From Peptococcaceae bacterium (lineage in GTDB: Bacteria > Bacillota > Desulfotomaculia > Desulfotomaculales > Desulfocucumaceae): 64,000 bases of DNA. Location of the stretch: the NCBI GenBank assembly GCA_023512435.1, contig JAILZP010000002.1:62001-126000 (forward strand), in the 5' to 3' direction. Positions 1-64,000 of this stretch are shown here, in pieces; within the stretch, counting starts at the first letter, position 1, and every line of letters starts with the position of its first letter. Below the pieces are notes generated by a model. It did no database searches, was not told the origin of the DNA, and saw only the letters and a program-made list of their open reading frames with translations. The position numbers and the translations under genes were made by a program.

Positions 1-889
1 CGAGCAGGACTACAAAGATGGCGGGGAAGATGCAGGTGACCATGGGAATGAGCATTTTAACCGGCGCTTTCATGGCTTTCTCCTCGGCCCTCTGTCTCCT
101 TTTGCGCCGGACTTCTTCCGACTGCAGCCGCATTATATTGCTGAGGCTGATTCCCAGCTGGTCGGCCATGATTACGGATCCCACAAAGGTGGACAGGTCG
201 TCCACATCAACCCGGTCGGCCATGTCCCTTAGGGCATCCTTCCGGCTTTTCCCCATTTTGCATTCCTGGAGCACGATCAGGAACTCCTGGGGCAGCGGAC
301 CCTTGCTTTTTTCCGCCACTTTCATGATGGCCCCGTCAAAACCCATCCCCGCCTCCATGCTTACCGTAATCAGGTCCAGAACATCGGGCAGGGTCTTTTC
401 CACCTCGTTTTTTCTTTCGTCAGTCTGCCTGCGCAGGTATATGTCCGGCAGGATCCAGCCGCCTGCCGCGGCTGCAGCCGAAACCGCCAGCAAATTCCCG
501 GTTTTCAGGCTGAGAAGGGAATCGGCCAGGACGGCCAGAGCCGGCCCGCATACTGCCAGCATCAGCTTAATGGCCATGAATTCCCTGGGCCCCAGACCTC
601 CGGGCCTGCCGGCCATGGTGATTTTCCTGGAAATGACAGCCTCCTTTTCCGACGGCAGCATCCTTGAGGCCACCCTGACCAGTTTCTGCAGAAATGGCCG
701 GAAAACCCTTTTCATGAACGGCTCGCTCAGTTCCTTTTCCCGGATGGTGGGGCGGTGCCGGCCAACAACCTCTTCAACCCTTTTGGACATTTCCAGCTGT
801 TTTCCGAACAGTAACAGGTAAACTGCCATAAAGGCGAACAACGCGGCCATGAAAACAGGTGCCAGGACTTGAAAGAGCTGCGTATACAT
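1..889 (-). CDS. tadC: TadC-like pilus assembly membrane protein (partial)
   Basis: Type II secretion F-domain protein, the second inner-membrane platform subunit of a Flp/Tad pilus. About 296 codons are visible from an ATG at 889, preceded by GAGGTGG; the 3' end runs off the window. The N-terminus has one hydrophobic segment, followed by a basic linker, further membrane segments (near residues 100-140) and the conserved cytoplasmic F-domain stretch around LPDVLDLITVSMEAG. It starts 16 nt after tadB and continues the same operon. TadC, rather than a second TadB copy, is inferred from gene order. Pilin and prepilin peptidase genes would be expected beyond the window edge. Confidence 0.85.
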   Translation of the reverse strand, partial: MYTQLFQVLAPVFMAALFAFMAVYLLLFGKQLEMSKRVEEVVGRHRPTIREKELSEPFMKRVFRPFLQKLVRVASRMLPSEKEAVISRKITMAGRPGGLGPREFMAIKLMLAVCGPALAVLADSLLSLKTGNLLAVSAAAAAGGWILPDIYLRRQTDERKNEVEKTLPDVLDLITVSMEAGMGFDGAIMKVAEKSKGPLPQEFLIVLQECKMGKSRKDALRDMADRVDVDDLSTFVGSVIMADQLGISLSNIMRLQSEEVRRKRRQRAEEKAMKAPVKMLIPMVTCIFPAIFVVLL

Positions 890-905
890 AAAATGACCAC
901 CTCTG

Positions 906-1883
906 TTAGACCTTGATATCTATAATCCTGCGGATCAGTATTACTCCCGCCACTTCCATGAGCAGGGCGATTCCAAGCATGGCCCGGCCCATGGGGTTGG
1001 TAAGCAGGGTATTCAGGTAAGCCGGGGAGATTACCGACATCACCCCGGCCAGAAGCAAAGGCAGAACACCGATTATTATGCCTGAAATTCTCCCCTGGGC
1101 GGTCAGGGTTTTAATTTCCCCCTGGATGCGCACCCTTTCGCGGATGGTATCGGCGATGTTATCCAGCACTTCGGCCAGGTTGCCCCCAACCTGGCGCTGG
1201 ATCAGCACGGCGGTGATGACCAGTTCCAGATCATCGCTGCCCACCCTGGCGTTCAGGTTTTCCAGGGCCTCTTCGGTGGGCGTGCCCAGGTTCATTTCCT
1301 GGAAGGTCCGGCCGAATTCCTTTGAAATGGGATTCGGCAGTTCCTTTCTGACCATGTCCATGGTCTGCAGGAAGCTGAATCCCGATCGCAATGCGTTGGC
1401 CATGATTACCAGGGCATCACCGATCTGGGAGTTGAATTTGCTGAGTCTCCTGGCCTTGGCCGTCTTTACCCAGACAATCGAAATGACCGCTGCCAGGGCG
1501 GACATTGTAATGCCGTGCCAGACATTGAGCAGGACAAGGCCGGAAAGGATTCCCGCCAGCAGGGACACCCCGGCTGTAAGGATAATGTACTCCTCGCTCC
1601 GGAGGGGAATGTCGGCGCCGGCAAGGTTCTTGTCCACCGCCCTGGCCAGCCGGTTGAACAGGCTGAATTTAACCGCGGTCTGGGAGACGGAGGCCAGGAC
1701 CCTTAGGCCGGGGCTGGATTTTGGCTGATGGTTTTGTTCCGGCCGGTTAACTTTTTCCTGAAATTTTTTCAGCCGGGTGCTCAAATCCAGGTCCTGGCCG
1801 GCAAAGGCGCGGTGCAGGGCGATCACAAGAAGAACCGCGGCGCCGAAAACAAGGGCCAGGAGACTGATCATCTGGGTGGACAC
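906..1883 (-). CDS. tadB: TadB-like Flp pilus platform protein
   Basis: Type II secretion F-domain membrane protein, 325 residues, forming the pilus platform with TadC. I chose the GTG at 1883 because GGAGGTG lies 7 nt upstream. The reading frame stays open up to 2078, but that extension is low-complexity sequence from an AATTGGG-type repeat and overlaps tadA. The protein has a TM segment at the N-terminus, a charged linker, two central TM segments, the F domain (GDALVIMANALRSGFSF) and a hydrophobic C-terminal pair. It lies between tadA and tadC. Confidence 0.88.
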   Translation of the reverse strand: MSTQMISLLALVFGAAVLLVIALHRAFAGQDLDLSTRLKKFQEKVNRPEQNHQPKSSPGLRVLASVSQTAVKFSLFNRLARAVDKNLAGADIPLRSEEYIILTAGVSLLAGILSGLVLLNVWHGITMSALAAVISIVWVKTAKARRLSKFNSQIGDALVIMANALRSGFSFLQTMDMVRKELPNPISKEFGRTFQEMNLGTPTEEALENLNARVGSDDLELVITAVLIQRQVGGNLAEVLDNIADTIRERVRIQGEIKTLTAQGRISGIIIGVLPLLLAGVMSVISPAYLNTLLTNPMGRAMLGIALLMEVAGVILIRRIIDIKV

Positions 1884-1904
1884 GCTAAAACACCTCCGAA
1901 AGTC

Positions 1905-2011
1905 GGAATTGGGAACTGGGAATTGGGAATTGGGGAAATATTTTAGTTGTTGAGGGCTTGGAAATAAAAGGGATTGATTGCCCTGATTCCCTATTCCTGA
2001 CTCCCGGTTCC
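1905..2011. repeat. AATTGGG-type short repeat tract between tadA and tadB
   Basis: The spacer between the end of tadA and the start of tadB holds tandem near-copies of GGAATTGGGAACTGGG / AATTGGGAATTGGGG (1905-1935). Complementary-looking copies follow (CCCTGATTCCCTATTCCTGACTCCC, about 1980-2005), so a transcript could fold back on itself. A second AATTGGGAATTGGGG tract lies at 27397-27420. It does not look coding, although it keeps a reading frame open by chance. Confidence 0.6.
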
Positions 2012-3388
2012 TTAAATTGGGGCGGGGGAGAAGATGGTGTGATCGAGCCTGATCCCCATCTCTTCCATGCGGGAGCAAAATTTGGGCCTGATGCCGGTGG
2101 ACAGGAACTGGCCCTGGACCTTTCCGTTTTCGTTGACGCCGGTTTGGCGGAAGACGAACAGGTCCTGGAGCACGATTACGTCCCCCTCCATGCCCTGAAC
2201 CTCGGTGACGTGAGTTACTTTCCTGGTTCCGTCCCGGAACCGGCTCTGCTGGATAATCAGGTCGATGGCCGAGGCTACCTGGTCCCTGATGGCCCTCATC
2301 GGGAGGTCCATGCCGGCCATCAGGACCATTGTTTCCAGCCTGGACAGCATGTCTCTGGGCGAATTGGCGTGGCCGGTGGTTAGGGACCCGTCATGTCCGG
2401 TGTTCATGGCCTGCAGCATGTCCAGGGCCTCCCCGCCGCGCACTTCGCCCACGATGATGCGGTCGGGCCTCATGCGCAGGGCGTTTCTCACCAGGTCCCG
2501 GATGGTGACGGCGCCCTTTCCTTCCAGGTTCGGCGGCCGGCTTTCCAGGGTGACCACGTGTTCCTGGCGCAACTGGAGCTCAGCCGCGTCCTCGATGGTG
2601 ACAATCCTCTCATCCTCGGGTATGAAGGAGGAAAGCACGTTTAAGGTGGTGGTTTTGCCGCTGCCGGTTCCCCCCGAGACCACAATGTTCAGCCGGGCCT
2701 TGACGCAGGCCTCCATGAAGGTCGCCATGGTTTCGGTCAGGGTGCCCAGGGAAATCAGGTCTTCAATTTTCAGCGGATCCCGGAAAAATTTCCTGATCGT
2801 CACGGTGGGGCCGGTCAGGGCCAGGGGAGGGATGATGGCGTTGACCCTGGAGCCGTCCGGCAGCCTGGCATCCACCATGGGCATGCTTTCATCGATGCGC
2901 CTTCCGATGGGGGCGACGATTTTTTCGATGATGTGCAGCACGTGGTTGTTGTCCCGGAAACAGACATCGGTTTTTTCCAGCCGGCCTTCCCTTTCTATGT
3001 ACACCTGGTGCGGACCGTTGACCATAACCTCGGTGACGGTGGGGTCGTTTAAAAGCGGGGTGATGGGTCCGAAGCCGATAACCTCATCCACGATTTCGGC
3101 CGTTATGCGTTCGATTTCAAGACGGGGAAGGTTTTCCCCCTCCCGATCCAAAATGTCCTTGACCAGGTCGGCGATTTTTTTCGAGGCTTCTTCCTTGTCG
3201 TCTTCATCGGCGTTTAACGCCAGTTCCGAGATTACCTTTTTATGCAGGTTGTTTTTCAGGTTCTGGTAGGGGTCCCTTCTGGGCCGCCAGTTTGACACCG
3301 GGGCCTGGCCCCTGTCCGGGTGACTCCTGGGGGCCGGGATTTCTTCACTTATTGCCGCCTTCTTTTCCAGTCTTTTCAAAAGAGACAT
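2012..3388 (-). CDS. tadA: TadA/CpaF secretion ATPase
   Basis: Cytoplasmic hexameric ATPase of the GspE/CpaF family that powers assembly of Flp/Tad pili. It has 458 residues, the usual length. The Walker A motif [10 protein letters not shown] is near residue 239, followed by the acidic Walker B and Asp/His boxes ([35 protein letters not shown]). The N-terminal 90 residues are charged and variable, as in CpaF. The ATG at 3388 has GGAGGT 8 nt upstream. It sits 60 nt after tadZ/cpaE and before tadB in a classic order. Confidence 0.95.
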
Positions 3389-3448
3389 CGGCCGCTACCT
3401 CCATACGGGGACATTCCTCCGGTTCCCCAAGAGTTGTGTCCCCTTTCC

Positions 3449-4675
3449 TTAAAAGCTGAATATCCTGCCGATGATTGATTTCTGGGGCTGTTTCTCCAGT
3501 TCGGCCGTTTCCGCGGACCCGTCATTAGCCAGTTGGGAAGCAAGTTTCCTGAAGCCGACGGTTATTTCCGCCGACGGGCGGGTCAGTACGAAGGGGCGCC
3601 CCTTGTTGATGGAGCTGGTGACGGTTGCGGCATCCTCGATAATGACTGCCCAGACCGTGGAGTTGATATGGCTCTCCAGGTCCTTGATCTTAAGGATTTC
3701 CGGCCGGAACCGGTTAAGCACGATCCGGGACCGGCCGTGGAGGTTGAGTTTTTGCAGTATTTCCAGATTAACCTTGATGTGCCTCAGGGCCGGCAGTTCC
3801 TGGTTGGCGATGATTACGATCCGGTCCGATGACTCCAGGCAGGCCAGGGTTACATCGTTGAGGGCCGCCGGTGTGTCCACCAGGATGTAATCGTAAGTGT
3901 TTTTTAAGGTTTTCAGTATTTCTTCTGCGTGGATCGCCGTCACCAGTTCGGCCTGTTCCGGTGATGCCGGAGCGGGCAGAATCCTGACCCCGGACATGTG
4001 GGGACAAAAATAGGTCTCCAGCAGGGAAGGGTCGGAGTAATCTTCTTCCTGGGCCACCTCGGCCAGCCCCCCCTTGGCCGGTATGTTCATGAATACGGAT
4101 ACGTCTCCCCCCTGCAGGTCCATATCCACCAGGGCCACCTTGCCCTTGGCCTCCTGGGCCAGGCCGATGGCCAGATTGCAGGCAACCGTTGTTTTCCCCA
4201 CTCCGCCCTTGGTGGAAAAGAAAGTTATTATCTTTCCGGGTTCCCTGGCCGGTACGGCGGGGGGCGGAGTTTTGCTGTCCGCCAGCCGAATGCGGAACCT
4301 TTTGGAAAATTCACTGGCCCTCCTGATGGTGCTTGCCAGCTCATCGCTGCTGAAGGGCTTTACCAGGTAATCCCTGGCTCCGGCGGCCATGGCCCTGCGC
4401 AGGTAGTCCTTTTCGCCCTGGATGGACACAATCACAATGGCGGAGTTGGGATTTCTCTCGGTGATTATTTCAGACGCCCTGATCCCGTCCATGCGGGGCA
4501 TGTTTACATCCATCAGAATGACGTCGGGCTTTAGCGAATCGGCCAGGCTGACCGCCTCGTCTCCGTCCCCGGCCTCGCCCACGATTTTAATGTCTTCCTC
4601 GAAATACAGCAGCCTCTTGATGTCTTCCCTGGTCCCGGGCAGATCATCCACAATCAAAACGGTTATAGTGCTCAT
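3449..4675 (-). CDS. cpaE: CpaE/TadZ-like pilus localisation protein (receiver + MinD-type ATPase)
   Basis: 408 residues. Residues 1-120 are a response-regulator receiver with phospho-acceptor Asp in DVILMDVNMPRMDG. Residues 145-385 are a ParA/MinD-type ATPase with a deviant Walker A FFSTKGGVGKTT near 154. TadZ/CpaE proteins place the Tad pilus machinery in the cell. Here the receiver looks complete, with acidic residues at the N-terminus (VDD), the Asp, and a conserved Lys in YLVKPFSS, so phosphorylation is plausible. GGGAGGTG precedes the ATG at 4675. It follows cpaB by 17 nt, so the genes are co-transcribed. Confidence 0.9.
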   Translation of the reverse strand: MSTITVLIVDDLPGTREDIKRLLYFEEDIKIVGEAGDGDEAVSLADSLKPDVILMDVNMPRMDGIRASEIITERNPNSAIVIVSIQGEKDYLRRAMAAGARDYLVKPFSSDELASTIRRASEFSKRFRIRLADSKTPPPAVPAREPGKIITFFSTKGGVGKTTVACNLAIGLAQEAKGKVALVDMDLQGGDVSVFMNIPAKGGLAEVAQEEDYSDPSLLETYFCPHMSGVRILPAPASPEQAELVTAIHAEEILKTLKNTYDYILVDTPAALNDVTLACLESSDRIVIIANQELPALRHIKVNLEILQKLNLHGRSRIVLNRFRPEILKIKDLESHINSTVWAVIIEDAATVTSSINKGRPFVLTRPSAEITVGFRKLASQLANDGSAETAELEKQPQKSIIGRIFSF

Positions 4676-4692
4676 TATTTTTCACCTCCCGA

Positions 4693-5391
4693 TTACCTTG
4701 CCAATTGATTCATGTTCGTGGACGGGATGCCGATCTTGGCCCCGTCGGCCGGTGTGCGGAGCACGAGGCGGATGCTTCCCCTTTCCGCAGCCAGGGTTAT
4801 GTGCTGGGCTTCGCTGGGGTTCACCGACAGGGTCACGGTTCCGTTCACGGGCTGCTTTGGATCAGCCTGGCCGCCAGTGGATTTGTTTACCGCCAGTACC
4901 CTTATGTCCTGAACCAGGGTTGAGGTGAATACGTTGCTGCCCACGTTCACAGTCCCCAGTACATCCACGTGGTCACCGGGCTTCAGCAGCCCGGCGACAC
5001 CGGTTACGTCGTTTACCGCCACGGTCATGGCCCGGCGCCCGGGCTCGACAAGCATGGCCAGCCCCTCGCCGGCGTCCCCGGGACTGGCCACCCTGCTTTT
5101 GAGAATGTGCTCCCCGGGGTGTATGTCGCTGCGGGCCACCTTGCCCACCACCTCCCCGGGTGTTCCCAGGACCGTCGGGCTGACGTAATTGGAGGGTATC
5201 TGGGTGAAAGTGACCATCTGTTCGGTGATCAGCTGCCGGGCGGGAATCATTACCTTGGCCACGGCCACCGGCACAAAATCTCCTGATGCTTTATAGGTAC
5301 TCTCCATGTGCCGGATATACTGGTAAGTTCCGTAAGCCGCCGCCAGCCCGAACGCCACCGCCAGGGCCAGGATCATAATTCTGCCTTTCAT
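4693..5391 (-). CDS. cpaB: CpaB/RcpC-like Flp pilus assembly protein (SAF domain)
   Basis: 232 residues. One N-terminal membrane anchor (MILALAVAFGLAAAYG) is followed by a SAF domain (about residues 40-110; PARQLITEQMVTFTQIP) and the RcpC/CpaB domain (GRRAMTVAVNDVTGVAGLLKPGDHVDVLGTV, split by natural linker residues). CpaB is an extracytoplasmic pilus assembly factor. ATG at 5391 with GGGAG upstream. It is the first gene of the tad block, 164 nt downstream of degU on the same strand. Confidence 0.88.
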   Translation of the reverse strand: MKGRIMILALAVAFGLAAAYGTYQYIRHMESTYKASGDFVPVAVAKVMIPARQLITEQMVTFTQIPSNYVSPTVLGTPGEVVGKVARSDIHPGEHILKSRVASPGDAGEGLAMLVEPGRRAMTVAVNDVTGVAGLLKPGDHVDVLGTVNVGSNVFTSTLVQDIRVLAVNKSTGGQADPKQPVNGTVTLSVNPSEAQHITLAAERGSIRLVLRTPADGAKIGIPSTNMNQLAR

Positions 5392-5555
5392 CTTTTCATC
5401 TCCCGACTGTCTTCTTTATTCAATCAATGCCACCGTGTATAGGCCGGTTTTTTTTGCCCAATGGGACGGGGGACTTTAGTCCCGGAAATAACACGGGGCT
5501 TTTTTAAAAAGCCCCTTCTCGTGAAACAAATAATTTTTCTTTTGTTTAAAACTTT
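5392..5555 (-). other. Structured leader between degU and cpaB
   Basis: This spacer holds two short palindromes: 5495-5515 (GGGGC and GCCCC arms around a T/A run) and 5470-5483 (GGGACTTTAGTCCC). A CCCATTGGG element next to an A-run of eight follows on the minus strand. None has a canonical T-tail, so I cannot call a terminator with confidence. The region could separate degSU from the tad operon or act as a 5' leader for cpaB. It lacks the GACGCAAA core of a c-di-GMP-I riboswitch. Confidence 0.4.
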
Positions 5556-6209
5556 TTATAAATCAACTATTTTATTTTTTAACGCATAAAGTGCTGCCTG
5601 GGTGCGATCTTCCACGTTTAGCTTCTGGAAAATTCTATAAAGGTGGTTTTTTACCGTCTTTTCACTGATGAAAAGCTTATTGGCGATTAACCTGTTCGAG
5701 TCTCCCCTGGCCACGTATTGAAGAACTTCTATTTCCCTGGGGGTCAGGTCGTTTTGGAATCCGGAAGCCTGTTGCTTCTTGGAAAGCCTGGTTATTTCCT
5801 GGAATACGATGGACATCAGCCTCGGGGGTATGTACGACTCTCCCCGGGCCACTCCCCTGATGGTTTCCACCAGCTTTCCCGGACTGACGTCCTTGAGCAG
5901 GTAGGCCAGGGCCCCCGCCCTGATCAACTCGAACAGGTATTCTTCCTGGTCGTGGATGGTCAGGGCGATGATCCCCACCGAGGGCTTTTCCCTCTTGATT
6001 GTCCGGCAGGCCTCAATGCCGTCGACGTGAGGCATGTTGACGTCCAGGAGGGCCACATCGACATCTTTTTCCAGGACAATTTTTATCGCCTCCCGGCCGT
6101 CTTCGGCCTCCCCCACAATCTCGATGTCCTTTTCAAGGGAAAGAATTTTTCTTATGCCTTCTCGCACCAGAGTATGGTCGTCCGCGATCAGCACTCTAAT
6201 CGGGAACAT
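5556..6209 (-). CDS. degU: DegU-like NarL/FixJ response regulator
   Basis: 217 residues. The N-terminal receiver (1-120) has the phospho-acceptor Asp in DVALLDVNMPHVDG and a Lys in YLLKDVSPG. The C-terminal LuxR-type helix-turn-helix (150-210) is LTPREIEVLQYVARGDSN followed by LFISEKTVKNHLYRIF. It lies 31 nt after a DegS-type kinase, which strongly suggests a cognate pair. Direct adjacency to the tad pilus genes suggests, but does not show, that it regulates them. Confidence 0.9.
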   Translation of the reverse strand: MFPIRVLIADDHTLVREGIRKILSLEKDIEIVGEAEDGREAIKIVLEKDVDVALLDVNMPHVDGIEACRTIKREKPSVGIIALTIHDQEEYLFELIRAGALAYLLKDVSPGKLVETIRGVARGESYIPPRLMSIVFQEITRLSKKQQASGFQNDLTPREIEVLQYVARGDSNRLIANKLFISEKTVKNHLYRIFQKLNVEDRTQAALYALKNKIVDL

Positions 6210-6240
6210 GAGAACACCCCCATATTGGTCGTTTATGCCG

Positions 6241-7443
6241 TCAATCCCCTAAGGGCAATGAAACAGTGATCATTGTCCCCTGTCCGGGGGCGGAATGGAT
6301 TTTAATTATTCCATTCAGGATTTGAATCCTTTCCCTCATGCCCAGAAGTCCGAAGCCTTCCCTGCCGGCTCCGTGCATCACCCCGTCAGGGTCGAATCCC
6401 ACCCCGTCGTCCTTAATGACGGTGTTGATCTTATTGTTCAGGATTTCAATCTTGATCATCACCTGGCTGGCCTTGGCGTGTTTCCGGATGTTGTTCAGAC
6501 ACTCCTGGATCACCCTGAACAGGGCCACTTCCACCGCCATGGAAAAACGCCTGTGATTTCCGATGATCACCAGTTCCACCGGCAGGTTGTACTGCGACTG
6601 AAAGTCCTCCACGTAGCGCTTGACCGCCGGCACCAGCCCCAGGTCGTCCAGCACCATGGGCCTCAGGTCGAAGATTATTTTTCTCACGTCCTGCAGGCTC
6701 TGCCGGACCATGTCCTGGAGGGCGCACAGCTCCTCCCTGACCCTGGAACTGTCCACCTCCATCATCTTCAGGCAGAATTCGGCCCGCATGACGATATTGG
6801 CCATCAACTGGGCCGGCCCGTCGTGGATTTCCCTGGCCACCCGGCGGCGTTCCTCCTCCTGGGCCTTGATAATGCTTATCCCGAGCTGCTGAACCTGCTG
6901 AATTTTCCCTATTCTCTGGGACAGGTCCTTCAGGTTTCCGGTCAGGTAATTGATGACCACCGAAAGCTGCGAGGCCAGATTTTCCGCCTTGACGAGCATG
7001 GCTTCGAACCTGCGGAGGCTTTGTTCCATGCTGTCCCTCTTGTAGCGCAGCAGGTTTTCCCTGCCCCTGAGCTTGGCCAGCTGGATCTGCTTTTCCTGGG
7101 CGTTTATGTATGCTTTTTTGATATCATTTTCGGTATATTTTGCAAAATTTTTACTGACTTCGGCAAGGCGGCGGCGGGCTCTTTTCTCCTCCCTGGAAAG
7201 CTCGTCAACCTGGGCCACCAGGTTCTCCACCTCGCTGCGGGTCTCTTCCAGCTCTTTTTTCAGGCGCATGTATTCCACGCGGGTGTTCTCGGCTATCTCG
7301 AACACTTGTCTCTTTCCGTTCTCAATGGCCGAAAGGGTTTCCTTGATGATGCCGTCAAGGTTGCCGAAGTCGGAGACCATCGTTTTCACCGCGACTTTTT
7401 CGTTTTTCCGTGACTTAAGATACTTTCTGCAGAAACATGTCAT
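6241..7443 (-). CDS. degS: DegS-like sensor histidine kinase
   Basis: Cytoplasmic kinase of 400 residues with no membrane segment. An N-terminal coiled-coil DegS sensor domain (about 25-190) precedes the HisKA_3 phosphoacceptor motif EERRRVAREIHDGPAQL (His near 206) and a HATPase domain (VIQECLNNIRKHAKA; DDGVGFD; GLLGMRERI). The alignment I recall to B. subtilis DegS runs through most of its length. The ATG at 7443 has GGGAGG very close; an in-frame ATG at 7380 fits the DegS N-terminus equally well. It transcribes into degU. Confidence 0.9.
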   Translation of the reverse strand: MTCFCRKYLKSRKNEKVAVKTMVSDFGNLDGIIKETLSAIENGKRQVFEIAENTRVEYMRLKKELEETRSEVENLVAQVDELSREEKRARRRLAEVSKNFAKYTENDIKKAYINAQEKQIQLAKLRGRENLLRYKRDSMEQSLRRFEAMLVKAENLASQLSVVINYLTGNLKDLSQRIGKIQQVQQLGISIIKAQEEERRRVAREIHDGPAQLMANIVMRAEFCLKMMEVDSSRVREELCALQDMVRQSLQDVRKIIFDLRPMVLDDLGLVPAVKRYVEDFQSQYNLPVELVIIGNHRRFSMAVEVALFRVIQECLNNIRKHAKASQVMIKIEILNNKINTVIKDDGVGFDPDGVMHGAGREGFGLLGMRERIQILNGIIKIHSAPGQGTMITVSLPLGD

Positions 7444-7617
7444 TTCCTCCCAGATACAACATTTTTTCTAAGGTGGACGCCGGCAGCCGTTTATCCTTTA
7501 CCTGGCGTATAATTTGCGTTGAGTGTATACTTAAGGTGTCGGCGGCTGAAGGGGAGTGACCGGTTACAGGCCGGCAGCGGTCTTTAAAAAGGAGGCGTCA
7601 GCCGGGGAGGTGGTTTC

Positions 7618-8898
7618 TTGCCTGAAGGCCAGGAACGGGTCAAGCCCGAAAAGGCTGTCCTGGTAGGTATTGAATTGCCCGGTGAATCCGGGGGGGCGGT
7701 GGAAGAGTCAATGAACGAACTGGCCAGGCTGGCGGATACGGCCGGCGCCGAGGTGGTCGGACGCCTGGTTCAGAAAATGGCCAGGCCCGACGCGGCCACT
7801 TTCCTGGGGCGGGGCAAGGCCCTGGAGGCGGCCGGGATGTGCCGGGACTCCGGAGCCCGCCTGGTGATCTGCGACCGGGAGCTGTCGCCGGCCCAGGCCC
7901 GGAACCTGGAGGAAATCACGGGGGTCAGGGTAATAGACCGGTCCCGCCTGATCCTGGACATTTTCGCCTGCCGTGCCAAGACCCGGGAGGGCAAGCTCCA
8001 GGTGGAACTGGCCCAGCTGAGCTACCTGCTGCCCCGTCTTTCCGGCAGGGGCGCCGAACTCTCCAGGCTCGGCGGCGGCATAGGCACCCGGGGCCCCGGT
8101 GAAACCAAGCTGGAAGTTGACCGCAGGAGGATAAGAAAGCGCATCGCAGATTTAAAGAAGGAACTGGAGGAGGTCAGGCGCCACCGGGAGGTGATCCGCC
8201 GGGGCAGGCGGGAGGCGCCGGTTCCCCAGGTTTCCATAGTGGGATACACCAACGCCGGCAAGTCCACCCTGCTGAATAAACTCACCGGTGCCGGGGTGCC
8301 GGTGGAGGACAGGCTTTTCGCCACCCTGGACCCCACCACCCGGAGGGTGGTCCTGCCCAACAATGAAACTGTTCTCCTGACAGACACCGTGGGCTTTATC
8401 AGCAACCTGCCCCACCACCTGGTGGCCGCGTTCCGGGCCACCCTGGAAGAGGTGGCGGAGGCCGATGTCCTGCTGCACGTGGTGGATATATCCCATCCGT
8501 GCGCCGGGAAGCAGGCGGAAACGGTGAGGGAAGTCCTGGCCTCCCTGGGAGCCGGGGACAAACCCGCCATCACTGTGTACAACAAGATTGACCTGGTGCC
8601 CGGTGACCGGATTCCTCCACCGGACCGGGGAGATTATCCGGTTCTTGTTTCCGCCCGGACGGGGCACGGCCTGGACGAACTGCTGGCCAGAATTGCCCTG
8701 GCCGCCGCCCGGAGAAGGGTAAGGAGGCGCTTTTTTCTGCCTTTTTCAAGGAGCGGCCTGCTTTCGGTACTGTTTCAGCAAGGCCGGGTGATCAGCCGGG
8801 TCCACGTTCCGGAAGGGGTCTGGGTGGAGGTGGAATTGGAGGAGGTATGGGCTTCGAGGGTTGAGGCCATGCTCGGGGACTCCGGAGAAAATATTTAG
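7618..8898 (+). CDS. hflX: GTPase HflX
   Basis: Ribosome-associated GTPase that splits stalled or stressed ribosomes. 426 residues, a typical length. The N-terminal HflX domain contains the family signature GGGIGTRGPGETKLEVDRR, followed by a coiled helix and the G domain. G1 is GYTNAGKSTLL (about 206), G3 is DTVGF and G4 is NKID. Start is TTG at 7618 with GGGAGGTG about 5 nt upstream. It diverges from degS; a TATAAT element at 7508-7513 lies in the shared spacer, but I could not find a good matching -35. Confidence 0.93.
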   Translation: MPEGQERVKPEKAVLVGIELPGESGGAVEESMNELARLADTAGAEVVGRLVQKMARPDAATFLGRGKALEAAGMCRDSGARLVICDRELSPAQARNLEEITGVRVIDRSRLILDIFACRAKTREGKLQVELAQLSYLLPRLSGRGAELSRLGGGIGTRGPGETKLEVDRRRIRKRIADLKKELEEVRRHREVIRRGRREAPVPQVSIVGYTNAGKSTLLNKLTGAGVPVEDRLFATLDPTTRRVVLPNNETVLLTDTVGFISNLPHHLVAAFRATLEEVAEADVLLHVVDISHPCAGKQAETVREVLASLGAGDKPAITVYNKIDLVPGDRIPPPDRGDYPVLVSARTGHGLDELLARIALAAARRRVRRRFFLPFSRSGLLSVLFQQGRVISRVHVPEGVWVEVELEEVWASRVEAMLGDSGENI

Positions 8899-9078
8899 GG
8901 CGCAGGAGAGGAGGCGCCGGCAGCCTGATCAGCGCAACCGCGGCCGGATGCCTGGGGGCGCCCGCGGCTTTTCTGGTCTGCGGCCTCGCGGGAATGGCGG
9001 TGACTGCCTGGGTGTGGCGGCAATCCGCCAGGAAGATCGGGGGCGGTCAAAAGACGTTTTTCTCCCCGTCCCCGTAAA
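8865..9078 (+). pseudogene. Possible remnant of a major-facilitator C-terminal helix
   Basis: A frame without ATG, GTG or TTG start runs from inside the hflX 3' end and overlaps the tail of the convergent oxidoreductase. It encodes GAGSLISATAAGCLGAPAAF and then LVCGLAGMAVTAWVWRQSAR, which reads like the last transmembrane helix of an MFS transporter. No start or other MFS domain is present. I treat it as a possible gene remnant; chance hydrophobicity in GC-rich DNA is the alternative. Confidence 0.25.
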
Positions 9079-10189
9079 GCCTGGCGGGAGACAGGGGGGC
9101 CGTGTCCAGGAGACTGCACTTGCCCTCGGTAATCAATTGGGAAACAATCAGCCCGATGGCCGGTGAATGCATGAAACCGTTTCCGGCAAAGCCGCCGGCG
9201 ATGAAAAACCCCTCAAGGTCCGGGTGTTCCCCGATTATTCCCAGGTAGTCCGGCGTCAGGGACCTTGTGCCGACGTAGGCCCTGACCAGTTGGGCGTCCT
9301 GCAGGCGGGGAATGCGGAGGACCGCCGACTCGATGAACCCGTCCAGCAGGGACCAGTCCACCGCGGTATCCGTTCCGGGAAAGGAGTCCTTATCGGTGCC
9401 CCCCAGCAGCATGGTGCCGCTTTTTTCCGTGTGCATGTAAAAGCCCGTGTCCATGTCCACCACCAGGGGGGCGCGCCCGGGTATACCTTCCAGGGGGGCG
9501 CAGACGTATACCTGCCTCCTGTACGGCCGGGCCGGAATCTCGATACCGGCCAGTTTGCCTATTTCAGGCAGGCCGGGCCCGGCGGCGTTCACCAGCACCC
9601 GGCAGGAAAAGCGGCCGGAGGAGGTGGTTACGCCCCTGACTTGATTGTTTGAAATCGCTATGCCGGTGACTTCTTCCCGGAGAAATACTTCCACCCCTCT
9701 TTTCCTGGCCTGCTTAAAGTACCCCATGGTGACCCCGTAAGGATCGGCGTAGCCGTCCAGGGGGCAGGTGGTTCCGCCCACCAGGTCGTCGGTGCGGATG
9801 TACGGATGTCTACCGGCTATCTCCTCCGGTGCGAGAAACTCCGCCGGCACATCAAAGTCTTTCAGGACGGCCAGGTTTCTTTCAAATTCCTTCAGCCGGT
9901 CCGGATTGGAGGAAACAAAGAGGTAGCCCCGGTGGAAAAAGTATACGGGATAGTCCATTTCTTTTTCAAAGTTCTTTAAGTAAGGGAGGCTGATTTTGGT
10001 CAGGGCCACGTTTGTGGGACTGGAGAACTGGTGCCTGATGCCCCCGGTACAGTAGGCGGTGGAACCCATGCAGGGAAATCTTTCCTTTTCAATCACCGCA
10101 ATTTTCAGCTTTCCGGTCAGCGAAAGGTGATAGGCGATGCTGAGCCCGATCACCCCCGCCCCCGTCACAACAACATCAAAGGCTCTCAA
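9047..10189 (-). CDS. FAD-dependent amine/amino-acid oxidase-like protein (DAO family)
   Basis: About 380 residues, the usual size for glycine/sarcosine oxidase-like flavoproteins. FAD-binding GAGVIGLSIAYHLS lies at the N-terminus, a middle DAO domain follows, and the C-terminal GFFIAGGFAGNGFMHSPAIG closes the FAD site. The likely reaction is oxidation of a secondary or primary amine; the substrate is unknown. I chose the TTG at 10189 (ACGGAGGTGG upstream) because it puts the dinucleotide motif next to the N-terminus. An ATG at 10237 with AGAGGA is a possible alternative. It diverges from fakA. Confidence 0.75.
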   Translation of the reverse strand: MRAFDVVVTGAGVIGLSIAYHLSLTGKLKIAVIEKERFPCMGSTAYCTGGIRHQFSSPTNVALTKISLPYLKNFEKEMDYPVYFFHRGYLFVSSNPDRLKEFERNLAVLKDFDVPAEFLAPEEIAGRHPYIRTDDLVGGTTCPLDGYADPYGVTMGYFKQARKRGVEVFLREEVTGIAISNNQVRGVTTSSGRFSCRVLVNAAGPGLPEIGKLAGIEIPARPYRRQVYVCAPLEGIPGRAPLVVDMDTGFYMHTEKSGTMLLGGTDKDSFPGTDTAVDWSLLDGFIESAVLRIPRLQDAQLVRAYVGTRSLTPDYLGIIGEHPDLEGFFIAGGFAGNGFMHSPAIGLIVSQLITEGKCSLLDTAPLSPARLYGDGEKNVF

Positions 10190-10317
10190 CCCGTATCCCA
10201 CCTCCGTGCGATACTGGATTCCCCGCCGCCGGTCCATTTTCCTCTTTCTATAAAAGGTTTTATTGATTTTGTGGCGAATAAAATCTAAGTTTGGAAAATT
10301 TTTTCGGAGGAAGGTCA

Positions 10318-11934
10318 ATGCGATTCGATTCATTCAACGGCAATGACCTCCTGATGATGCTGGTCGGAAGCGCCAACCTGCTGGCGGAGAACCGCTCCGA
10401 GATAGATTCGCTGAACGTTTTTCCGGTGCCCGACGGGGATACCGGGACAAACATGCACTCCACCTTTCTGGCGGGGGTCAGGGAGGCCAGGGAAAGGAAA
10501 GGCTCGCCGGCGGGAGATATTGCCTCCGCCATGGCCCGGGGCAGCCTCCTGGGGGCCCGGGGCAATTCCGGGGTGATCCTCTCCCAGATTCTGCATGGAT
10601 TCGCCAGGGTCCTGGAAAGCAAGGACCGGGTGTACACTGCCGATGTGGCCGCGGCCTTTTCCGAGGGGTCCCAGGCAGCCTGGCGGGCAGTGATGAACCC
10701 CGTGGAGGGGACCATGCTGACCGTGTGCAGGAGGATTTCGGACTCTTTCCAGGAGGCGGTGAAGAGGGGGTATGACCTGATCAAGGCCACCCTGCACGCA
10801 TACAGGCAGGCTCAGCAGGCCCTGGCGGAAACCCCGGAGATGCTGCCGGTGCTGAAGGAGGCCGGCGTGGTGGACGCCGGGGGAAAGGGGCTGGTGGTGA
10901 TCCTGGAGGGCATCCTGCACGCCCTGAAAATGGCTGCGGCCAGGAAGGAACTGGAACTGTTCGACCTGGCGGCCAGCCAGCAGAAGGAGTTCATGGCCAG
11001 GGCCGGGGACGTGTCTCCCGCCCTGGAGTATACCTATTGCACAGAAATGGTTGTCCGGGGCAAAAGCCTGCCCCTGGACCGGATGCGGAGGGAGCTCTCT
11101 CCCTACGGCGACTGCCTGCTGGTGGTGGGAAACGATGAGGCCGCAAAGGTTCACATCCATTCCAACCACCCGGGGCTGGTGCTGGAGTGCTGCCTCAAAT
11201 ACGGCGCCCTGATCGGCGTGCAGGTGAACAACATGGAGGAACAGCACAAAGATTTCGTCCAGGCGGCAGTCCCGGAAAAGCCCCTGGGGGTGGTCAGCGT
11301 CGGGCTGGGTGAGGGGATTATGAGGATCATGGAGAGCCTGGGAGCCGATGTGGTGGTGCCCGGGGGGCAGACCATGAATCCGAGCACCGAGGCCATACTG
11401 GAAGCCATCACCCGGGTGAGGGCCGGCAAGATCCTGGTCCTGCCCAACAACGGCAACGTGGTGATGGCCGCGGAACAGGCGGCGTCGATGGCCCCCGGGC
11501 AGGTCCGGGTGGTGAAAACGGCCAACATCCCCCAGGGGCTGGCCGCCCTGCTGGCTTATAATCCCTACGGGGACCCGGACCAGGTGGCGGACAAAATGGC
11601 CCGGGCCGCCGGTGCGGTGAGGTGCGGGGATATAACCCGGGCGGTCAGGGATACAACGATAAAGAGATGTAAAATAAAGGCCGGGGAATACATTGCCGTA
11701 ATCGATGACCGGATTGTGGCCGCGGGACCGGACCTTTACCCGGTGGTCAGGCTGCTGGTGGACGCCCTGGCGGAGGACGGGGCGGAAATACTGACCCTGT
11801 ATTACGGCGCCGGCCTTTCCGGGGACGAGGCCGGGTCGGTGGCGCGAAGGCTGGCTGAAGACGGCGTCGGTTTGGAAATAGAAACCCATTACGGCGGGCA
11901 GCCCCATTACCAGTTTATAGTTTCCGCCGAATGA
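10318..11934 (+). CDS. fakA: Fatty acid kinase ATP-binding subunit FakA (DAK2/YloV family)
   Basis: 538 residues. The N-terminal DhaL/DAK2 domain (1-200) has the nucleotide/Mg signature NVFPVPDGDTGTNM and the GARGNSGVILSQ loop. The middle and C-terminal domains are those of YloV/FakA. In Firmicutes FakA phosphorylates exogenous fatty acids held by FakB (DegV family) to acyl-phosphate for phospholipid synthesis. The ATG at 10318 follows GGAGGAAGG at good distance. A fakB-type gene starts 16 nt downstream, which supports the fatty acid kinase call over dihydroxyacetone kinase. Confidence 0.9.
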   Translation: MRFDSFNGNDLLMMLVGSANLLAENRSEIDSLNVFPVPDGDTGTNMHSTFLAGVREARERKGSPAGDIASAMARGSLLGARGNSGVILSQILHGFARVLESKDRVYTADVAAAFSEGSQAAWRAVMNPVEGTMLTVCRRISDSFQEAVKRGYDLIKATLHAYRQAQQALAETPEMLPVLKEAGVVDAGGKGLVVILEGILHALKMAAARKELELFDLAASQQKEFMARAGDVSPALEYTYCTEMVVRGKSLPLDRMRRELSPYGDCLLVVGNDEAAKVHIHSNHPGLVLECCLKYGALIGVQVNNMEEQHKDFVQAAVPEKPLGVVSVGLGEGIMRIMESLGADVVVPGGQTMNPSTEAILEAITRVRAGKILVLPNNGNVVMAAEQAASMAPGQVRVVKTANIPQGLAALLAYNPYGDPDQVADKMARAAGAVRCGDITRAVRDTTIKRCKIKAGEYIAVIDDRIVAAGPDLYPVVRLLVDALAEDGAEILTLYYGAGLSGDEAGSVARRLAEDGVGLEIETHYGGQPHYQFIVSAE

Positions 11935-11950
11935 ACGGAGGATTGTAAAA

Positions 11951-12796
11951 GTGGGAAAAATCAGTATTGTTACCGACAGCACGGCGGATCTGCCGGAAGC
12001 AATCGTAAAGCGCTACAACATCACGGTGGTTCCGCTGAAGGTTTTTTTCGGCCCGGAGGTTTACCTGGACGGGGTGGAAATCACCCCGGACGAATTCTTC
12101 CGCCGGCAGGTGGACGGCGAATTCTCCAGCACCTCCCAGCCTTCGCCGGCTGATTTCGTGGAATACTATACGCCCCTGGTGGAAGCGGGGGACGAAATAA
12201 TATCCATTCACATTTCCAGCCAGATGAGCGGGACGGTCCAGTCCGCCAGCATGGCCAGGACCGCGCTGAACTATCCCGCCCTGGAGGTGGTGGACTCCGG
12301 CGTGGTGAGCGTGGCCCTGGGTCTCCTGGTATTGAACGCGGCCAGGGCGGTGGAGGCCGGAAAAACCAGGGAAGAGGTGCTGGCCCTGGTGGGGGAGATG
12401 ATGAAGGAATTGAAGGTCTATTTCATGGTGGACACCCTGGAGTACCTGCAGCGGGGGGGCCGCATTGGCAGGGCCCAGGCATTTTTGGGCACCCTTCTCA
12501 ACGTCAAGCCCATCCTGACCATAAAGGACGGACTGGTACACCCCCACGAAAAGGTGAGGGGAAGGTCCAGGGCCATAGCCCGCCTTATTTCCCTCATGGA
12601 AGAAAGCTTCGGCCGGGCCGGCGGGCTGCAGTGCTGGATAACCCACGGCGTTTTTCCGGAAGGGATGGAAGAGGTTAAAAAGGGCATGGAAAAATTGGAC
12701 TGCCGGGAAATTTTAACCGGACGTCTGGGGCCCGTGGTGGGGACCCACGCCGGCCCCGGCCTGGTGGGACTGGTCTGCCTGCCGGTTAAAGAATAG
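11951..12796 (+). CDS. fakB: DegV family fatty-acid-binding protein (FakB)
   Basis: 281 residues, full length for DegV/FakB. The N-terminal ISIVTDSTADLPEA signature and the later SSQMSGTVQSASMA and EYLQRGGRIG motifs line the fatty-acid pocket. It presents bound fatty acid to FakA. Start is GTG at 11951 with CGGAGG upstream. The tight coupling to fakA argues they form a working pair. The chain specificity (saturated or unsaturated) cannot be read from sequence by eye. Confidence 0.9.
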   Translation: MGKISIVTDSTADLPEAIVKRYNITVVPLKVFFGPEVYLDGVEITPDEFFRRQVDGEFSSTSQPSPADFVEYYTPLVEAGDEIISIHISSQMSGTVQSASMARTALNYPALEVVDSGVVSVALGLLVLNAARAVEAGKTREEVLALVGEMMKELKVYFMVDTLEYLQRGGRIGRAQAFLGTLLNVKPILTIKDGLVHPHEKVRGRSRAIARLISLMEESFGRAGGLQCWITHGVFPEGMEEVKKGMEKLDCREILTGRLGPVVGTHAGPGLVGLVCLPVKE

Positions 12797-12916
12797 TTGG
12801 CTGCCGCCCGGTTCCCGGCAGGAAAAAAACAATCCGCCGTCGTAATAATAGCTTGTTACAGAGATTTGAGAATTTAAAAAAAAGTTTCAAGATTGAATAA
12901 TTCAGGGGGTGCGCTT

Positions 12917-14869
<1,953 letters not shown>

Positions 14870-14934
14870 TCAGGACTAGGGCTGTGACGAACATCGCCTC
14901 AACTCTCTAATTCCTGTGCTGGCGGGGCGGTCCG

Positions 14935-16173
14935 ATGCGCATAAGTTTCAGGAATCTTAATTTCAGGATGAAAGAAATTGGAATTCCTGTGCGGTACCCG
15001 GCCGGGGAGAAAATAATTCTGCGGGGTCATAAAAACCGTTTTTTCTTCCTGGTTGCCGACGGCCTGGTGGAGGTGTACTCCGGGGACGGGGGACGGAAGA
15101 TTCACCTGGCCCGTCTCTTCCCCGGGGATTATTTCGGGGAAATGTCGTGCCTCACCGGGGAGGCCTCCAGCGCCACCTACGCCGCCCTGGACGACGTTGA
15201 CCTGCTGCGGACGGACAGGGAGGGGCTGCTGAAACTGCTGGCGGATTTGCCTGAATTCAACCGCCATATTCTTGAAACCTTCTGCAGCATGGTTAAAAAG
15301 GGCGGGACCGGCCCGGAGGCCGCAGTCCCGCTTTTTTCAGCGGGAGACGGGGCCGGGGACAGCCGGCCCCGGGACGCGGGGTCCGCCGGGAGGCCCAGGA
15401 TCGGCCTGGCCCTGGGGGCCGGGGTGGTCCGCGGAATGGCCCATATCGGAGTGATCAGGTCACTGCAGAAAAACGGCATACCCGTGGACATGGTGGCCGG
15501 AACCAGCGCCGGAGCAATGGTGGGGGCCTGTCTGGCCGCCGGCCTCACCGTGGACAGGATGGAGGAGATTGCCAAAGGTTTGCGGTGGTCACGGATTGCA
15601 GCCCCGGTGCTGCCCCCGGGAAAGGCTTTCTTAAACAATGAAAAGCTGGGCCTGCTGGTTGAGCGGGAGCTTGGCGGCAAGACCTTCAGTGAGCTGAAGA
15701 TTCCCTTTGCCGTGGTGGCGGCCGACGCCTGCACGGGGGAGGAGGTCGTCATCAGGGAGGGGAAGGTGTCCGATGCCGTTAGGGCCTCCACCGCCATTCC
15801 CGCCGTCTTCGACCCGGTGAAGCTGGGGGACCGGACCCTCATCGACGGGGCGGTGGTGAACATGGTGCCGGCCAGTGTCTGCCGTTCCATGGGGGCCGAC
15901 CTGGTCATCGCCGTGTCGGTGAACGACTTTTCCTTCCGGTCCGGGCCGCCCAGGAATATAATCATGGCCATCCTGCGCTACACCGACATGATGCTGAAAA
16001 GGCAGGTGGCCCAGGCCAAGAACCAGTGGGCGGACATTGTCGTAAGCGTGGAAAGGCCCGACCTGAGCGGCTACAGCTTCCGGGAGGCCAGGCAGTTCAT
16101 CAGGGAGGGGGAGCGGGCCGCTGACTCCGCGATGCCCAGGATCAAGGCCCTGATCAGCGCCTGGCGGATTTAG
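14935..16173 (+). CDS. Cyclic-nucleotide-binding domain fused to patatin-like phospholipase
   Basis: 412 residues. Residues 15-115 form a cNMP-binding fold (LFPGDYFGEMSCLTGEASSATY). Residues 155-410 form a patatin/RssA-type serine hydrolase with an oxyanion loop (GAGVVRGMAHIG), nucleophile GTSAG (about 188) and catalytic Asp in DGAVVN (about 303). This is the bacterial counterpart of neuropathy-target-esterase architecture, here with one cNMP domain and no membrane anchor. The conserved Arg of a true cAMP pocket is not obvious, so ligand binding is uncertain. It probably acts on lipid esters, in keeping with the nearby fatty acid genes. Confidence 0.85.
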   Translation: MRISFRNLNFRMKEIGIPVRYPAGEKIILRGHKNRFFFLVADGLVEVYSGDGGRKIHLARLFPGDYFGEMSCLTGEASSATYAALDDVDLLRTDREGLLKLLADLPEFNRHILETFCSMVKKGGTGPEAAVPLFSAGDGAGDSRPRDAGSAGRPRIGLALGAGVVRGMAHIGVIRSLQKNGIPVDMVAGTSAGAMVGACLAAGLTVDRMEEIAKGLRWSRIAAPVLPPGKAFLNNEKLGLLVERELGGKTFSELKIPFAVVAADACTGEEVVIREGKVSDAVRASTAIPAVFDPVKLGDRTLIDGAVVNMVPASVCRSMGADLVIAVSVNDFSFRSGPPRNIIMAILRYTDMMLKRQVAQAKNQWADIVVSVERPDLSGYSFREARQFIREGERAADSAMPRIKALISAWRI

Positions 16174-16256
16174 GCCGCAAGCGGTTGCAAGGGGCCCGCC
16201 GGACTGTTTTATCAATGTTCTGGCCCGGATTCTGCTTACCTTTCCTGGACCCTGGT

Positions 16257-17444
16257 TCACTTGTCCCTGTTTTTTTCCGCCAGCCTGGAGGCGCACGCCA
16301 GGCATATTTTGCCGCTGGTCAGCACCGACCCGCATGACTCGCAGTATTTAAGTATTTTCCGGGCGCAGTCCCGGCAGTAAAAGTCTCCCCGCATCTCCAC
16401 CCGGGCGGCGAAGAAGTCGGCGTCGTCGTAATCCACCCACTCCCCGCAGGAACTGCAGCAGGCCTCCTCCATATCGCTCAGCAGGTACTCCAGGGCGGCG
16501 TACGGCTCGTTGGTGGCAATGCCTATCTTTAAAATTACACTGTCGCTCAAGGTCAGGTTTTCTTTCAGGTACCTGTGCAGCCTCCGGTGGGTGCGGTCCG
16601 GCCTGTACGCTTCCAGAAGCTCCCTGACCTCTCCGTCCCCGACCTTTACCGAAGAGGCGAAGAAATGCTCGAAATCCTCCACCGTCATCCGGTCGAAGGG
16701 CATGGCCCAGCACTCGTACATGTACCCGGATATGGCCTCCACGTCCCTGATCTTGATTTCGTCGAAAAGGCCCTCCAGGGCGTCCATCATCTTTTCCTTC
16801 AGGTCCAGCATGTCGTTTTTCATTCTCTCCCGGCGGAGAATGCTCAGGACGTCGTCGGCCTGGAGCAGAAGGTTGTAGGAATGCTCCTTGAGCCTGTTCA
16901 GGATCCTGTCGTTGCGGCTTTTCACCTTGTTCTTGTAAAAGGACATGTGCTCGATGTTGGACCAGAGGTTTTCCACCTCGCTGCGGACCTGAATCTCGAA
17001 ATTGAAGTTGAGGTTGTTCCAGGTATAGACTCCGTCGTAATGATGGGTCATCTTCCCGTTTTCGTGCCTGGTGGGGTGGTGGGTAAGGGAGGTGATGTTG
17101 CTGAATCTGAACAGTTCTTTCTTTTCCTTCTCAAAAAGCTTTACCACCTTCTCCACGTCCTCGCCCAGCTCCACAATGATGAAAAATCCTATCAGGTCCG
17201 GGATGTCGTCCAGGGAGGCCGCATTCTTGTACTCGTCCTTTCTCTGGATCTTTTCGGCTATGCTTTCCCAGGTCTTCACCCTGACCTCGAAACGGTAAAG
17301 GGGATACTGTTTAACCTGCAGCCTGTAACTGGTCTGAAACATGGCGAAAAAATGCTTGAATTCGTCCATTATGGTTTCAGCGGCCAGGTTAAGACTGGAG
17401 AGGCTCTCAAGGTAGCTTTTTTTCATCTGTTCCAGGATGTCCAA
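16257..17444 (-). CDS. RelA/SpoT synthetase-like protein with C-terminal zinc fingers
   Basis: About 395 residues. The middle carries a (p)ppGpp synthetase-like nucleotidyltransferase signature. RFEVRVKTWESIAEKIQRK matches the RxKxxxSxxxK substrate motif, DIPDLIGFFIIVE keeps the metal Asp, and FEIQVRSEVENLW keeps the conserved Glu. No HD hydrolase, TGS or ACT domain is present. The last 70 residues hold two zinc-ribbon motifs (CCSSCGEW, CRDCARKI, CESCGSVL, CLAC). The TTG at 17444 has GGGGAGGAA 6 nt upstream; a GTG at 17498 is the alternative and would place a strong hairpin inside the gene. It diverges from the PhoU-like gene. Whether it makes alarmones, or another pyrophosphorylated product as toxSAS enzymes do, is unknown. 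Confidence 0.7.
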   Translation of the reverse strand: MDILEQMKKSYLESLSSLNLAAETIMDEFKHFFAMFQTSYRLQVKQYPLYRFEVRVKTWESIAEKIQRKDEYKNAASLDDIPDLIGFFIIVELGEDVEKVVKLFEKEKKELFRFSNITSLTHHPTRHENGKMTHHYDGVYTWNNLNFNFEIQVRSEVENLWSNIEHMSFYKNKVKSRNDRILNRLKEHSYNLLLQADDVLSILRRERMKNDMLDLKEKMMDALEGLFDEIKIRDVEAISGYMYECWAMPFDRMTVEDFEHFFASSVKVGDGEVRELLEAYRPDRTHRRLHRYLKENLTLSDSVILKIGIATNEPYAALEYLLSDMEEACCSSCGEWVDYDDADFFAARVEMRGDFYCRDCARKILKYCESCGSVLTSGKICLACASRLAEKNRDK

Positions 17445-17470
17445 AAAAAGTTCCTCCCCGGAACCCTTGT

Positions 17471-17491
17471 GGCCGCCGGTTGCCGGCGGCC
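17471..17491. other. Strong hairpin upstream of the RelA/SpoT-like gene
   Basis: GGCCGCCGG and CCGGCGGCC arms (9 bp, 3-nt loop) lie just upstream of the preferred TTG start at 17444, or inside codons 2-9 if the GTG at 17498 is used. On the plus strand it is followed by only four T, with no plus-strand gene to terminate. It may be a 5' leader structure controlling translation of the synthetase-like gene. Confidence 0.45.
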
Positions 17492-17664
17492 TTTTCACAG
17501 GCGTGCTCCGTCATTATTATACATTAAATTTCCGGCCTTTCGGCGGATTATTTTCACTGCCCGTTATAAAGTTTACCCGGATCCGGAAGAATCCGCAGGT
17601 TCTCTTATGATAGATCCGGAAATGCCCCCGGACGGGCTTTTTTCATCAAGTGGCCGGTTGATTG

Positions 17665-17693
17665 TTGGAAAAGGGTCTGCCTGGAGGTATAAT
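17665..17693 (+). promoter_or_regulatory. Sigma-A-type promoter for the PhoU-like gene
   Basis: TTGGAA (17665-17670), 17-nt spacer, TATAAT (17688-17693). It lies 129 nt before the chosen start of the PhoU-like gene. The -10 is consensus and the -35 is a four-of-six match. Confidence 0.5.
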
Positions 17694-17822
17694 AAAAAAT
17701 ATAATGTCGGGTGGAAGACAATTAATTATGTGTTCCTGATTTTGCCAGGCGGTTGATCTATGACCCCCGGCCGGATGGCGGACCAGGGGCTGCAAACCCG
17801 GAAAAACGAAAGGGGGATTAAC

Positions 17823-18431
17823 TTGGGAAAGGACACACTGGATGAAAAAAGTTGTCTTGCTCTTCACGAGATAGCCCTGGAGCTGAAGAACATGCTGGAT
17901 GGTATTACCCACGACTTTTACCGCCACAGGGAGGAATACCTTTCGGAGGTCAAGCAGTTAAGCGACGCCACCGTAAGCTCCATGAAAAAATCAGTGCTGA
18001 GTATGCCGATCATCGCGGGGGCATCTCTGAAAGAGGCGGCCGGCAGGTACGAGGTCATGCGGGACCTGGAGTACATCAGGCTGAACCTGGAAAAAATCAT
18101 GCGGGCCACCCGGGAAAAGTTGAACAGGAGCGTGCTTTTCAGCAACTGGGCCGTTGAAGAGCTGAATGTCCTGTTTGCCGGGGCCGGTGACGGTCTGACC
18201 ATTCTGTCCGAATATTTAAAACAGTGCGCCGAGACCAACCGGGAACGTCTGGAAAACGAAACCGAAAAACTCCTCCGGGACATCTCGCGGTTCTCCCAGC
18301 AGCACGAGGACCGGTTCATGAAGGGCGTCTGCACTCCGGAGTCGGCGGCCATCTACCAGTCCATGCTGGATGCCTTCAGGGATATCTTCAGGCACATCAA
18401 ATCATGCGTGGTCAAGGTGTTCAGGTATTAA
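17823..18431 (+). CDS. PhoU-like helical protein
   Basis: 202 residues, predicted almost entirely helical. The C-terminal half (RYEVMRDLEYIRLNLEKIM; RFMKGVCTPESAAIYQSMLD; FRHIKSCVVK) resembles PhoU-type metal- or phosphate-signalling bundles. The match is weak, so function is not assigned. The TTG at 17823 follows AAAGGGGGATTA; an upstream ATG at 17760 lacks a clear ribosome binding site. A promoter and a good terminator bracket it, so it is a monocistronic unit. It sits head to head with the RelA/SpoT-like gene, which may mean a shared process. Confidence 0.55.
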   Translation: MGKDTLDEKSCLALHEIALELKNMLDGITHDFYRHREEYLSEVKQLSDATVSSMKKSVLSMPIIAGASLKEAAGRYEVMRDLEYIRLNLEKIMRATREKLNRSVLFSNWAVEELNVLFAGAGDGLTILSEYLKQCAETNRERLENETEKLLRDISRFSQQHEDRFMKGVCTPESAAIYQSMLDAFRDIFRHIKSCVVKVFRY

Positions 18432-18449
18432 CCCGGTCTAATCAACCGG

Positions 18450-18472
18450 TGGGCTGAATGGCCCATTTTTTT
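18450..18472 (+). terminator. Intrinsic terminator after the PhoU-like gene
   Basis: TGGGC / GCCCA arms with a 6-nt loop followed by seven T. A second hairpin (AACCGG / CCGGTT, 18506-18526, then ATTTTT) follows and overlaps the end of the convergent NUDIX gene. Confidence 0.65.
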
Positions 18473-18524
18473 GCAAAAAGGCCAGTTGAATACAATAAAT
18501 TGAATAACCGGCAACAGGGGCCGG

Positions 18525-19184
18525 TTATTTTTCCCGCCACTTTTTGGGGGGCATTTTCAATACGGGGTGATCCGGCCAGCAAAGGCTGAGGAAGTTGTGC
18601 AGGATGATACCGGTAAGGCCCCAAATGAAATACTTGCCGTACTCGTAGAAATACATCGGGTAGGAAGTCCTCACCTGCCATCCCTCCCTGTAGGTCGGCG
18701 GCACCTTGTGCAGGGGGAAGTCATTTTTATACCTGGTGGCCACCTCAACATGGGTTGCATAGGGAGGTTCGGCCAGAAAGAAATCGACGGGGACCAGGAA
18801 CAGTTCCTCCACCTCCCGGGCATTGGGCGTGATCCCGGAGGTTTTTATTTCCCCGGCGTACGGGTAAATCAGGGCGCCCATGGGTGAGGCCAGAATATCC
18901 AGGGGTCCGATAATCCTGATATCCCCGCTGTCAATTCCCAGTTCTTCGGTGGTTTCCCTCAGCGCCGTGGCCAGGGGATCCGGGTCGTTGCCCTTTTCCA
19001 CCACGCCGCCGGGAAAGCATATCTCACCCGGCTGCCTTTTCAGATTTCTGGACCTTACCTCGAACAGTATGTGGCATTTCCCGTCCTTTTCCACCAGCGG
19101 CAGCAACACCGCCGAAACAAGCCGGTCCGATTGGTTAAGTATGGCCGGCCGGCGGCCCGCCAGGCGATTGTATATGTACTGCAC
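18525..19184 (-). CDS. NUDIX hydrolase, CoA-diphosphatase type
   Basis: 219 residues. The NUDIX box runs from GGVVEKGNDPDPLATALRET to TEELGI (about residues 57-80), keeping the RExxEE metal site in variant form. The preceding LKRQPGEICFPGG is the signature of the CoA pyrophosphatase (NudL/PCD1) branch, which cleaves CoA to 4'-phosphopantetheine and 3',5'-ADP. The substrate call follows from this motif; other nucleoside diphosphate derivatives are possible. It converges on the PhoU-like gene. Confidence 0.85.
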   Translation of the reverse strand: MQYIYNRLAGRRPAILNQSDRLVSAVLLPLVEKDGKCHILFEVRSRNLKRQPGEICFPGGVVEKGNDPDPLATALRETTEELGIDSGDIRIIGPLDILASPMGALIYPYAGEIKTSGITPNAREVEELFLVPVDFFLAEPPYATHVEVATRYKNDFPLHKVPPTYREGWQVRTSYPMYFYEYGKYFIWGLTGIILHNFLSLCWPDHPVLKMPPKKWREK

Positions 19185-19302
19185 TGTTATCCTCCATTTT
19201 TTTGTGCAAAAAGCATTGTTTATCCGGACTTGATAAAGCTATTATATAAATGTCGGAGTGTTTCGGAAAGAGTTTTTTCATTCCGGACGGGGTGGTAACG
19301 GT

Positions 19303-19629
19303 TTGAATGACATCTGGGCGCTGCCCTCGGGTGAATGGGTGGTTTATTCCGACGAGGAGGCCGTGATCAGGGATTTTCTCTCCCTGGCAGACCTGGAGGT
19401 GGTCACCTCCTACCACGGAATGTTCAAAAAGCACAGGGCCGTACAGTTTAAGTTTGCCGGCCGGGAAGAACTATTGCGGTATGTGTGCTTCATGGCTGGT
19501 TTTGATTACGGCCAGGCGGTCAAGCTGCTGAAACGCCCAGGAATAAGCTACAACCGGTTATTTGGAGACAGCGCGCACCAGCCCCCCCTGTTTATTGAGA
19601 CGGAACCCCGCAGGAAGAAGGCCAGGTAA
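19303..19629 (+). CDS. Small conserved-looking protein of unknown function
   Basis: 108 residues from a TTG at 19303 with GGACGGGGTGG 8 nt upstream (the frame is open back to 19258). Composition is that of a soluble, folded protein, with a basic C-terminal tail (EPRRKKAR). The body includes SGEWVVYSDEEAVIRDFLSL and LLRYVCFMAGFDYGQAVKLL. I recognise no motif. It lies 117 nt before uridine kinase on the same strand and could be co-transcribed with it. Confidence 0.6.
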   Translation: MNDIWALPSGEWVVYSDEEAVIRDFLSLADLEVVTSYHGMFKKHRAVQFKFAGREELLRYVCFMAGFDYGQAVKLLKRPGISYNRLFGDSAHQPPLFIETEPRRKKAR

Positions 19630-19746
19630 CCGGACACGGTTCAGGATCACCCGGGACCGGGAGGTTTTGGGTGTTTTATTTTTGATTGATCGGAAAAGGG
19701 GTATATTCAGGCTTCATAGAATTTTATACTGCGGGAGGGGGATGAG

Positions 19747-20382
19747 ATGCCTATAATCGTCGGCATTGCGGGGGGTACGGGGTCTGGAAAGACCACGGTG
19801 GCCAGAGCGGTTGCCGGAGCGTTTCTGGACCGGGCGGTGGTGATCGAACAGGACTGCTTTTACATAGACAGGGGTAACGTGCCCTTCAAGGATAGGAAGG
19901 AACTCAACTTCGATCATCCGGACTCGATAGATGTGGGCATGATGGTGGAAATTTTGACCGCCCTCAAGGCCGGCGGGCGGGGGAGGATCCCGCAGTATGA
20001 CTTCACCACCCACACCCGGAAAAGGGAAAAGGTCCCGGTGGGCCCGGCGGATGTCATTGTGGTGGAGGGAATACTGATCCTTCACTACCCTGAACTTAGG
20101 AATCTGTTCGATTTAAAGGTATTTGTCCAGACCGACTCCGATATCAGGCTGATAAGGAGGATAAAGAGAGACCTGGAGGAACGGGGGCGGACTCTTGGCG
20201 CGGTATTCAGCCAGTACATCAGGAGCGTCAAGCCCATGCACGAGATGTATGTGGAACCCTCCAAGCATCACGCTGACATAATCATCCCGGAGGGAGGGTT
20301 CAACGTGGTGGGGGTGGAAACCATCATCTCCCAGGTGTCCAGGATGCTCAGGCACAACCTCAATTTAAGAAACTCATCATAA
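19747..20382 (+). CDS. udk: Uridine kinase
   Basis: P-loop kinase of 211 residues that phosphorylates uridine/cytidine with ATP or GTP in pyrimidine salvage. Walker [15 protein letters not shown] is at the N-terminus, followed by the uridine-binding FDHPDSID and PQYDFTTHTR motifs and VIVVEGILIL. The ATG at 19747 follows GGGAGGGGG. A perfect terminator directly follows. The phosphoribulokinase/uridine kinase superfamily fit is clear; the enzyme could also act on other nucleosides. Confidence 0.88.
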   Translation: MPIIVGIAGGTGSGKTTVARAVAGAFLDRAVVIEQDCFYIDRGNVPFKDRKELNFDHPDSIDVGMMVEILTALKAGGRGRIPQYDFTTHTRKREKVPVGPADVIVVEGILILHYPELRNLFDLKVFVQTDSDIRLIRRIKRDLEERGRTLGAVFSQYIRSVKPMHEMYVEPSKHHADIIIPEGGFNVVGVETIISQVSRMLRHNLNLRNSS

Positions 20383-20411
20383 ACAAAACCCGCATCCTGC
20401 GGGTTTTGTTT
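20381..20411 (+). terminator. Bidirectional terminator between udk and the convergent small gene
   Basis: Perfect 14-bp stem (AAACAAAACCCGCA / TGCGGGTTTTGTTT) with a 3-nt loop. T-rich on both strands, so it can serve udk and the minus-strand gene ending at 20421. Confidence 0.85.
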
Positions 20412-20420
20412 ATTAAATCC

Positions 20421-20726
20421 TTAAATCCTTGCATACAGGGCGTTTTCGGAGGGTTCGTATCTAGCCTCAAATTTCCCTTTTTTGTTAATCCCAAACTGGT
20501 TGAAAAACCCTTTACCGAATACCTTTGTCTTTTTTATTTCCATTCCGCCCTCGGTTACACCGCGGATGCGAATGGTATGACTTCCCCTGTCATATGCCAG
20601 CTCGATTCGCGAGGTCCCCAGTTTTTCTCTGGCTACGTTGTTAAGAACAATAGATGTTTTTGACAAAGATATTATGGGCGCTTTTTCTTGCCTTTCGCCC
20701 CTGGGTTTATAAACTTCAAAGGCCAT
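20421..20726 (-). CDS. Small basic protein of unknown function
   Basis: 101 residues from the ATG at 20726 (GAAGGGAG upstream; an ATG 7 codons earlier is less well placed). Predicted beta-rich, basic, with no cysteines or membrane segment; it begins MAFEVYKPRGERQEKAP and ends YEPSENALYARI. No motif recognised. It has its own strong promoter with an inverted repeat filling the spacer (20770-20798), so expression is probably regulated. Its lower GC leader stands out from the neighbourhood. Confidence 0.7.
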   Translation of the reverse strand: MAFEVYKPRGERQEKAPIISLSKTSIVLNNVAREKLGTSRIELAYDRGSHTIRIRGVTEGGMEIKKTKVFGKGFFNQFGINKKGKFEARYEPSENALYARI

Positions 20727-20769
20727 GTTTTCACTCCCTTCATCCATATAAAAAGACCATTACTTGCTA

Positions 20770-20798
20770 ATTCTAAAATATGACAGCATATTTGTCAA
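20770..20798 (-). promoter_or_regulatory. Strong sigma-A promoter with an inverted-repeat operator in its spacer
   Basis: On the minus strand: TTGACA (20798-20793), 17-nt spacer, TAGAAT (20775-20770). The spacer holds AAATATG CTGT CATATTT, a perfect 7-bp inverted repeat (20776-20793). A repressor bound there would block RNA polymerase. It drives the 101-residue unknown gene. Confidence 0.65.
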
Positions 20799-20894
20799 TG
20801 ATATTTTAAAACTTATTTTTCATAGTTACAATTTGATTTTTTAAGGAATTAAAAGATAATATATTAATTTGCTGCTCATTGAATTCCGGTTGGT

Positions 20895-21527
20895 CTAACT
20901 GTTCAATATGCATGTGTTGGAGTTTCTTCTTATGGCAATCAGAAAGACATCGGTTATTTCAGGGTCGAATTGAGTGGATCTGCCCGCTTTTAACCTGGTA
21001 ACCGCTTCACGGTGGGAAAATCCCTTTCTGTATGGGCGTTCGGACGTCATGGCTTCATACGCGTCGGCCACTGCAATTATGCGGGACAAAAGCGGGATGT
21101 CCGCACCGGAAAGCCCGTCGGGATAACCGCGTCCATTAAAGTATTCGTGATGATAGAGGACAATATCGGCATAACGCGCGTAGCCTTTTATTTTCCGGAG
21201 AATGTTCCGGCCGGTCTGGGGATGCCTGCGGATGACATCAAGTTCGCAATGGTTAAGGCTTTCTGTTTTTAACAATATTTCGGGCGGGATAAACAATTTT
21301 CCTATATCGTGCAGAAGGGATGCCGTGAAAAGGTTTATTATACTTTCTTCCGGGAGTTTCAGCTCACGGCCGGTCATCAGGGCGTAGTCGGCCACCTTGA
21401 TCGAATGGAGGCCTATTATCTCATCCAGTGTGCCAAGAAAAGAAATCAGTTCACCGTTTCGGCCTTCTTTATCTGCTGCGGATATCTCATTTAATTTTTT
21501 AATTACGTCGGCAGTTTTACCCTTCAT
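20895..21527 (-). CDS. HD-GYP domain phosphodiesterase
   Basis: 210 residues, a stand-alone HD-GYP domain that would hydrolyse c-di-GMP. The motifs are complete: LLHDIGKLFIP, the metal His residues in RRHPQTGRNIL and YHHEYFNGRGYPDGLSG, and the signature ending VADAYEAMTSERPYRKG. About 50 helical N-terminal residues come first, with no receiver or PAS domain, so input is unclear. ATG at 21527 with GGAG upstream. It is one of three c-di-GMP turnover proteins in the window. Confidence 0.9.
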   Translation of the reverse strand: MKGKTADVIKKLNEISAADKEGRNGELISFLGTLDEIIGLHSIKVADYALMTGRELKLPEESIINLFTASLLHDIGKLFIPPEILLKTESLNHCELDVIRRHPQTGRNILRKIKGYARYADIVLYHHEYFNGRGYPDGLSGADIPLLSRIIAVADAYEAMTSERPYRKGFSHREAVTRLKAGRSTQFDPEITDVFLIAIRRNSNTCILNS

Positions 21528-21575
21528 ACGATTACTGCTCCAGTTTAATATTGAGTTTAAATATTGTTTTATATA

Positions 21576-21604
21576 AATATAATATGCAATTAATTATTAC
21601 ACAA
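21576..21604 (-). promoter_or_regulatory. Candidate promoter for the HD-GYP gene
   Basis: Minus strand TTGTGT (21604-21599), 17-nt spacer, TATATT (21581-21576), about 50 nt before the start at 21527. The region is AT-rich, so chance matches are possible. Confidence 0.35.
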
Positions 21605-21755
21605 GAAAAAACAGGTAAAACACTGCCATTATTTACACTATGGGTTTGAATGGGCGATGGGCATTAAAAATTAGGGATTGACAGCGCGAGGACGGGGTGT
21701 GGGCGAAGTGCCGGCGGAGGCGGCGGGGAGGATGCCAATGGTGCAAGAAGCGGTT

Positions 21756-22211
21756 TTAAGCCTGGCTTTTAACGGGATCTTCCCGTTCGGTTTCCGGAAC
21801 TTCCGGGTTAAAGTCCGGGCCAGGACGGTCAAATGCTTCCACGGTGAAAATGTCGTTATCCGGCAGCGTAAGGAGGGCTTCTATTAAACTTTCCTTGTCA
21901 CCGGAATTTTTTTGCAGGATTTCTCTCTTAAGGCTCAGGCGGTACCCCTCGCCCGAGGTGTGGTCGTAAAACCCCCAGCCCTGGTCTTCCATGCTGATAA
22001 TGGTACCTTTTGCGCGGGAACAGCCGGTAAGAATTTCAATGGCATGTTGGAGACAGCCGCCGCTGCCTGTGTAGACAGTCAACCCCGGCCCTTTGTCAAT
22101 AAGTTTCAGGGCAAACTTGCAGACTCTGTACCCGATTGCCGAACCTATGCACAAGTGCCCGTGCCGGTTTATGAGCATGCGCAGGTCTGGAGGATAATTG
22201 TGGCTGCCCAT
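21756..22211 (-). CDS. FmdE-like protein
   Basis: 151 residues. The N-terminal HGHLCIGSAIGYRVCKFAL matches the FmdE (formylmethanofuran dehydrogenase subunit E) family pattern, and GSGGCLQHAIEILTGCS is the second conserved block. Members occur in many bacteria without the dehydrogenase and may bind metal or molybdenum cofactor; the role is not established. No C-terminal zinc ribbon is present. It stands alone, divergent from the first CxxCxxCC gene. Confidence 0.75.
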   Translation of the reverse strand: MGSHNYPPDLRMLINRHGHLCIGSAIGYRVCKFALKLIDKGPGLTVYTGSGGCLQHAIEILTGCSRAKGTIISMEDQGWGFYDHTSGEGYRLSLKREILQKNSGDKESLIEALLTLPDNDIFTVEAFDRPGPDFNPEVPETEREDPVKSQA

Positions 22212-22364
22212 ACATTTTCTCCTAAATTTAAAATTCTGTTCCCCCTAATGGAAATTATAACCTTACAAAATGTTTTTGGTCAATACAGGCGGGAAAAGGG
22301 GATGGGCCGGCCGGTATAGAAATAATCAAGGGCAGGCGGATTATATATAACGGGAGGGCAAAAG

Positions 22365-23198
22365 ATGACCCTGAAAATGCACCGCGATCTGGTGGACAGG
22401 CTGGAAAGCGGCGAAACGGCGGAGATGGGGATGGAGGATTCCTTTAATTTTGCCTGTGACGACCGCTGCATGGGCAGGTGCTGCAACACCATCAAGATAG
22501 TGCTGGACCCCTGGGATGTGGAATCCATGGCCCGGCACCTCGGCATCACCGGCAGGGAATTTATCGAAAACTTCTGTGCCCTGGAGGACGACCCGCAGTC
22601 GCGGTGGCCGTATGTCAAGCTTTCCCATGTGGAAAACGGGCCCTGCGTTTTTCTCATGGAAGGGGGAAAATGCCGGATCTACCCGGCGCGGTCCAGGAAC
22701 TGCAGGACATACCCGGTGGGCCGGGCGGTCCGTTTTAATGAGGATGGAACAAAGGAAGAAAAGTACTTCTTGGTGGAGAAGCAAAATTTCTGCCTCGGGC
22801 ATGGTTCCTCGTGCCGCCGGACTCTCCGGGAATGGCTTGAGGATTCGGACGCCCCGGCCTATTACCGGCGTTCGGACCAGTATTTTGAGCTGATCCACTA
22901 TGTCAACACCGTCCTCCAGGCGGGACGCTGGTTAAACAGCCGGATAGCCCGGATGATCATGCCTTTTCTCTATGGTCCGGAGGTGTTGAGGGCCAAGTTG
23001 GGCATCCCGGAGGGGGAGGCCGGCCACGAGGAGTTTTACGAAAGGCGCATTAAAGCCTTAAAGGTCCTGCTGACGGAGCTGGCCGCCGGCTTTGGATTCG
23101 GCCCGCTGGCAAAGGTGCCGGACGGGGAAGAGGTGGAGGACGCGGGCATCATGGACAGGGTGGGGGAAATACTGCTGAAAGGGGAAGAACCCCGGTAA
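22365..23198 (+). CDS. YkgJ family CxxCxxCC cysteine-cluster protein
   Basis: 277 residues. Cysteine ligands are visible in FACDDRCMGRCCNTIKIVL at the N-terminus and in GKCRIYPARSRNCRTYPVGR (about 100-120), with a further pair near CLGHGSSCRR. The family probably binds Fe-S or zinc; its function is not known. The ATG at 22365 follows GGGAGGG. A second family member lies at 26640, on the other side of the GGDEF/HD-GYP gene; the two share the layout of the cluster but little else. Confidence 0.8.
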   Translation: MTLKMHRDLVDRLESGETAEMGMEDSFNFACDDRCMGRCCNTIKIVLDPWDVESMARHLGITGREFIENFCALEDDPQSRWPYVKLSHVENGPCVFLMEGGKCRIYPARSRNCRTYPVGRAVRFNEDGTKEEKYFLVEKQNFCLGHGSSCRRTLREWLEDSDAPAYYRRSDQYFELIHYVNTVLQAGRWLNSRIARMIMPFLYGPEVLRAKLGIPEGEAGHEEFYERRIKALKVLLTELAAGFGFGPLAKVPDGEEVEDAGIMDRVGEILLKGEEPR

Positions 23199-23205
23199 AA
23201 ACCTC

Positions 23206-23262
23206 ATTCTGAAGTCCTTATTCTGTCGGAATCCAGAATTCAGAATCCAGAATCCGGAATGA
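23206..23262. repeat. Intergenic GAATTC/GAATCC-type repeat
   Basis: ATTCTGAAGTCCTTATTCTG is followed by CGGAATCC and three tandem copies of CAGAATTC/CAGAATCC. The first part recurs at 44725-44753 and, inverted, near 50389-50413. Shorter pieces are at 49283-49303 and 56969-56999. It is not coding. Confidence 0.6.
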
Positions 23263-23320
23263 GACGGGCTTCCCTAGAAAAATTGACACGGCGACCGGAG
23301 GAACGATGGGCCAGGCTTTA

Positions 23321-23342
23321 CCCGGCATAAGCCGGGTTTTTT
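23321..23342 (+). terminator. Intrinsic terminator downstream of the first CxxCxxCC gene
   Basis: CCCGGC / GCCGGG arms with a 4-nt loop and six T. It lies 123 nt after the stop and just before the large signalling gene, separating the two transcripts. Confidence 0.65.
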
Positions 23343-23460
23343 GTTTATCTTTTAAAAATTAAAGGATTAGGGAGAAATATGTTGTATTAGAAAATATATT
23401 CAAATTTTTTGACGAAATTACCACAGGTTGCAACGCTTCCGCGCAAAGGAGGGCCCCGGC

Positions 23461-26400
23461 ATGTCAATGGACGATTTTTTGAACTTCTTAAAAATATTGC
23501 CAATACCCGCGTACCTGATCCAGGGCGCCAGCCTCCGCATGGGTAACCCGGCAATGGCCCGGATTACCGGGTACTCGGTGGAAGAACTGGCCGGAATGCC
23601 CATTGCCGGACTGGTTCACCAGGAGGACCTGCCCCGGATAAACGACGTGTCACTGCGCTTCCCGGCCGGCGGAGACGATCCTGTGAATCTGGAGTGGCGG
23701 GCTGTGGGACGCCGGGGAGAAGTGATCCACCTGCGGGGCTGGCATTCCCGCGTAAAATTTGACGGCCGCCCGGCGGTTTTGGGCCTGGCCGTGGACAACC
23801 CCGGGCAGAAGAGGACGGCCGAAGAAATAGAAAAAAGCGAGGCCAGGTTAAGGGAGGTGCTTGATGAAATTGAAGACGGGTATTACGAGGTTGATCTCGC
23901 GGGCAACTTCACCTTTTTCAACCGTTCACTGTGCCGGATAGGGGGATACTCGCCCGGAGAACTGAAAGGCATGAACTACAGGAGTTACACCGCCCCGGAG
24001 AAACAAGAAGCCGTCTTCAGGACGTTTAATAAAATATACACAACCGGGCAGCCGGTTAAACTGTTCGACTACATAATTTTGCGAAAAGATGGTTCAAAGA
24101 GGTTCGTTGAAAATTCCGTGTCCCTGATCAGGGATTCGGAAGGCCGCGGAATTGGTTTCCGCGGCATTGTCAGGGACATCACCGATCGCAAGCTGGAAAA
24201 AGCGGAGCATGATCTCCTGAAAGCATATTTTAAGGAGCTGTTTGACAATTCGCCGGAAGGGATCGCCATCATTGACGGGAATGACAGGTTTGTCCAGGTC
24301 AACAGGGGGTTTGAAAAGATTTTTCAGTACTCCGCCGGGGAAGTCAGGGGCCGCCGGGTTAATGAACTTATTGTCCCGCCCGAACTGTCCGGTCAGGCCA
24401 CGGACGTGTCCCGGAGGGCCCTGGGCGGCGAAGTGGTCCAGATGGAGACGGTGAGAAAGCGCAAGGACGGAAGCCTTGTGGACGTGTCCATACTGGCCTA
24501 CCCCATCGCTCCCGGCGGCGGGCAGGCAGCCATCTACGTCATGTACAGCGATATCACCGAGCGCAAAAGGGCGAGGGAGGAGCTGCAGGCCCTCAATGAA
24601 GAGCTGGAGGCCGCCAACGAAGAGCTGATGGCGGCCGAGGAGGAACTGAAGCAGAAGCTCGCGGAGTTGCAGAAAAGCGAGCGGGCCCTGCGGGAGAGCG
24701 AGAATAAATACCGCCAGCTGTTTCATAATGCCAATGACGGCATTATCCTGGTCGAGGTGAAGGACGACCAGAGGCTCGGGCGGGTTATCGAGGTAAACGA
24801 CGTTGTCTGCAAAATGCTGGAGTACGGGAGGGAAGAATTCCTCACCCTGACGGTCCTGGATCTCGTGGTTGGGGACCAGCTGAACCGGGTTCACGAAATC
24901 ACCAGGGCGGCCCTGGTCCAGGGGAGGAGCACCTTCGAATTAACCTGCGTTTCCAAAAGCGGGCATAAAATACCCCTGGAGATCGGCTGCCATATTTTCA
25001 CCCTGAACGGCGAGAGGGTGGGCCTGCTGGTGGCCCGGGACATCACCGACCGCAAGCTGGCCGAAGAAAAGCTCCGCGCCGCCAACCGGCAGCTTCAGGA
25101 CATAATCGAGTTTCTGCCCGATCCCACCTTTGCCCTGGACATAGAGAAGAAAGTAATTGCCTGGAACAGGGCCATCGAGGAGATGACCGGGGTGCCCAAG
25201 GACCAGATTGTCGGCCTGGGCGATCGCGCCTATTCTGTTCCTTTTTACGGTATGCCCAGGCCCGCCCTGATTGACCTGATCTTCTCGGATGACCGGGAAA
25301 TAGCGTCGTTGTACGATAATATTGAAAGAAAGGGGGATACCCTGTTTACCGAGGCTTTCGTGCCGTCGCTTTTTGAAGGCAGGGGAGCGTACATATGGGT
25401 AAAGGCTTCGCCGCTTTACGACAGCCGCGGAAATGTCGTCGGGGCCATCGAGTCAATCCGGGACATCACCGACCGCAAGAGGGCGGAGCAGCAGCTTAAG
25501 TATTTAAGCCTGCACGATCCCCTCACCGGGACCTACAACAGGGCGTATTTCGAGGAGGAAATGCGGCGCCTGGAGGGCAGGAGGCACAAGCCGCTGGGGA
25601 TAATAGTATGTGACATCGACGGCCTGAAACTGGTCAACGATACCCTGGGGCACAAGTGCGGGGACGACCTTCTGGCGGCGGCGGCGGCCGTGATCAAGGA
25701 GTCTTTTCGCGAAGGGGACATGATCGCCAGGATAGGCGGTGACGAATTTGCGATCCTCCTTCCGGACAGCGGCCGGGATGTTGTTGAAGGCGCCTGCGCC
25801 AGGATCAGGACGGCCGTGGCAAGGTATAACGAGAAAAACCCCGGACTGCCCTTGAGCATGTCCATAGGCTTTTCCGTAAGCGGACAGCCGGGGGTCAGCC
25901 CGGCCGAACTCTTTAAAGAGGCCGACAACAGCATGTACCGGGAAAAGCTGCACCGCAGCCAAAGCGCCCGCAGCGCCATCGTGCAGACCTTGATGAAGGC
26001 GCTGGAGGCCAGGGATTTTATCACCGAGGGCCATGCCGAAAGACTGCAGGATTTGGTGACGGTTATGGCCAGGAGCATCGGATTGCCGGAGCAGAACATC
26101 ACCGACCTGCGTCTTCTGGCCCAGTTTCACGACATAGGAAAGGTGGGTGTTTCGGACCGCATCCTTTTCAAACCCGGCCAGCTTACCCTGGAGGAAGCCG
26201 CCGAAATGCACCGGCACTGCGAGATAGGGCATCGCATAGCCCAAACGGCGCCCGGCATGGACCACATCGCCGACTGGATCTTGAAGCACCATGAGTGGTG
26301 GAACGGCAACGGCTATCCCATCGGGCTGAAAGGGGAAGAGATTCCGCTGGAGTGCCGCATCCTGGCCATAGTGGACGCATACGACGCCATGACCACCGAC

Positions 26401-26529
26401 CGGCCCTACCGTAAGGCCATGTCCCATGAAGAGGCGGTGGCCGAACTGAAAAGGTGCGCCGGGACGCAGTTCGATCCGGACCTTGTGCCGGTCTTCATTC
26501 AGGCTTTTGAAAAAGGAAAAAATTCATGA
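23461..26529 (+). CDS. Five-PAS GGDEF/HD-GYP c-di-GMP signalling protein
   Basis: 1022 residues, no membrane segment. Five PAS-like domains (about 5-125, 130-250, 265-385, 425-540, 545-675) are split by a coiled coil of ELQALNEELEAANEELM type. They lead to a diguanylate cyclase domain with intact GGDEF (near 759) and a C-terminal HD-GYP domain with HDIGK (near 889) and HHEWWNGNGYP (near 942). Both catalytic halves look active, so it could make or degrade c-di-GMP depending on the PAS signals (redox, haem, FAD or ligand; unknown). ATG at 23461 with AAAGGAGG. The genes on both sides encode CxxCxxCC proteins. Confidence 0.92.
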   Translation: MSMDDFLNFLKILPIPAYLIQGASLRMGNPAMARITGYSVEELAGMPIAGLVHQEDLPRINDVSLRFPAGGDDPVNLEWRAVGRRGEVIHLRGWHSRVKFDGRPAVLGLAVDNPGQKRTAEEIEKSEARLREVLDEIEDGYYEVDLAGNFTFFNRSLCRIGGYSPGELKGMNYRSYTAPEKQEAVFRTFNKIYTTGQPVKLFDYIILRKDGSKRFVENSVSLIRDSEGRGIGFRGIVRDITDRKLEKAEHDLLKAYFKELFDNSPEGIAIIDGNDRFVQVNRGFEKIFQYSAGEVRGRRVNELIVPPELSGQATDVSRRALGGEVVQMETVRKRKDGSLVDVSILAYPIAPGGGQAAIYVMYSDITERKRAREELQALNEELEAANEELMAAEEELKQKLAELQKSERALRESENKYRQLFHNANDGIILVEVKDDQRLGRVIEVNDVVCKMLEYGREEFLTLTVLDLVVGDQLNRVHEITRAALVQGRSTFELTCVSKSGHKIPLEIGCHIFTLNGERVGLLVARDITDRKLAEEKLRAANRQLQDIIEFLPDPTFALDIEKKVIAWNRAIEEMTGVPKDQIVGLGDRAYSVPFYGMPRPALIDLIFSDDREIASLYDNIERKGDTLFTEAFVPSLFEGRGAYIWVKASPLYDSRGNVVGAIESIRDITDRKRAEQQLKYLSLHDPLTGTYNRAYFEEEMRRLEGRRHKPLGIIVCDIDGLKLVNDTLGHKCGDDLLAAAAAVIKESFREGDMIARIGGDEFAILLPDSGRDVVEGACARIRTAVARYNEKNPGLPLSMSIGFSVSGQPGVSPAELFKEADNSMYREKLHRSQSARSAIVQTLMKALEARDFITEGHAERLQDLVTVMARSIGLPEQNITDLRLLAQFHDIGKVGVSDRILFKPGQLTLEEAAEMHRHCEIGHRIAQTAPGMDHIADWILKHHEWWNGNGYPIGLKGEEIPLECRILAIVDAYDAMTTDRPYRKAMSHEEAVAELKRCAGTQFDPDLVPVFIQAFEKGKNS

Positions 26530-26639
26530 AGGTTGCATTTTGCATTAAGGTGTATTAATGTATTACTTGTTGAAAGGAAAAGGGTCCCCTTCATGTCTTA
26601 CCGGCCGGCAATAATGGACCATGGAAGGAGAACGGGCGT

Positions 26640-27395
26640 ATGGCCTTCAACGGCGGAAACCCCGGCCGTGATCCGGGCATTTTCGGGGCCGGCGGCAGTT
26701 TCAGGTTTGACTGTCACCGGGGACTTTCCTGCTTCGGCCAGTGCTGCAGGGACATCAACATTTATCTCACCCCCTATGATATTCTCCGCCTGAGAAAAAG
26801 GCTGGGCATCCCCTCGGCGGAATTCATAAATAAATACACCTGCGAGCTTGTGCCGCCGGGAATGAGGTTTCCTGTCCTGTACCTTAAAATGAACGAGGAA
26901 GACCGGTTAAAATGTCTGTTTTTGACCAGTCAGGGCTGCGCCGTTTACGAAGACCGGCCCTGGTCCTGCCGCATGGCGCCGGTTGACATCGTCGGGCCGG
27001 GAATGTTCAGGATTGCCTTCGACAGGGAAAAATGCCTGGGATTGAACGAAAACAGGGAGTGGACCGTTGAACAGTGGATGGAGATGCAGGACATGCCCCG
27101 GTATGATGCGATGGAGGCTTCATTCAGAGAAATCCCGCGTTTAATAAGGTTCACCGGCCAGGATAACCTTGACCGGAGGATAGTGCAGCTGTTCAGGCTG
27201 GTCTGCTACGATGCCGATAACTTCAGGGAATTTATCCTGAAAAACAAATTTCTGATTAAGGAAGCGGGCCTCGACCCCGCGGATTTCACACGCTGCCTGA
27301 AGGAGGACGCCGATCGGCTCAAGGCCGGTGTCCGGTGGCTGGTAAGTGTGTGCAACAATGTTAAGACCCTTAAAAAGATAGACAAGATATTGTAA
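26640..27395 (+). CDS. Second YkgJ family CxxCxxCC protein
   Basis: 251 residues. The cysteine cluster is in FDCHRGLSCFGQCCRDINIYL near the N-terminus and in GCAVYEDRPWSCRMAPV (about 100-115), with CLGLNEN after. The pattern is that of the UPF0153/YkgJ family. The ATG at 26640 follows AAGGAG. It lies 110 nt after the GGDEF/HD-GYP gene on the same strand. The role is unknown; a metal-binding function is inferred from the cysteines. Confidence 0.8.
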   Translation: MAFNGGNPGRDPGIFGAGGSFRFDCHRGLSCFGQCCRDINIYLTPYDILRLRKRLGIPSAEFINKYTCELVPPGMRFPVLYLKMNEEDRLKCLFLTSQGCAVYEDRPWSCRMAPVDIVGPGMFRIAFDREKCLGLNENREWTVEQWMEMQDMPRYDAMEASFREIPRLIRFTGQDNLDRRIVQLFRLVCYDADNFREFILKNKFLIKEAGLDPADFTRCLKEDADRLKAGVRWLVSVCNNVKTLKKIDKIL

Positions 27396-27396
27396 A

Positions 27397-27420
27397 TATT
27401 GGGAATTGGGGATTGGGGAA
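27397..27420. repeat. AATTGGG-type repeat before dam
   Basis: ATTGGGAATTGGGGATTGGG. It is a second copy of the motif found between tadA and tadB, here just upstream of the dam ribosome binding site. Confidence 0.5.
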
Positions 27421-27435
27421 AAAAGGAGGTTTTTT

Positions 27436-28281
27436 GTGCGGACCGGTGTGAACAGGGAGGATCCGGCGCCCAGGGCCCAGCCGGTGATAAAATGGGCCGG
27501 CGGCAAGCGGCAGTTGATTGACCGGTACAGGGAATTTTTCCCCGCCAGGTTCAACGCCTATCACGAACCCTTCCTGGGCGGGGGAGCGGTGTTTTTTCAC
27601 CTTATACCGCCGGTTTCGTTTCTGTCGGATTCCAACGAGGAATTGATCAACATGTACCTGGTCATTCAGAACAAGGTGGACCAGTTGATTGAAGACCTTT
27701 CCCGCCACAAAAACGACAGGGATTATTATTACCAAATAAGGTCCCTGGATGTCAGGACCCTTACGGACGTGCAGAGAGCCTCCAGGCTTATTTACCTGAA
27801 CAAAACCTGCTATAACGGGCTGTACCGGGTGAACAGGAGGGGAGAGTTCAATGTTCCCTTCGGGAAGTACAAGCGCCCGAGGTTTTTGGATGTGGACTCG
27901 CTCCTGGCGGCAAACAGGGTTTTGCAGCGGGCCGTCCTGATGGCCGGAGATTTTGAGATGGTGCTGGAAAATGCCCGCCCGGGGGATTTTGTCTACCTCG
28001 ATCCCCCCTATTACCCCGTCAGCAGGACATCCGGCTTCACCGACTTCACGGACCGGTCCTTCAGCGCCAAGGACCACGAGAGACTCTCCAGGACCTTTGA
28101 CGAACTGGCCGGGAGGGGCTGCCTGGTTATGCTGAGCAACAGCGACACCCCCTTTGTCAGGGAGCTGTACGCCGGGTACCGCCGGGGGATAATATCCCTC
28201 ACGGCAAACCGGCCCATCAATTCCAGGGCCGATAAAAGGGGGCCGGTGGGGGAACTGATTGTCTGCAGCTGGATTAAGTGA
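27436..28281 (+). CDS. dam: Dam-type N6-adenine DNA methyltransferase
   Basis: D12-class methylase, 281 residues. The SAM-binding IKWAGGKRQLIDRY is at the N-terminus, the FLGGGAVFFHL block follows, and the catalytic DPPY is in YLDPPYYPVS (near 188). The class usually targets GATC. GTG at 27436 with AAGGAGGT 5 nt upstream. No restriction endonuclease gene is adjacent, so it appears to be an orphan methylase that could have a regulatory or repair role. A terminator follows the stop. Confidence 0.88.
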   Translation: MRTGVNREDPAPRAQPVIKWAGGKRQLIDRYREFFPARFNAYHEPFLGGGAVFFHLIPPVSFLSDSNEELINMYLVIQNKVDQLIEDLSRHKNDRDYYYQIRSLDVRTLTDVQRASRLIYLNKTCYNGLYRVNRRGEFNVPFGKYKRPRFLDVDSLLAANRVLQRAVLMAGDFEMVLENARPGDFVYLDPPYYPVSRTSGFTDFTDRSFSAKDHERLSRTFDELAGRGCLVMLSNSDTPFVRELYAGYRRGIISLTANRPINSRADKRGPVGELIVCSWIK

Positions 28282-28283
28282 AG

Positions 28284-28316
28284 AAAAAATGGCCTCCCCT
28301 GAGGGAGGTCATTTTT
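28284..28316. terminator. Bidirectional terminator between dam and the Spo0E-like gene
   Basis: GGCCTCCC / GGGAGGTC arms (one G-T pair), 4-nt loop, five T on the plus strand and six T on the minus strand. It can end both convergent transcripts. Confidence 0.8.
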
Positions 28317-28325
28317 GGCCTGCCG

Positions 28326-28481
28326 TTAAAATATGCCTATCGGGTTGGTTTTAAGCCGGTAGTAGTCATTTAGCAGCCGGTCAAGTTCCCTGCTCAGTTT
28401 AAGCCTTTTCTCAGGGTTGTCCGTATCGTACAGCCGCCTTCTCAATCTTGCAATGCGAATCAACAGTCCGGGCATGTTCAC
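28326..28481 (-). CDS. Spo0E-like aspartyl-phosphate phosphatase
   Basis: 51 residues: two predicted helices with the signature LSRELDRLLNDYYRL, matching the SQELD core of the Spo0E family. An upstream helix is RIARLRRRLYDTDNPEKRL. Family members dephosphorylate Spo0A~P and hold back sporulation. Start is GTG at 28481 with TTTGGGGGTGAT at good spacing; the length is normal for the family. It lies 131 nt downstream of a c-di-GMP riboswitch terminator on the same strand and is the only gene in that transcript, so c-di-GMP probably controls it. Confidence 0.8.
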   Translation of the reverse strand: MNMPGLLIRIARLRRRLYDTDNPEKRLKLSRELDRLLNDYYRLKTNPIGIF

Positions 28482-28576
28482 GGAATATCACCCCCAAAGG
28501 CAATTTTTTTGATGATATCAAAAATACTCTTTTGTTGAAACATTTTTCCTCTTTTTTGTTAAAATAAGCAGGCTAA

Positions 28577-28605
28577 TTGACAATATATATGTTTTACCGG
28601 ATAAT
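28577..28605 (+). promoter_or_regulatory. Possible antisense promoter facing the riboswitch
   Basis: TTGACA (28577-28582), 17-nt spacer, GATAAT (28600-28605) on the plus strand, reading across the terminator and aptamer in antisense. No plus-strand gene lies downstream. The match is close to consensus but the region is AT-rich. Confidence 0.35.
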
Positions 28606-28611
28606 CGGTGG

Positions 28612-28642
28612 AAAAAAAAGCCTTTCTCCGCGGAGAAAGGCT
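28612..28642 (-). terminator. Rho-independent terminator of the c-di-GMP riboswitch
   Basis: Perfect palindrome AGCCTTTCTCCG / CGGAGAAAGGCT (28619-28642), followed on the minus strand by seven T beyond the stem. It starts 12 nt past the aptamer, the usual place for an expression platform. Confidence 0.85.
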
Positions 28643-28654
28643 AATAAAGCTATT

Positions 28655-28738
28655 ATTTCGGCAACCTGGCGATCATAGCTTCCGGCCTTAGACCCATGGT
28701 TTTGCGTCCCCGCCTTTCGGCGGGTGTGCCTTTAGCGC
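28655..28738 (-). ncRNA. c-di-GMP-I (GEMM) riboswitch aptamer
   Basis: Read on the minus strand, the sequence has the GEMM-I layout in order. A 5' GGCACACC (consensus GGCAAACC) comes first, then P2 CCGCC-GAAA-GGCGG with the GAAA tetraloop (28710-28723), the GGGACGCAAA core and the tetraloop receptor side CCATGGGTCTAAGGCC. A 3' GCCAGGTTGCCG closes P1. An intrinsic terminator follows and then only the Spo0E-like gene. An AAGCTAT in the P3 region can pair with ATAGCTT just past the aptamer (28645-28652), a possible switching element. On or off behaviour cannot be decided by eye. Confidence 0.88.
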
Positions 28739-28832
28739 TTTTTTCTATGCAATTTTATCACTTTTTGCCTGCGAAATATGAAAAATTATGTCGATTAAAT
28801 AAAATTTTTTAGAATTTGTTAAAGAAAGGACC

Positions 28833-29474
28833 CTATCGTTTTAGAGCCAGGGCGCCCACCGGGCAGGCTTCGGCGCAGGCGCTGCATCCGCTGCAGCCGC
28901 TCTCCCCCAGGGGGGCTTCCAGGAAGGTGGTTACCATCCGGTCAAAGCCCCGTTTTGCAAAGCCCAGGGTTCCGGAGCCGGTTTTTTTGCAGGTCCACAC
29001 GCAGCGGCCGCAAAGCACGCACTTGTTGGGATCGTAGATTATACTTTCCGCCGTGTCGTCCACCGGCAGGTTCCGGTCCAGCTTTTCCAGCCGCCCGGGT
29101 TTAAGCCGCAAACCCCTTTCTTTGGCGATTTTTTGCAGGGCGCAGCTGCGGTTTTTGGGGCAGACCCCGCATTCGGTGCGGTGGTTGGACATGATCATCT
29201 CGAAGCCTGTTCTGACCAGACGATCCACCCTTTCGCTGCGGGTGCGGACCGCCATTCCTTCGGCGGCCCCCTCGGTGCAGGCGGTCACCGGGCCGGGGTA
29301 CCCCTCGATCTCCACGAAGCACAGCCTGCAGGAGGCGAAGGGGGAGTGGTTTTCCCGGATGGAGCAGAGATGCGGGATGTAAATGCCGTTGTCCAGGGCG
29401 GCCCACAATATTTTTTCGCCGGCGGCGGTTTCAATCGCCTTTCCGTCAATGGTTATCCTGACTTTTCCGCTCAT
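28833..29474 (-). CDS. 2Fe-2S / 4Fe-4S electron-transfer subunit (NuoG N-terminal type)
   Basis: 213 residues. An N-terminal [2Fe-2S] ferredoxin fold (HLCS, SCRLC, TACTEG ligands) is followed by a His-Cys cluster motif HRTECGVCPKNRSC and two C-terminal [4Fe-4S] sites (CVLCGRCVWTC; CSGCSACAEACP). This matches the small subunit of NADH-linked hydrogenase or formate dehydrogenase modules. It lacks the molybdopterin or H-cluster domain. It overlaps nuoF by 29 nt, so the three genes form one operon. The catalytic partner must be encoded elsewhere. Confidence 0.88.
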   Translation of the reverse strand: MSGKVRITIDGKAIETAAGEKILWAALDNGIYIPHLCSIRENHSPFASCRLCFVEIEGYPGPVTACTEGAAEGMAVRTRSERVDRLVRTGFEMIMSNHRTECGVCPKNRSCALQKIAKERGLRLKPGRLEKLDRNLPVDDTAESIIYDPNKCVLCGRCVWTCKKTGSGTLGFAKRGFDRMVTTFLEAPLGESGCSGCSACAEACPVGALALKR

Positions 29475-31383
29475 CGTTCTCCTTCTCTTTCCCGGCCGCC
29501 AGGTCAGGCGGCGAAACTTTTACCACTGCCCTGTACTGGGGAGGGCAGGCCACCAGGCAGCTGTTGCACTTGACGCACTTCTCCTGGTTGATCACCTTGA
29601 TCCGGTCCTCGTTGCTGTAGATGGCCTCCACCGGGCAGCTGCCCACGCAGGCGTCGCAGGATCGCTCGCACTTGTGGGGCAGGATGTAGTAGGCGATGAG
29701 GTCCTTGCACATCAGGGCCGGGCAGCGCTTCTCGAAAATGTGGGCCTCGTACTCGTCCCGGAAGTACTTCAGCGTGCTCAGGACCGGGTTGGGCGCCGTT
29801 TTGCCCAGGCTGCAGAGCGACCCGGCCCGGATGTCCCCGGCCAGTTCCAGGAGCAGGTCCATGTCCTCCGGCCGGCCTTCCCCCCTGGTGATGCGCTCCA
29901 GTATGCCCAGCATGTGCCTGGTGCCCAGCCGGCAGAAGGTGCACTTGCCGCAGGACTCCTTCTGGGTGAAGTCCAGGAAGAACCTGGCCATTTCCACCAT
30001 GCAGTCGTTTTCGTCCAGCACCACTATGCCGCCGGACCCCATCATGGCCCCGGCCCTGGTCAGGGAGTCGAAATCTATGGGGGTGTCCAGGGTCTCGCCG
30101 GGCAGGCAGCCCCCTGAGGGGCCGCCGATCTGAACGGCCTTGAAGTTGCTGTTTCCGGCGATGCCGCTGCCCACGTCGTAGATGATTTGCCTTAAGGTGG
30201 TGCCCATGGGCACTTCGGTCAGGCCCGTGTTGACCAGCTTGCCGGCCAGGGCAAAGATGGCCGTGCCGGGGCTGCCCGGGGTTCCGGTTTCCTTGAACCG
30301 ATCCGCCCCGTTCCTGAGTATATACGGCACGTAGGAAAGGGTCTTGACGTTGTTGATCACCGTGGGCTTGCCGAAGAGGCCGGCTTCGGAGGGGAAGGGG
30401 GGCCGGTGCCTCGGCAGTCCGGGTTTTCCCTCCATGGAGGCGATGAGGGCGGTTTCCTCCCCGCACACGAAGGCCCCGGAACCCTGGAAAACTTCTATCT
30501 CGAGGCCAAACCCGGTACCCAGCACCGATTTGCCCAGTATTCCGTATTTTCCGGCCTGATCCAGGGCTTTCCGGATCCTTTCCACCGCCAGGGGGTACTC
30601 GGCCCGGATGTAGAAGTAGCCCTTTCCGGCCCCCACGGCGTAAGCCGCGATGGCCAGGCCCTCCACCACCAGGTGGGGGTTGGACTCCAGGATGGTGCGG
30701 TCCATGAAGGCCCCGGGGTCTCCCTCGTCGGCGTTGCAGATGACGTACCTTGTTTTTTCGCCGGCTGCCCTGCACAGATCCCACTTGCTGCCGGTGGGGA
30801 ACCCGGCTCCCCCCCGGCCCCGCAGGCCCGAAGCCTTCACCAGTTTTGCGACCTCGCCCGGGTCCATTGCCAGGGCGGCGGCAAGGGCGCCGTAACCGCC
30901 CACGGCCAGGTAGTGTTCTATGTTTTCCGGGTCGATGAGGCCGCAGTGTTCCATGACCATTTTTTGTTCCACCAGGCCCCTGGGGAAGTCCTGGAAGGTG
31001 GGGATAAAGTCGTTGACCCCGTCCGCCGCCAGGGCGAACTCTACGCAGGGGTCCCCGTCCACCAGAAAATCCCGGACCAGGCGGGCGGCCAGCCCTTCGT
31101 TCAGGTAACCGTAGCATATGCCGGGGAAACCCGGCTTGAAGATAAAGGCCATGGGCTCGGCGTAGCAGTGTCCCATGCAACCCACCTCGATGACGGCGGC
31201 ATCCACCTTAAGGCGTTCAATCTCTTCCCGGAAGACCCCGGCTACTTCCAGGGCGCCCACCGCGCGCCCGCAGGTGGCCGCTCCCACCGCGATCAGTGTT
31301 TTTTGCCGCATCTGTTCCCAGCTTCTAAGGGCCTCCGCCCTTATTTCATCCAGCACCATGGCCGCTGTTTTGTTTGCGTTCAC
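29446..31383 (-). CDS. nuoF: NuoF-like NADH-binding flavoprotein (HndC/HydB type)
   Basis: 645 residues. The N-terminal thioredoxin-like [2Fe-2S] domain (1-110) precedes the FMN/NADH-binding core (GLRGRGGAGFPTGSKW; CNADEGDPGAFMDR), an SLBB domain and the SCGKCTFCRLGT [4Fe-4S] site. A C-terminal two-cluster ferredoxin domain (CDACVGSCPVEA; CVKCNSCLVACP) is absent from respiratory NuoF. That layout is typical of soluble, often electron-bifurcating, NAD-dependent hydrogenases and formate dehydrogenases. GTG at 31383 overlaps the nuoE stop (GTGA). The unrelated frame upstream of this is not part of the gene. Confidence 0.92.
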   Translation of the reverse strand: MNANKTAAMVLDEIRAEALRSWEQMRQKTLIAVGAATCGRAVGALEVAGVFREEIERLKVDAAVIEVGCMGHCYAEPMAFIFKPGFPGICYGYLNEGLAARLVRDFLVDGDPCVEFALAADGVNDFIPTFQDFPRGLVEQKMVMEHCGLIDPENIEHYLAVGGYGALAAALAMDPGEVAKLVKASGLRGRGGAGFPTGSKWDLCRAAGEKTRYVICNADEGDPGAFMDRTILESNPHLVVEGLAIAAYAVGAGKGYFYIRAEYPLAVERIRKALDQAGKYGILGKSVLGTGFGLEIEVFQGSGAFVCGEETALIASMEGKPGLPRHRPPFPSEAGLFGKPTVINNVKTLSYVPYILRNGADRFKETGTPGSPGTAIFALAGKLVNTGLTEVPMGTTLRQIIYDVGSGIAGNSNFKAVQIGGPSGGCLPGETLDTPIDFDSLTRAGAMMGSGGIVVLDENDCMVEMARFFLDFTQKESCGKCTFCRLGTRHMLGILERITRGEGRPEDMDLLLELAGDIRAGSLCSLGKTAPNPVLSTLKYFRDEYEAHIFEKRCPALMCKDLIAYYILPHKCERSCDACVGSCPVEAIYSNEDRIKVINQEKCVKCNSCLVACPPQYRAVVKVSPPDLAAGKEKENDERKSQDNH

Positions 31384-31895
31384 TCCGGCATGCCTTCTTT
31401 CTTTTGCTGATTGGCCAATTGGTGGGAGAAGTAGAGGCCGTCCACCTTGGTGGGGGTCATCTTGCCGTGTACCGTCTCGTTTACCAGGGCCACCGGGGCC
31501 ATGGTGCAGCATCCCACGCAGGCCACCCTCTCCAGGCTGAATTCCCGGTCCGGGGTGGTTTCACCGACCTTGACTTTTAAAACCCTTTCCCAGGACTCCA
31601 TGATTATGTTGCCGCCCTTCATGTGGCAGGCGGTGCCCATGCACACCTTCACCTGGTGCCTGCCGGGGGGGGTCAGGCGGAACTGGTTGTAAAAGGTGAC
31701 CACCCCGTAAACGTCCACCGCCGGCATGCCGAAGTGGCCGGCCGCTTCCCGCATGGCTTCGGCCGGCACGTACCCCAGGACGTCCTGGATCTGCTGCAGG
31801 GCCGGGATCAGGCCTCCCCTGGAACCGTCGTACCGGGCCAGGATTTCCCGGCTTTTTTCCACCGCTTCTTTCCTTTCCTCTTCAGTCAGTTGCAT
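31380..31895 (-). CDS. nuoE: NuoE-like [2Fe-2S] subunit
   Basis: 171 residues, full length. The thioredoxin-like [2Fe-2S] domain has CMGTACHMKGG and VACVGCCTMAP as ligands; the N-terminal helical bundle includes IQDVLGYVPAEAM. It passes electrons within the NADH-oxidising module together with NuoF. ATG at 31895 with AGGAGAAACGGG. First gene of the three-gene operon. Confidence 0.92.
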   Translation of the reverse strand: MQLTEEERKEAVEKSREILARYDGSRGGLIPALQQIQDVLGYVPAEAMREAAGHFGMPAVDVYGVVTFYNQFRLTPPGRHQVKVCMGTACHMKGGNIIMESWERVLKVKVGETTPDREFSLERVACVGCCTMAPVALVNETVHGKMTPTKVDGLYFSHQLANQQKKEGMPE

Positions 31896-31986
31896 CCCGT
31901 TTCTCCTTGCGAAATAGTATTAGCGAAAATCAATTAAAGTATATCATAAATAATTGCCCGCTGAATATTTAAGTACCTGACCGGTC

Positions 31987-32019
31987 AAAAAAGAGGGCCG
32001 GGCTGTTTATAGCCGGACC
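31987..32019 (-). terminator. Terminator after the thioredoxin reductase-like gene
   Basis: Minus-strand GGTCCGGCT / AGCCCGGCC arms (one mismatch) with a 6-nt loop, then CTC and six T. It separates the gene ending at 32132 from nuoE. Confidence 0.6.
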
Positions 32020-32131
32020 GGAAAAATTCTTCAGGCCATTTATATATTATATACCTCTTTTTCCGGCAGTCAAAGGGGTGAAAAAGGACGCCGGAACTGG
32101 AGGCCGGCTTCCGGCGGTTGATTCCTGCAGC

Positions 32132-33028
32132 CTACGGCTTACTGGGGCCGGAGAGTTCCAGGGAGTCCAGGTAAGCCACGGCGTTAAGGGCGGCCGTCTG
32201 CCCCTCTCCCACCGATTTGGCCACCTGGTGGGGCTTCCCGGTGCAGTCGCCGGCGGCGTAAACTCCGGGCATGCCGGTCTCCATCCTCCTGTTCACCTTG
32301 ATGTAACCTTCCTCCACCTCCAGCCCGGGGATGATTTCGCCCGGCGGGTATGTTTCCCTGTAGATGAAGATGCCGTCGGTTTCCAGGGTCCTGTTCCGGG
32401 TCTTCAGGGCGGTGACGGTATCGTCCCCGCTTATTTCCACCGGCCTGTCGTTCAGAATAACCTCCACGTTGTCCTTTATAAACTCCACCGCCGGCCCGGC
32501 CATTCCAAGGTAGTAAACCTTGCGGCAGAATTCCGCCAGAAAATTCGTCTCTTCCGCGCCTTCCCCGGTGTAGTCGATGACGGTGACGGTTTTGTTTTGA
32601 TACAGGGGACCGTCGCAGGTGGCGCAGTAGCTTACGCCCCGCCCGACCAGTTTCTCCTCGCCGGCCAGGAGGTTGTGCGCGGTCACCCCGGTGGCCAGGA
32701 TGACGCATTTGCCCCGGTAAAGGCTGCCGTCCCTGGACAGCAGCGTGAATGTGCCGTCAAGGGGGCCTATGTTCTGGATTTTTTGATGCACTACCGGTAT
32801 CTTGAACTCCTCGACGTGCCGGTTGAATTTTTCATAAAGCTCATTTCCGCTGATGCCGGGAAACCCCAGGTAGTTGTCCACCTTCGGCGAAAGATTTACT
32901 TTCGGGCGGCCGGTCCGGCCTCCGAAAACGATCACCTTTTTCCTGCGCACATGGGCGTTCACCGCCGCAGAGAGCCCGGCCGGCCCGCCGCCCACCACGC
33001 AGATGTCGTAAACTGTGCCGTCATCCAT
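32132..33028 (-). CDS. Thioredoxin reductase-like flavoprotein with altered NADPH site
   Basis: 298 residues. FAD motifs are intact (VVGGGPAGLSAAVNA; GVYAAGDCTGKPHQ) and the redox CATC is present near 134. The NADPH-binding GxGxxA is replaced by VTVIDYTGEGAEETN, and the Arg pair (HRR) that holds the 2'-phosphate is missing. Ferredoxin-dependent or NADPH-independent flavin thioredoxin reductases of clostridia show this type of change, so this may use ferredoxin. ATG at 33028 with AGAGGTGAT. No thioredoxin gene is adjacent. A DUF2889 gene lies upstream. Confidence 0.8.
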   Translation of the reverse strand: MDDGTVYDICVVGGGPAGLSAAVNAHVRRKKVIVFGGRTGRPKVNLSPKVDNYLGFPGISGNELYEKFNRHVEEFKIPVVHQKIQNIGPLDGTFTLLSRDGSLYRGKCVILATGVTAHNLLAGEEKLVGRGVSYCATCDGPLYQNKTVTVIDYTGEGAEETNFLAEFCRKVYYLGMAGPAVEFIKDNVEVILNDRPVEISGDDTVTALKTRNRTLETDGIFIYRETYPPGEIIPGLEVEEGYIKVNRRMETGMPGVYAAGDCTGKPHQVAKSVGEGQTAALNAVAYLDSLELSGPSKP

Positions 33029-33088
33029 TGCGATCACCTCTGATATTTTGTCCCCGCGAAAATCAACCTATCCCCGGGCGTGACAGAA

Positions 33089-33580
33089 CTACCTGGTAAA
33101 GGCGGTATAGTCCACTACCAGGTTAGGTGCGGCGCATTCCTTTATTTTTTCTTCCAGGGAATGGCAGTGGGCGTGGCAGGTGCCGCGCAGGGCGGCGTCA
33201 AAGCTGCGCAGCAAGTCAACCCGGCCGCCCCCGGTAAAGGCGTAAGTGCATTGCTTAATTGCCTTGACGGCTTCCAGGCAGAGGTCCTCAAGCTGGTAGC
33301 AGCCGCCGGGGCCGCCCACCAGGCTGCGCACACGGGCGCCGATCTTGCCTTCAACGGCCTGTCCGGCAAGGGCGGCCGCCCGGCCCCATATGTCCCGGCA
33401 GAACCTGTAAGGAGCTCTTATAATGCTGGATTCGGCCTTTACTATTTCCATCTTGCGCATGTCGGCAACCAGCATAACCTCTATCTCGTGAATGGTGTCG
33501 ATGATCCCGGCCCTTGTTTCCAGGATCCAGTCACCGGTTTTGTCGCAGTTCACGTATTTGGCCCGGTTAAATACCTTCAA
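33089..33580 (-). CDS. DUF2889 family protein
   Basis: 163 residues from a TTG at 33580 with GGAGGTCC 9 nt upstream (the frame is open to 33652). The core VFNRAKYVNC, GDWILETRAGIIDTIHEIEV and VKAESSIIRAPYRFC match the DUF2889 family as I remember it. Conserved Cys and His residues near the C-terminus (CTYAF; GTCHAHCHS) suggest metal binding. The function is unknown. It lies 60 nt before the thioredoxin reductase-like gene and is probably co-transcribed. Confidence 0.65.
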   Translation of the reverse strand: MKVFNRAKYVNCDKTGDWILETRAGIIDTIHEIEVMLVADMRKMEIVKAESSIIRAPYRFCRDIWGRAAALAGQAVEGKIGARVRSLVGGPGGCYQLEDLCLEAVKAIKQCTYAFTGGGRVDLLRSFDAALRGTCHAHCHSLEEKIKECAAPNLVVDYTAFTR

Positions 33581-33803
33581 TCCCGCGGACCTCCTTCCCG
33601 AACCGGGTGGCTTGGAAAATTGAAATCTTTTTTCATCATTTTTCCCCCGCAAATTTTTATCTACAACGATATTTTTTGTCCCCGGTCCAAAGTCCTTCCT
33701 GGTCAGGATCTTCCGTACTGGCAGGTTTTGTCAATAAAAAAAAATTAAAAATTTTATTTTATGCCAGAAGGATTATAACATTGGCAATAGAATAATATAT
33801 AAA

Positions 33804-33816
33804 ACCTGAATCAGGT
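33804..33816 (+). promoter_or_regulatory. Candidate operator upstream of the ketoacyl synthase-like gene
   Basis: ACCTGA A TCAGGT, a 13-nt palindrome between an AT-rich TATATAAAA stretch and the ribosome binding site of the gene at 33834. The position suits a repressor; no regulator can be named. Confidence 0.35.
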
Positions 33817-33833
33817 CGCATGTTGGGGGTGTT

Positions 33834-34865
33834 ATGTTGGCAAACAACGTGTCCGTAGGTGTGGAAAGTATAGGGGTGTATGTCCCCGATACTTTTATTG
33901 ACAGCGGGGAAATAGCGGAACTCTCGGGCATTCCGGAACAGGTGATCAGGGAGAAGTTCGGAATTCTCAGGAAACCGAAAGCAGGAAAGGATCAGCATGT
34001 TTCGGATATGGCGGTGGCCGCGGCCGAAGTGGCCATGAAAAACATCGATCCTTCCGAAATCGACGCCCTGGTTTACTTCGGAAGTGAATACAAGGACTAC
34101 AATGTCTGGCCGGTGGGCGCCCATATCCAGCAGAGGTTGAAGATCAAAAGGGCCTTTTCCTTTGAGGTTATGGCACTGTGCGCCAGCGGGGCGCTGGTGC
34201 TTAAACTTGCCAGGGAAATGGTCCTGGGCGACCCTGAGCTTAACACCGTGCTGGTGGTGATGGGCAGCAAGGAATCGGAGTTGTTGAACTACAAGGACCA
34301 CAGGATGCGGTTTCTGTTCAATTTCAGCGACGGCGGGGCCGCCGCCGTGATCAGAAAAGGATGCTTGAAGAACCGTATTCTGTCATCTGCCATGATTACG
34401 GACGGGGACTTCAGCCTGGATGTGTTTTTGAGTGAAGGCGGATCCAAAATCCGCGGCAGGAGCGGTGAAATTGGTCCGCAGGACAGGTTTTTCGAAGTGC
34501 CGGATCCGGAAAACATGAAAAAAAGGCTGGATAAGGTGTCGCTGGCCAATTTCCGCCGGGTGATAAGCCTGGCGGCTGTGCGCAGCGGGTTTGAAGAAAA
34601 AGACATCAGGTTTATCGGCATCACCCACATGAAGCGGTCGTTTTACGAGGCCATCCTGAAAGAATTCAACCTGTCCATGGAGAATACCTTTTACCTTGAA
34701 AACTACGGGCACGTGCAGGCGGGGGACCAGTTGATTATCCTGGATGAGGCCACCCGCAGCGGAAAGATTGGAAAAGGCGAACTGGTGGTGGTGGCGGGGG
34801 CCGGAACGGGTTATACCTGGGGGGCCACGGCGCTTCTTTGGGGGGAACCGCCCGGGGATGCGTGA
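33834..34865 (+). CDS. Beta-ketoacyl-ACP synthase III-like enzyme
   Basis: Thiolase-fold protein, 343 residues. The nucleophile Cys is in ALCASGALVLKLA (near 115) and the catalytic His in ITHMKRSFYEAIL (near 264). The third residue, Asn in FabH (NxGN), is His here (ENYGHVQAGD). It therefore belongs to a FabH-like side branch and may condense an acyl-CoA with another substrate, or transfer acyl groups. It is the first gene of the Liv transporter and acyl-CoA ligase operon, so it may act on the imported acid. GGGGGTG precedes the ATG. Confidence 0.8.
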   Translation: MLANNVSVGVESIGVYVPDTFIDSGEIAELSGIPEQVIREKFGILRKPKAGKDQHVSDMAVAAAEVAMKNIDPSEIDALVYFGSEYKDYNVWPVGAHIQQRLKIKRAFSFEVMALCASGALVLKLAREMVLGDPELNTVLVVMGSKESELLNYKDHRMRFLFNFSDGGAAAVIRKGCLKNRILSSAMITDGDFSLDVFLSEGGSKIRGRSGEIGPQDRFFEVPDPENMKKRLDKVSLANFRRVISLAAVRSGFEEKDIRFIGITHMKRSFYEAILKEFNLSMENTFYLENYGHVQAGDQLIILDEATRSGKIGKGELVVVAGAGTGYTWGATALLWGEPPGDA

Positions 34866-34907
34866 AAAATCGGAAGAAGGCCTTGAGGGAAGGGAGGCGG
34901 TGCAGCC

Positions 34908-35780
34908 GTGGAAGTGTTTTTTCAGGCCTTGGTTAACGGGATGCTGAGGTCGGGACTTTACGCCCTGACTTCCATCGGCCTGGCTCTGTCGGTGGGCGTG
35001 CTGAAAATAGTAAACTTTGCCCACGGCGAGTTTCTCATGCTGGGGGCTTATCTGGGTGTATTCCTGTTTGTATTTTTTGGCGTCGACCCTTTGTTGAGCC
35101 TGCCTTTGGCCGCGCTGGCCCTTTTTGCCCTGGGGGCCGCGGTTTACCGCTGCACCATCAGGCATGTGCTGGGTGCCCCGGAGATAAACCAGATGCTGCT
35201 CACCTTCGGCATATCGGTTTTTATTCAGAACATGGCCCTTATCCTTTGGACCGGCGATCCCCGGGCCATCAACTGCGTCTACCGTTCTGTCACCCTCCAC
35301 CTGGGCGGCGTAAATGCCGGAATGGGCAGGTTTATTACTTTCACCATAGCCTTTCTGATGATCGTGGTCCTTTACCTGGTGCTGACCAGGACCAGGACCG
35401 GCAAGGCCATGCGGGCGGTCAGCCAGAGCAGGGACGGGGCCGGCCTGGTGGGGATAAGGGTCCAGAAGGTCTACCTGTACACCTTCGGCCTGTCGGCGGC
35501 CCTGGCCGGGATGGCCGGGGTGATGCTGAGCATGGTGCTTTACGCCCAGCCCGCCGTGGGTCTTGAATTCACCCTGAAGGCCTTCTGCATCGTGGTTATG
35601 GCCGGCCTGGGCAATATCGGCGGAGTAATCTGGGCCAGCCTGCTCCTGGGTGTGGCCGAGTCCCTGGTGGGCACATATTTGCCCCACGGTTCGGGTTGGT
35701 CTGAAGGGGTATTTTTTATTCTTATCCTGGCGGTTCTGGTTTTCCGCTCTCGGGGGGTGGGTCAATGGTTCGCCCAGTGA
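34908..35780 (+). CDS. livH: Branched-chain-type ABC transporter permease LivH
   Basis: 290 residues with about eight hydrophobic segments. The family marker ALTSIGLALSVGVLKIVNFAHGEF is visible near the N-terminus, with the EAA-like loop later (GVRVQ-type region IRVQKVYLYTFGLSAALAG). One of two permeases of a Liv/Urt-type importer. Start is GTG at 34908 after GGGAGGCGG. It overlaps livM by 16 nt. Confidence 0.9.
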   Translation: MEVFFQALVNGMLRSGLYALTSIGLALSVGVLKIVNFAHGEFLMLGAYLGVFLFVFFGVDPLLSLPLAALALFALGAAVYRCTIRHVLGAPEINQMLLTFGISVFIQNMALILWTGDPRAINCVYRSVTLHLGGVNAGMGRFITFTIAFLMIVVLYLVLTRTRTGKAMRAVSQSRDGAGLVGIRVQKVYLYTFGLSAALAGMAGVMLSMVLYAQPAVGLEFTLKAFCIVVMAGLGNIGGVIWASLLLGVAESLVGTYLPHGSGWSEGVFFILILAVLVFRSRGVGQWFAQ

Positions 35781-36742
35781 GGTCCGTCCTTGTTTTCGGG
35801 TCGCTGGCCGCCGGGTTCCTGGCGCTGGCACCCCTGGCGGTGGACCCGTACCTTTTGCATATTTTAATCCTGGTCCTGATGTCGGCCGTGATGGCCCTGA
35901 GCTGGGACCTGCTGGTCCGTACCGGCCAGCTTTCCCTGGCCCACGCGGGTTTTTTCGGGCTGGGGGCCTATGCTTCGGCCCTTTCCTGCAACCTGCTGGG
36001 AGCCAGCTGGTGGATGAGTTTTATCGCGGCCGGGATGGCCGGGGGGGCGGCCGCCCTGGCACTGGGGATAATCACCCTGAGGCTTCACGGCATGTACTTC
36101 GCCATCGCCACCCTGGCCTTCGCCGAAGTCCTCCGCACCGTCACCCTCCAGGCAAAGTTCACCGGCGGGGCGGTGGGGGTCACCCTGCCGGCTATCTTCG
36201 GGGGCAACCGGGTGGAGGCTTACTACCTGGTGGCGGTTATCTTCGTCCTGTGCCTGGCGGTTTCCCTGGGGTTGCAAAAATCCAGGTGGGGCCTGGCCTT
36301 TCAGGCTATCCGGGCCAGGCAGGCGGTGGCCGAGGTGATCGGAATAGACACGGTTAAAACAAAACTGGCGGCCTTTGTGATCAGTTCTGTTTTTCCAAGC
36401 CTGATGGGCGCCTTTTACATTCACTACGTTACCTACATCATCCCCTACGAGGCTTTTAGCCTCAACACGTCGGTTTCCGCCCTGGTGATGTCCGTCTTCG
36501 GGGGGATATACACCACCGCCGGCCCGGTTATAGGGGCGGTGGTCCTGAAAATCCTGGAGGAATATCTCAAGTCAGCCATAGTCTACGGCTATACGGTGAT
36601 TTACGGGCTGATCCTGGCCCTGGTGATACTTTTCATGCCGAACGGCCTTCTGGGGGTGATAAGGCGTGCTGCTGGAAGCGGAAGGGCTGACCAAATCCTT
36701 CGGTGGTTTGGTGGCCGTAAGAGGGCAGGGGTTTCGGATTGA
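35765..36742 (+). CDS. livM: Branched-chain-type ABC transporter permease LivM
   Basis: 325 residues with about nine hydrophobic segments. Family motifs include LSLAHAGFFGLGAYASAL and GLAFQAIRARQAVAEVIGID. It is the second permease of the importer. It overlaps livH at its start and livG by 77 nt at its end, typical of a compact translationally coupled operon. Confidence 0.9.
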   Translation: MVRPVRSVLVFGSLAAGFLALAPLAVDPYLLHILILVLMSAVMALSWDLLVRTGQLSLAHAGFFGLGAYASALSCNLLGASWWMSFIAAGMAGGAAALALGIITLRLHGMYFAIATLAFAEVLRTVTLQAKFTGGAVGVTLPAIFGGNRVEAYYLVAVIFVLCLAVSLGLQKSRWGLAFQAIRARQAVAEVIGIDTVKTKLAAFVISSVFPSLMGAFYIHYVTYIIPYEAFSLNTSVSALVMSVFGGIYTTAGPVIGAVVLKILEEYLKSAIVYGYTVIYGLILALVILFMPNGLLGVIRRAAGSGRADQILRWFGGRKRAGVSD

Positions 36743-37412
36743 ACGGGGTGAGATTGTAGGACTCATCGGGCCCAACGGGGCCGGCAAGACCACTACCTTC
36801 AACCTTATATCCGGCCTCTATTACCCGGATGCCGGCACCATCCGGTTCAAGGGGGTTGACATAACCCGAAGGGCGCCCCATGTCCGCTGCCGCATGGGAA
36901 TAGGGCGGACTTTTCAGATTATCCAGCCCTTTGAAAATATCAGCGTGCTTCAGAATGTAATGGTGGGGGCCATATTTGGCGGCAGGAGATCCGGCAAAAG
37001 GCCCGAGGATACCGCGTGGGAAGCCTGCGAAATGGTGGGACTGGGGGACAGGTGCCACAGCATGCCGGGGGAACTTACCGCCGCCGGGCTGAAGAAAATG
37101 GAACTGGCCAGGGCCCTGGCCACCTTCCCGGAACTCCTGCTCCTGGATGAAATGATGGAGGGGCTGACCCCGGTGGAATCCGCCGAGGTGATCAATATCA
37201 TCAAGAAGGTGCGGGATTCCGGCACCGCCGTCCTGGTCATCGAGCACGTAATGCGGACCGTAAGGGACCTTTCGGACCGGGTGGTGGTGATGCACCAGGG
37301 AGGGACCCTGGCCGAGGGAACTTACGGGGAGGTCGTGTCGGACCCCCTGGTAATCGCCGCCTACCTGGGCGAAGAAGGGGAGGGGGATACCGTTGGCCAT
37401 TCTGGACATTGA
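36666..37412 (+). CDS. livG: Branched-chain-type ABC transporter ATPase LivG
   Basis: 248 residues. Walker A GPNGAGKTTTFNLI is near 35 and Walker B is LLLDEMMEGLTPVE. The ABC signature is LTAAGLKKMELARAL, an altered form of LSGGQ. The glycine-poor signature and DEMMEG instead of DEPMAG are unusual for LivG and may affect ATP turnover. The GTG start inside livM is needed to complete the first beta strand. The H-loop (VIEHVM) is intact. Confidence 0.88.
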   Translation: MLLEAEGLTKSFGGLVAVRGQGFRIERGEIVGLIGPNGAGKTTTFNLISGLYYPDAGTIRFKGVDITRRAPHVRCRMGIGRTFQIIQPFENISVLQNVMVGAIFGGRRSGKRPEDTAWEACEMVGLGDRCHSMPGELTAAGLKKMELARALATFPELLLLDEMMEGLTPVESAEVINIIKKVRDSGTAVLVIEHVMRTVRDLSDRVVVMHQGGTLAEGTYGEVVSDPLVIAAYLGEEGEGDTVGHSGH

Positions 37413-38106
37413 GGGTGTCAGCCTGCGCTACGGGACGGTCCAGGTGATCTGGGACGTGTCCTTGAGCCTGGAGGAGGGGGAGGCGGTGGCCCTGGTCGGG
37501 GCCAACGCGGCCGGAAAGACCTCCCTGATACGGATGATTTCCGGGCTGGTGCGCCCCTCGGGAGGGAGGATTGCCCTGTTCGGCGAGGATATATCCGGCC
37601 GTGATCCGGCCGACATAGTACGCATGGGTCTGTCCCACGTGCCCCAGGGCAGGTTTCTTTTTCCCCATCTGACGGTGAGGGAAAACATCGAAATGGGGGC
37701 GGCATACCTGCCAGGGGCCTGGCAGGCAATGGACAGGACCATGGCCTGGGTGATCCACCTCTTTCCCCGGCTGGGGGAGAGGCTGGGTCAGAAGGCCGGA
37801 ACCCTGAGCGGGGGTGAGCAGCAGATGCTGGCCATCGCCAGGGCCCTGATGGCCAGGCCTAAAATCCTGCTGGTCGATGAGCCCTGCCTGGGCCTGGCCC
37901 CCATCATGGTGAAAGTGGTGTTCGACGCTTTGGGAGAGATAAAAAAACAAGGCATCACCCTGCTGCTGGTTGAACAGAACGTCTGGAAAAGCCTGAAGTT
38001 TTCAGAAAGGGGGTATGTGATGGAAAACGGCCGGATAGTTCACCGGGGCGCCAGCGCGGAACTGCTGGCCGACGGCAAAATACGGAAGGCTTATCTTGGT
38101 TTGTAA
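37393..38106 (+). CDS. livF: Branched-chain-type ABC transporter ATPase LivF
   Basis: 237 residues. Walker A GANAAGKTSLIRMI, signature LSGGEQQMLAIARALM and Walker B ILLVDEPCLGLAP are all present, so this is the orthodox half of the ATPase pair. The TTG at 37393 overlaps livG by 20 nt with GGGGAGGGGGA upstream. Confidence 0.92.
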   Translation: MAILDIEGVSLRYGTVQVIWDVSLSLEEGEAVALVGANAAGKTSLIRMISGLVRPSGGRIALFGEDISGRDPADIVRMGLSHVPQGRFLFPHLTVRENIEMGAAYLPGAWQAMDRTMAWVIHLFPRLGERLGQKAGTLSGGEQQMLAIARALMARPKILLVDEPCLGLAPIMVKVVFDALGEIKKQGITLLLVEQNVWKSLKFSERGYVMENGRIVHRGASAELLADGKIRKAYLGL

Positions 38107-38122
38107 GAAGGGGTGACGTGAT

Positions 38123-39676
38123 ATGAAGGACTGGGGATGGATTATCGACCTGGCGGGCCGCATGGCGGCCCTGATCCCCGGCCGGGAGGCCCTTGCTGAC
38201 GCCGATACCGGCAGGCGGTACACCTGGCGGGAGCTGAATGCCAGGGCCAACAGGCTGGCCAACTACCTCCGGGCCGGGCTGGGCCTGGGGAAGGGAGACC
38301 GGGTGGCCGTCCTGTCCCGCAACTGCCCGGAGTACTTTGACTTTTTCTTTGCCACCCAGAAGCTGGGACTGGTTCTGGTGCCCCTGAACTTTAGGCTGGC
38401 GGACGAAGAGATTGTCGACCTGGTTAAAATGATCGGGATTGCCGTCCTGGCCTACGAGGATTTCTTCGAGGAAAGGGCCCGGCGGATCATCAACGGGGCC
38501 GGGGTTGCCCACTCCATCGGCTGGGGCGAAACAGTCACCGGCGGGACCGCCGACTACTCCGCCGTTCTGCGGGACGGCAGCGACACCGATCCCGCCCGGG
38601 CGCCCCTGGAGATCGAGGACCCGCACCTGATCCTTTTCACCGGGGGCACCACCGGCCTGCCCAAGGGGGCTGTCATCTCCCACCGCGCGGTTTACTGGAA
38701 CATGGTCAGCGAGGTCCTGTCCTGGAACCTGGGGCCCGCGGACACCATTTTCCACGTGCTTCCCCTGTTTCACACCGGGGGCTGGAACATAGTGACCCTG
38801 CCCACCCTGTTTGCCGGGGGAACGCTGATCATCAGCAGGAAGTTCGACCCTGAAATGACCCTGAAGATCATTGACCAGTACCGCTGCTCCCTATTCTTTG
38901 CCGCCGCCACCATGTTCATGATGATGAGCCAGGCCGGGTACTTCCGGCGGGCCGATCTGACATCGCTTAAATTCATGATGTCCGGGGCGGCGCCCTGCCC
39001 CAGGAGTGTAATGGAGCCGTACTGGGAGAGGAACATTCCCTTCATGCAGGGTTACGGCATCACCGAGGGCGGGCCAAACAACCTCTTTATGCCCTTCCAG
39101 AGGCTGAGCATGAACCAGATCAAGGAAAAGTGGAATTCGGTGGGCGTGCCCTTCCTGTACTGCCGGGCCCGGGTGGCGGACGAGGGCGGAGCGGAGGCCG
39201 GCCCGGGACAGATGGGGGAACTCCTGCTGAGCGGCCCGGTTGTTTTCTCGGGTTACTGGAATAACCCGGAAGCCAGCGCCGCCACCCTGGTGGACGGGTG
39301 GGTGCACACCGGGGACATAGCCGTGCGGGACGAGGAAGGATTCTTTTACATCGTGGACCGGAAGAAGGACATGTTTATAAGCGGCGGGGAGAACGTGTTC
39401 CCGGTGGAGGTGGAAAAGGTCATCGCGGCCCATCCCCAGGTGGCTGAGGTGGCCGTCATCGGTGTGCCGGACCCCACCTGGGGGGAGGTGGGCAGGGCCT
39501 TCGTGGTTCCCCGGCCGGGCCAGAGGCCGGACCCGGCCGACATTGTCAAGTTTGCCGGGGAGAGGTTGGGGCGCTATAAGGTGCCCAGGTACGTGGAAAT
39601 CATCGACGCCCTTCCCAAGAGCGCTGTGGGCAAGGTGCTGAAAAAGAATCTCAGGCAACTGTCCCTAAAAAAGTGA
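38123..39676 (+). CDS. Acyl-CoA ligase (AMP-forming, long/medium-chain type)
   Basis: 517 residues. The phosphate loop TGGTTGLPKGAVISH is near 173, followed by YGITEGGPNN, GDIAVRDEEGFFYIVDRKKDM and the C-terminal LPKSAVGKVLKKNLR with the catalytic Lys. It activates a carboxylic acid to its CoA thioester. It lies 17 nt after livF, so the transporter probably brings in its substrate; fatty, aromatic or cyclic acids are all possible. ATG at 38123 with AAGGGGTGACG. Confidence 0.88.
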   Translation: MKDWGWIIDLAGRMAALIPGREALADADTGRRYTWRELNARANRLANYLRAGLGLGKGDRVAVLSRNCPEYFDFFFATQKLGLVLVPLNFRLADEEIVDLVKMIGIAVLAYEDFFEERARRIINGAGVAHSIGWGETVTGGTADYSAVLRDGSDTDPARAPLEIEDPHLILFTGGTTGLPKGAVISHRAVYWNMVSEVLSWNLGPADTIFHVLPLFHTGGWNIVTLPTLFAGGTLIISRKFDPEMTLKIIDQYRCSLFFAAATMFMMMSQAGYFRRADLTSLKFMMSGAAPCPRSVMEPYWERNIPFMQGYGITEGGPNNLFMPFQRLSMNQIKEKWNSVGVPFLYCRARVADEGGAEAGPGQMGELLLSGPVVFSGYWNNPEASAATLVDGWVHTGDIAVRDEEGFFYIVDRKKDMFISGGENVFPVEVEKVIAAHPQVAEVAVIGVPDPTWGEVGRAFVVPRPGQRPDPADIVKFAGERLGRYKVPRYVEIIDALPKSAVGKVLKKNLRQLSLKK

Positions 39677-39695
39677 ATTCTTCAGGAGTTAAGCA

Positions 39696-41615
39696 ATGGC
39701 CGGGGTCTTTAGCGCAATACACGAACCGGGAGGGCAGGTTAAAATGTCCGGTTTAATATGGAAAAAGGGTCCACCAGGAAAGAAACTGTTTGCGGTTGCA
39801 GTCCTTGTCACCGCCATGTTGCTGCTTTTCGTACAAATTGCCCAGGCGTACACGGTGGCGCAGATCTGGGGCGCCGCCAGCGAGGGGACGGGGCTTATCC
39901 TGAACACGCCGTGCGCCCTTGCCAGGGATTCCGCAGGAAAAGTCTATGTGGCCGACATGAGCAACCACAGGGTCGTCAAGCTGGAACAGAACGGGAGTAT
40001 ATTAAGGAAGTTCGGCACCTTGGGTTCTGGCAGCGGGCAGTTTAATACCCCGTTCGGGGTGGCCGTCGACAACATGGGAAATATATTGGTTGCCGATACG
40101 GCCAATTACCGGGTCCAGAAATTTGATTCAAGCTGGAATTTCATCAGGTCGTGGGGTTCATACGGTTCAGGCGACGGGCAGTTTGGCCTGCCCCGGGAAA
40201 TCGGCATCGACAGCCAGAACAGGTACCACGTGGTAGACGAATTCAATGACCGGATCGAGGTGTTCGATGAAAACGGCAATTACCTGTACCAGTATGGCGG
40301 CAGGGGAACGGGCAACGGCCAGTTCCGCCTTCCCCAGGGAATTGCCGTTAAACAGAGCCAGTCGGGTGACCGAGTCTATATCTGCGATACTTACAATAAC
40401 AGGGTCCAGGTTTTAGATACTCGGGGCAACTACATCACCCAGATCGGAACCGGGGCCCAGGGAGACGGCAGCTACGTTTTCTATCACCCCAGGGGCGTTA
40501 ATATCGATACCAATGGCGATGTCTACATAGCCGACACGTATAACCACAAGATTAAAAAATACAACAGCAGCCATGTTTACCAGTATTCGACCAGCGTGGG
40601 CATTTCCCGCCTGGAGCCCTGTTATCCGTGCCAGGTATTGCCCCTGGGCAACGGCTATTTCATTGTCTCCGACACGGGCAACAGCCAGCTTATTAAGTAC
40701 CGGGATTACGGAACGTATGCCTCGGTGTCCGGTTACATCGGCACGCTACGGACGGCCGGCGGGGTCTTTTCCGAGTGTGTGGGGGCGGCGGTGGACAGCA
40801 GCGGCAACGTGTATATTTCCGACTGCTTCAACCATAGGATCCAGAAATTTAACAGCAACGGCACGCTGTTGGCCAAGTGGGGCGGCAACAGCGGCGGCGG
40901 GGGTCCCGGGTCGTACGGATATTATTACTGGCAATTCACCTGTCCCAAACAGGTCTGGTATGACAGCAGGTACGACGACATTTACATAGCCGATACCGGC
41001 AACAACCGGATCCAGGTGTTTAACCCCGATGGGACGTGGCTGTTTAATTTCGGGTACTTTAATTTGAGTCAGCCCATGGGCGTCTGCAGCACCAGCGACG
41101 GGTACTTTTTCGTGGCCGATACCGGCCATAACAGGGTTGTGAAATTTGACCCCCTCGGCAACTTTGTAACCAGCTGGGGATCGGAAGGGATGGGGGACGG
41201 CCAGTTCAGGCAGCCCTGCTTTATTGCCAGGGACTCAAGCGACAATATTTACGTGGTAGACAGGATCAACAACAGGGTGCAGAAGTTCAACAAGAACGGG
41301 ACCTTTATAACCAAGTGGGGCACGAACGGCGGGGTTCCCACGGAAGATCCCCTTGACAACTGGGGGAACGGGGACGGAGATCTCTTCCTTCCTGTCGGTA
41401 TAAGTATAGACAGCAACAATTATGTCTATGTCAGCGATTCATCCAACAATAGAATACAGAAGTTCACCACCAACGGGGCCTTCGTGGAAAAATGGGGAAC
41501 CTTCAGCGGCACTTCCGGCAACTTTTTCTCGCCCCAGGGCATAGCATGCGGGGCCAACGGGGAAGTGTACGCCGCTGACGCGCTGTTAAACCGGGTGACT
41601 AAATTCGTCCCATAA
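39696..41615 (+). CDS. Secreted 12-blade NHL-repeat beta-propeller protein
   Basis: 639 residues. A signal peptide (KKLFAVAVLVTAMLLLFV, cleavage after AQA) precedes twelve NHL repeats of the type GVAVDNMGNILVADTANYRV, enough for two six-bladed propellers and filling the whole protein. Such proteins act as binding scaffolds or lyases outside the membrane. The ATG at 39696 follows AGGAG; a second at 39744 gives a more usual signal peptide. It sits between the acyl-CoA ligase and the transporter's binding protein, so a role in capturing the substrate is possible but unproven. Confidence 0.85.
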   Translation: MAGVFSAIHEPGGQVKMSGLIWKKGPPGKKLFAVAVLVTAMLLLFVQIAQAYTVAQIWGAASEGTGLILNTPCALARDSAGKVYVADMSNHRVVKLEQNGSILRKFGTLGSGSGQFNTPFGVAVDNMGNILVADTANYRVQKFDSSWNFIRSWGSYGSGDGQFGLPREIGIDSQNRYHVVDEFNDRIEVFDENGNYLYQYGGRGTGNGQFRLPQGIAVKQSQSGDRVYICDTYNNRVQVLDTRGNYITQIGTGAQGDGSYVFYHPRGVNIDTNGDVYIADTYNHKIKKYNSSHVYQYSTSVGISRLEPCYPCQVLPLGNGYFIVSDTGNSQLIKYRDYGTYASVSGYIGTLRTAGGVFSECVGAAVDSSGNVYISDCFNHRIQKFNSNGTLLAKWGGNSGGGGPGSYGYYYWQFTCPKQVWYDSRYDDIYIADTGNNRIQVFNPDGTWLFNFGYFNLSQPMGVCSTSDGYFFVADTGHNRVVKFDPLGNFVTSWGSEGMGDGQFRQPCFIARDSSDNIYVVDRINNRVQKFNKNGTFITKWGTNGGVPTEDPLDNWGNGDGDLFLPVGISIDSNNYVYVSDSSNNRIQKFTTNGAFVEKWGTFSGTSGNFFSPQGIACGANGEVYAADALLNRVTKFVP

Positions 41616-41647
41616 AAAAATTTAAATCAGGACAGGGGGTAAACCAA

Positions 41648-42841
41648 GTGAAAAAGAAGGTATTTCCGGTGTTTCTGGCGGTGCTTTTGGTGATGGCGCT
41701 GCTGGCCGGGTGCGGCGGCCAGTCCGCCAAGGAACCCATCAAGCTCGGGGTGATGGTGCCCCTGAGCGGCCCGTCGGCGTTCACCGGCCAGGAAATGCGC
41801 AACGCCTACCTGCTGGCGGCCGAGGAAATCAACGCCCAGGGCCTTTTGGGCCGCAAGGTGGAGCTGGTCGTGGAGGACAGCAAGGACCCCACTGCTGCGG
41901 TGGCGGCCCTTGAAAAACTGGTGAACAGGGAAAAAATCAACATCCTGATGGGCGAGGTTTCCAGCACGGTGGGTTATGCCTTGGCCGAGCCGGCCAAGAA
42001 GTACCAGCCCGTCATGGCCTGGACGGGGGCGGCTTCCTCCAAGGTGGAGAGCGCCTTTGCCGGAACCGACTGGTTTTTCCACTACCACCCCTGGGAATAC
42101 CACAACGTGCAGGCCCTGGTTGACTTTTTGAAGTTCACCGGGGTGAAAAAGGTTGCCGTGGCCTACGAAGACGGCCTGTTCGGGAAAAGCAGCGCCGACA
42201 TAATGAAGGGGATGCTCCCGGCCGGCATGGAAATCACGGCCTCCGAGCCTTTCAAATCCGGATCGCCTGACTTCACCCCCATGCTGACCAAGCTCAAGGG
42301 CCTGCCCAGCGACGCCTTTATCTGGATCGGCTACCCGGTGGACGCCATACCCATCACTACCCAGTGCAAGGAGGTTGACTACAACCCCGGGACCATCCTG
42401 GCCTACGTTCCTGGCTGGCCCGAGGGTTTCAACAAGCTGCCGGAAAGCGAGTACGTGACCGCCATCGTGCTGTGGACTCCGGACGTGCCGGACCCGAATT
42501 CCAAGAAATTCGTAGAGGCCTATAAGAATAAGTACGGGGAAGCCCCCCGCAGCTACTGGGCACCCCTGGCCTACACGAACATCATGACGGTGGCCGAGGC
42601 CATCAAAAAGGCCGGGTCCACCGACAAGGAAGCGGTGAAAAAGGCCTTGGCTGCTACGGAGTACGCCTCTCCCCTGGGGCAGACCCTGAAGTTCAGCCCC
42701 AGCAGGGAAATAAAGTACCAGGGTTTTACAAACCTGATCACCATCCAGTGGCAGAAGGGCAAGATGGAGATAGTCTATCCGGAAAAACTGGCCACCGGCA
42801 AGCTGGTTTATCCCGCCCCGAAGTGGAAGGAAAGAAAGTAG
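41648..42841 (+). CDS. livK: Branched-chain-type ABC transporter substrate-binding lipoprotein
   Basis: 397 residues. The signal peptide ends in lipobox LLAGC (Cys 22). The periplasmic-binding-type fold follows (KLGVMVPLSGPSAFTGQEMRN; LVVEDSKDPTAAV; GVKKVAVAYEDGLFGKS). It is anchored to the outer face of the membrane and delivers ligand to LivHM. The ligand is not set by sequence; Liv-type proteins bind amino acids, amides, aromatic or fatty acids. GTG at 41648 with AGGGGGT. Confidence 0.9.
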   Translation: MKKKVFPVFLAVLLVMALLAGCGGQSAKEPIKLGVMVPLSGPSAFTGQEMRNAYLLAAEEINAQGLLGRKVELVVEDSKDPTAAVAALEKLVNREKINILMGEVSSTVGYALAEPAKKYQPVMAWTGAASSKVESAFAGTDWFFHYHPWEYHNVQALVDFLKFTGVKKVAVAYEDGLFGKSSADIMKGMLPAGMEITASEPFKSGSPDFTPMLTKLKGLPSDAFIWIGYPVDAIPITTQCKEVDYNPGTILAYVPGWPEGFNKLPESEYVTAIVLWTPDVPDPNSKKFVEAYKNKYGEAPRSYWAPLAYTNIMTVAEAIKKAGSTDKEAVKKALAATEYASPLGQTLKFSPSREIKYQGFTNLITIQWQKGKMEIVYPEKLATGKLVYPAPKWKERK

Positions 42842-42900
42842 GGGCTGTTTTTAAGGCGGACGGCCGCGACATGCGACCAGTTCGACAAGTTCCGGAATAC

Positions 42901-42929
42901 TTGAAAGCTGCCTCAGCTTCTGGTAAAAT
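42901..42929 (+). promoter_or_regulatory. Promoter of the TetR operon with a palindromic operator
   Basis: TTGAAA (42901-42906), 17-nt spacer, TAAAAT (42924-42929). The spacer contains AAGCTG CCT CAGCTT (42905-42919), a perfect 15-nt inverted repeat. CTGCCTCA (42908-42915) is also repeated inverted as TGAGGCAG (42942-42949). Both fit binding by the TetR regulator encoded 34 nt downstream of the -10. Confidence 0.6.
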
Positions 42930-42962
42930 AATCTGGAAATTTGAGGCAGAGGGAGTAATCTC

Positions 42963-43622
42963 ATGAATTTTCAAGATCCGGAGGAATTTCTCAGGCTGGC
43001 CGAAGATTCCGGCGTCACCCTGCCCAAGACGAAGCGGGGGGAAGCCACTTTCAACCGGCTGCTGCAGGCGGCGGAGGAGGTTTTCGGGGAGAAGAACTAC
43101 TACGAGGCGTCAATAGTGGATATCACCAACCGGGCCGGGGTGGGGCAGGGAACGTTCTACCTCTACTTCAAAAGCAAGAAGGACATTTTTGTGGAATTAA
43201 TAAAGCACCTCCACCACGAGGTGCGGTCCTTCATCCAGAGGGAAATTGCCCAGGTGTCCAACCGGGTGGATGCGGAAAAGGCAGGCATAGAGGCTTTTTA
43301 CAAGTTCACTCTAAAGCACAAGGACCTCTACAAGCTGATCAGGGACGCCGAAGGGGTGGAGCCGAACCTGTGGTACTGGTACTATGCTTCATTTGCCAAG
43401 GCGTATGCGGAAAGGCTCAAGGCCGCCATGGACAGGGGGGAGGTCGCCCGGGTCGACCCCGAGGCCCTGGCCTACTGCCTGATGGGTATCAGCGTCTTTA
43501 CCGCCATGCGCTGGCCGGTCTGGGAAGGCAAAATGCCCCCCGGGGAGTTTACCGGGACGGTCTTCGGTTTTATCACCAAAGGACTGGTACCGTCCAGTGA
43601 TAAAAGAGGTGAGAAAAAATGA
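42963..43622 (+). CDS. TetR family transcriptional regulator
   Basis: 219 residues. The N-terminal HTH (about 22-70) has the pattern TFNRLLQAAEEVFGEKNYYE, IVDITNRAGVGQGTFYLYF and KSKKDIFVELI. The helical C-terminal ligand domain resembles FadR/acyl-CoA sensors by context only. It overlaps the next gene (ATGA). It probably represses its own operon and maybe the upstream transporter genes, with an acyl-CoA or the imported acid as inducer. Confidence 0.9.
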   Translation: MNFQDPEEFLRLAEDSGVTLPKTKRGEATFNRLLQAAEEVFGEKNYYEASIVDITNRAGVGQGTFYLYFKSKKDIFVELIKHLHHEVRSFIQREIAQVSNRVDAEKAGIEAFYKFTLKHKDLYKLIRDAEGVEPNLWYWYYASFAKAYAERLKAAMDRGEVARVDPEALAYCLMGISVFTAMRWPVWEGKMPPGEFTGTVFGFITKGLVPSSDKRGEKK

Positions 43623-44200
43623 AAGTAATCGGGATAGGCGGCAGCCTGCGCAAGAACAGCAACTCCGAGTACTACGTGCGCTATACCCTGGATAAACTGG
43701 CCGCCGAGGGCATGGAGACCGAGTTCATATCCCTGTCCGGAAAGACCATCAAGCCCTGCCGGGGCTGTTACGGCTGCAGGGAAGCCAAGAAATGCATCCA
43801 GGAGGACGACGACTTCGGGGATATCTTTGACAAGATGTACGGAGCCGACGGGATAATCGTGGGTTCACCGGTCTACTACAGCTCGGCAGTTCCCCAGCTC
43901 ATGGCGCTGCTGGACCGGGCCGGCTTCAGCTCCCGCTTCAGCGGAAAATTTTTCTCCCGCAAGGTGGGGGCGCCCATAACGGTGGCCAGGAGGGCCGGAC
44001 ACAACCTGGCCTTCGCTCAGCTCCTGATGTGGTACTACATAAACGACATGATTATTCCGGGCAACACTTACTGGAACGTGGCCACCGCCGGCGCCGGCGG
44101 GGCCAGGGACCCGGAGAACGACCGGGAGGTCCACGACATCCTGGACAATTTTGCCAAAAATATGGCCTGGGTGTTGAAAAAACTTAATTCGGGGAGTTAG
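43619..44200 (+). CDS. NAD(P)H-dependent FMN reductase / iron-sulfur flavoprotein-like
   Basis: Flavodoxin-fold protein, 193 residues. The FMN phosphate loop is GIGGSLRKNSNSE. The CRGCYGCREAKKC motif after residue 45 is like that of iron-sulfur flavoproteins. IIVGSPVYYSSAVPQLMALLDRAG is the family's second signature. It carries electrons, possibly for reduction of an unsaturated acyl intermediate; the partner is unknown. Translationally coupled to the TetR gene. Confidence 0.82.
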   Translation: MKVIGIGGSLRKNSNSEYYVRYTLDKLAAEGMETEFISLSGKTIKPCRGCYGCREAKKCIQEDDDFGDIFDKMYGADGIIVGSPVYYSSAVPQLMALLDRAGFSSRFSGKFFSRKVGAPITVARRAGHNLAFAQLLMWYYINDMIIPGNTYWNVATAGAGGARDPENDREVHDILDNFAKNMAWVLKKLNSGS

Positions 44201-44204
44201 CCAG

Positions 44205-44600
44205 ATGCATGTGAAAGTAGGGGACAGCGCCTCTTATTCCAAAACATTCACCGAAGAGGACGTCGCTTTATACGCGAAAATTACCGGCGACTGCAACAGC
44301 GTCCACCTGGACGAGGAATATGCCAGAAACACCATTTTTAAAGGAAGGATAATCCACGGAATGCTCACTGCGGGCCTGATCTCCACCGTTCTGGGGACAA
44401 AGCTGCCCGGCCTGGGCACGATTTACCTGTCCCAGTACTTGAAGTTCCTGGCCCCGGTGAGAATAGGGGACACGGTCACGGCCACCGTAAGGGTGGTCGA
44501 AACGGACGAGGAAAGGCGGAAGGTGCGGCTGGAAACGGTCTGCACCAACCAACTGGGGAAGGAAGTGCTGACCGGGGAGGCAGTGGTGAAAAGCGGGTAA
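44205..44600 (+). CDS. MaoC-like (R)-enoyl-CoA hydratase
   Basis: 131 residues, single hot-dog domain of the PhaJ type. The hydratase motif YAKITGDCNSVHLDEEYA followed by GRIIHGML keeps the catalytic Asp and His. It adds water to 2-enoyl-CoA to give (R)-3-hydroxyacyl-CoA. It is the last gene of the TetR operon. The context fits a beta-oxidation-like path for the acid activated by the ligase at 38123. Confidence 0.88.
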   Translation: MHVKVGDSASYSKTFTEEDVALYAKITGDCNSVHLDEEYARNTIFKGRIIHGMLTAGLISTVLGTKLPGLGTIYLSQYLKFLAPVRIGDTVTATVRVVETDEERRKVRLETVCTNQLGKEVLTGEAVVKSG

Positions 44601-44678
44601 GGGCCCGATAGATGCGCTTCAGTGCCCGGATGCATACACCGTATGTCCAGGCCGCCACCAGGTTGTATAAGCTGAAAG

Positions 44679-44714
44679 AACCGCCCGGCGATCAACGATC
44701 CCGGGCGGTTTAAT
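44679..44714 (+). terminator. Terminator of the TetR-flavoprotein-MaoC operon
   Basis: AACCGCCCGG / CCGGGCGGTT arms (10 bp) with a 12-nt loop, then TTAATTA. The T-run is weak but the stem is strong. Confidence 0.6.
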
Positions 44715-44724
44715 TATATACCTG

Positions 44725-44753
44725 ATTCTGAAGACCTTATTCTGCCGGAATCC
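44725..44753. repeat. Copy of the GAATCC-type intergenic repeat
   Basis: ATTCTGAAGACCTTATTCTG followed by CCGGAATCC. It differs at only two sites from the copy at 23206, in an unrelated intergenic region. Confidence 0.55.
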
Positions 44754-44783
44754 GGGACGGCCCACGGATGGATTTTGAAACGG

Positions 44784-45152
44784 CTACATGGTGGTCAGGT
44801 ATATGACCGCGCCCTCCTTGGTGCCGCGGATCAATTCGCAGTGGCGCAGCACCGCGAACTGCTTTTCCATTTCCCACTGGGGCAGGTCGAAGCTTTTCAT
44901 CAGCTCTTCCCGGGTGATCTTTCCCCGCTCCTTGATCAGTTCATAAATTCTTTTCTGAAGGGGCGTCAGCCCGTCTGTGCCGGTATGCCCCAGCAGGGAC
45001 CTGGTGGACCGGGCGCTGTCCACCGCCGTGGGGTCGCAGGGCCTTGGGGGCTGGACCGCCCCTATGTAGCAGTCCTCGCACAGCTTCTTTCCGTAGTGGT
45101 CGAACACGTCGTCGCCCTCGGGTATGGTTTCCTTGCAGCGATCGCAAATCAT
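44784..45152 (-). CDS. Zinc-ribbon / winged-helix protein of unknown function
   Basis: 122 residues from the ATG at 45152 with GGGGGTGG. The N-terminus has two CxxC pairs (MICDRCKETIPEGDDVFDHY; KLCEDCYIG), a LIM- or zinc-ribbon-like fold. The C-terminal 60 residues (LTPLQKRIYELIKERGKITR, EELMKSFDLPQWEMEKQFAVL) read as a winged helix. It is probably a DNA-binding regulator or an adaptor. Monocistronic. Confidence 0.65.
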   Translation of the reverse strand: MICDRCKETIPEGDDVFDHYGKKLCEDCYIGAVQPPRPCDPTAVDSARSTRSLLGHTGTDGLTPLQKRIYELIKERGKITREELMKSFDLPQWEMEKQFAVLRHCELIRGTKEGAVIYLTTM

Positions 45153-45357
45153 TTTATCCACCCCCGGCTTAATTTTAAACATATCGGCAATGCCGGTCAA
45201 GCAACTTTTTGAACGTCCCCCTGTGTACGGAAAGGAATGGTTTTTGACGGGGGAGGCTTTGCAGGGCAGGAAACCATGGCAATAAAGAGAATAATTTACT
45301 GAAAGAGCGGCGGAACTCTTGGGGGCTGTATCACACGTTTATGAGGAGGAGTCGGGA

Positions 45358-45948
45358 ATGGAAAGCAGGGTGGTATATTTTGAGAGTATCAGCCCTGAGA
45401 ACACTGAGACCACTTTTAAGTTGGCCCGGGAGAGGCTGATCGCCCTGGGAATTGAAAAACTGGTTCTGGCCTCGACCACCGGCGCCACCGCGGGAAAAGC
45501 AATGGAATTCTTTAAGGACACGAGGGTCAGGTTGATCGTTGTACCCCACCAGTTTGACTTTTTAAGAAAAGAAAATCCATTCCCCCGGGACCTGGTAAAG
45601 ATTTTAAGGGATGCGGGCCATGAAGTTCATTTTGGGACCATGCTGTTCCATACCGACAATTTATACGGGACAAACACCGCCACCGTGATGGCCAACCTGC
45701 TGCGCTGTTTCAGCCAGGGGGTCAAGGTGTGCTTCGAGATGGTTCTGATGGCGACAGACGCGGGCCTTTTGAATACCGGAGAAAAAATAATAGCCGTGGC
45801 CGGAACCGGCCGGGGTTCCGATACGGCGTTGGTTATGCAGGCGGCCTCGTCCCAAAACCTGAGAAAGCTCAGAGTGAACGAAATAATTTGCAAACCCCTG
45901 AATCCGTTGAATATCGACGAGTTAAGGGAGCAGTTAATCAAAAAATAA
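45358..45948 (+). CDS. Pyruvate-kinase C-terminal-domain-like protein
   Basis: 196 residues. The fold and motifs (LVLASTTGATAGKAMEFFKD; IIAVAGTGRGSDTALVMQAA) match the stand-alone pyruvate kinase alpha/beta C-terminal domain family. It has no catalytic barrel and is unlikely to be a kinase. The role is not known. ATG at 45358 with GGAGGAG. It lies before the amidohydrolase and mrfA genes on the same strand. Confidence 0.75.
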   Translation: MESRVVYFESISPENTETTFKLARERLIALGIEKLVLASTTGATAGKAMEFFKDTRVRLIVVPHQFDFLRKENPFPRDLVKILRDAGHEVHFGTMLFHTDNLYGTNTATVMANLLRCFSQGVKVCFEMVLMATDAGLLNTGEKIIAVAGTGRGSDTALVMQAASSQNLRKLRVNEIICKPLNPLNIDELREQLIKK

Positions 45949-46044
45949 GGTCCTTCGGGGCGTTTCACTTTTTTGGGGATGAGGCGGCCATGGAGGCAGA
46001 CGGCAAACACTTGTCCGGATCAATATCAGGGGGTGCAGGTAAGG

Positions 46045-46893
46045 TTGGAGGAAAACGCCCGCGGAATTTGGGACGCCCACGTGCACCTCTTTCCCGGCAG
46101 GCTGTTCAAGGCCATCTGGCGGTGGTTCGAAAAATTCGGGATGGAGATGCCGTACGGGGGGCTGGGCCCAGGCCGGATCACCGCACACCTTGAAGGCATG
46201 GGAGTGGAGAGGGCCTTCCTGCTGGTCTACGCCCACAAGCCCGACGTCTCCGCTGAGATAAACCGCTGGCTCAGCGGGTTTTGCCGGAAAAACCCCTTCT
46301 ACCTGCCCTTCGGTTGCGTCCACCCGCACGATACGGACCTCGGCCGGGTCATCGGGGATGCCCTGGACGGGTACGGCTTTTACGGTCTTAAAATTCATTA
46401 CCTGGTGGCCCGGATGAGGCCCGACGCCCCGGAATTCACCCCCATCTACAGGGCCCTGGAAAAGAGGGGCAAGGCGCTGGTGGCCCACGCCAGCATCGCG
46501 CCCATCCCGGGTCCCTGGCTGGGCATGGACATCTTCGAGAGGGTGCTGGAGGAGCACCCCGGGATGACGGTGCAGCTGGCCCACATGGGGCACTACGAGC
46601 TGGACAAGGTGGCGGTGCTGATGAGGAAATACCCCAACCTCTACCTGGACACGGCCTGGGCCCTGGGCAACAGCTCAATCCGGATTGACCCGGGGCCGGT
46701 CCGGGAGTTGATCCTGGAGTTTCCCGGCAGAGTGCTGTACGGGTCCGACTTCCCCATCATCATGGAGGACCCGTGCCGCACCGTGGAAAGAATACTGGAA
46801 CTCTCCCTGGGTGATGAAATCACCGGGGCGGTCCTGCGGGGCAACGCCGCCAGACTGATCGGGAAGCTGTCGGGCGCGGACGGTTCGGTTTAA
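46045..46893 (+). CDS. Amidohydrolase family protein (TIM-barrel)
   Basis: 282 residues from a TTG at 46045 with AGGGGGTG 10 nt upstream (the frame is open to 45973). The N-terminal DAHVHLF metal motif, YGLKIHYL, KALVAHASIAPIP and the C-terminal VLYGSDFPI with its conserved Asp define an amidohydrolase_2-type metal hydrolase or decarboxylase. The substrate is unknown. The stop is 22 nt before mrfA, so the genes are probably co-transcribed. Confidence 0.75.
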   Translation: MEENARGIWDAHVHLFPGRLFKAIWRWFEKFGMEMPYGGLGPGRITAHLEGMGVERAFLLVYAHKPDVSAEINRWLSGFCRKNPFYLPFGCVHPHDTDLGRVIGDALDGYGFYGLKIHYLVARMRPDAPEFTPIYRALEKRGKALVAHASIAPIPGPWLGMDIFERVLEEHPGMTVQLAHMGHYELDKVAVLMRKYPNLYLDTAWALGNSSIRIDPGPVRELILEFPGRVLYGSDFPIIMEDPCRTVERILELSLGDEITGAVLRGNAARLIGKLSGADGSV

Positions 46894-46915
46894 AATATTG
46901 CCGAGGTGTTTTCCG

Positions 46916-49240
46916 TTGGAAAAGCTGCTTGAAAAAATAACGTCCCATCCGCAGTACCGCGGCCAGATCGTCCACGTGGAAAAAATGCCTCCCCGGGGGC
47001 CCAGATACGGGCAGCCGGGCGATCCCCTGCATCCCCTGATTGAAGATGTGCTGCGGAAGCGGGGCATCGACAGGCTTTACACCCACCAGGTGACCGCCCT
47101 TGAAAAGGTGCGCCGGGGAAAGAGCATCTGCGTGGTCACCCCCACCGCCTCGGGAAAGAGCATGTGCTACAACCTGCCGGTGCTGGACTCCCTGCTGAGA
47201 AACCCCGGGCAGACCGCCCTGTATCTCTTCCCCACCAAGTCCCTGGGCCAGGACCAGCTTGAAGGCCTGCAGGATTTCGATCTCCGGCTGGGCTTCGGGG
47301 TGTACGACGGGGACACCCCGGACGGGGAGAAGGCCGCTTTGAGGGACGGGGCGAATATTATAATCACCAACCCCGACATGCTGCACCGGGGGATCATGCC
47401 CAATCACCTGAAATGGCACCGGTTTTTCTCCAATTTAAAGTACGTGGTCATAGACGAGCTGCACAATTACCGGGGCGTCTTCGGGACCCACGTGGCCCAC
47501 GTGATCAGGCGCCTGAGGCGGATCTGCCGGAACTACGGGTCCGATCCCCGGTTCATACTCTGCTCGGCCACCATTGCCAATCCCGGGGAACACGCCTGCC
47601 GGCTCACCGGCCTCCCGGCGGACCTGGTGGACGACAACGGGGCGCCCCGGGGGCCTTTGAAATTCGTTCTCTGGCGGCCCCCGGCGCACACTCCGTACAT
47701 CCGCGAGGTGTCCTGGCTGATCTCTCTCTGCGTTCAGAGCCGGTACAGGACCATCGCCTTTTCCAGGGCCCGCCAGGTTACCGAGAGGATTCTCCGGTTC
47801 ACCCGGCGGAACATCGGCGACCCAAGGTTTGCCGGCAGGGTCCTGGCCTACCGGGGGGGCTACCTGGCCGCCGATCGCCGGAGAATTGAAGAAGCCCTTT
47901 TCAAAGGGACCCTGCTGGGGGTGATCTCCACCAACGCCCTGGAACTGGGAATTGATGTGGGGGACCTGGAGGTCTGCATCATTGCCGGCTTCCCGGGGAC
48001 CATCGCCTCCACCTGGCAGCAGGCCGGCCGGGTGGGGCGGGGCGGAAAAGAGGCCCTGGTCATTTTCGTGGCCGTGGAAACCCCCATAGACCAGTACTTT
48101 TTGCGCAACACCGGGGCCCTTTTCGCCAGTCCCAGCGAGAGGGCGCTGATTGACCCGGGCAACCCGTATATTATGATGGGGCACGTAATGTGCGCCGCCC
48201 ACGAGTATCCCGTGACCCCCGACGATTACCCCCTCTGGAATGAAACCTTCACCGGCCTGCTGTCCCTGCTGGAGGAGGACGGCGACCTGGTCCGGTCCGA
48301 GGGAGGGTACTACTTCAACGGCCAGGTTTACCCGGCGGAAAGGATCAATATCAGGTCCAGTTCTTCCTCCCTGGTGCACCTGAGGGACGCCGGCCGGGGG
48401 AACCGGCTGGTGGAGGCAATCGACGAAAGCGCCGCCCTGTCCGAAGTGTATCCCGGGGCTGTTTACACCCACCAGGGGGAGACATACGTCGTCAGGGAAC
48501 TGGATCTGGAAGCCGGCGCGGCCCTGATGGACCGGCAGGACGTGGACTACTACACCATGTGCGGCCGGGATAAAAAAACCGAAATCATCTCCGTGGACAG
48601 GTCCAGGGACCTCAACGGGCACCGGCTGTACACCGGCCAGCTGAAGGTCACCACCAGGGTCACCGGGTACGTCAAGAAACACGAGAGGACGGGCCAGGTG
48701 TTGGGGGGCGGCAGCCTGGACCTGCCCGAAAGGGTGCTGGAAACCACCGGCACCTGGGTGGTCCTGGATGAGGAGGCGGCCGCCCAAGTTAAGGAGCGCG
48801 GGCTGCACCTGATGGGGGGGCTGCACGCCGTGGAGCACGCCGCCATCGGTCTTTTGCCCCTCTTTTCCATGTGCGACCGCAACGACCTGGGGGGCCTTTC
48901 CACCGAACACCACCGGCAGACAGGGGGGGCCACCGTGTTTATCCACGACGCCTGCCACGGCGGGGTGGGCTTCAGCGAAAAGGGGTACGACGAGGCCGAG
49001 GGGCTTTTGGAAGCCGTCCTGGAGGCCGTTATGTCCTGCCGGTGCCAGGCCGGGTGTCCGTCCTGCATATTCTCGCCCAAGTGCTCCAACTTCAACCGGC
49101 CCCTGGATAAAGAGGCCGCCGTGATGATCCTGCACCTGCTGCTGGGCCGGCCGTACAGCCCCCCGGCGGCGGCCGGTCCGGTAACATTGGGCGGGGCGGA
49201 CCGGGAGCGTCTTAAGAAGGCCTTGAGGACACTGCGGTAA
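46916..49240 (+). CDS. mrfA: DEAD/DEAH DNA helicase MrfA (DUF1998)
   Basis: 774 residues, superfamily 2 helicase of the YprA/MrfA family. Motif I is TPTASGKSMCYN (near 76), motif II DELHNYRGVFG (near 180), motif III CSATIANP and motif VI QQAGRVGRGG. The C-terminal DUF1998 region has the four-Cys cluster CRCQAGCPSC / CSNF (near 707-723). In B. subtilis MrfA works with MrfB in repair of mitomycin C adducts and crosslinks. TTG at 46916 with GAGGTG. The mrfB-type nuclease follows, supporting the call. Confidence 0.9.
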   Translation: MEKLLEKITSHPQYRGQIVHVEKMPPRGPRYGQPGDPLHPLIEDVLRKRGIDRLYTHQVTALEKVRRGKSICVVTPTASGKSMCYNLPVLDSLLRNPGQTALYLFPTKSLGQDQLEGLQDFDLRLGFGVYDGDTPDGEKAALRDGANIIITNPDMLHRGIMPNHLKWHRFFSNLKYVVIDELHNYRGVFGTHVAHVIRRLRRICRNYGSDPRFILCSATIANPGEHACRLTGLPADLVDDNGAPRGPLKFVLWRPPAHTPYIREVSWLISLCVQSRYRTIAFSRARQVTERILRFTRRNIGDPRFAGRVLAYRGGYLAADRRRIEEALFKGTLLGVISTNALELGIDVGDLEVCIIAGFPGTIASTWQQAGRVGRGGKEALVIFVAVETPIDQYFLRNTGALFASPSERALIDPGNPYIMMGHVMCAAHEYPVTPDDYPLWNETFTGLLSLLEEDGDLVRSEGGYYFNGQVYPAERINIRSSSSSLVHLRDAGRGNRLVEAIDESAALSEVYPGAVYTHQGETYVVRELDLEAGAALMDRQDVDYYTMCGRDKKTEIISVDRSRDLNGHRLYTGQLKVTTRVTGYVKKHERTGQVLGGGSLDLPERVLETTGTWVVLDEEAAAQVKERGLHLMGGLHAVEHAAIGLLPLFSMCDRNDLGGLSTEHHRQTGGATVFIHDACHGGVGFSEKGYDEAEGLLEAVLEAVMSCRCQAGCPSCIFSPKCSNFNRPLDKEAAVMILHLLLGRPYSPPAAAGPVTLGGADRERLKKALRTLR

Positions 49241-49282
49241 AAAGCCGCCCTTCGGGCGGCACCGCATAAGTGGCGGTGAAAT

Positions 49283-49303
49283 CAGGAATTCAGAATCCAG
49301 ATT
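49283..49303. repeat. Short GAATTC/GAATCC repeat between mrfA and mrfB
   Basis: CAGGAATTCAGAATCCAGAT, a partial copy of the repeat at 23206. A GCCGCCC/GGGCGGC hairpin without a T-run lies just before it (49245-49260). Confidence 0.45.
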
Positions 49304-49342
49304 AGTTGGAAACATAAATTATGATCTCCCGGAGGTGAATCC

Positions 49343-50317
49343 ATGAGCCTGTTCCAGCGGCTTGACGAAATAAAGAACCGGACCGCGGCCCCGGAAAGGC
49401 CTGCCCCGGCCGGGGAGCCGGCAGCGCCGTTCCGGGAGACGTGGGTTCCGCCCGGGGGGCGGGAGGAGAATTCACCATTCGGAAAATATATTCTCCTGGA
49501 AGACTCGGAGCCGGGCGGGTTTCCTTTTCCCGGGGGTGGCCGGGAGGCGGTTCTGGCCGACCTGAAGCTGGTCAGGGGGGTGGGTCCGGTCAACGAGGCC
49601 AGGCTCAGGAAACTGGGGTTTTCCAGCGTGTGCGACCTGACGGACCACCCCCGCTGGGGGGACTGCGCCCGCCGGGTCATGGAACTGGCGGACGGGTGCG
49701 ACGTGAGGGGGCTGCGGGGCCTGGGGGCCGGGGACTGGGACCTGCTTTCATACTTCGGCCCGGAAGACGTGGTCTTCCTTGACATTGAAACCACCGGGCT
49801 TTGGGCCAGCCAGCCCCTGTTCCTGATCGGCCTTCTTTTCAAAAGCGGGGACGGGATGGCGGTAAGGCAGTTCTTCGCCCGGCACTACAGGGAGGAAAAG
49901 GCCGTGCTGGCGGCCGCCAACGAAGTCATCCAGCGGTTCAAAGTGATCGTCTCGTACAACGGAAAGCGCTTCGACATCCAGTACATATACGGGCGCAGCG
50001 TGGCCCACCGGCTGTTTTACAGCTACCCCCACCATCACGTGGACCTGCTTTACCACGCCAGGAGGAAGTTCGGGGGGGTGCTGCCCGACTGCCGGCTGGC
50101 CACCCTGGAGGAGAGACTGCTCAATTTCAGGCGGGAGGGGGACATACCCGGCCACCTGATTCCCCAGACCTACCACCGCTACGTTAGGCAGCGGGACCCG
50201 GAGATTATCCGGCCGGTTATAGAACACAACAGGCTGGACCTGCTGGCCATGGCCAGACTGTTCGGAATCGCGGGCCACGGCGGCCCCGGGATTGGGGAGA
50301 AACGCAGCGTAAAATAA
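49343..50317 (+). CDS. mrfB: Exonuclease MrfB (RNase H-like fold)
   Basis: 324 residues. DEDDh-type exonuclease residues are visible: FLDIETTGL (near 147), VSYNGKRFDIQYI and HNRLDLLAMARL (near 294). The N-terminal 130 residues include a helix-hairpin-helix-like stretch (LVRGVGPVNEARLRKLG). It is shorter than B. subtilis MrfB because the C-terminal TPR-like extension is missing. It acts with MrfA in DNA repair. ATG at 49343 with GGAGGTG, 102 nt after mrfA. Confidence 0.85.
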   Translation: MSLFQRLDEIKNRTAAPERPAPAGEPAAPFRETWVPPGGREENSPFGKYILLEDSEPGGFPFPGGGREAVLADLKLVRGVGPVNEARLRKLGFSSVCDLTDHPRWGDCARRVMELADGCDVRGLRGLGAGDWDLLSYFGPEDVVFLDIETTGLWASQPLFLIGLLFKSGDGMAVRQFFARHYREEKAVLAAANEVIQRFKVIVSYNGKRFDIQYIYGRSVAHRLFYSYPHHHVDLLYHARRKFGGVLPDCRLATLEERLLNFRREGDIPGHLIPQTYHRYVRQRDPEIIRPVIEHNRLDLLAMARLFGIAGHGGPGIGEKRSVK

Positions 50318-50351
50318 AAAGGCCGCCTTTGCGGGCGGCTCCGACGTTTTT

Positions 50352-50413
50352 TGATTCCGGACTCCGGGTTCTGAATCCCGGGGGAAGACGGTCTTCAGAA
50401 TAGGTTGAATCCC
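50352..50413. repeat. Inverted copy of the GAATCC-type repeat
   Basis: Plus-strand CGGTCTTCAGAATAGG and CCGGGTTCTGAATCCCGG are the reverse complement of parts of the copies at 23206 and 44725. It lies between mrfB and the small Cys-rich gene. Confidence 0.5.
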
Positions 50414-50427
50414 CGGTCCTGGAAGGT

Positions 50428-50607
50428 TTACTTTGCTTTTTCTTCTTTCTGCACGGCCTTCCTGTGCAGGCAGAGTTCTTCCTTTTTATTTTCTTCCAGG
50501 CCGCACCCCCAGTAGGTACTGCTTGCCACAAACCGGCGGTAATTGCACCAGGTGCAAAAGGCATGGGTAATCTGCTCCATTGTCATGTCCCTGGCTGCTT
50601 TTTGCAT
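50428..50607 (-). CDS. 59-residue Cys-rich small protein of unknown function
   Basis: ATG at 50607 is preceded by GGGAGGGGTG at ideal distance. The protein has four Cys in FCTWCNYRRFVASSTYWGCG and LCLHRK, which could bind a metal, and a Lys/Glu-rich C-terminus (AVQKEEKAK). No family recognised. Start site, codon use and cysteine spacing look real. It converges on mrfB and lies downstream of the diguanylate cyclase on the same strand. Confidence 0.65.
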   Translation of the reverse strand: MQKAARDMTMEQITHAFCTWCNYRRFVASSTYWGCGLEENKKEELCLHRKAVQKEEKAK

Positions 50608-50773
50608 TTTTCACCCCTCCCTTTCAATATGCGAGGTTTGGTTTTAAAATAAGGTGCGATTTGAATAAATATTTTCTACCTCCGGATGTGGATTCCTGCC
50701 GGTGAGGTGAAATGAATAAAACACCCGGCGGAACCGGACGGGGCGGTCCGCCGGGTGGATAAAAAAGCGGGAG

Positions 50774-52024
50774 TCAGACGCTTACGCGGTTTCTACCGTT
50801 TTCCTTGGCCCGGTAAAGGGCTTCGTCGGCCGCCCGGATAACCTCTTCGGCCGTGTTAAGGCGTCCTGTCCTCTCCGCCGCGCCTATGCTCACCGTAATT
50901 TGGACCTTTGTGGAGGACCCGCTGCCCGGCCTGATCCGGTCGGGCTTATTTTTCGGCCGGTCTTTCCCCCGGATGGTGAACGGCCGGCGGGCAATGGCCT
51001 CCCTCAGTTCCTCCAGGTGGGGGACCACCTGGTTCAGCCTCCGGCCGGGAAAGAGGATGGTGAATTCCTCCCCGCCGTACCGGAAGGCTTTCCCTCCGCC
51101 GGAGACTCCGCCGATCAGGGAGGCCACGAATTTCAGCACCTCGTCCCCCACATCATGACCGAAGGTGTCATTAAATTTCTTAAAATAGTCTATGTCCAGC
51201 ATGGCAATGGTGTACCTGCCGTCCAGCTTGGCCATTTCCTCCCGGAGGGCCCGGCGTCCCGGCAGTCCGGTCAGTTCGTCGAGGTAGGCCTTGCGGTACG
51301 AGTCCTGGATTACAGCCGAGGTCAGCATGACCCCTGCCGCCGAGAAGAAGACTCCCGGGGACAGTTCTCCGCCCCGGTGAAGCGCCAGGGCAAGAGAGAC
51401 CAGGGCACCAGCAAACCAGCCCTCCGCGGGGGATCCGGTCAGCATCAGCCTGCCCGCAAAAGCAAGGAAGGAAACAAGAAATGCTGCTATGGCAATTCCG
51501 GGGATGGGCGAGGGCGGGCTGAGCGGGAGTATGTCCGCCTTGAAGAGGCCCGCCAGCCACCGGGGACCTCCCCCCGCCGCCCAAAGTGCCAGGAAGGCCT
51601 GGACCGCGATGAAAACAAAGCGCACTCTCCCCCTGGAGGTGAATACGCCCTTTTCCCCGACCCGGGAGAATACAAGGAGGCTGACCGGCAGCAACAGGCA
51701 CACCGCGAAATAGATAACATCCTTTGAAAAACGGGTCCCAAACCAGCCCTGGGGAGAAGCCGCCAGCGCAAGGTAGCCGAGGGACGCCGCCAGGGCAGAG
51801 AAAAACACCCGGCTGTTGTTGAACCAGTAACTCAAAAAAAGCCCCAGGGCGAACACAAAGTGGGGCAAAAACCCGATCAGGGGATAGAGGGCCGGGGTTA
51901 TTTCCACCGTCCCGGCGGAAAGCAGGTGCGCCGCAATAAGCAGCCCCAGCGGAAGAGAGAGAGGCGCCATTTTTTCGGCGGTCCCCCGTATATTACGGCG
52001 GTTCCTTCTCCTTTGGCCGGTCAC
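50774..52024 (-). CDS. Membrane-bound GGDEF diguanylate cyclase
   Basis: 416 residues. About seven hydrophobic segments fill residues 20-235. The C-terminal diguanylate cyclase domain follows (DELTGLPGRRALREEM; DIDYFKKFNDTFGHDVGDEV; RYGGEEF near 313; ADEALYRAKENGRNRV). The active site GGEEF is intact. The usual RxxD inhibitory site upstream is absent (SGGGKAF), so product inhibition may be missing. The membrane part resembles no sensor I know. GTG at 52024 with GGGAGG 7 nt upstream. Confidence 0.88.
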   Translation of the reverse strand: MTGQRRRNRRNIRGTAEKMAPLSLPLGLLIAAHLLSAGTVEITPALYPLIGFLPHFVFALGLFLSYWFNNSRVFFSALAASLGYLALAASPQGWFGTRFSKDVIYFAVCLLLPVSLLVFSRVGEKGVFTSRGRVRFVFIAVQAFLALWAAGGGPRWLAGLFKADILPLSPPSPIPGIAIAAFLVSFLAFAGRLMLTGSPAEGWFAGALVSLALALHRGGELSPGVFFSAAGVMLTSAVIQDSYRKAYLDELTGLPGRRALREEMAKLDGRYTIAMLDIDYFKKFNDTFGHDVGDEVLKFVASLIGGVSGGGKAFRYGGEEFTILFPGRRLNQVVPHLEELREAIARRPFTIRGKDRPKNKPDRIRPGSGSSTKVQITVSIGAAERTGRLNTAEEVIRAADEALYRAKENGRNRVSV

Positions 52025-52110
52025 CGGCTTTCCTCCCAAAGAAAAAATAGGTATAATATACCTATTTCTACATTTTACGTCTTTTCCCTGTCAACTTTTT
52101 TCCGGACATG

Positions 52111-52140
52111 AAGAAACCCGGCCTTGCGGCCGGGTTTCTT
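52111..52140 (-). terminator. Terminator after the DUF1540 gene
   Basis: Perfect 13-bp stem AAGAAACCCGGCC / GGCCGGGTTTCTT with a 4-nt loop. It lies directly after the stop at 52147 on the minus strand. Confidence 0.75.
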
Positions 52141-52146
52141 CAGAAA

Positions 52147-52395
52147 TTATGACATTCTTTTGACCCCGTCCAGCGTGGCGTCGTCCGATCCCCTGGAGAC
52201 ATAGGTCTTACAGCAGGTGGCCATGCAGCTTCCCGCTGAGGCCGGGGTTAGCTTGGCCGCCATGGCGGCGTCAATGCGGTCCGGCCTGCCGGCCCCGAAG
52301 GCGTCGGTGGAGACCAGGATTTCGCTGGCGACGCATTTGTTCCCCTGTTGCCAGTAGTGGCAGTCGTTGACTATGCAGTGGATGTGCTGGTTCAC
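52147..52395 (-). CDS. DUF1540 small Cys-rich protein
   Basis: 82 residues. The N-terminal HIHCIVNDCHYWQQGNKCVA matches the DUF1540 core (CxxxxCxYxxxxxC). The second half adds CMATCCKTY. Such proteins are common in spore-forming clostridia and may bind a metal; the role is unknown. GTG at 52395 with GAAGGAGGGG. It has its own terminator. Confidence 0.8.
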   Translation of the reverse strand: MNQHIHCIVNDCHYWQQGNKCVASEILVSTDAFGAGRPDRIDAAMAAKLTPASAGSCMATCCKTYVSRGSDDATLDGVKRMS

Positions 52396-52488
52396 CCTTT
52401 TCAGCCCCTCCTTCGCTTTTTAATGTTATTTTTTGCGGGGGGGCTTGTTTTTATTACGCAACAAAGAAGACATTATTTAACGGCGGGC

Positions 52489-52517
52489 TTGAAATAACCG
52501 TCTGGATGGATTATAAT
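52489..52517 (+). promoter_or_regulatory. Sigma-A promoter of the TRAP transporter operon
   Basis: TTGAAA (52489-52494), 17-nt spacer, TATAAT (52512-52517), about 160 nt before the permease start. The long leader holds no recognisable riboswitch, but space for one exists. Confidence 0.7.
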
Positions 52518-52678
52518 TTCTTTATACAATATAGATGTTCACCATGCGATATATGAATAGCGGCTGATCAATGGCTGTTGGTTTGGCAGGGACAAACCCC
52601 GGCACACATTGAGAGGGGGCCAGAATTCAACCGAAGAAAGACAGCCGGCATGAAAATGCAAGTATTGGAGGAGTTCAG

Positions 52679-54538
52679 GTGGACAGGGACAGAATTGTTC
52701 GAATAGTTATCGCCGCGGCCGCAGTCGGCATGTCGGCCTTTATTTTGACAACGTCAATCGCCTTGCCTCTCACGGCCATGATCCAGCGGGCCGTGGTGTT
52801 GATGATCAGCTTGTTGATTATCTTCCTGAAATATCCCCTGATCAAAAAAGAGGGTTCAAAGACAGGGTTTCTGGACGCCCTCTGGGCCCTGGGGGGGCTC
52901 AGTACGGGCGCCTATGTGCTGTTCAATTTCGAGGCGATGGTGGCCCGGATGGGCGCCCCCAATACCATTGACCTTGTGATCGGAGCCGTCTGCATCCTGC
53001 TGGTCCTGGACGCCACCCGCCGTTCAATCGGCTGGCCGCTGCCGGTTGTGACAAGTGTCTTCCTGCTTTATTGCTATTTCGGCGACTACATACCGGGGAC
53101 CTTCGGGCACCGGGGCTATGATGCCGGCCGGATAATCAACCAGATGTACATGACCACTGAGGGCATTTTCGGGGTTCCCCTGGGAGTGGTGGTCAGCATA
53201 GTGTTTCTGTTTGTCCTGTTCGGTTCTTTTCTGGAGAAGAGCGGAGGCGGAAACTTTTTCATCAACTTTGCGGTTTCCCTGGCCGGCCGGGCCAGGGGCG
53301 GCCCGGCCAAAATAGCGGTCATCGGCAGCGGCCTGATGGGCACCATTTCGGGGAGCAGCATCGCCAACGTGGCCACCGTGGGCACCTTTACCATTCCCTT
53401 GATGAAGAGGGTGGGCTACCGGCCTGAGTTTGCCGCGGCGGTGGAAGCCGGGGCTTCCACCGGCGGGCAGATTATGCCGCCGGTGATGGGGGCGGGGGCC
53501 TTCATCATGTCCGAGTTCACCCAGATCCCATACCTTCAGATCATCGCGGCCGCGGCCATTCCAGCCGTTCTGTACTATTTCAGCATTTACATGAACGTGC
53601 ACTTCGAGGCCTGCCGCAACAACATGCGGGGGCTGCCCGAAGACGAAGTGCCCGGCCTTAAGGATGTCCTGAAGGACGGCTGGATTTACATTCTTCCCAT
53701 TATGGCCCTGGTCGTCACCCTGGTGCTGGGTTACAGCCCGGCCCGGGCGGCATACGTGGGCATCGGCCTCTTGATCCTTGCCGGCATGCTGCGGGCGTCC
53801 ACCCGGATGAAACCCGCGGACTTTTACGAAGCCCTGCGGGACGCCGGTATGACCTCCGTCGGCATCGTGGCGGCCTGCGCCTGCGCCGGGATGATCGTGT
53901 CCGCGGTGAGCATGACCGGGCTGGGAATAAAGTTTTCCAACATGATCGGCACCCTGGCCGGGGGAAAAATAATCCTGGCCCTGGGCCTGACCATGGTGGC
54001 CTCGTTGATCCTCGGCATGGCCCTGCCCACCACCGCCAACTACATCGTGCAGGCCTCGGTGGCCGCGCCGGCCCTGGTGGCCCTGGGGGTCCCGGTGATG
54101 ACGGCCCACCTGTTCGTGTTCTATTTCGGCGTGTTTGCGGACATAACCCCGCCGGTGGCCCTGGCGGCATACACCGCGGCCGGAATTGCCAATTCCAACC
54201 CCCTGATCAGCGGTTTCATCGCCAGCCGCAACGTGATCGTGGCCTTCCTGATTCCGTACCTGTTCGTTTACTTCCCGGCCCTTCTGTGCAAAGCGCCCGC
54301 CACGGAGGTGGCATTTGTTACGGCGACTTCGGTGCTGGCGGTGATAGCCTTCAGCGCGGCCTTCTCCGGCTACCTGCGAAGAAATTGCAATCTTTTGGAA
54401 AGGTTGGCGCTGCTGGTCACAGGCGGGCTTCTTCTATATCCCGAGTACCTCTCCAGCGTGCTGGGACTGGCCCTGCTGGTCCTCCTGTACATCCGCCAGG
54501 GGTTAGGCGGCAAGGGCGGGATTGCGGCCGGGACATGA
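52679..54538 (+). CDS. TRAP transporter fused permease (DctQM type)
   Basis: 619 residues, highly hydrophobic. The N-terminal four-helix part (DctQ-like) is fused to the DctM-like large permease, the form used by TAXI-type systems. Visible family stretches are GSGLMGTISGSSIANVATVG, GASTGGQIMPPVMGAGAF and GMALPTTANYIVQASVAAPA. It imports an organic acid or amino acid with sodium or proton. GTG at 52679 with GGAGGAG. The binding protein follows. Confidence 0.92.
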   Translation: MDRDRIVRIVIAAAAVGMSAFILTTSIALPLTAMIQRAVVLMISLLIIFLKYPLIKKEGSKTGFLDALWALGGLSTGAYVLFNFEAMVARMGAPNTIDLVIGAVCILLVLDATRRSIGWPLPVVTSVFLLYCYFGDYIPGTFGHRGYDAGRIINQMYMTTEGIFGVPLGVVVSIVFLFVLFGSFLEKSGGGNFFINFAVSLAGRARGGPAKIAVIGSGLMGTISGSSIANVATVGTFTIPLMKRVGYRPEFAAAVEAGASTGGQIMPPVMGAGAFIMSEFTQIPYLQIIAAAAIPAVLYYFSIYMNVHFEACRNNMRGLPEDEVPGLKDVLKDGWIYILPIMALVVTLVLGYSPARAAYVGIGLLILAGMLRASTRMKPADFYEALRDAGMTSVGIVAACACAGMIVSAVSMTGLGIKFSNMIGTLAGGKIILALGLTMVASLILGMALPTTANYIVQASVAAPALVALGVPVMTAHLFVFYFGVFADITPPVALAAYTAAGIANSNPLISGFIASRNVIVAFLIPYLFVYFPALLCKAPATEVAFVTATSVLAVIAFSAAFSGYLRRNCNLLERLALLVTGGLLLYPEYLSSVLGLALLVLLYIRQGLGGKGGIAAGT

Positions 54539-54677
54539 TTTTCCGGTACAGTGAAAAAGAGGTCCCTTGGATCAGCCGCTTTTGAATTTTACAAACTGAA
54601 ACGGGGGTGGGAGCGAAAACAGGGAGGGGAGGCCCGGACTGGGCGGCGGACACCAAAAAAGAATGGGAGGTTGAGTT

Positions 54678-55679
54678 GTGAGGAAATTTCGTATTATCAC
54701 CGGCGCGGCAATGGCCGCAGCCCTCATGCTGGTTGTCATGGCCGCAGCCGGCTGCGGCGGCAAGGACAAAAGCGGAGGCCAGCAGGCTGCACAGAAAAAG
54801 AACATATCCATTTCCACCGGAGCCACCAGCGGCACCTACTATCCGCTGGGCACCGCCATCGCCAAAACCCTGACCGACGCCGGCATCGGCCTCAACGTGA
54901 CGGCCGAATCCACCGGCGGTTCCATTGAAAACGCCCGCCTGCTTGGGCAGAATCAAACCGAGATCGCTTTTGTGGAGTCCATGATTGCAGACTGGGCGTA
55001 CAACGGCAAGGAAGTGTACAAGGATAAAAAGGTCGAGAACATCCGCGGGCTGATCTCCCTCTACCCGAACACCATCCAGACTGTGGTCAAGACAAAGTCC
55101 GGGATTAAGAGCTACGCCGACCTGAAGGGCAAAAAGGTGGCGGTGGGCATCCAGGGCAGCTCCAGCCCGCTGGCCATGCAGGCCGTGCTGGAGTCTTACG
55201 GCCTCACCATGAACGACATCAAGCCCCAGTACCTGGCTTTCGGCCCGTCCATGGAACTCCTCAAGGACGACCAGGTGGATGCCGTCATGGTTGACGCCGG
55301 GGCGCCCAACTCGTCCATCATTGACATAAGCACCCAGCACCAGGTCCGGATACTGTCAATCAGTCCCGAAAATATCAAGAAGATCAAGGAAAAGTACCCC
55401 TTCTTCTCGGATCCGGTGACCATTCCCAAGGGAACCTACAAGGGCATCGACGAGGACGTGACCACCACCGGCTCCCTGGCAACCCTGTGCGTGCGGGCGG
55501 ACCTGCCGGAGGAAACGGTCTACAACATCATCAAGACCATCGTGGAGAAACGGGACGATATCGCCAAGGTGCATGAAAAAGGCAAGACCATTGATCTTAA
55601 GACCGCCACAAACGGCTTTTCCATTCCGCTGCACCCCGGTGCCGAAAAGTACTACAAGGAAAAGGGAGTCTTGAAATAG
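54678..55679 (+). CDS. TAXI family TRAP transporter binding lipoprotein
   Basis: 333 residues. The signal peptide ends in AAAGC (Cys 26), giving a lipoprotein. The mature part begins ISISTGATSGTYYPLGTAIA, the TAXI signature, and continues with TAESTGGSIENARLLGQ. It captures the ligand (TAXI members bind glutamate/glutamine or other carboxylates) and hands it to the fused permease. GTG at 54678 with GGGAGG. A terminator closes the operon. Confidence 0.92.
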   Translation: MRKFRIITGAAMAAALMLVVMAAAGCGGKDKSGGQQAAQKKNISISTGATSGTYYPLGTAIAKTLTDAGIGLNVTAESTGGSIENARLLGQNQTEIAFVESMIADWAYNGKEVYKDKKVENIRGLISLYPNTIQTVVKTKSGIKSYADLKGKKVAVGIQGSSSPLAMQAVLESYGLTMNDIKPQYLAFGPSMELLKDDQVDAVMVDAGAPNSSIIDISTQHQVRILSISPENIKKIKEKYPFFSDPVTIPKGTYKGIDEDVTTTGSLATLCVRADLPEETVYNIIKTIVEKRDDIAKVHEKGKTIDLKTATNGFSIPLHPGAEKYYKEKGVLK

Positions 55680-55703
55680 ACAGCCTTAATCCTGTCACAT
55701 AAA

Positions 55704-55736
55704 GCGCCGCAGCCATGACGGGCTGCGGCGCGGTAT
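55704..55736 (+). terminator. Terminator of the TRAP operon
   Basis: GCGCCGCAGCC / GGCTGCGGCGC arms (11 bp) with a 6-nt loop, then GGTATTT. The T-run is short. Confidence 0.6.
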
Positions 55737-55773
55737 TTATACAACGGCGTGCGCGGCATAGATTTTTATCCTT

Positions 55774-56949
55774 TTAATCCTTTCTCAGGGCCTGGTCCAG
55801 GTCCTCTTTGATGTCTTCAATGTCCTCCATACCGATGAAGATTCTGACCATGGACGGGTTGACGTCGTGCAGGTCCATATATTCCGGACCGGCGTCCGGC
55901 TTCGCGATCATCGGGTACCAGACCAGGCTTTCGTAGCCGCCCCAACTGGCTGCTATTTTAAAGTACCGCAGGCTGTCTATGAACCGGGCGGCCTTGGCCG
56001 GCCCGCCCTTGAGCTCCACAGCCAGCAGGGACCCGGCGCCCCGCATCTGCCGGAGGGCCAGGTGGTGCTGGGGGTGGGAAGCGAGCATTGGGTAGTACAC
56101 TCTGGCCACCGCCGGGTGTTCTTCGAGAAATTCGGCAATTTCCAGGCCCACCCGGTTGAAGTGTTCCATGCGCACCGGGAAGGACCGCAGGCCCCGCAGG
56201 ACCAGCCAGGACTCGAAGGGCGGGAGGATGTTGCCCATCAGGTAGTGCTCTTTCCCGGCTATCCCCCCGACCAGGTCCTTGCTCCCAATCACCGCCCCCA
56301 TCAGGACGTCACCGTGGCCGTTCAGGTATTTGCTGCCGGAATGGATAACCAGGTCAATCCCGAATGCCAGGGGGTTCTGGTTGAAGGGGGTGGCGCAGGT
56401 GTTATCGATCATGGTTATTATTCCCTTGCTTTTAGCCAGTCCGGCCACGGCTCCCAGGTCCTGCAGCGAGTATTTCGAGCTGGAGGGGCTCTCCAGGTAG
56501 ATAATCCTGGTCTCGGGCCGGATGGCCCGCTCAAACTCATCAATACTCTTTCCGCTGATGAAGGTGGTGCTGATGTTGTAACGGGGCGCGATTTCGGTCA
56601 GAATGCGGTGGGTGTTCTTGTAAACCGCAGCCACACAAACCACGTGATCCCCGGCCCGGGCCGTACCCATGATGGCCGCCCCGATGGCACCCATGCCGGA
56701 GGCGAAGCACTTGCAAGCCTCCCCGCCCTCCAGGGCGGCCAGCTTTTTCTCCAGCACCTCGGTGGTGGGGTTCAGGACCCGGGTGTAGTAATACCGGCCG
56801 GTTTTTGATCCGGCAAAGTAATCGGCGGCCTCCCGGAAATTCTTGAAGTAAAAGTTGACCGTCTCAAACAGCGGGGGGACAACGGAGTCGCAGAAAGCGC
56901 CTTTTTCCTCACCTAAATGTTGGCAGATTGTGGAAAATTTTTTGGTCAT
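55774..56949 (-). CDS. Trans-sulfuration PLP enzyme (methionine gamma-lyase / cystathionine synthase type)
   Basis: 391 residues, Cys/Met metabolism PLP family. The substrate Tyr/Arg pair is in YYYTRVLNPTTEVLE; the GMGAIGAAIMG loop, TMIDNTCATPFNQNPL and the PLP Lys in VIHSGSKYLNGHGDV (near 206) are all present. The likely reaction is C-S or gamma-elimination from methionine, homocysteine or cystathionine; the exact one cannot be fixed. It is last in the block with the 2-oxoacid:ferredoxin oxidoreductase, which could oxidise the 2-oxobutyrate formed. Confidence 0.85.
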   Translation of the reverse strand: MTKKFSTICQHLGEEKGAFCDSVVPPLFETVNFYFKNFREAADYFAGSKTGRYYYTRVLNPTTEVLEKKLAALEGGEACKCFASGMGAIGAAIMGTARAGDHVVCVAAVYKNTHRILTEIAPRYNISTTFISGKSIDEFERAIRPETRIIYLESPSSSKYSLQDLGAVAGLAKSKGIITMIDNTCATPFNQNPLAFGIDLVIHSGSKYLNGHGDVLMGAVIGSKDLVGGIAGKEHYLMGNILPPFESWLVLRGLRSFPVRMEHFNRVGLEIAEFLEEHPAVARVYYPMLASHPQHHLALRQMRGAGSLLAVELKGGPAKAARFIDSLRYFKIAASWGGYESLVWYPMIAKPDAGPEYMDLHDVNPSMVRIFIGMEDIEDIKEDLDQALRKD

Positions 56950-57022
56950 AACGGCATCTCCACGTCGTCTATTCTGTATTCTGTCTCCAGTTTTCTGACA
57001 AAAGAGGCTTGCTGCAGGGCGA

Positions 57023-58204
57023 TTAGAAGGTTACCCTGCCCACGTTATTCTTGATTCTTTCGATGGCTTCCCTGAGGCGTTCGGTGGGCACCGTCAGTGA
57101 TATGCGGATGTAGCCGTCCCCCTCAACTGGGCCGTACCCGGCGCCGGGGGTGACCACCACGTCGGCCTTGTCGAAGATCATCTCGGCAAAGGACCCGGAG
57201 GTGTATCCGGCGGGAACGGGGGCCCATACGTAAAAGGCGGCTTTGGGCTTCTCCAGGTTCCAGCCCATGGCGTTCAGGCCGTCCACGCAGATGTCCCGTC
57301 GCTCCTTGTATATGTCGCACATTTTCCGGGTGAAGGACTGGTCCGCCAGCAGGGCCTTCACGGCAGCCATCTGGATGGCCTGGAACTGGCCTGTGTCCAG
57401 GTTGCTCTTGAGGCGTCCAAGGGCTTCCACCGCGTCGGGGTTTCCGGCGCACCAGCCTATCCGCCAGCCGGTCATGTTGTATGGCTTGGAGGCGGAACCG
57501 AACTCCACGCCCACTTCCTTGGCCCCGGGGAACTGCAGAAAACTGGGGGGCCTGTATCCGTCGTATGCGATGTCGCAGTACGCCATGTCGTGGCAGATCA
57601 GGATTTCATACTCCCTGGCGAAGGCGATGGCCTCTTTGAAGAACTCCCCGGTGGCGATGGCGCCGGTGGGGTTGTTGGGGTAGCACAGGAACATCATCCT
57701 GGCCTTTTTGGCCACGTCTGTGGGGATTGCGCCCAGGTCGGGCAGGAAGCCGTTTTCGGCCTTCAGGGGCATCCAGTAGGGCTCACCGCCGGCCAGGATC
57801 ACTCCGTTGCCGTAAACCGGGTAGCAGGGGTCGGGAACCAGGGCGATGTCGCCGGGGTTGATGTAGCACCAGGCAATGTGTCCGATTCCCTCCTTGGACC
57901 CGATCAGCATGACCACTTCGCTTTTGCCGTCAAGTTCAACCCCGAACCTGTTGTTGTACCACCGGGCCACCGCCTGCCGGAAGGCCGGCATGCCGAAGTA
58001 GGAGGAGTACCTGTGGTTTTGGGGGTTCCTGGCCTCCCTGCACAGCTCGTCGATGATGTAGTCCGGGGTGGGCAGGTCGGGGTCGCCGATGCCCAGGTTG
58101 ATCACGTCCACACCCCTGGCCCTCTTTTCCTGGATCATCTTGTCCAGCCGGGCGAACAGGTAGACCGGCAGTTTCTCTATGCGCCTGGCGGTCTCAAATT
58201 TCAT
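57023..58204 (-). CDS. dapL: LL-diaminopimelate aminotransferase-like protein
   Basis: Class I PLP aminotransferase of 393 residues. [47 protein letters not shown] and the PLP Lys in [16 protein letters not shown] (near 237) are typical of the DapL branch. In anaerobes DapL makes LL-diaminopimelate directly from tetrahydrodipicolinate. The gene is away from other dap genes and next to a 2-oxoacid oxidoreductase, so a role with another amino acid is also plausible. Confidence 0.82.
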
Positions 58205-58310
58205 GCTGGACTTCTCCTTTCAAAAAAAATCTCTACCTTCATCCCCGCAGAAATTTCTTTCGCCGGGTCAGGCGGAGGATGGAACAGCAGCCGGTTTGAT
58301 TCGCCAGTGT

Positions 58311-59954
58311 TCAGGAACCGCCGGCCTCCTCAATTTTTATGGCGAAATCCGGGCAGACCATCAGGCACCTCAGGCAGCCCACGCACCTTTCGGTGTTGGC
58401 GGCCACCATGGGCTTGTGGCCTAATGGATTGAAGGACCCGGAGACCCTGAACACGTCCAGGGTGCAGACTTCCTTGCAGTAGCCGCACTCCTTGCAGATG
58501 GAAAAACTGACTTCCACGCGGTAGTGCCGGAGGTCGCAGGACAGGCAGCGCTGGGCTTCCCTGACCGCGGCCAGGTCGTCGTAGCCCTGTTCCACCGGCT
58601 GGAAACCGCCCCTGCGTTCTTCCGCAGGTATGGCCGGGGCCTGCTGGCGGGCGGTCCCCCTGGGGGCCTCCTCCCGCAGGCCGGCGCCGTTGTCCGGTAC
58701 CGGCTTTTCATCTATGACGCCGTTTCCGCCCAGGTACCTGTCTATGGATGAAGCCGCCCGGCGGCCCTGGGCGATGGCCTGGATGATGGAAGACGGCCCT
58801 GTCACCGCGTCGCCGCCGGCAAACACCCCTTGCAGGGAAGCGGCCAGGGTGTCCGGGTCCACCTTCACGGTGCCGCCGGCGCCGCTCTCCAGGCCCAGGG
58901 ACAGGGCGTCGGCGGACTGCCCCACGGCGGCGATCAGGGTGTCGCAGCAGATGGCGAACTCGCTTCCCTCCACCGGGACCGGGCGGGGCCTGCCGCTTTC
59001 GTCGGGGTCACCCAGGGCCATCCTGACGCAGATCACCCTGTCTTTGTCCACCGCTTTGGGGGCGGCCAGGAATTCAAACCTGACCCCTTCTTCCAGGGCG
59101 GCCCTGACTTCTTCCGGGCCGGCCGGCATTTCCGCCCTGGTGCGCCGGTACAGCACCACCACTTCCCGGGCCCCCAGGCGCACCGAGGACCTGGCGGCGT
59201 CTATGGCGGTGTTGCCGCCGCCCACCACCAGCACTTTTTCGCCCACCGGCGGGGGATCTCCGGTGTTCACGGCCCGCAGGAAGGTTATGCCGTCCACGGC
59301 CCGGACGGACCCGCCTTCAAGGTCCATTCCCAGCCCCAGCCAGGCCCCGGTGGCGGCAAGCACGGCGTCGTATCCCTCCCGCAGAAGTTTTTCCGCCGAT
59401 TCCACCCTGGCGCCGGTTTTGATCTCCACGCCCCGGCCGGTAATAGCCCTGATTTCTTCGTCCAATACCCGTTTGGGCAGGCGGTATCCGGGAATGCCGT
59501 AGCGCAGCATGCCGCCGGGCAGGGGCATGGCTTCGAAAACGGTGACCCGGTGGCCCTTCCCGGCCAGGTAATAGGCCGCCGTCAGGCCGCAGGGGCCGGC
59601 ACCGGCCACGGCCACCCTTTTGCCCGTGGGCGGGCTTGTCTTTACTCCGGCCTTCCACGTTTCCCCGCCCTTTTCCACGGCCGCCCGCTTCAGCATGCGG
59701 ATGGCCACCGGTTCGTCGTACTGCCGGCGGGCGCATTTCGATTCGCAGGGGTGGACGCAGGCGTATGCGCACGCCGCGGGAAAGGGTATCCTTTCCCTGA
59801 TTACGGCCAGCGCCCGGTCAAATTTGCCCTCCTTGATGTACCTTACATAGCGGGGCACGTCAACTCCCGCGGGGCAGGCCTCCCTGCAGGGGGCTTTCAT
59901 TTTCCCGTTCAGTCCTTCCATGCTTTTCGCGTCAACTCCTTTGTGCCGCCTCAT
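58311..59954 (-). CDS. GltD-like NAD(P)H flavoprotein with Fe-S clusters at both ends
   Basis: 547 residues. The N-terminal Cys-rich domain (CREACPAGVDVPRYVRYI; CVHPCESKC) is followed by the FAD motif VAVAGAGPCGLTAAYYLAG (near 115), the NAD(P) motif VLVVGGGNTAIDAARSSV and GVFAGGDAVTGPSS. A C-terminal ferredoxin domain (CKECGYCKEVC; CVGCLRCLMVCP) is added. It starts with ATGA overlap on korC. It probably links NAD(P)H to ferredoxin or to the 2-oxoacid oxidoreductase, which lacks its own ferredoxin gene here. Confidence 0.88.
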   Translation of the reverse strand: MRRHKGVDAKSMEGLNGKMKAPCREACPAGVDVPRYVRYIKEGKFDRALAVIRERIPFPAACAYACVHPCESKCARRQYDEPVAIRMLKRAAVEKGGETWKAGVKTSPPTGKRVAVAGAGPCGLTAAYYLAGKGHRVTVFEAMPLPGGMLRYGIPGYRLPKRVLDEEIRAITGRGVEIKTGARVESAEKLLREGYDAVLAATGAWLGLGMDLEGGSVRAVDGITFLRAVNTGDPPPVGEKVLVVGGGNTAIDAARSSVRLGAREVVVLYRRTRAEMPAGPEEVRAALEEGVRFEFLAAPKAVDKDRVICVRMALGDPDESGRPRPVPVEGSEFAICCDTLIAAVGQSADALSLGLESGAGGTVKVDPDTLAASLQGVFAGGDAVTGPSSIIQAIAQGRRAASSIDRYLGGNGVIDEKPVPDNGAGLREEAPRGTARQQAPAIPAEERRGGFQPVEQGYDDLAAVREAQRCLSCDLRHYRVEVSFSICKECGYCKEVCTLDVFRVSGSFNPLGHKPMVAANTERCVGCLRCLMVCPDFAIKIEEAGGS

Positions 59955-60487
59955 CCGGCGATGAGGCCGGCGCCGGTGTGCAGCGCCTTGAGGTTCATCT
60001 CGGCGGTTTTCCCGGAAAATCTTTTGTTGATCACCCTGGCCAGGCTCTCCAATTCCACCAGGCCGGTAACGGCGCTCATCACGCCCAGGGCGATCATGTT
60101 GGCCGTGCCCACGTGGCCCAGTTTTTCGGCCAATTCGGTAAAGGGGTAGCCGTAGAAGTTTTCTCCGGTGCGGGGCTTTAAAAGCGTGGTGTCGTAAAAA
60201 ACGGGAATCCCGGACCCGGCCAGGTCCTGGTATTTTTCCATGGCTTCTTCGGTCAGGACCAGGACTACGTCGGGTTTTTCCACCTGCTGAAAAATTATTT
60301 CGTCCCTGTCCATGATCACTTCGGCGGCGGAAAAGCCGCCCCGGCTGGCAATGCCGTAGGACTGGGTCTGGACCACGTTTTTGCCTTCCAGCATGGCCGC
60401 CTCGCCCAGCATGATGCCGGATACGATCAACCCCTGTCCTCCCGATCCGGCCATGATCACTTCATACCTGTCCTTTTTCTCCGTCAT
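59951..60487 (-). CDS. korC: 2-oxoacid:ferredoxin oxidoreductase gamma subunit
   Basis: 178 residues. GSGGQGLIVSGIMLGEAA and QSYGIASRGGFSAAEVIM are the gamma-domain signatures. It completes the KorABC-type enzyme that oxidatively decarboxylates a 2-oxoacid to acyl-CoA and reduces ferredoxin. It follows korB by 14 nt. Confidence 0.92.
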   Translation of the reverse strand: MTEKKDRYEVIMAGSGGQGLIVSGIMLGEAAMLEGKNVVQTQSYGIASRGGFSAAEVIMDRDEIIFQQVEKPDVVLVLTEEAMEKYQDLAGSGIPVFYDTTLLKPRTGENFYGYPFTELAEKLGHVGTANMIALGVMSAVTGLVELESLARVINKRFSGKTAEMNLKALHTGAGLIAG

Positions 60488-60501
60488 CTTTGCCGCCTCC
60501 C

Positions 60502-61320
60502 TTAAGACCGCGCGGCCCTGGCCCGGATCTCTTCGTACCTGGTGTTGAAGTCCGGGGCGTTCCGGTCCACCAGCCTGCCGAAGGGGAAATATCCTTCTTC
60601 TTTGGGATGGGCCAGCGGGTCGTACTGTTCCACCGGTACGGCTTTTTCCTTAAGCCACCGGATCATTTCCAGGGCCGGTTTCAGGTTGTTGTTGCGCCCG
60701 AAGTGGGTGGGGCAGGGGCTGATTGCTTCCACCAGGGAGAAGCCTTTCTTGGTCAGGGCTTCTTTTATGCTGTTCTGCAGCTCCCACCCGTGGCAGGCGG
60801 TGCCCCTGGCCACGTAGTTGGCGCCGGCGGCGTCTGCCAGGGCGCAGATGTCGAATTCCCTTTCCGGGTTGCCGTAAACGGTGGTGCTGGTGATTTTGCC
60901 GGCGGGGGTGGTGCCGGATACCTGCCCTCCGGTCATGCCGTAGTTCATGTTGTTCACCACGATGGCGGTGAGGTCGATGTTGCGCCTGGCGGCGTGGATG
61001 AAGTGGTTGCCGCCGATGGTTACGCTGTCTCCGTCTCCCATCAGGACCACCACGTTGAGTCTGGGGTTGAAGGCCTTGATCCCGGTGGCGAAGGCCAGGG
61101 CCCGGCCGTGGGTGGTGTGCAGGGCGTTGGTGACCAGGTAGTCGTCGGCCTTGCCCCAGCAGCCGATGCCGGTTACCACCACCGTTTCCTCGTTTTTGAA
61201 ATCCAGTTCTTCGAAGGCCCGCAGCATGGCCCCCAGTACGGTGCCGGCGCCGCAGCCGGGGCACCACATGTGCGGCAGCACGCCGTCCTTTAAGTACTTG
61301 ACGCCTGTGGCGTGTGACAA
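60502..61320 (-). CDS. korB: 2-oxoacid:ferredoxin oxidoreductase beta subunit
   Basis: 272 residues. The TPP-binding subunit: HMWCPGCGAGTVLGAM (near 20), GIGCWGKADD, LMGDGDSVTIGGNHFIHA and VNNMNYGMTGGQVS, in which GDG...NN binds Mg-TPP. I chose the TTG at 61320 with GAGAGGTG upstream; the frame is open to 61365. It lacks a ferredoxin domain, as in KorB. Confidence 0.92.
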   Translation of the reverse strand: MSHATGVKYLKDGVLPHMWCPGCGAGTVLGAMLRAFEELDFKNEETVVVTGIGCWGKADDYLVTNALHTTHGRALAFATGIKAFNPRLNVVVLMGDGDSVTIGGNHFIHAARRNIDLTAIVVNNMNYGMTGGQVSGTTPAGKITSTTVYGNPEREFDICALADAAGANYVARGTACHGWELQNSIKEALTKKGFSLVEAISPCPTHFGRNNNLKPALEMIRWLKEKAVPVEQYDPLAHPKEEGYFPFGRLVDRNAPDFNTRYEEIRARAARS

Positions 61321-61400
61321 ACTGGAACACCTCTCTTTTAATAAGGGCTGGGATATCTTTATCACAACCCTCCGGGGTAATCCTGAGGGCTAATGGGGTA

Positions 61401-62540
61401 TTACATGACGGCCTCCAGTATGTCCTTGGGGGTGATGATCTGGCCGTTGAATTTGTTGACTCTCCGTATGTCCTTGCCGGGACCCAGGGCTTTGCGCACC
61501 TCTCCCGCCACCTGGCCGGCGTAGTTCATTTCGGGCACCACCACGGTCCGGGCGTTCTCGCCCAAAACGGCCACCTCCAGGTCGGGGAAGGGCCAGAGGG
61601 TGATCAGCTGCAGCACTCCGGCCTTGACCCCGCGTTTCCTGGCTTCCAGGGCCGCCGCCCGGGCCGCCCTGGTGACGGCCCCGAAGGCCACCAACAGCAC
61701 GTCACAGCCGTCGCCGGTGTAATAGCTCCTGGTCATTACGATCTCGTCCCTGTGCGTTTCGATCTTCCGGTGCAGCTGGGCCACCCGCCAGGCGGCGTTG
61801 GCCGGGCTGTTGTTGCTGTACCCGTCCGGGCCGTGCATGGAGCTGGACACGTGGAACACGTACCGGCTGCCGTAGGCGGCCAGGGGGGCCACGCCGTCCT
61901 CGCCGGCTTCAAAGGGTTTGTACTGTCCGGGCGGGCAGGCGGGCTTTTTCCTGTCCACCACCTCCAGTTCTCCCGGGGCAGGGGCGGTGAAGCTTTCCCG
62001 CATGTGGGCCACGATTTCGTCGGCGGCCAGGATCACCGGCACTCTGAATCTCTCGGCCAGGTTGAAGGCCTGCACGGTCAGGGTAAAGCATTCCTTCACC
62101 GAGGAGGGGGACAGGGCGATGATGCTCTGGTCCCCGTGCCGGCCCCAGCGGACCTGCATTACGTCCGACTGGGCGGGCTTGGTGGCCAGGCCGGTGCTGG
62201 GGCCGGACCGCTGCACGTTTATCACCACGCAGGGCACTTCCCCCATCACCGCCAGGCCCAGGTTTTCCTGCATCAGGGAGAACCCCGGCCCGCTGGTGGC
62301 CGTGAAGGCCTTGGCCCCGGCCAGGGAAGCCCCCACCACGGCGGCTATGCTGGCGATTTCATCTTCCATCTGTATGTACATGCCCCCGACCCCGGGCATG
62401 ATCCGGGAGCATTCCTCGGCGATCTCGGAGGATGGGGTGATCGGGTAGCCGGCGTAAAACCTGGCCCCGGCATAGATCGCTCCCTCGGCTATGGCCTGGT
62501 TGCCCTGAATCAGTCTCGCTTCCCGTTGCAAGTGGGTCAC
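61401..62540 (-). CDS. korA: 2-oxoacid:ferredoxin oxidoreductase alpha subunit
   Basis: 379 residues. The alpha-subunit motifs are IQGNQAIAEGAIYAGARFYA, GYPITPSSEIAEE and TATSGPGFSLMQENLGLA. With korB and korC it forms the complete enzyme. Substrate could be 2-oxoglutarate, 2-oxobutyrate or a branched-chain 2-oxoacid; the neighbouring lyase and aminotransferase favour an amino-acid-derived acid. GTG at 62540 with AAAGGAACG. Confidence 0.92.
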   Translation of the reverse strand: MTHLQREARLIQGNQAIAEGAIYAGARFYAGYPITPSSEIAEECSRIMPGVGGMYIQMEDEIASIAAVVGASLAGAKAFTATSGPGFSLMQENLGLAVMGEVPCVVINVQRSGPSTGLATKPAQSDVMQVRWGRHGDQSIIALSPSSVKECFTLTVQAFNLAERFRVPVILAADEIVAHMRESFTAPAPGELEVVDRKKPACPPGQYKPFEAGEDGVAPLAAYGSRYVFHVSSSMHGPDGYSNNSPANAAWRVAQLHRKIETHRDEIVMTRSYYTGDGCDVLLVAFGAVTRAARAAALEARKRGVKAGVLQLITLWPFPDLEVAVLGENARTVVVPEMNYAGQVAGEVRKALGPGKDIRRVNKFNGQIITPKDILEAVM

Positions 62541-62619
62541 CGTTCCTTTCTCTGTAAATCAATCAGCTTTCCACTCAACTTCAGGAAAAAAACCAATGCA
62601 AATAATGACAGTTTACCAA

Positions 62620-62952
62620 TCATATAGTATGTTCTTCTCCCCTTTGGCATTTTTTTATATAGAAACCGGGGGGAGGGCACCCTTCAATATGAAATCCCTC
62701 GTAGGGCAAATCCTTTGTACAATTCCCTATTAAAAACTTTTTCTCTCCAAAATTTTTTTATTTCGCTAATTTTCCTATAGGGAAGCTACTAACAAAGGAT
62801 TAGTGGTAGCTCCTGTTGTAGATGGCAAGTCAACGCCAAAATTTGGTTTAATTAAAACTGTATATGACCCCAATTAATGAAACAGCCTCACGGGTAACCT
62901 CTCTAATATCCGTTCCTTTCACTATAGATACAATTGTTTTAAAGTCGCCCAT
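62620..62952 (-). pseudogene. Decayed DUF362 family gene
   Basis: Three reading-frame pieces on one strand match different parts of the DUF362 family. MGDFKTIVSIVKGTDIREVT and a stop lie at the 5' end (ATG at 62952, GAGGGTG upstream). VLIKPNFGVDLPSTTGATTN with NPLLVAS follows in another frame. GNCTKDLPYEGFHIEGCPPP then runs to the stop at 62620. The total length is far below a normal DUF362 protein. Frameshift and large internal deletions are inferred. The AT-rich context fits a degenerating gene. Confidence 0.55.
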
Positions 62953-62988
62953 GTAGACACCCTCTTTTATTCAATACAGGGTGAAATC

Positions 62989-63999
62989 TTAGGAAAAGCC
63001 CTCCAAAAAGTTGGCGACTTCCGGATTAACCAGGTACTTTGGATTACGATTTTCCAGGACATCCAGAATGCCGTTCGCGACATCCACAGCCATGTTTTGA
63101 AGCGCCAGGTCAGTCATGGCCGCCATATGGGGAGTAAGAAGAACGTTGTCCAATTCGAAAAGCTTCATGTCTTTTGCCGGGGGCTCTTCTTCAAATACAT
63201 CCAGCGCGGCCCCGGCTAGCCTTCCCTCTTTTAGGGCCCTGTAAAGCGCCTCTTCATCTATGATACCGCCCCTTGATGTGTTTATCAGGTATGCATCCGG
63301 TTTGATTAAAAGAAGCTCCCTTTCACCGATCAAATGATGAACACCTTTTGAATAAGGCAGGTGTAGTGATATGAAGTCCGCTCTTTCCAGTGCGGCATCA
63401 AGTGTATAAACCCGCTCTACCCCTAGAGCGGCGAAAATTTTGTCCGGAACCAGTGGATCATAGGATTTTACACGCATATGGAAACAGTTTGCGGCTATGC
63501 CGGCCACCCTGCGGGCAATTCTCCCCATCCCCACCAGCCCCAAGGTTTTTCCGCATATCTCCAGGGTGGAATAGCCCAAATTTTGAACAAGCCCCGGCAA
63601 TGACCCGGCGCGGCAAAATACACCCGATCTAAAATCTTTCTCGGCCTTGTTAAAATTTCGCGCACAATGCAAAATTGCCCAGATTGTGTGTTCAGCCACG
63701 GCGTTGGTGTTGGCATCGGGGGTGTTGACAACCTTAATTCCCAGCCGGGTAGCCGCGGACAGGTCTATATTGTCAGTCCCTATACCGTGCCGGCCAATGA
63801 CTTTCAGCCTTTCGCCAGCCTCCATCATAGAGGAGGTAACCCTGCTGCTTCTCACCAGCAGGGCGTCCGCGTCCTTTATAAACGGGATGACATCACTCTC
63901 CGAGGGACTGGGAGCTACCACCACATCCCCCTTTCCCCGCAAAAGATCAATGCCGACCTGGGAAATGGACTCTGTCAGCAAAATTTTATACCTTGCCAT
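62989..63999 (-). CDS. D-2-hydroxyacid dehydrogenase (phosphoglycerate dehydrogenase-like)
   Basis: 336 residues. The NAD-binding GLVGMGRIARRVAG is near 156. Catalytic residues are in INTSRGGIIDEEAL (Arg), ALDVFEEEPP (Glu) and LLTPHMAA (His). Length and motifs fit phosphoglycerate dehydrogenase without the ACT domain, or another hydroxyacid dehydrogenase; I cannot choose. It starts one base from the window edge. It lies upstream of the decayed DUF362 gene and may once have formed an operon with it. Confidence 0.85.
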   Translation of the reverse strand: MARYKILLTESISQVGIDLLRGKGDVVVAPSPSESDVIPFIKDADALLVRSSRVTSSMMEAGERLKVIGRHGIGTDNIDLSAATRLGIKVVNTPDANTNAVAEHTIWAILHCARNFNKAEKDFRSGVFCRAGSLPGLVQNLGYSTLEICGKTLGLVGMGRIARRVAGIAANCFHMRVKSYDPLVPDKIFAALGVERVYTLDAALERADFISLHLPYSKGVHHLIGERELLLIKPDAYLINTSRGGIIDEEALYRALKEGRLAGAALDVFEEEPPAKDMKLFELDNVLLTPHMAAMTDLALQNMAVDVANGILDVLENRNPKYLVNPEVANFLEGFS

Positions 64000-64000
64000 C

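Follow-up and report, generated by a model that had tools for sequence, protein, structure and literature searches.

A c-di-GMP-I riboswitch ahead of a Spo0E-like gene in a Peptococcaceae bacterium, and recurrent unions of riboswitch, HD-GYP and Spo0E parts

Introduction

In C. difficile, the class I c-di-GMP riboswitches have proved to be OFF switches (PMC6200980). Sporulation genes seem to lie outside the reach of all c-di-GMP riboswitches in this species, and raised c-di-GMP lowers (early) sporulation via an unidentified pathway (PMC8653836). Spo0E of C. difficile is a sporulation repressor that binds Spo0A and affects motility, and motility is also affected by Spo0E in B. subtilis (PMC11115286); the signals behind Spo0E have been called unknown (PMC12471899). 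Closer to the organism considered here, a phosphorelay has been verified in Desulfotomaculum acetoxidans (PMC11210211).

We analysed a window of 64,000 nucleotides from a Peptococcaceae bacterium in which a c-di-GMP-I riboswitch directly precedes a Spo0E-like gene, a pairing that bears on how c-di-GMP reaches sporulation initiation. To our knowledge, a Spo0E-family phosphatase under the control of a c-di-GMP riboswitch has not been described. A sequence-only reading of the window had likewise been aware of no description of the pairing, and we found no paper describing it in the full-text literature, a source outside which most subscription papers lie. In the same literature no paper contained both Spo0E and HD-GYP; Spo0E, c-di-GMP and riboswitch occurred together only with unrelated passages on Spo0E and on riboswitches, and the listed papers naming both Spo0E and c-di-GMP had neither term in title or abstract. 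The window locus resembles Cd1, upstream of flgB in C. difficile, in its aptamer family and in the terminator that directly follows (PMC9262584, PMC6200980). It differs from the riboswitches of C. difficile in the regulated gene, which codes for a Spo0E-like regulator of sporulation. Both the riboswitch and the Spo0E part are of known families, and it is their wiring, together with the fusion described below, that appears to be new.

A c-di-GMP-I aptamer, a terminator and a one-gene unit

The sequence-only reading had placed on the minus strand a c-di-GMP-I aptamer at 28655-28738, a terminator at 28612-28642 and a single Spo0E-like gene of 51 residues, had counted three c-di-GMP turnover genes in the window, and had proposed a covariance search, an HMM search and a survey of related genomes as checks. 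Rfam identified the aptamer as the lone riboswitch in the window, shifted by one base from these coordinates (Table 1). Its match to RF03167 reached 72.2 bits (gathering 59, E 3.7e-15), and the proposed covariance search with the parent c-di-GMP-I family, RF01051, gave 81.4 bits against a gathering threshold of 35. Despite the former score, membership of RF03167 (c-di-GMP-I-GGC), a variant whose ligand has been questioned, was rejected on the distinguishing residue: the Rfam alignment places an A in the window (GACGCAAA) where the RF03167 consensus has G (GACGCGAA), the G for the stacking A being taken as the defining residue from the variant's consensus and name. Since all 13 aligned aptamers of relatives also carry A at this position, the aptamer was treated as canonical c-di-GMP-I. 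GGC, GACGCAAA and a GAAA tetraloop (GNRA-capped P2) were found in the window aptamer, and GGC and CGCAAA are invariant in the 13 relatives. The aptamer also carries G20, A47 and C92 (Vc2 numbering), which we take to be the ligand-contacting residues, and has G at the contacting position that in cGAMP sensors is presumably most often A. Judged by these residues, its ligand is likely to be c-di-GMP.

The terminator begins 13 bases past the aptamer. A scan confirmed the proposed site, with 10 pairs in a stem at 28642-28619 (minus strand), a 4-nt loop and a U-tail reaching 28612, and the segment 28605-28656 folds at -16 kcal/mol (z -3.65), a stability equalled in 0 of 200 shuffles. The Spo0E-like gene lies downstream on the same strand (terminator 28642-28612, gene 28326-28481), separated by a linker of about 130 nt. 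Because a second terminator-like site and a convergent gene, which by eye resembles a DNA adenine methylase, close the unit, Spo0E is the only gene within the riboswitch's reach; in the scan, this ORF lies alone between two terminators. A sigma-70 scan, which requires a -35 element, found no promoter with a clear -35 before the aptamer, and this weighs against the preferred reading.

Several minor features surround the unit. A 21-codon ORF (MFQQKSIFDIIKKIAFGGDIP) at 28478-28543 (minus strand) has its own Shine-Dalgarno-like sequence and overlaps the Spo0E start by GTGA; it is missing in G001, the one further genome of the genus that our search of relatives covered, and was rejected as a member of the unit. 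On the opposite strand, a promoter-like TTGACA-17-GATAAT (11/12) at 28577-28605 (plus strand) lies inside the linker, which is unconserved in G001, and faces back through terminator and aptamer, such that it could yield an antisense RNA. Upstream of the riboswitch, the gene at 28833-29474 (minus strand) encodes 213 residues that read by eye as a ferredoxin-type NuoG/HndD N-terminal module without hydrogenase domain, and it ends a NuoE/NuoF-like set.

Table 1. Positions of the features discussed, in window coordinates unless a locus is named.
Feature	Position	Strand	Basis
Candidate extended -10 element TGATAAAAT, ~7 nt 5' of the first aptamer stem strand	28752..28760	-	putative, read from sequence
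c-di-GMP-I riboswitch aptamer	28656..28739	-	RF03167 72.2 bits, RF01051 81.4 bits; 88% identity with G001
Candidate antiterminator 5' strands, AAGGC + GAAGCUAU, in aptamer P3 arm	28675..28689	-	constrained folding
Candidate antiterminator 3' strands, AUAGCUUU + GCCUU	28637..28653	-	folding
Intrinsic riboswitch terminator, 10-bp stem, 4-nt loop, U-tail	28612..28642	-	scan, folding; kept in G001
Spo0E-like gene, 51 aa, GTG start, SD-like GGGGGUGAU just upstream	28326..28481	-	PF09388, profile match, dN/dS (0.24), two-helix model
Terminator-like site ending the one-gene unit, stem 28308-28293	28285..28308	-	scan
HD-GYP motif gene	20895-21527	-	motif
PAS-GGDEF-HD-GYP gene	23428-26529	+	Pfam
GGDEF motif gene	50774-52039	-	motif
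Genes after fusions	L205:1754-3013, L208:1707-2990, L209:691-1470, L198:1015-1347, L200:1855-2235		HATPase_c_2 or STAS

The Spo0E-like protein and its genomic setting

The proposed HMM search yielded a narrow match of the 51-residue protein to PF09388 (SpoOE-like; 24.1 bits against the Pfam cut-off of 23), and this margin of about one bit weighs against the preferred reading. As the cut-off was passed by one bit only, the protein was subjected to further tests. A profile built from relatives matched the solved structures 2bzb (E 5e-8) and 2c0s (E 1.5e-4), which we take to be Spo0E-like proteins of Bacillus; single-sequence phmmer with the 51-residue protein had no match in the PDB. Structure prediction gave a two-helix hairpin (helices 4-19 and 23-45, mean pLDDT 84), for which Foldseek returned unspecific helical hairpins only, none below E 0.001. 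The signature S..LD is present as SRELD, with S and D invariant in nine sequences of relatives, and the gene is under purifying selection (dN/dS 0.235 against G001). A contig scan with the protein matched only a distant Paraliobacillus Spo0E. In size, two-helix hairpin model, SxELD signature and profile match, the protein is like Spo0E of B. subtilis and C. difficile and like 2bzb and 2c0s, and these features, with the dN/dS, mark it as a real gene of the Spo0E-like family. It is the sole Spo0E above the cut-off in its own genome, which is 88% complete.

All three c-di-GMP turnover genes counted in the window were borne out by domain or motif checks (Table 1). The genome also encodes Spo0A (156 bits) and a stand-alone SPOB_a-domain protein, which together make a phosphorelay plausible. 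The genome's three further c-di-GMP-I riboswitches (L051, L052 and L053, on contigs C2, C73 and C27) stand ahead of a HEAT/CheR set, of an HD-GYP gene and of a secreted protein that resembles a pilus chaperone; the HD-GYP gene looks 5'-cut, and a GGDEF-motif protein comes next.

Conservation within the genus and family

The proposed survey of relatives found the order riboswitch-terminator-Spo0E kept in G001, the second species of the genus (g1), where contig C204 carries the aptamer at 21-105, the terminator, and Spo0E from 216. Identity to the window is 88% in the aptamer, 84% in the terminator and 96% across the Shine-Dalgarno and start region, compared with 12% in the linker, which is about 60 nt shorter in G001. 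Since leader and gene are kept while the linker is not, the conserved part is not an internal promoter. The G001 contig (L054) opens at 1-8 with TCCGATCT, which resembles leftover sequencing adapter, and the promoter of the G001 leader is therefore not readable. Within a second genus of the same family (g2), no riboswitch was found in the sequence covered upstream of the orthologous gene in G002, G005 and G007 (about 0.6 kb for the last), which weighs against the preferred reading. These orthologues are still convergent with the methylase-like gene, and the riboswitch was apparently either gained in g1 or lost in g2. In G007, whose Spo0E orthologue lacks the riboswitch, a TwoAYGGAY RNA (RF01731, 47.1 bits; L010:1983-2140, minus strand) precedes this gene by about 350 nt.

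Riboswitches at other Spo0E loci and HD-GYP::Spo0E fusions

The survey of the order covered 113 genomes, in which both the riboswitch and Spo0E were looked for; about 150 Spo0E loci, each taken with at most 1.5 kb of upstream sequence, were then scanned using a covariance model built from 13 aptamers. A same-strand upstream c-di-GMP-I riboswitch was found at eight loci (the window, G001, G002, G022, G057, G099, G051 and G086), far more than the roughly 0.2 loci expected by chance on our own estimate, which assumes about five riboswitches per 3-Mb genome. Given shared ancestry among several of the eight, they were counted as about four independent arrangements. Control of Spo0E by the G086 riboswitch was rejected, the two being linked by proximity only with an apparent antisense regulator gene (by eye) between them.

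At four of these loci (G002, G022, G057 and G099) the Spo0E domain forms the C-terminus of a protein of 245-261 residues with an HD-GYP-type N-terminus (Pfam: PF13487 92-105 bits, PF09388 25-32 bits). Searching with the C-terminal part in 399 genomes of the phylum, plus 121 genomes around G343, raised the number of HD-GYP::Spo0E fusion loci to 18, in nine families. A c-di-GMP-I riboswitch lies just upstream in 17 of the 18, covering eight families of the phylum, among them the window's own family as represented by a different genus; the aptamer of L197 scores 41.5 bits only, and at L202, the one locus where no riboswitch was found, the fusion is interrupted by an in-frame stop. Aptamer-to-annotated-start gaps do not exceed 165 nt at the 15 loci measured, except at L203 (545 nt), and the fusion genes lie within about 100 nt of the terminator. 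The HD-GYP metal-binding motifs HS..VA, HDxGK and HHE..[DN]GxGY are kept in 15/15 fusions checked, with the final P of the last motif replaced by E, A, V or L. At L209, where Pfam reported no Spo0E, the assignment comes from an alignment search (E 1.3e-11) and the motif SRRLDRL. Additional to the 18 loci are decayed fusion remnants beside an intact riboswitch (L210-L212); in the long frames with a Spo0E match from G120, G204 and G302, no fused domain could be made out by eye.

Leader architecture and the sign of the switch

In the fusion leaders, the 3' side of the aptamer (GGUUGCCGCGAUAAAG and variants) pairs with a stretch ending in the 5' arm of the terminator (CUUUAUUGCGGCAGC). Across 15 aligned leaders, from which the differing L203 and L209 were left out, 85% of cells pair, and covariation is 0.245 compared with 0.163 in shuffles (0/500), with no slid register above 0.120. 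The same aptamer strand also forms stem P1, with covariation of its own, and in stepwise folding the antiterminator takes over while the terminator 5' arm emerges. A shared, covarying antiterminator that excludes P1, i.e. an OFF design, is thus well supported by sequence for most fusion leaders. These leaders resemble the OFF switch Cd1, in which the antiterminator is likewise made of aptamer strands (PMC9262584, PMC6200980).

For the window, the 3' strands of the candidate antiterminator (AAGGC:GCCUU and GAAGCUAU:AUAGCUUU) take in the 3' strand of P1 and the opening bases of the terminator's 5' arm. In constrained folding before the terminator 3' arm is made, this antiterminator is favoured over the unliganded aptamer by about 6 kcal/mol. 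In G001 the same antiterminator is about 5 kcal/mol worse than the unliganded aptamer, which weighs against the preferred reading. The terminator 5' arm of the window shares no bases with any aptamer strand, so that an ON design has no visible basis there. An OFF switch in the window is moderately supported, and for window and fusions alike the sign is one that we infer.

The window and the fusions have in common a c-di-GMP-I riboswitch leader and a Spo0E domain; they differ in that the fusions carry an HD-GYP domain ahead of Spo0E and often HATPase or STAS genes after it, whereas the window gene is stand-alone. Its lone position, its orthology to the g2 gene and its different leader make an independent recruitment of the window gene probable.

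The same parts were found united in other ways. In G051 the order is riboswitch-HD-GYP-Spo0E, and in G008 (L235) and G041 (L236, with a weak aptamer) Spo0E, riboswitch and HD-GYP follow one another on one strand; G388 (L233) probably has the same order, its HD-GYP being read by eye. The riboswitch of these last three loci would control the HD-GYP gene. G416 encodes a reversed Spo0E::HD-GYP fusion (L229:1630-2388; N-terminal PF09388 39 bits, PF13487 106 bits), near which a riboswitch faces the opposite way. Such repeated unions are our strongest argument for a functional link between the parts.

Proposed action on Spo0A and alternative explanations

We consider it fairly probable that the riboswitch governs elongation into the lone Spo0E-like gene, giving Spo0E at low c-di-GMP, and at high c-di-GMP termination, whereupon Spo0A~P can rise. 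The pairing put forward in the sequence-only reading is supported by the covariance and Pfam matches, the one-gene unit, the presence of Spo0A and SPOB_a proteins, conservation in the genus and recurrence in the fusions. At low c-di-GMP, aptamer strands would combine with the 5' arm of the terminator into an antiterminator, and the Spo0E-like protein would be made, dephosphorylate Spo0A~P and restrain sporulation; its phosphatase action on Spo0A is predicted from its family. At high c-di-GMP the bound aptamer would leave the terminator free, and Spo0E would drop. The sequence-only reading had named no direction. Since the leaders point to OFF switches, a rise in c-di-GMP would cut Spo0E to the benefit of Spo0A~P, and Spo0A is predicted to be held back in low-c-di-GMP cells. 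This sign is opposite to the effect of c-di-GMP on sporulation in C. difficile (PMC8653836), which weighs against the preferred reading. The window gene would be the stand-alone version of a broader wiring that places Spo0E domains, mostly HD-GYP-fused, under c-di-GMP-I riboswitches. Placed directly before Spo0E-domain genes in several lineages, the riboswitch would offer a short path from the second messenger to Spo0A.

Agreement with C. difficile physiology (PMC8653836) would be gained if the riboswitch were an ON switch, with c-di-GMP binding blocking termination, raising Spo0E and holding sporulation back, and homologous aptamers may act in either direction (PMC9262584). We regard this as improbable, given that the aptamer and P1 stop just short of the terminator 5' arm, that the fusion leaders build a covarying antiterminator from aptamer strands, and that OFF behaviour was found for the class I switches tested in C. 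difficile (PMC6200980). A promoter of the gene's own between terminator and start, with the riboswitch reduced to a short leader RNA or a leftover, would suit the length and A+T-richness of the 130-nt linker, which contains TTGTCA 16 nt ahead of a poor -10; a strong promoter was not found before the aptamer either. This explanation is quite improbable: the linker is 12% identical and about 60 nt shorter in G001, where aptamer and terminator are kept, the scan found no minus-strand promoter in it, and the fusion genes start within about 100 nt of the terminator.

Unlikely, yet deserving more weight than these, is the possibility that the riboswitch does control the gene and the Spo0E-like protein mainly targets another partner, such as a response regulator or an RstA-like motility regulator, giving a motility or surface output. 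In C. difficile, RstA is a binding partner of Spo0E, whose effect on motility does not depend on Spo0A, and B. subtilis motility is affected too (PMC11115286). Elsewhere in the genome, c-di-GMP-I riboswitches stand before a set that contains CheR, a pilus-chaperone-like protein and genes of c-di-GMP turnover, and partner-switching genes (HATPase and STAS) come after the fusions. Against this, Spo0A is the sole established target family-wide, and the protein retains S and D of the signature. That the aptamer senses another ligand, be it that of the c-di-GMP-I-GGC type or cGAMP, is highly improbable; the top Rfam family is that variant, RF03167, but A replaces its G in the window and all 13 aligned relatives, RF01051 gives 81.4 bits, the ligand-contacting position is G and not the cGAMP-type A, and GGDEF and HD-GYP genes lie within the same window.

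Returning to riboswitch control of Spo0E with action on Spo0A, a broader reading can be advanced tentatively, at somewhat less than even chances: c-di-GMP may be a general input to the Spo0A pathway in much of the phylum, with Spo0E domains, HD-GYP phosphodiesterase domains and c-di-GMP-I OFF riboswitches having been joined several times independently, as C-terminal fusions, a reversed fusion, operons and the stand-alone gene of the window. The HD-GYP::Spo0E fusion suggests a feedback gate, which would be self-reinforcing: low c-di-GMP would switch on a protein that breaks down c-di-GMP and at the same time holds Spo0A in check. If true, such a gate would separate a low-c-di-GMP, presumably motile, state from sporulation. 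The genes behind the fusions encode either a HATPase_c_2 protein of about 260-427 residues or a STAS-domain protein (Table 1), and these partner-switching parts of the anti-sigma type may share the fusion riboswitch.
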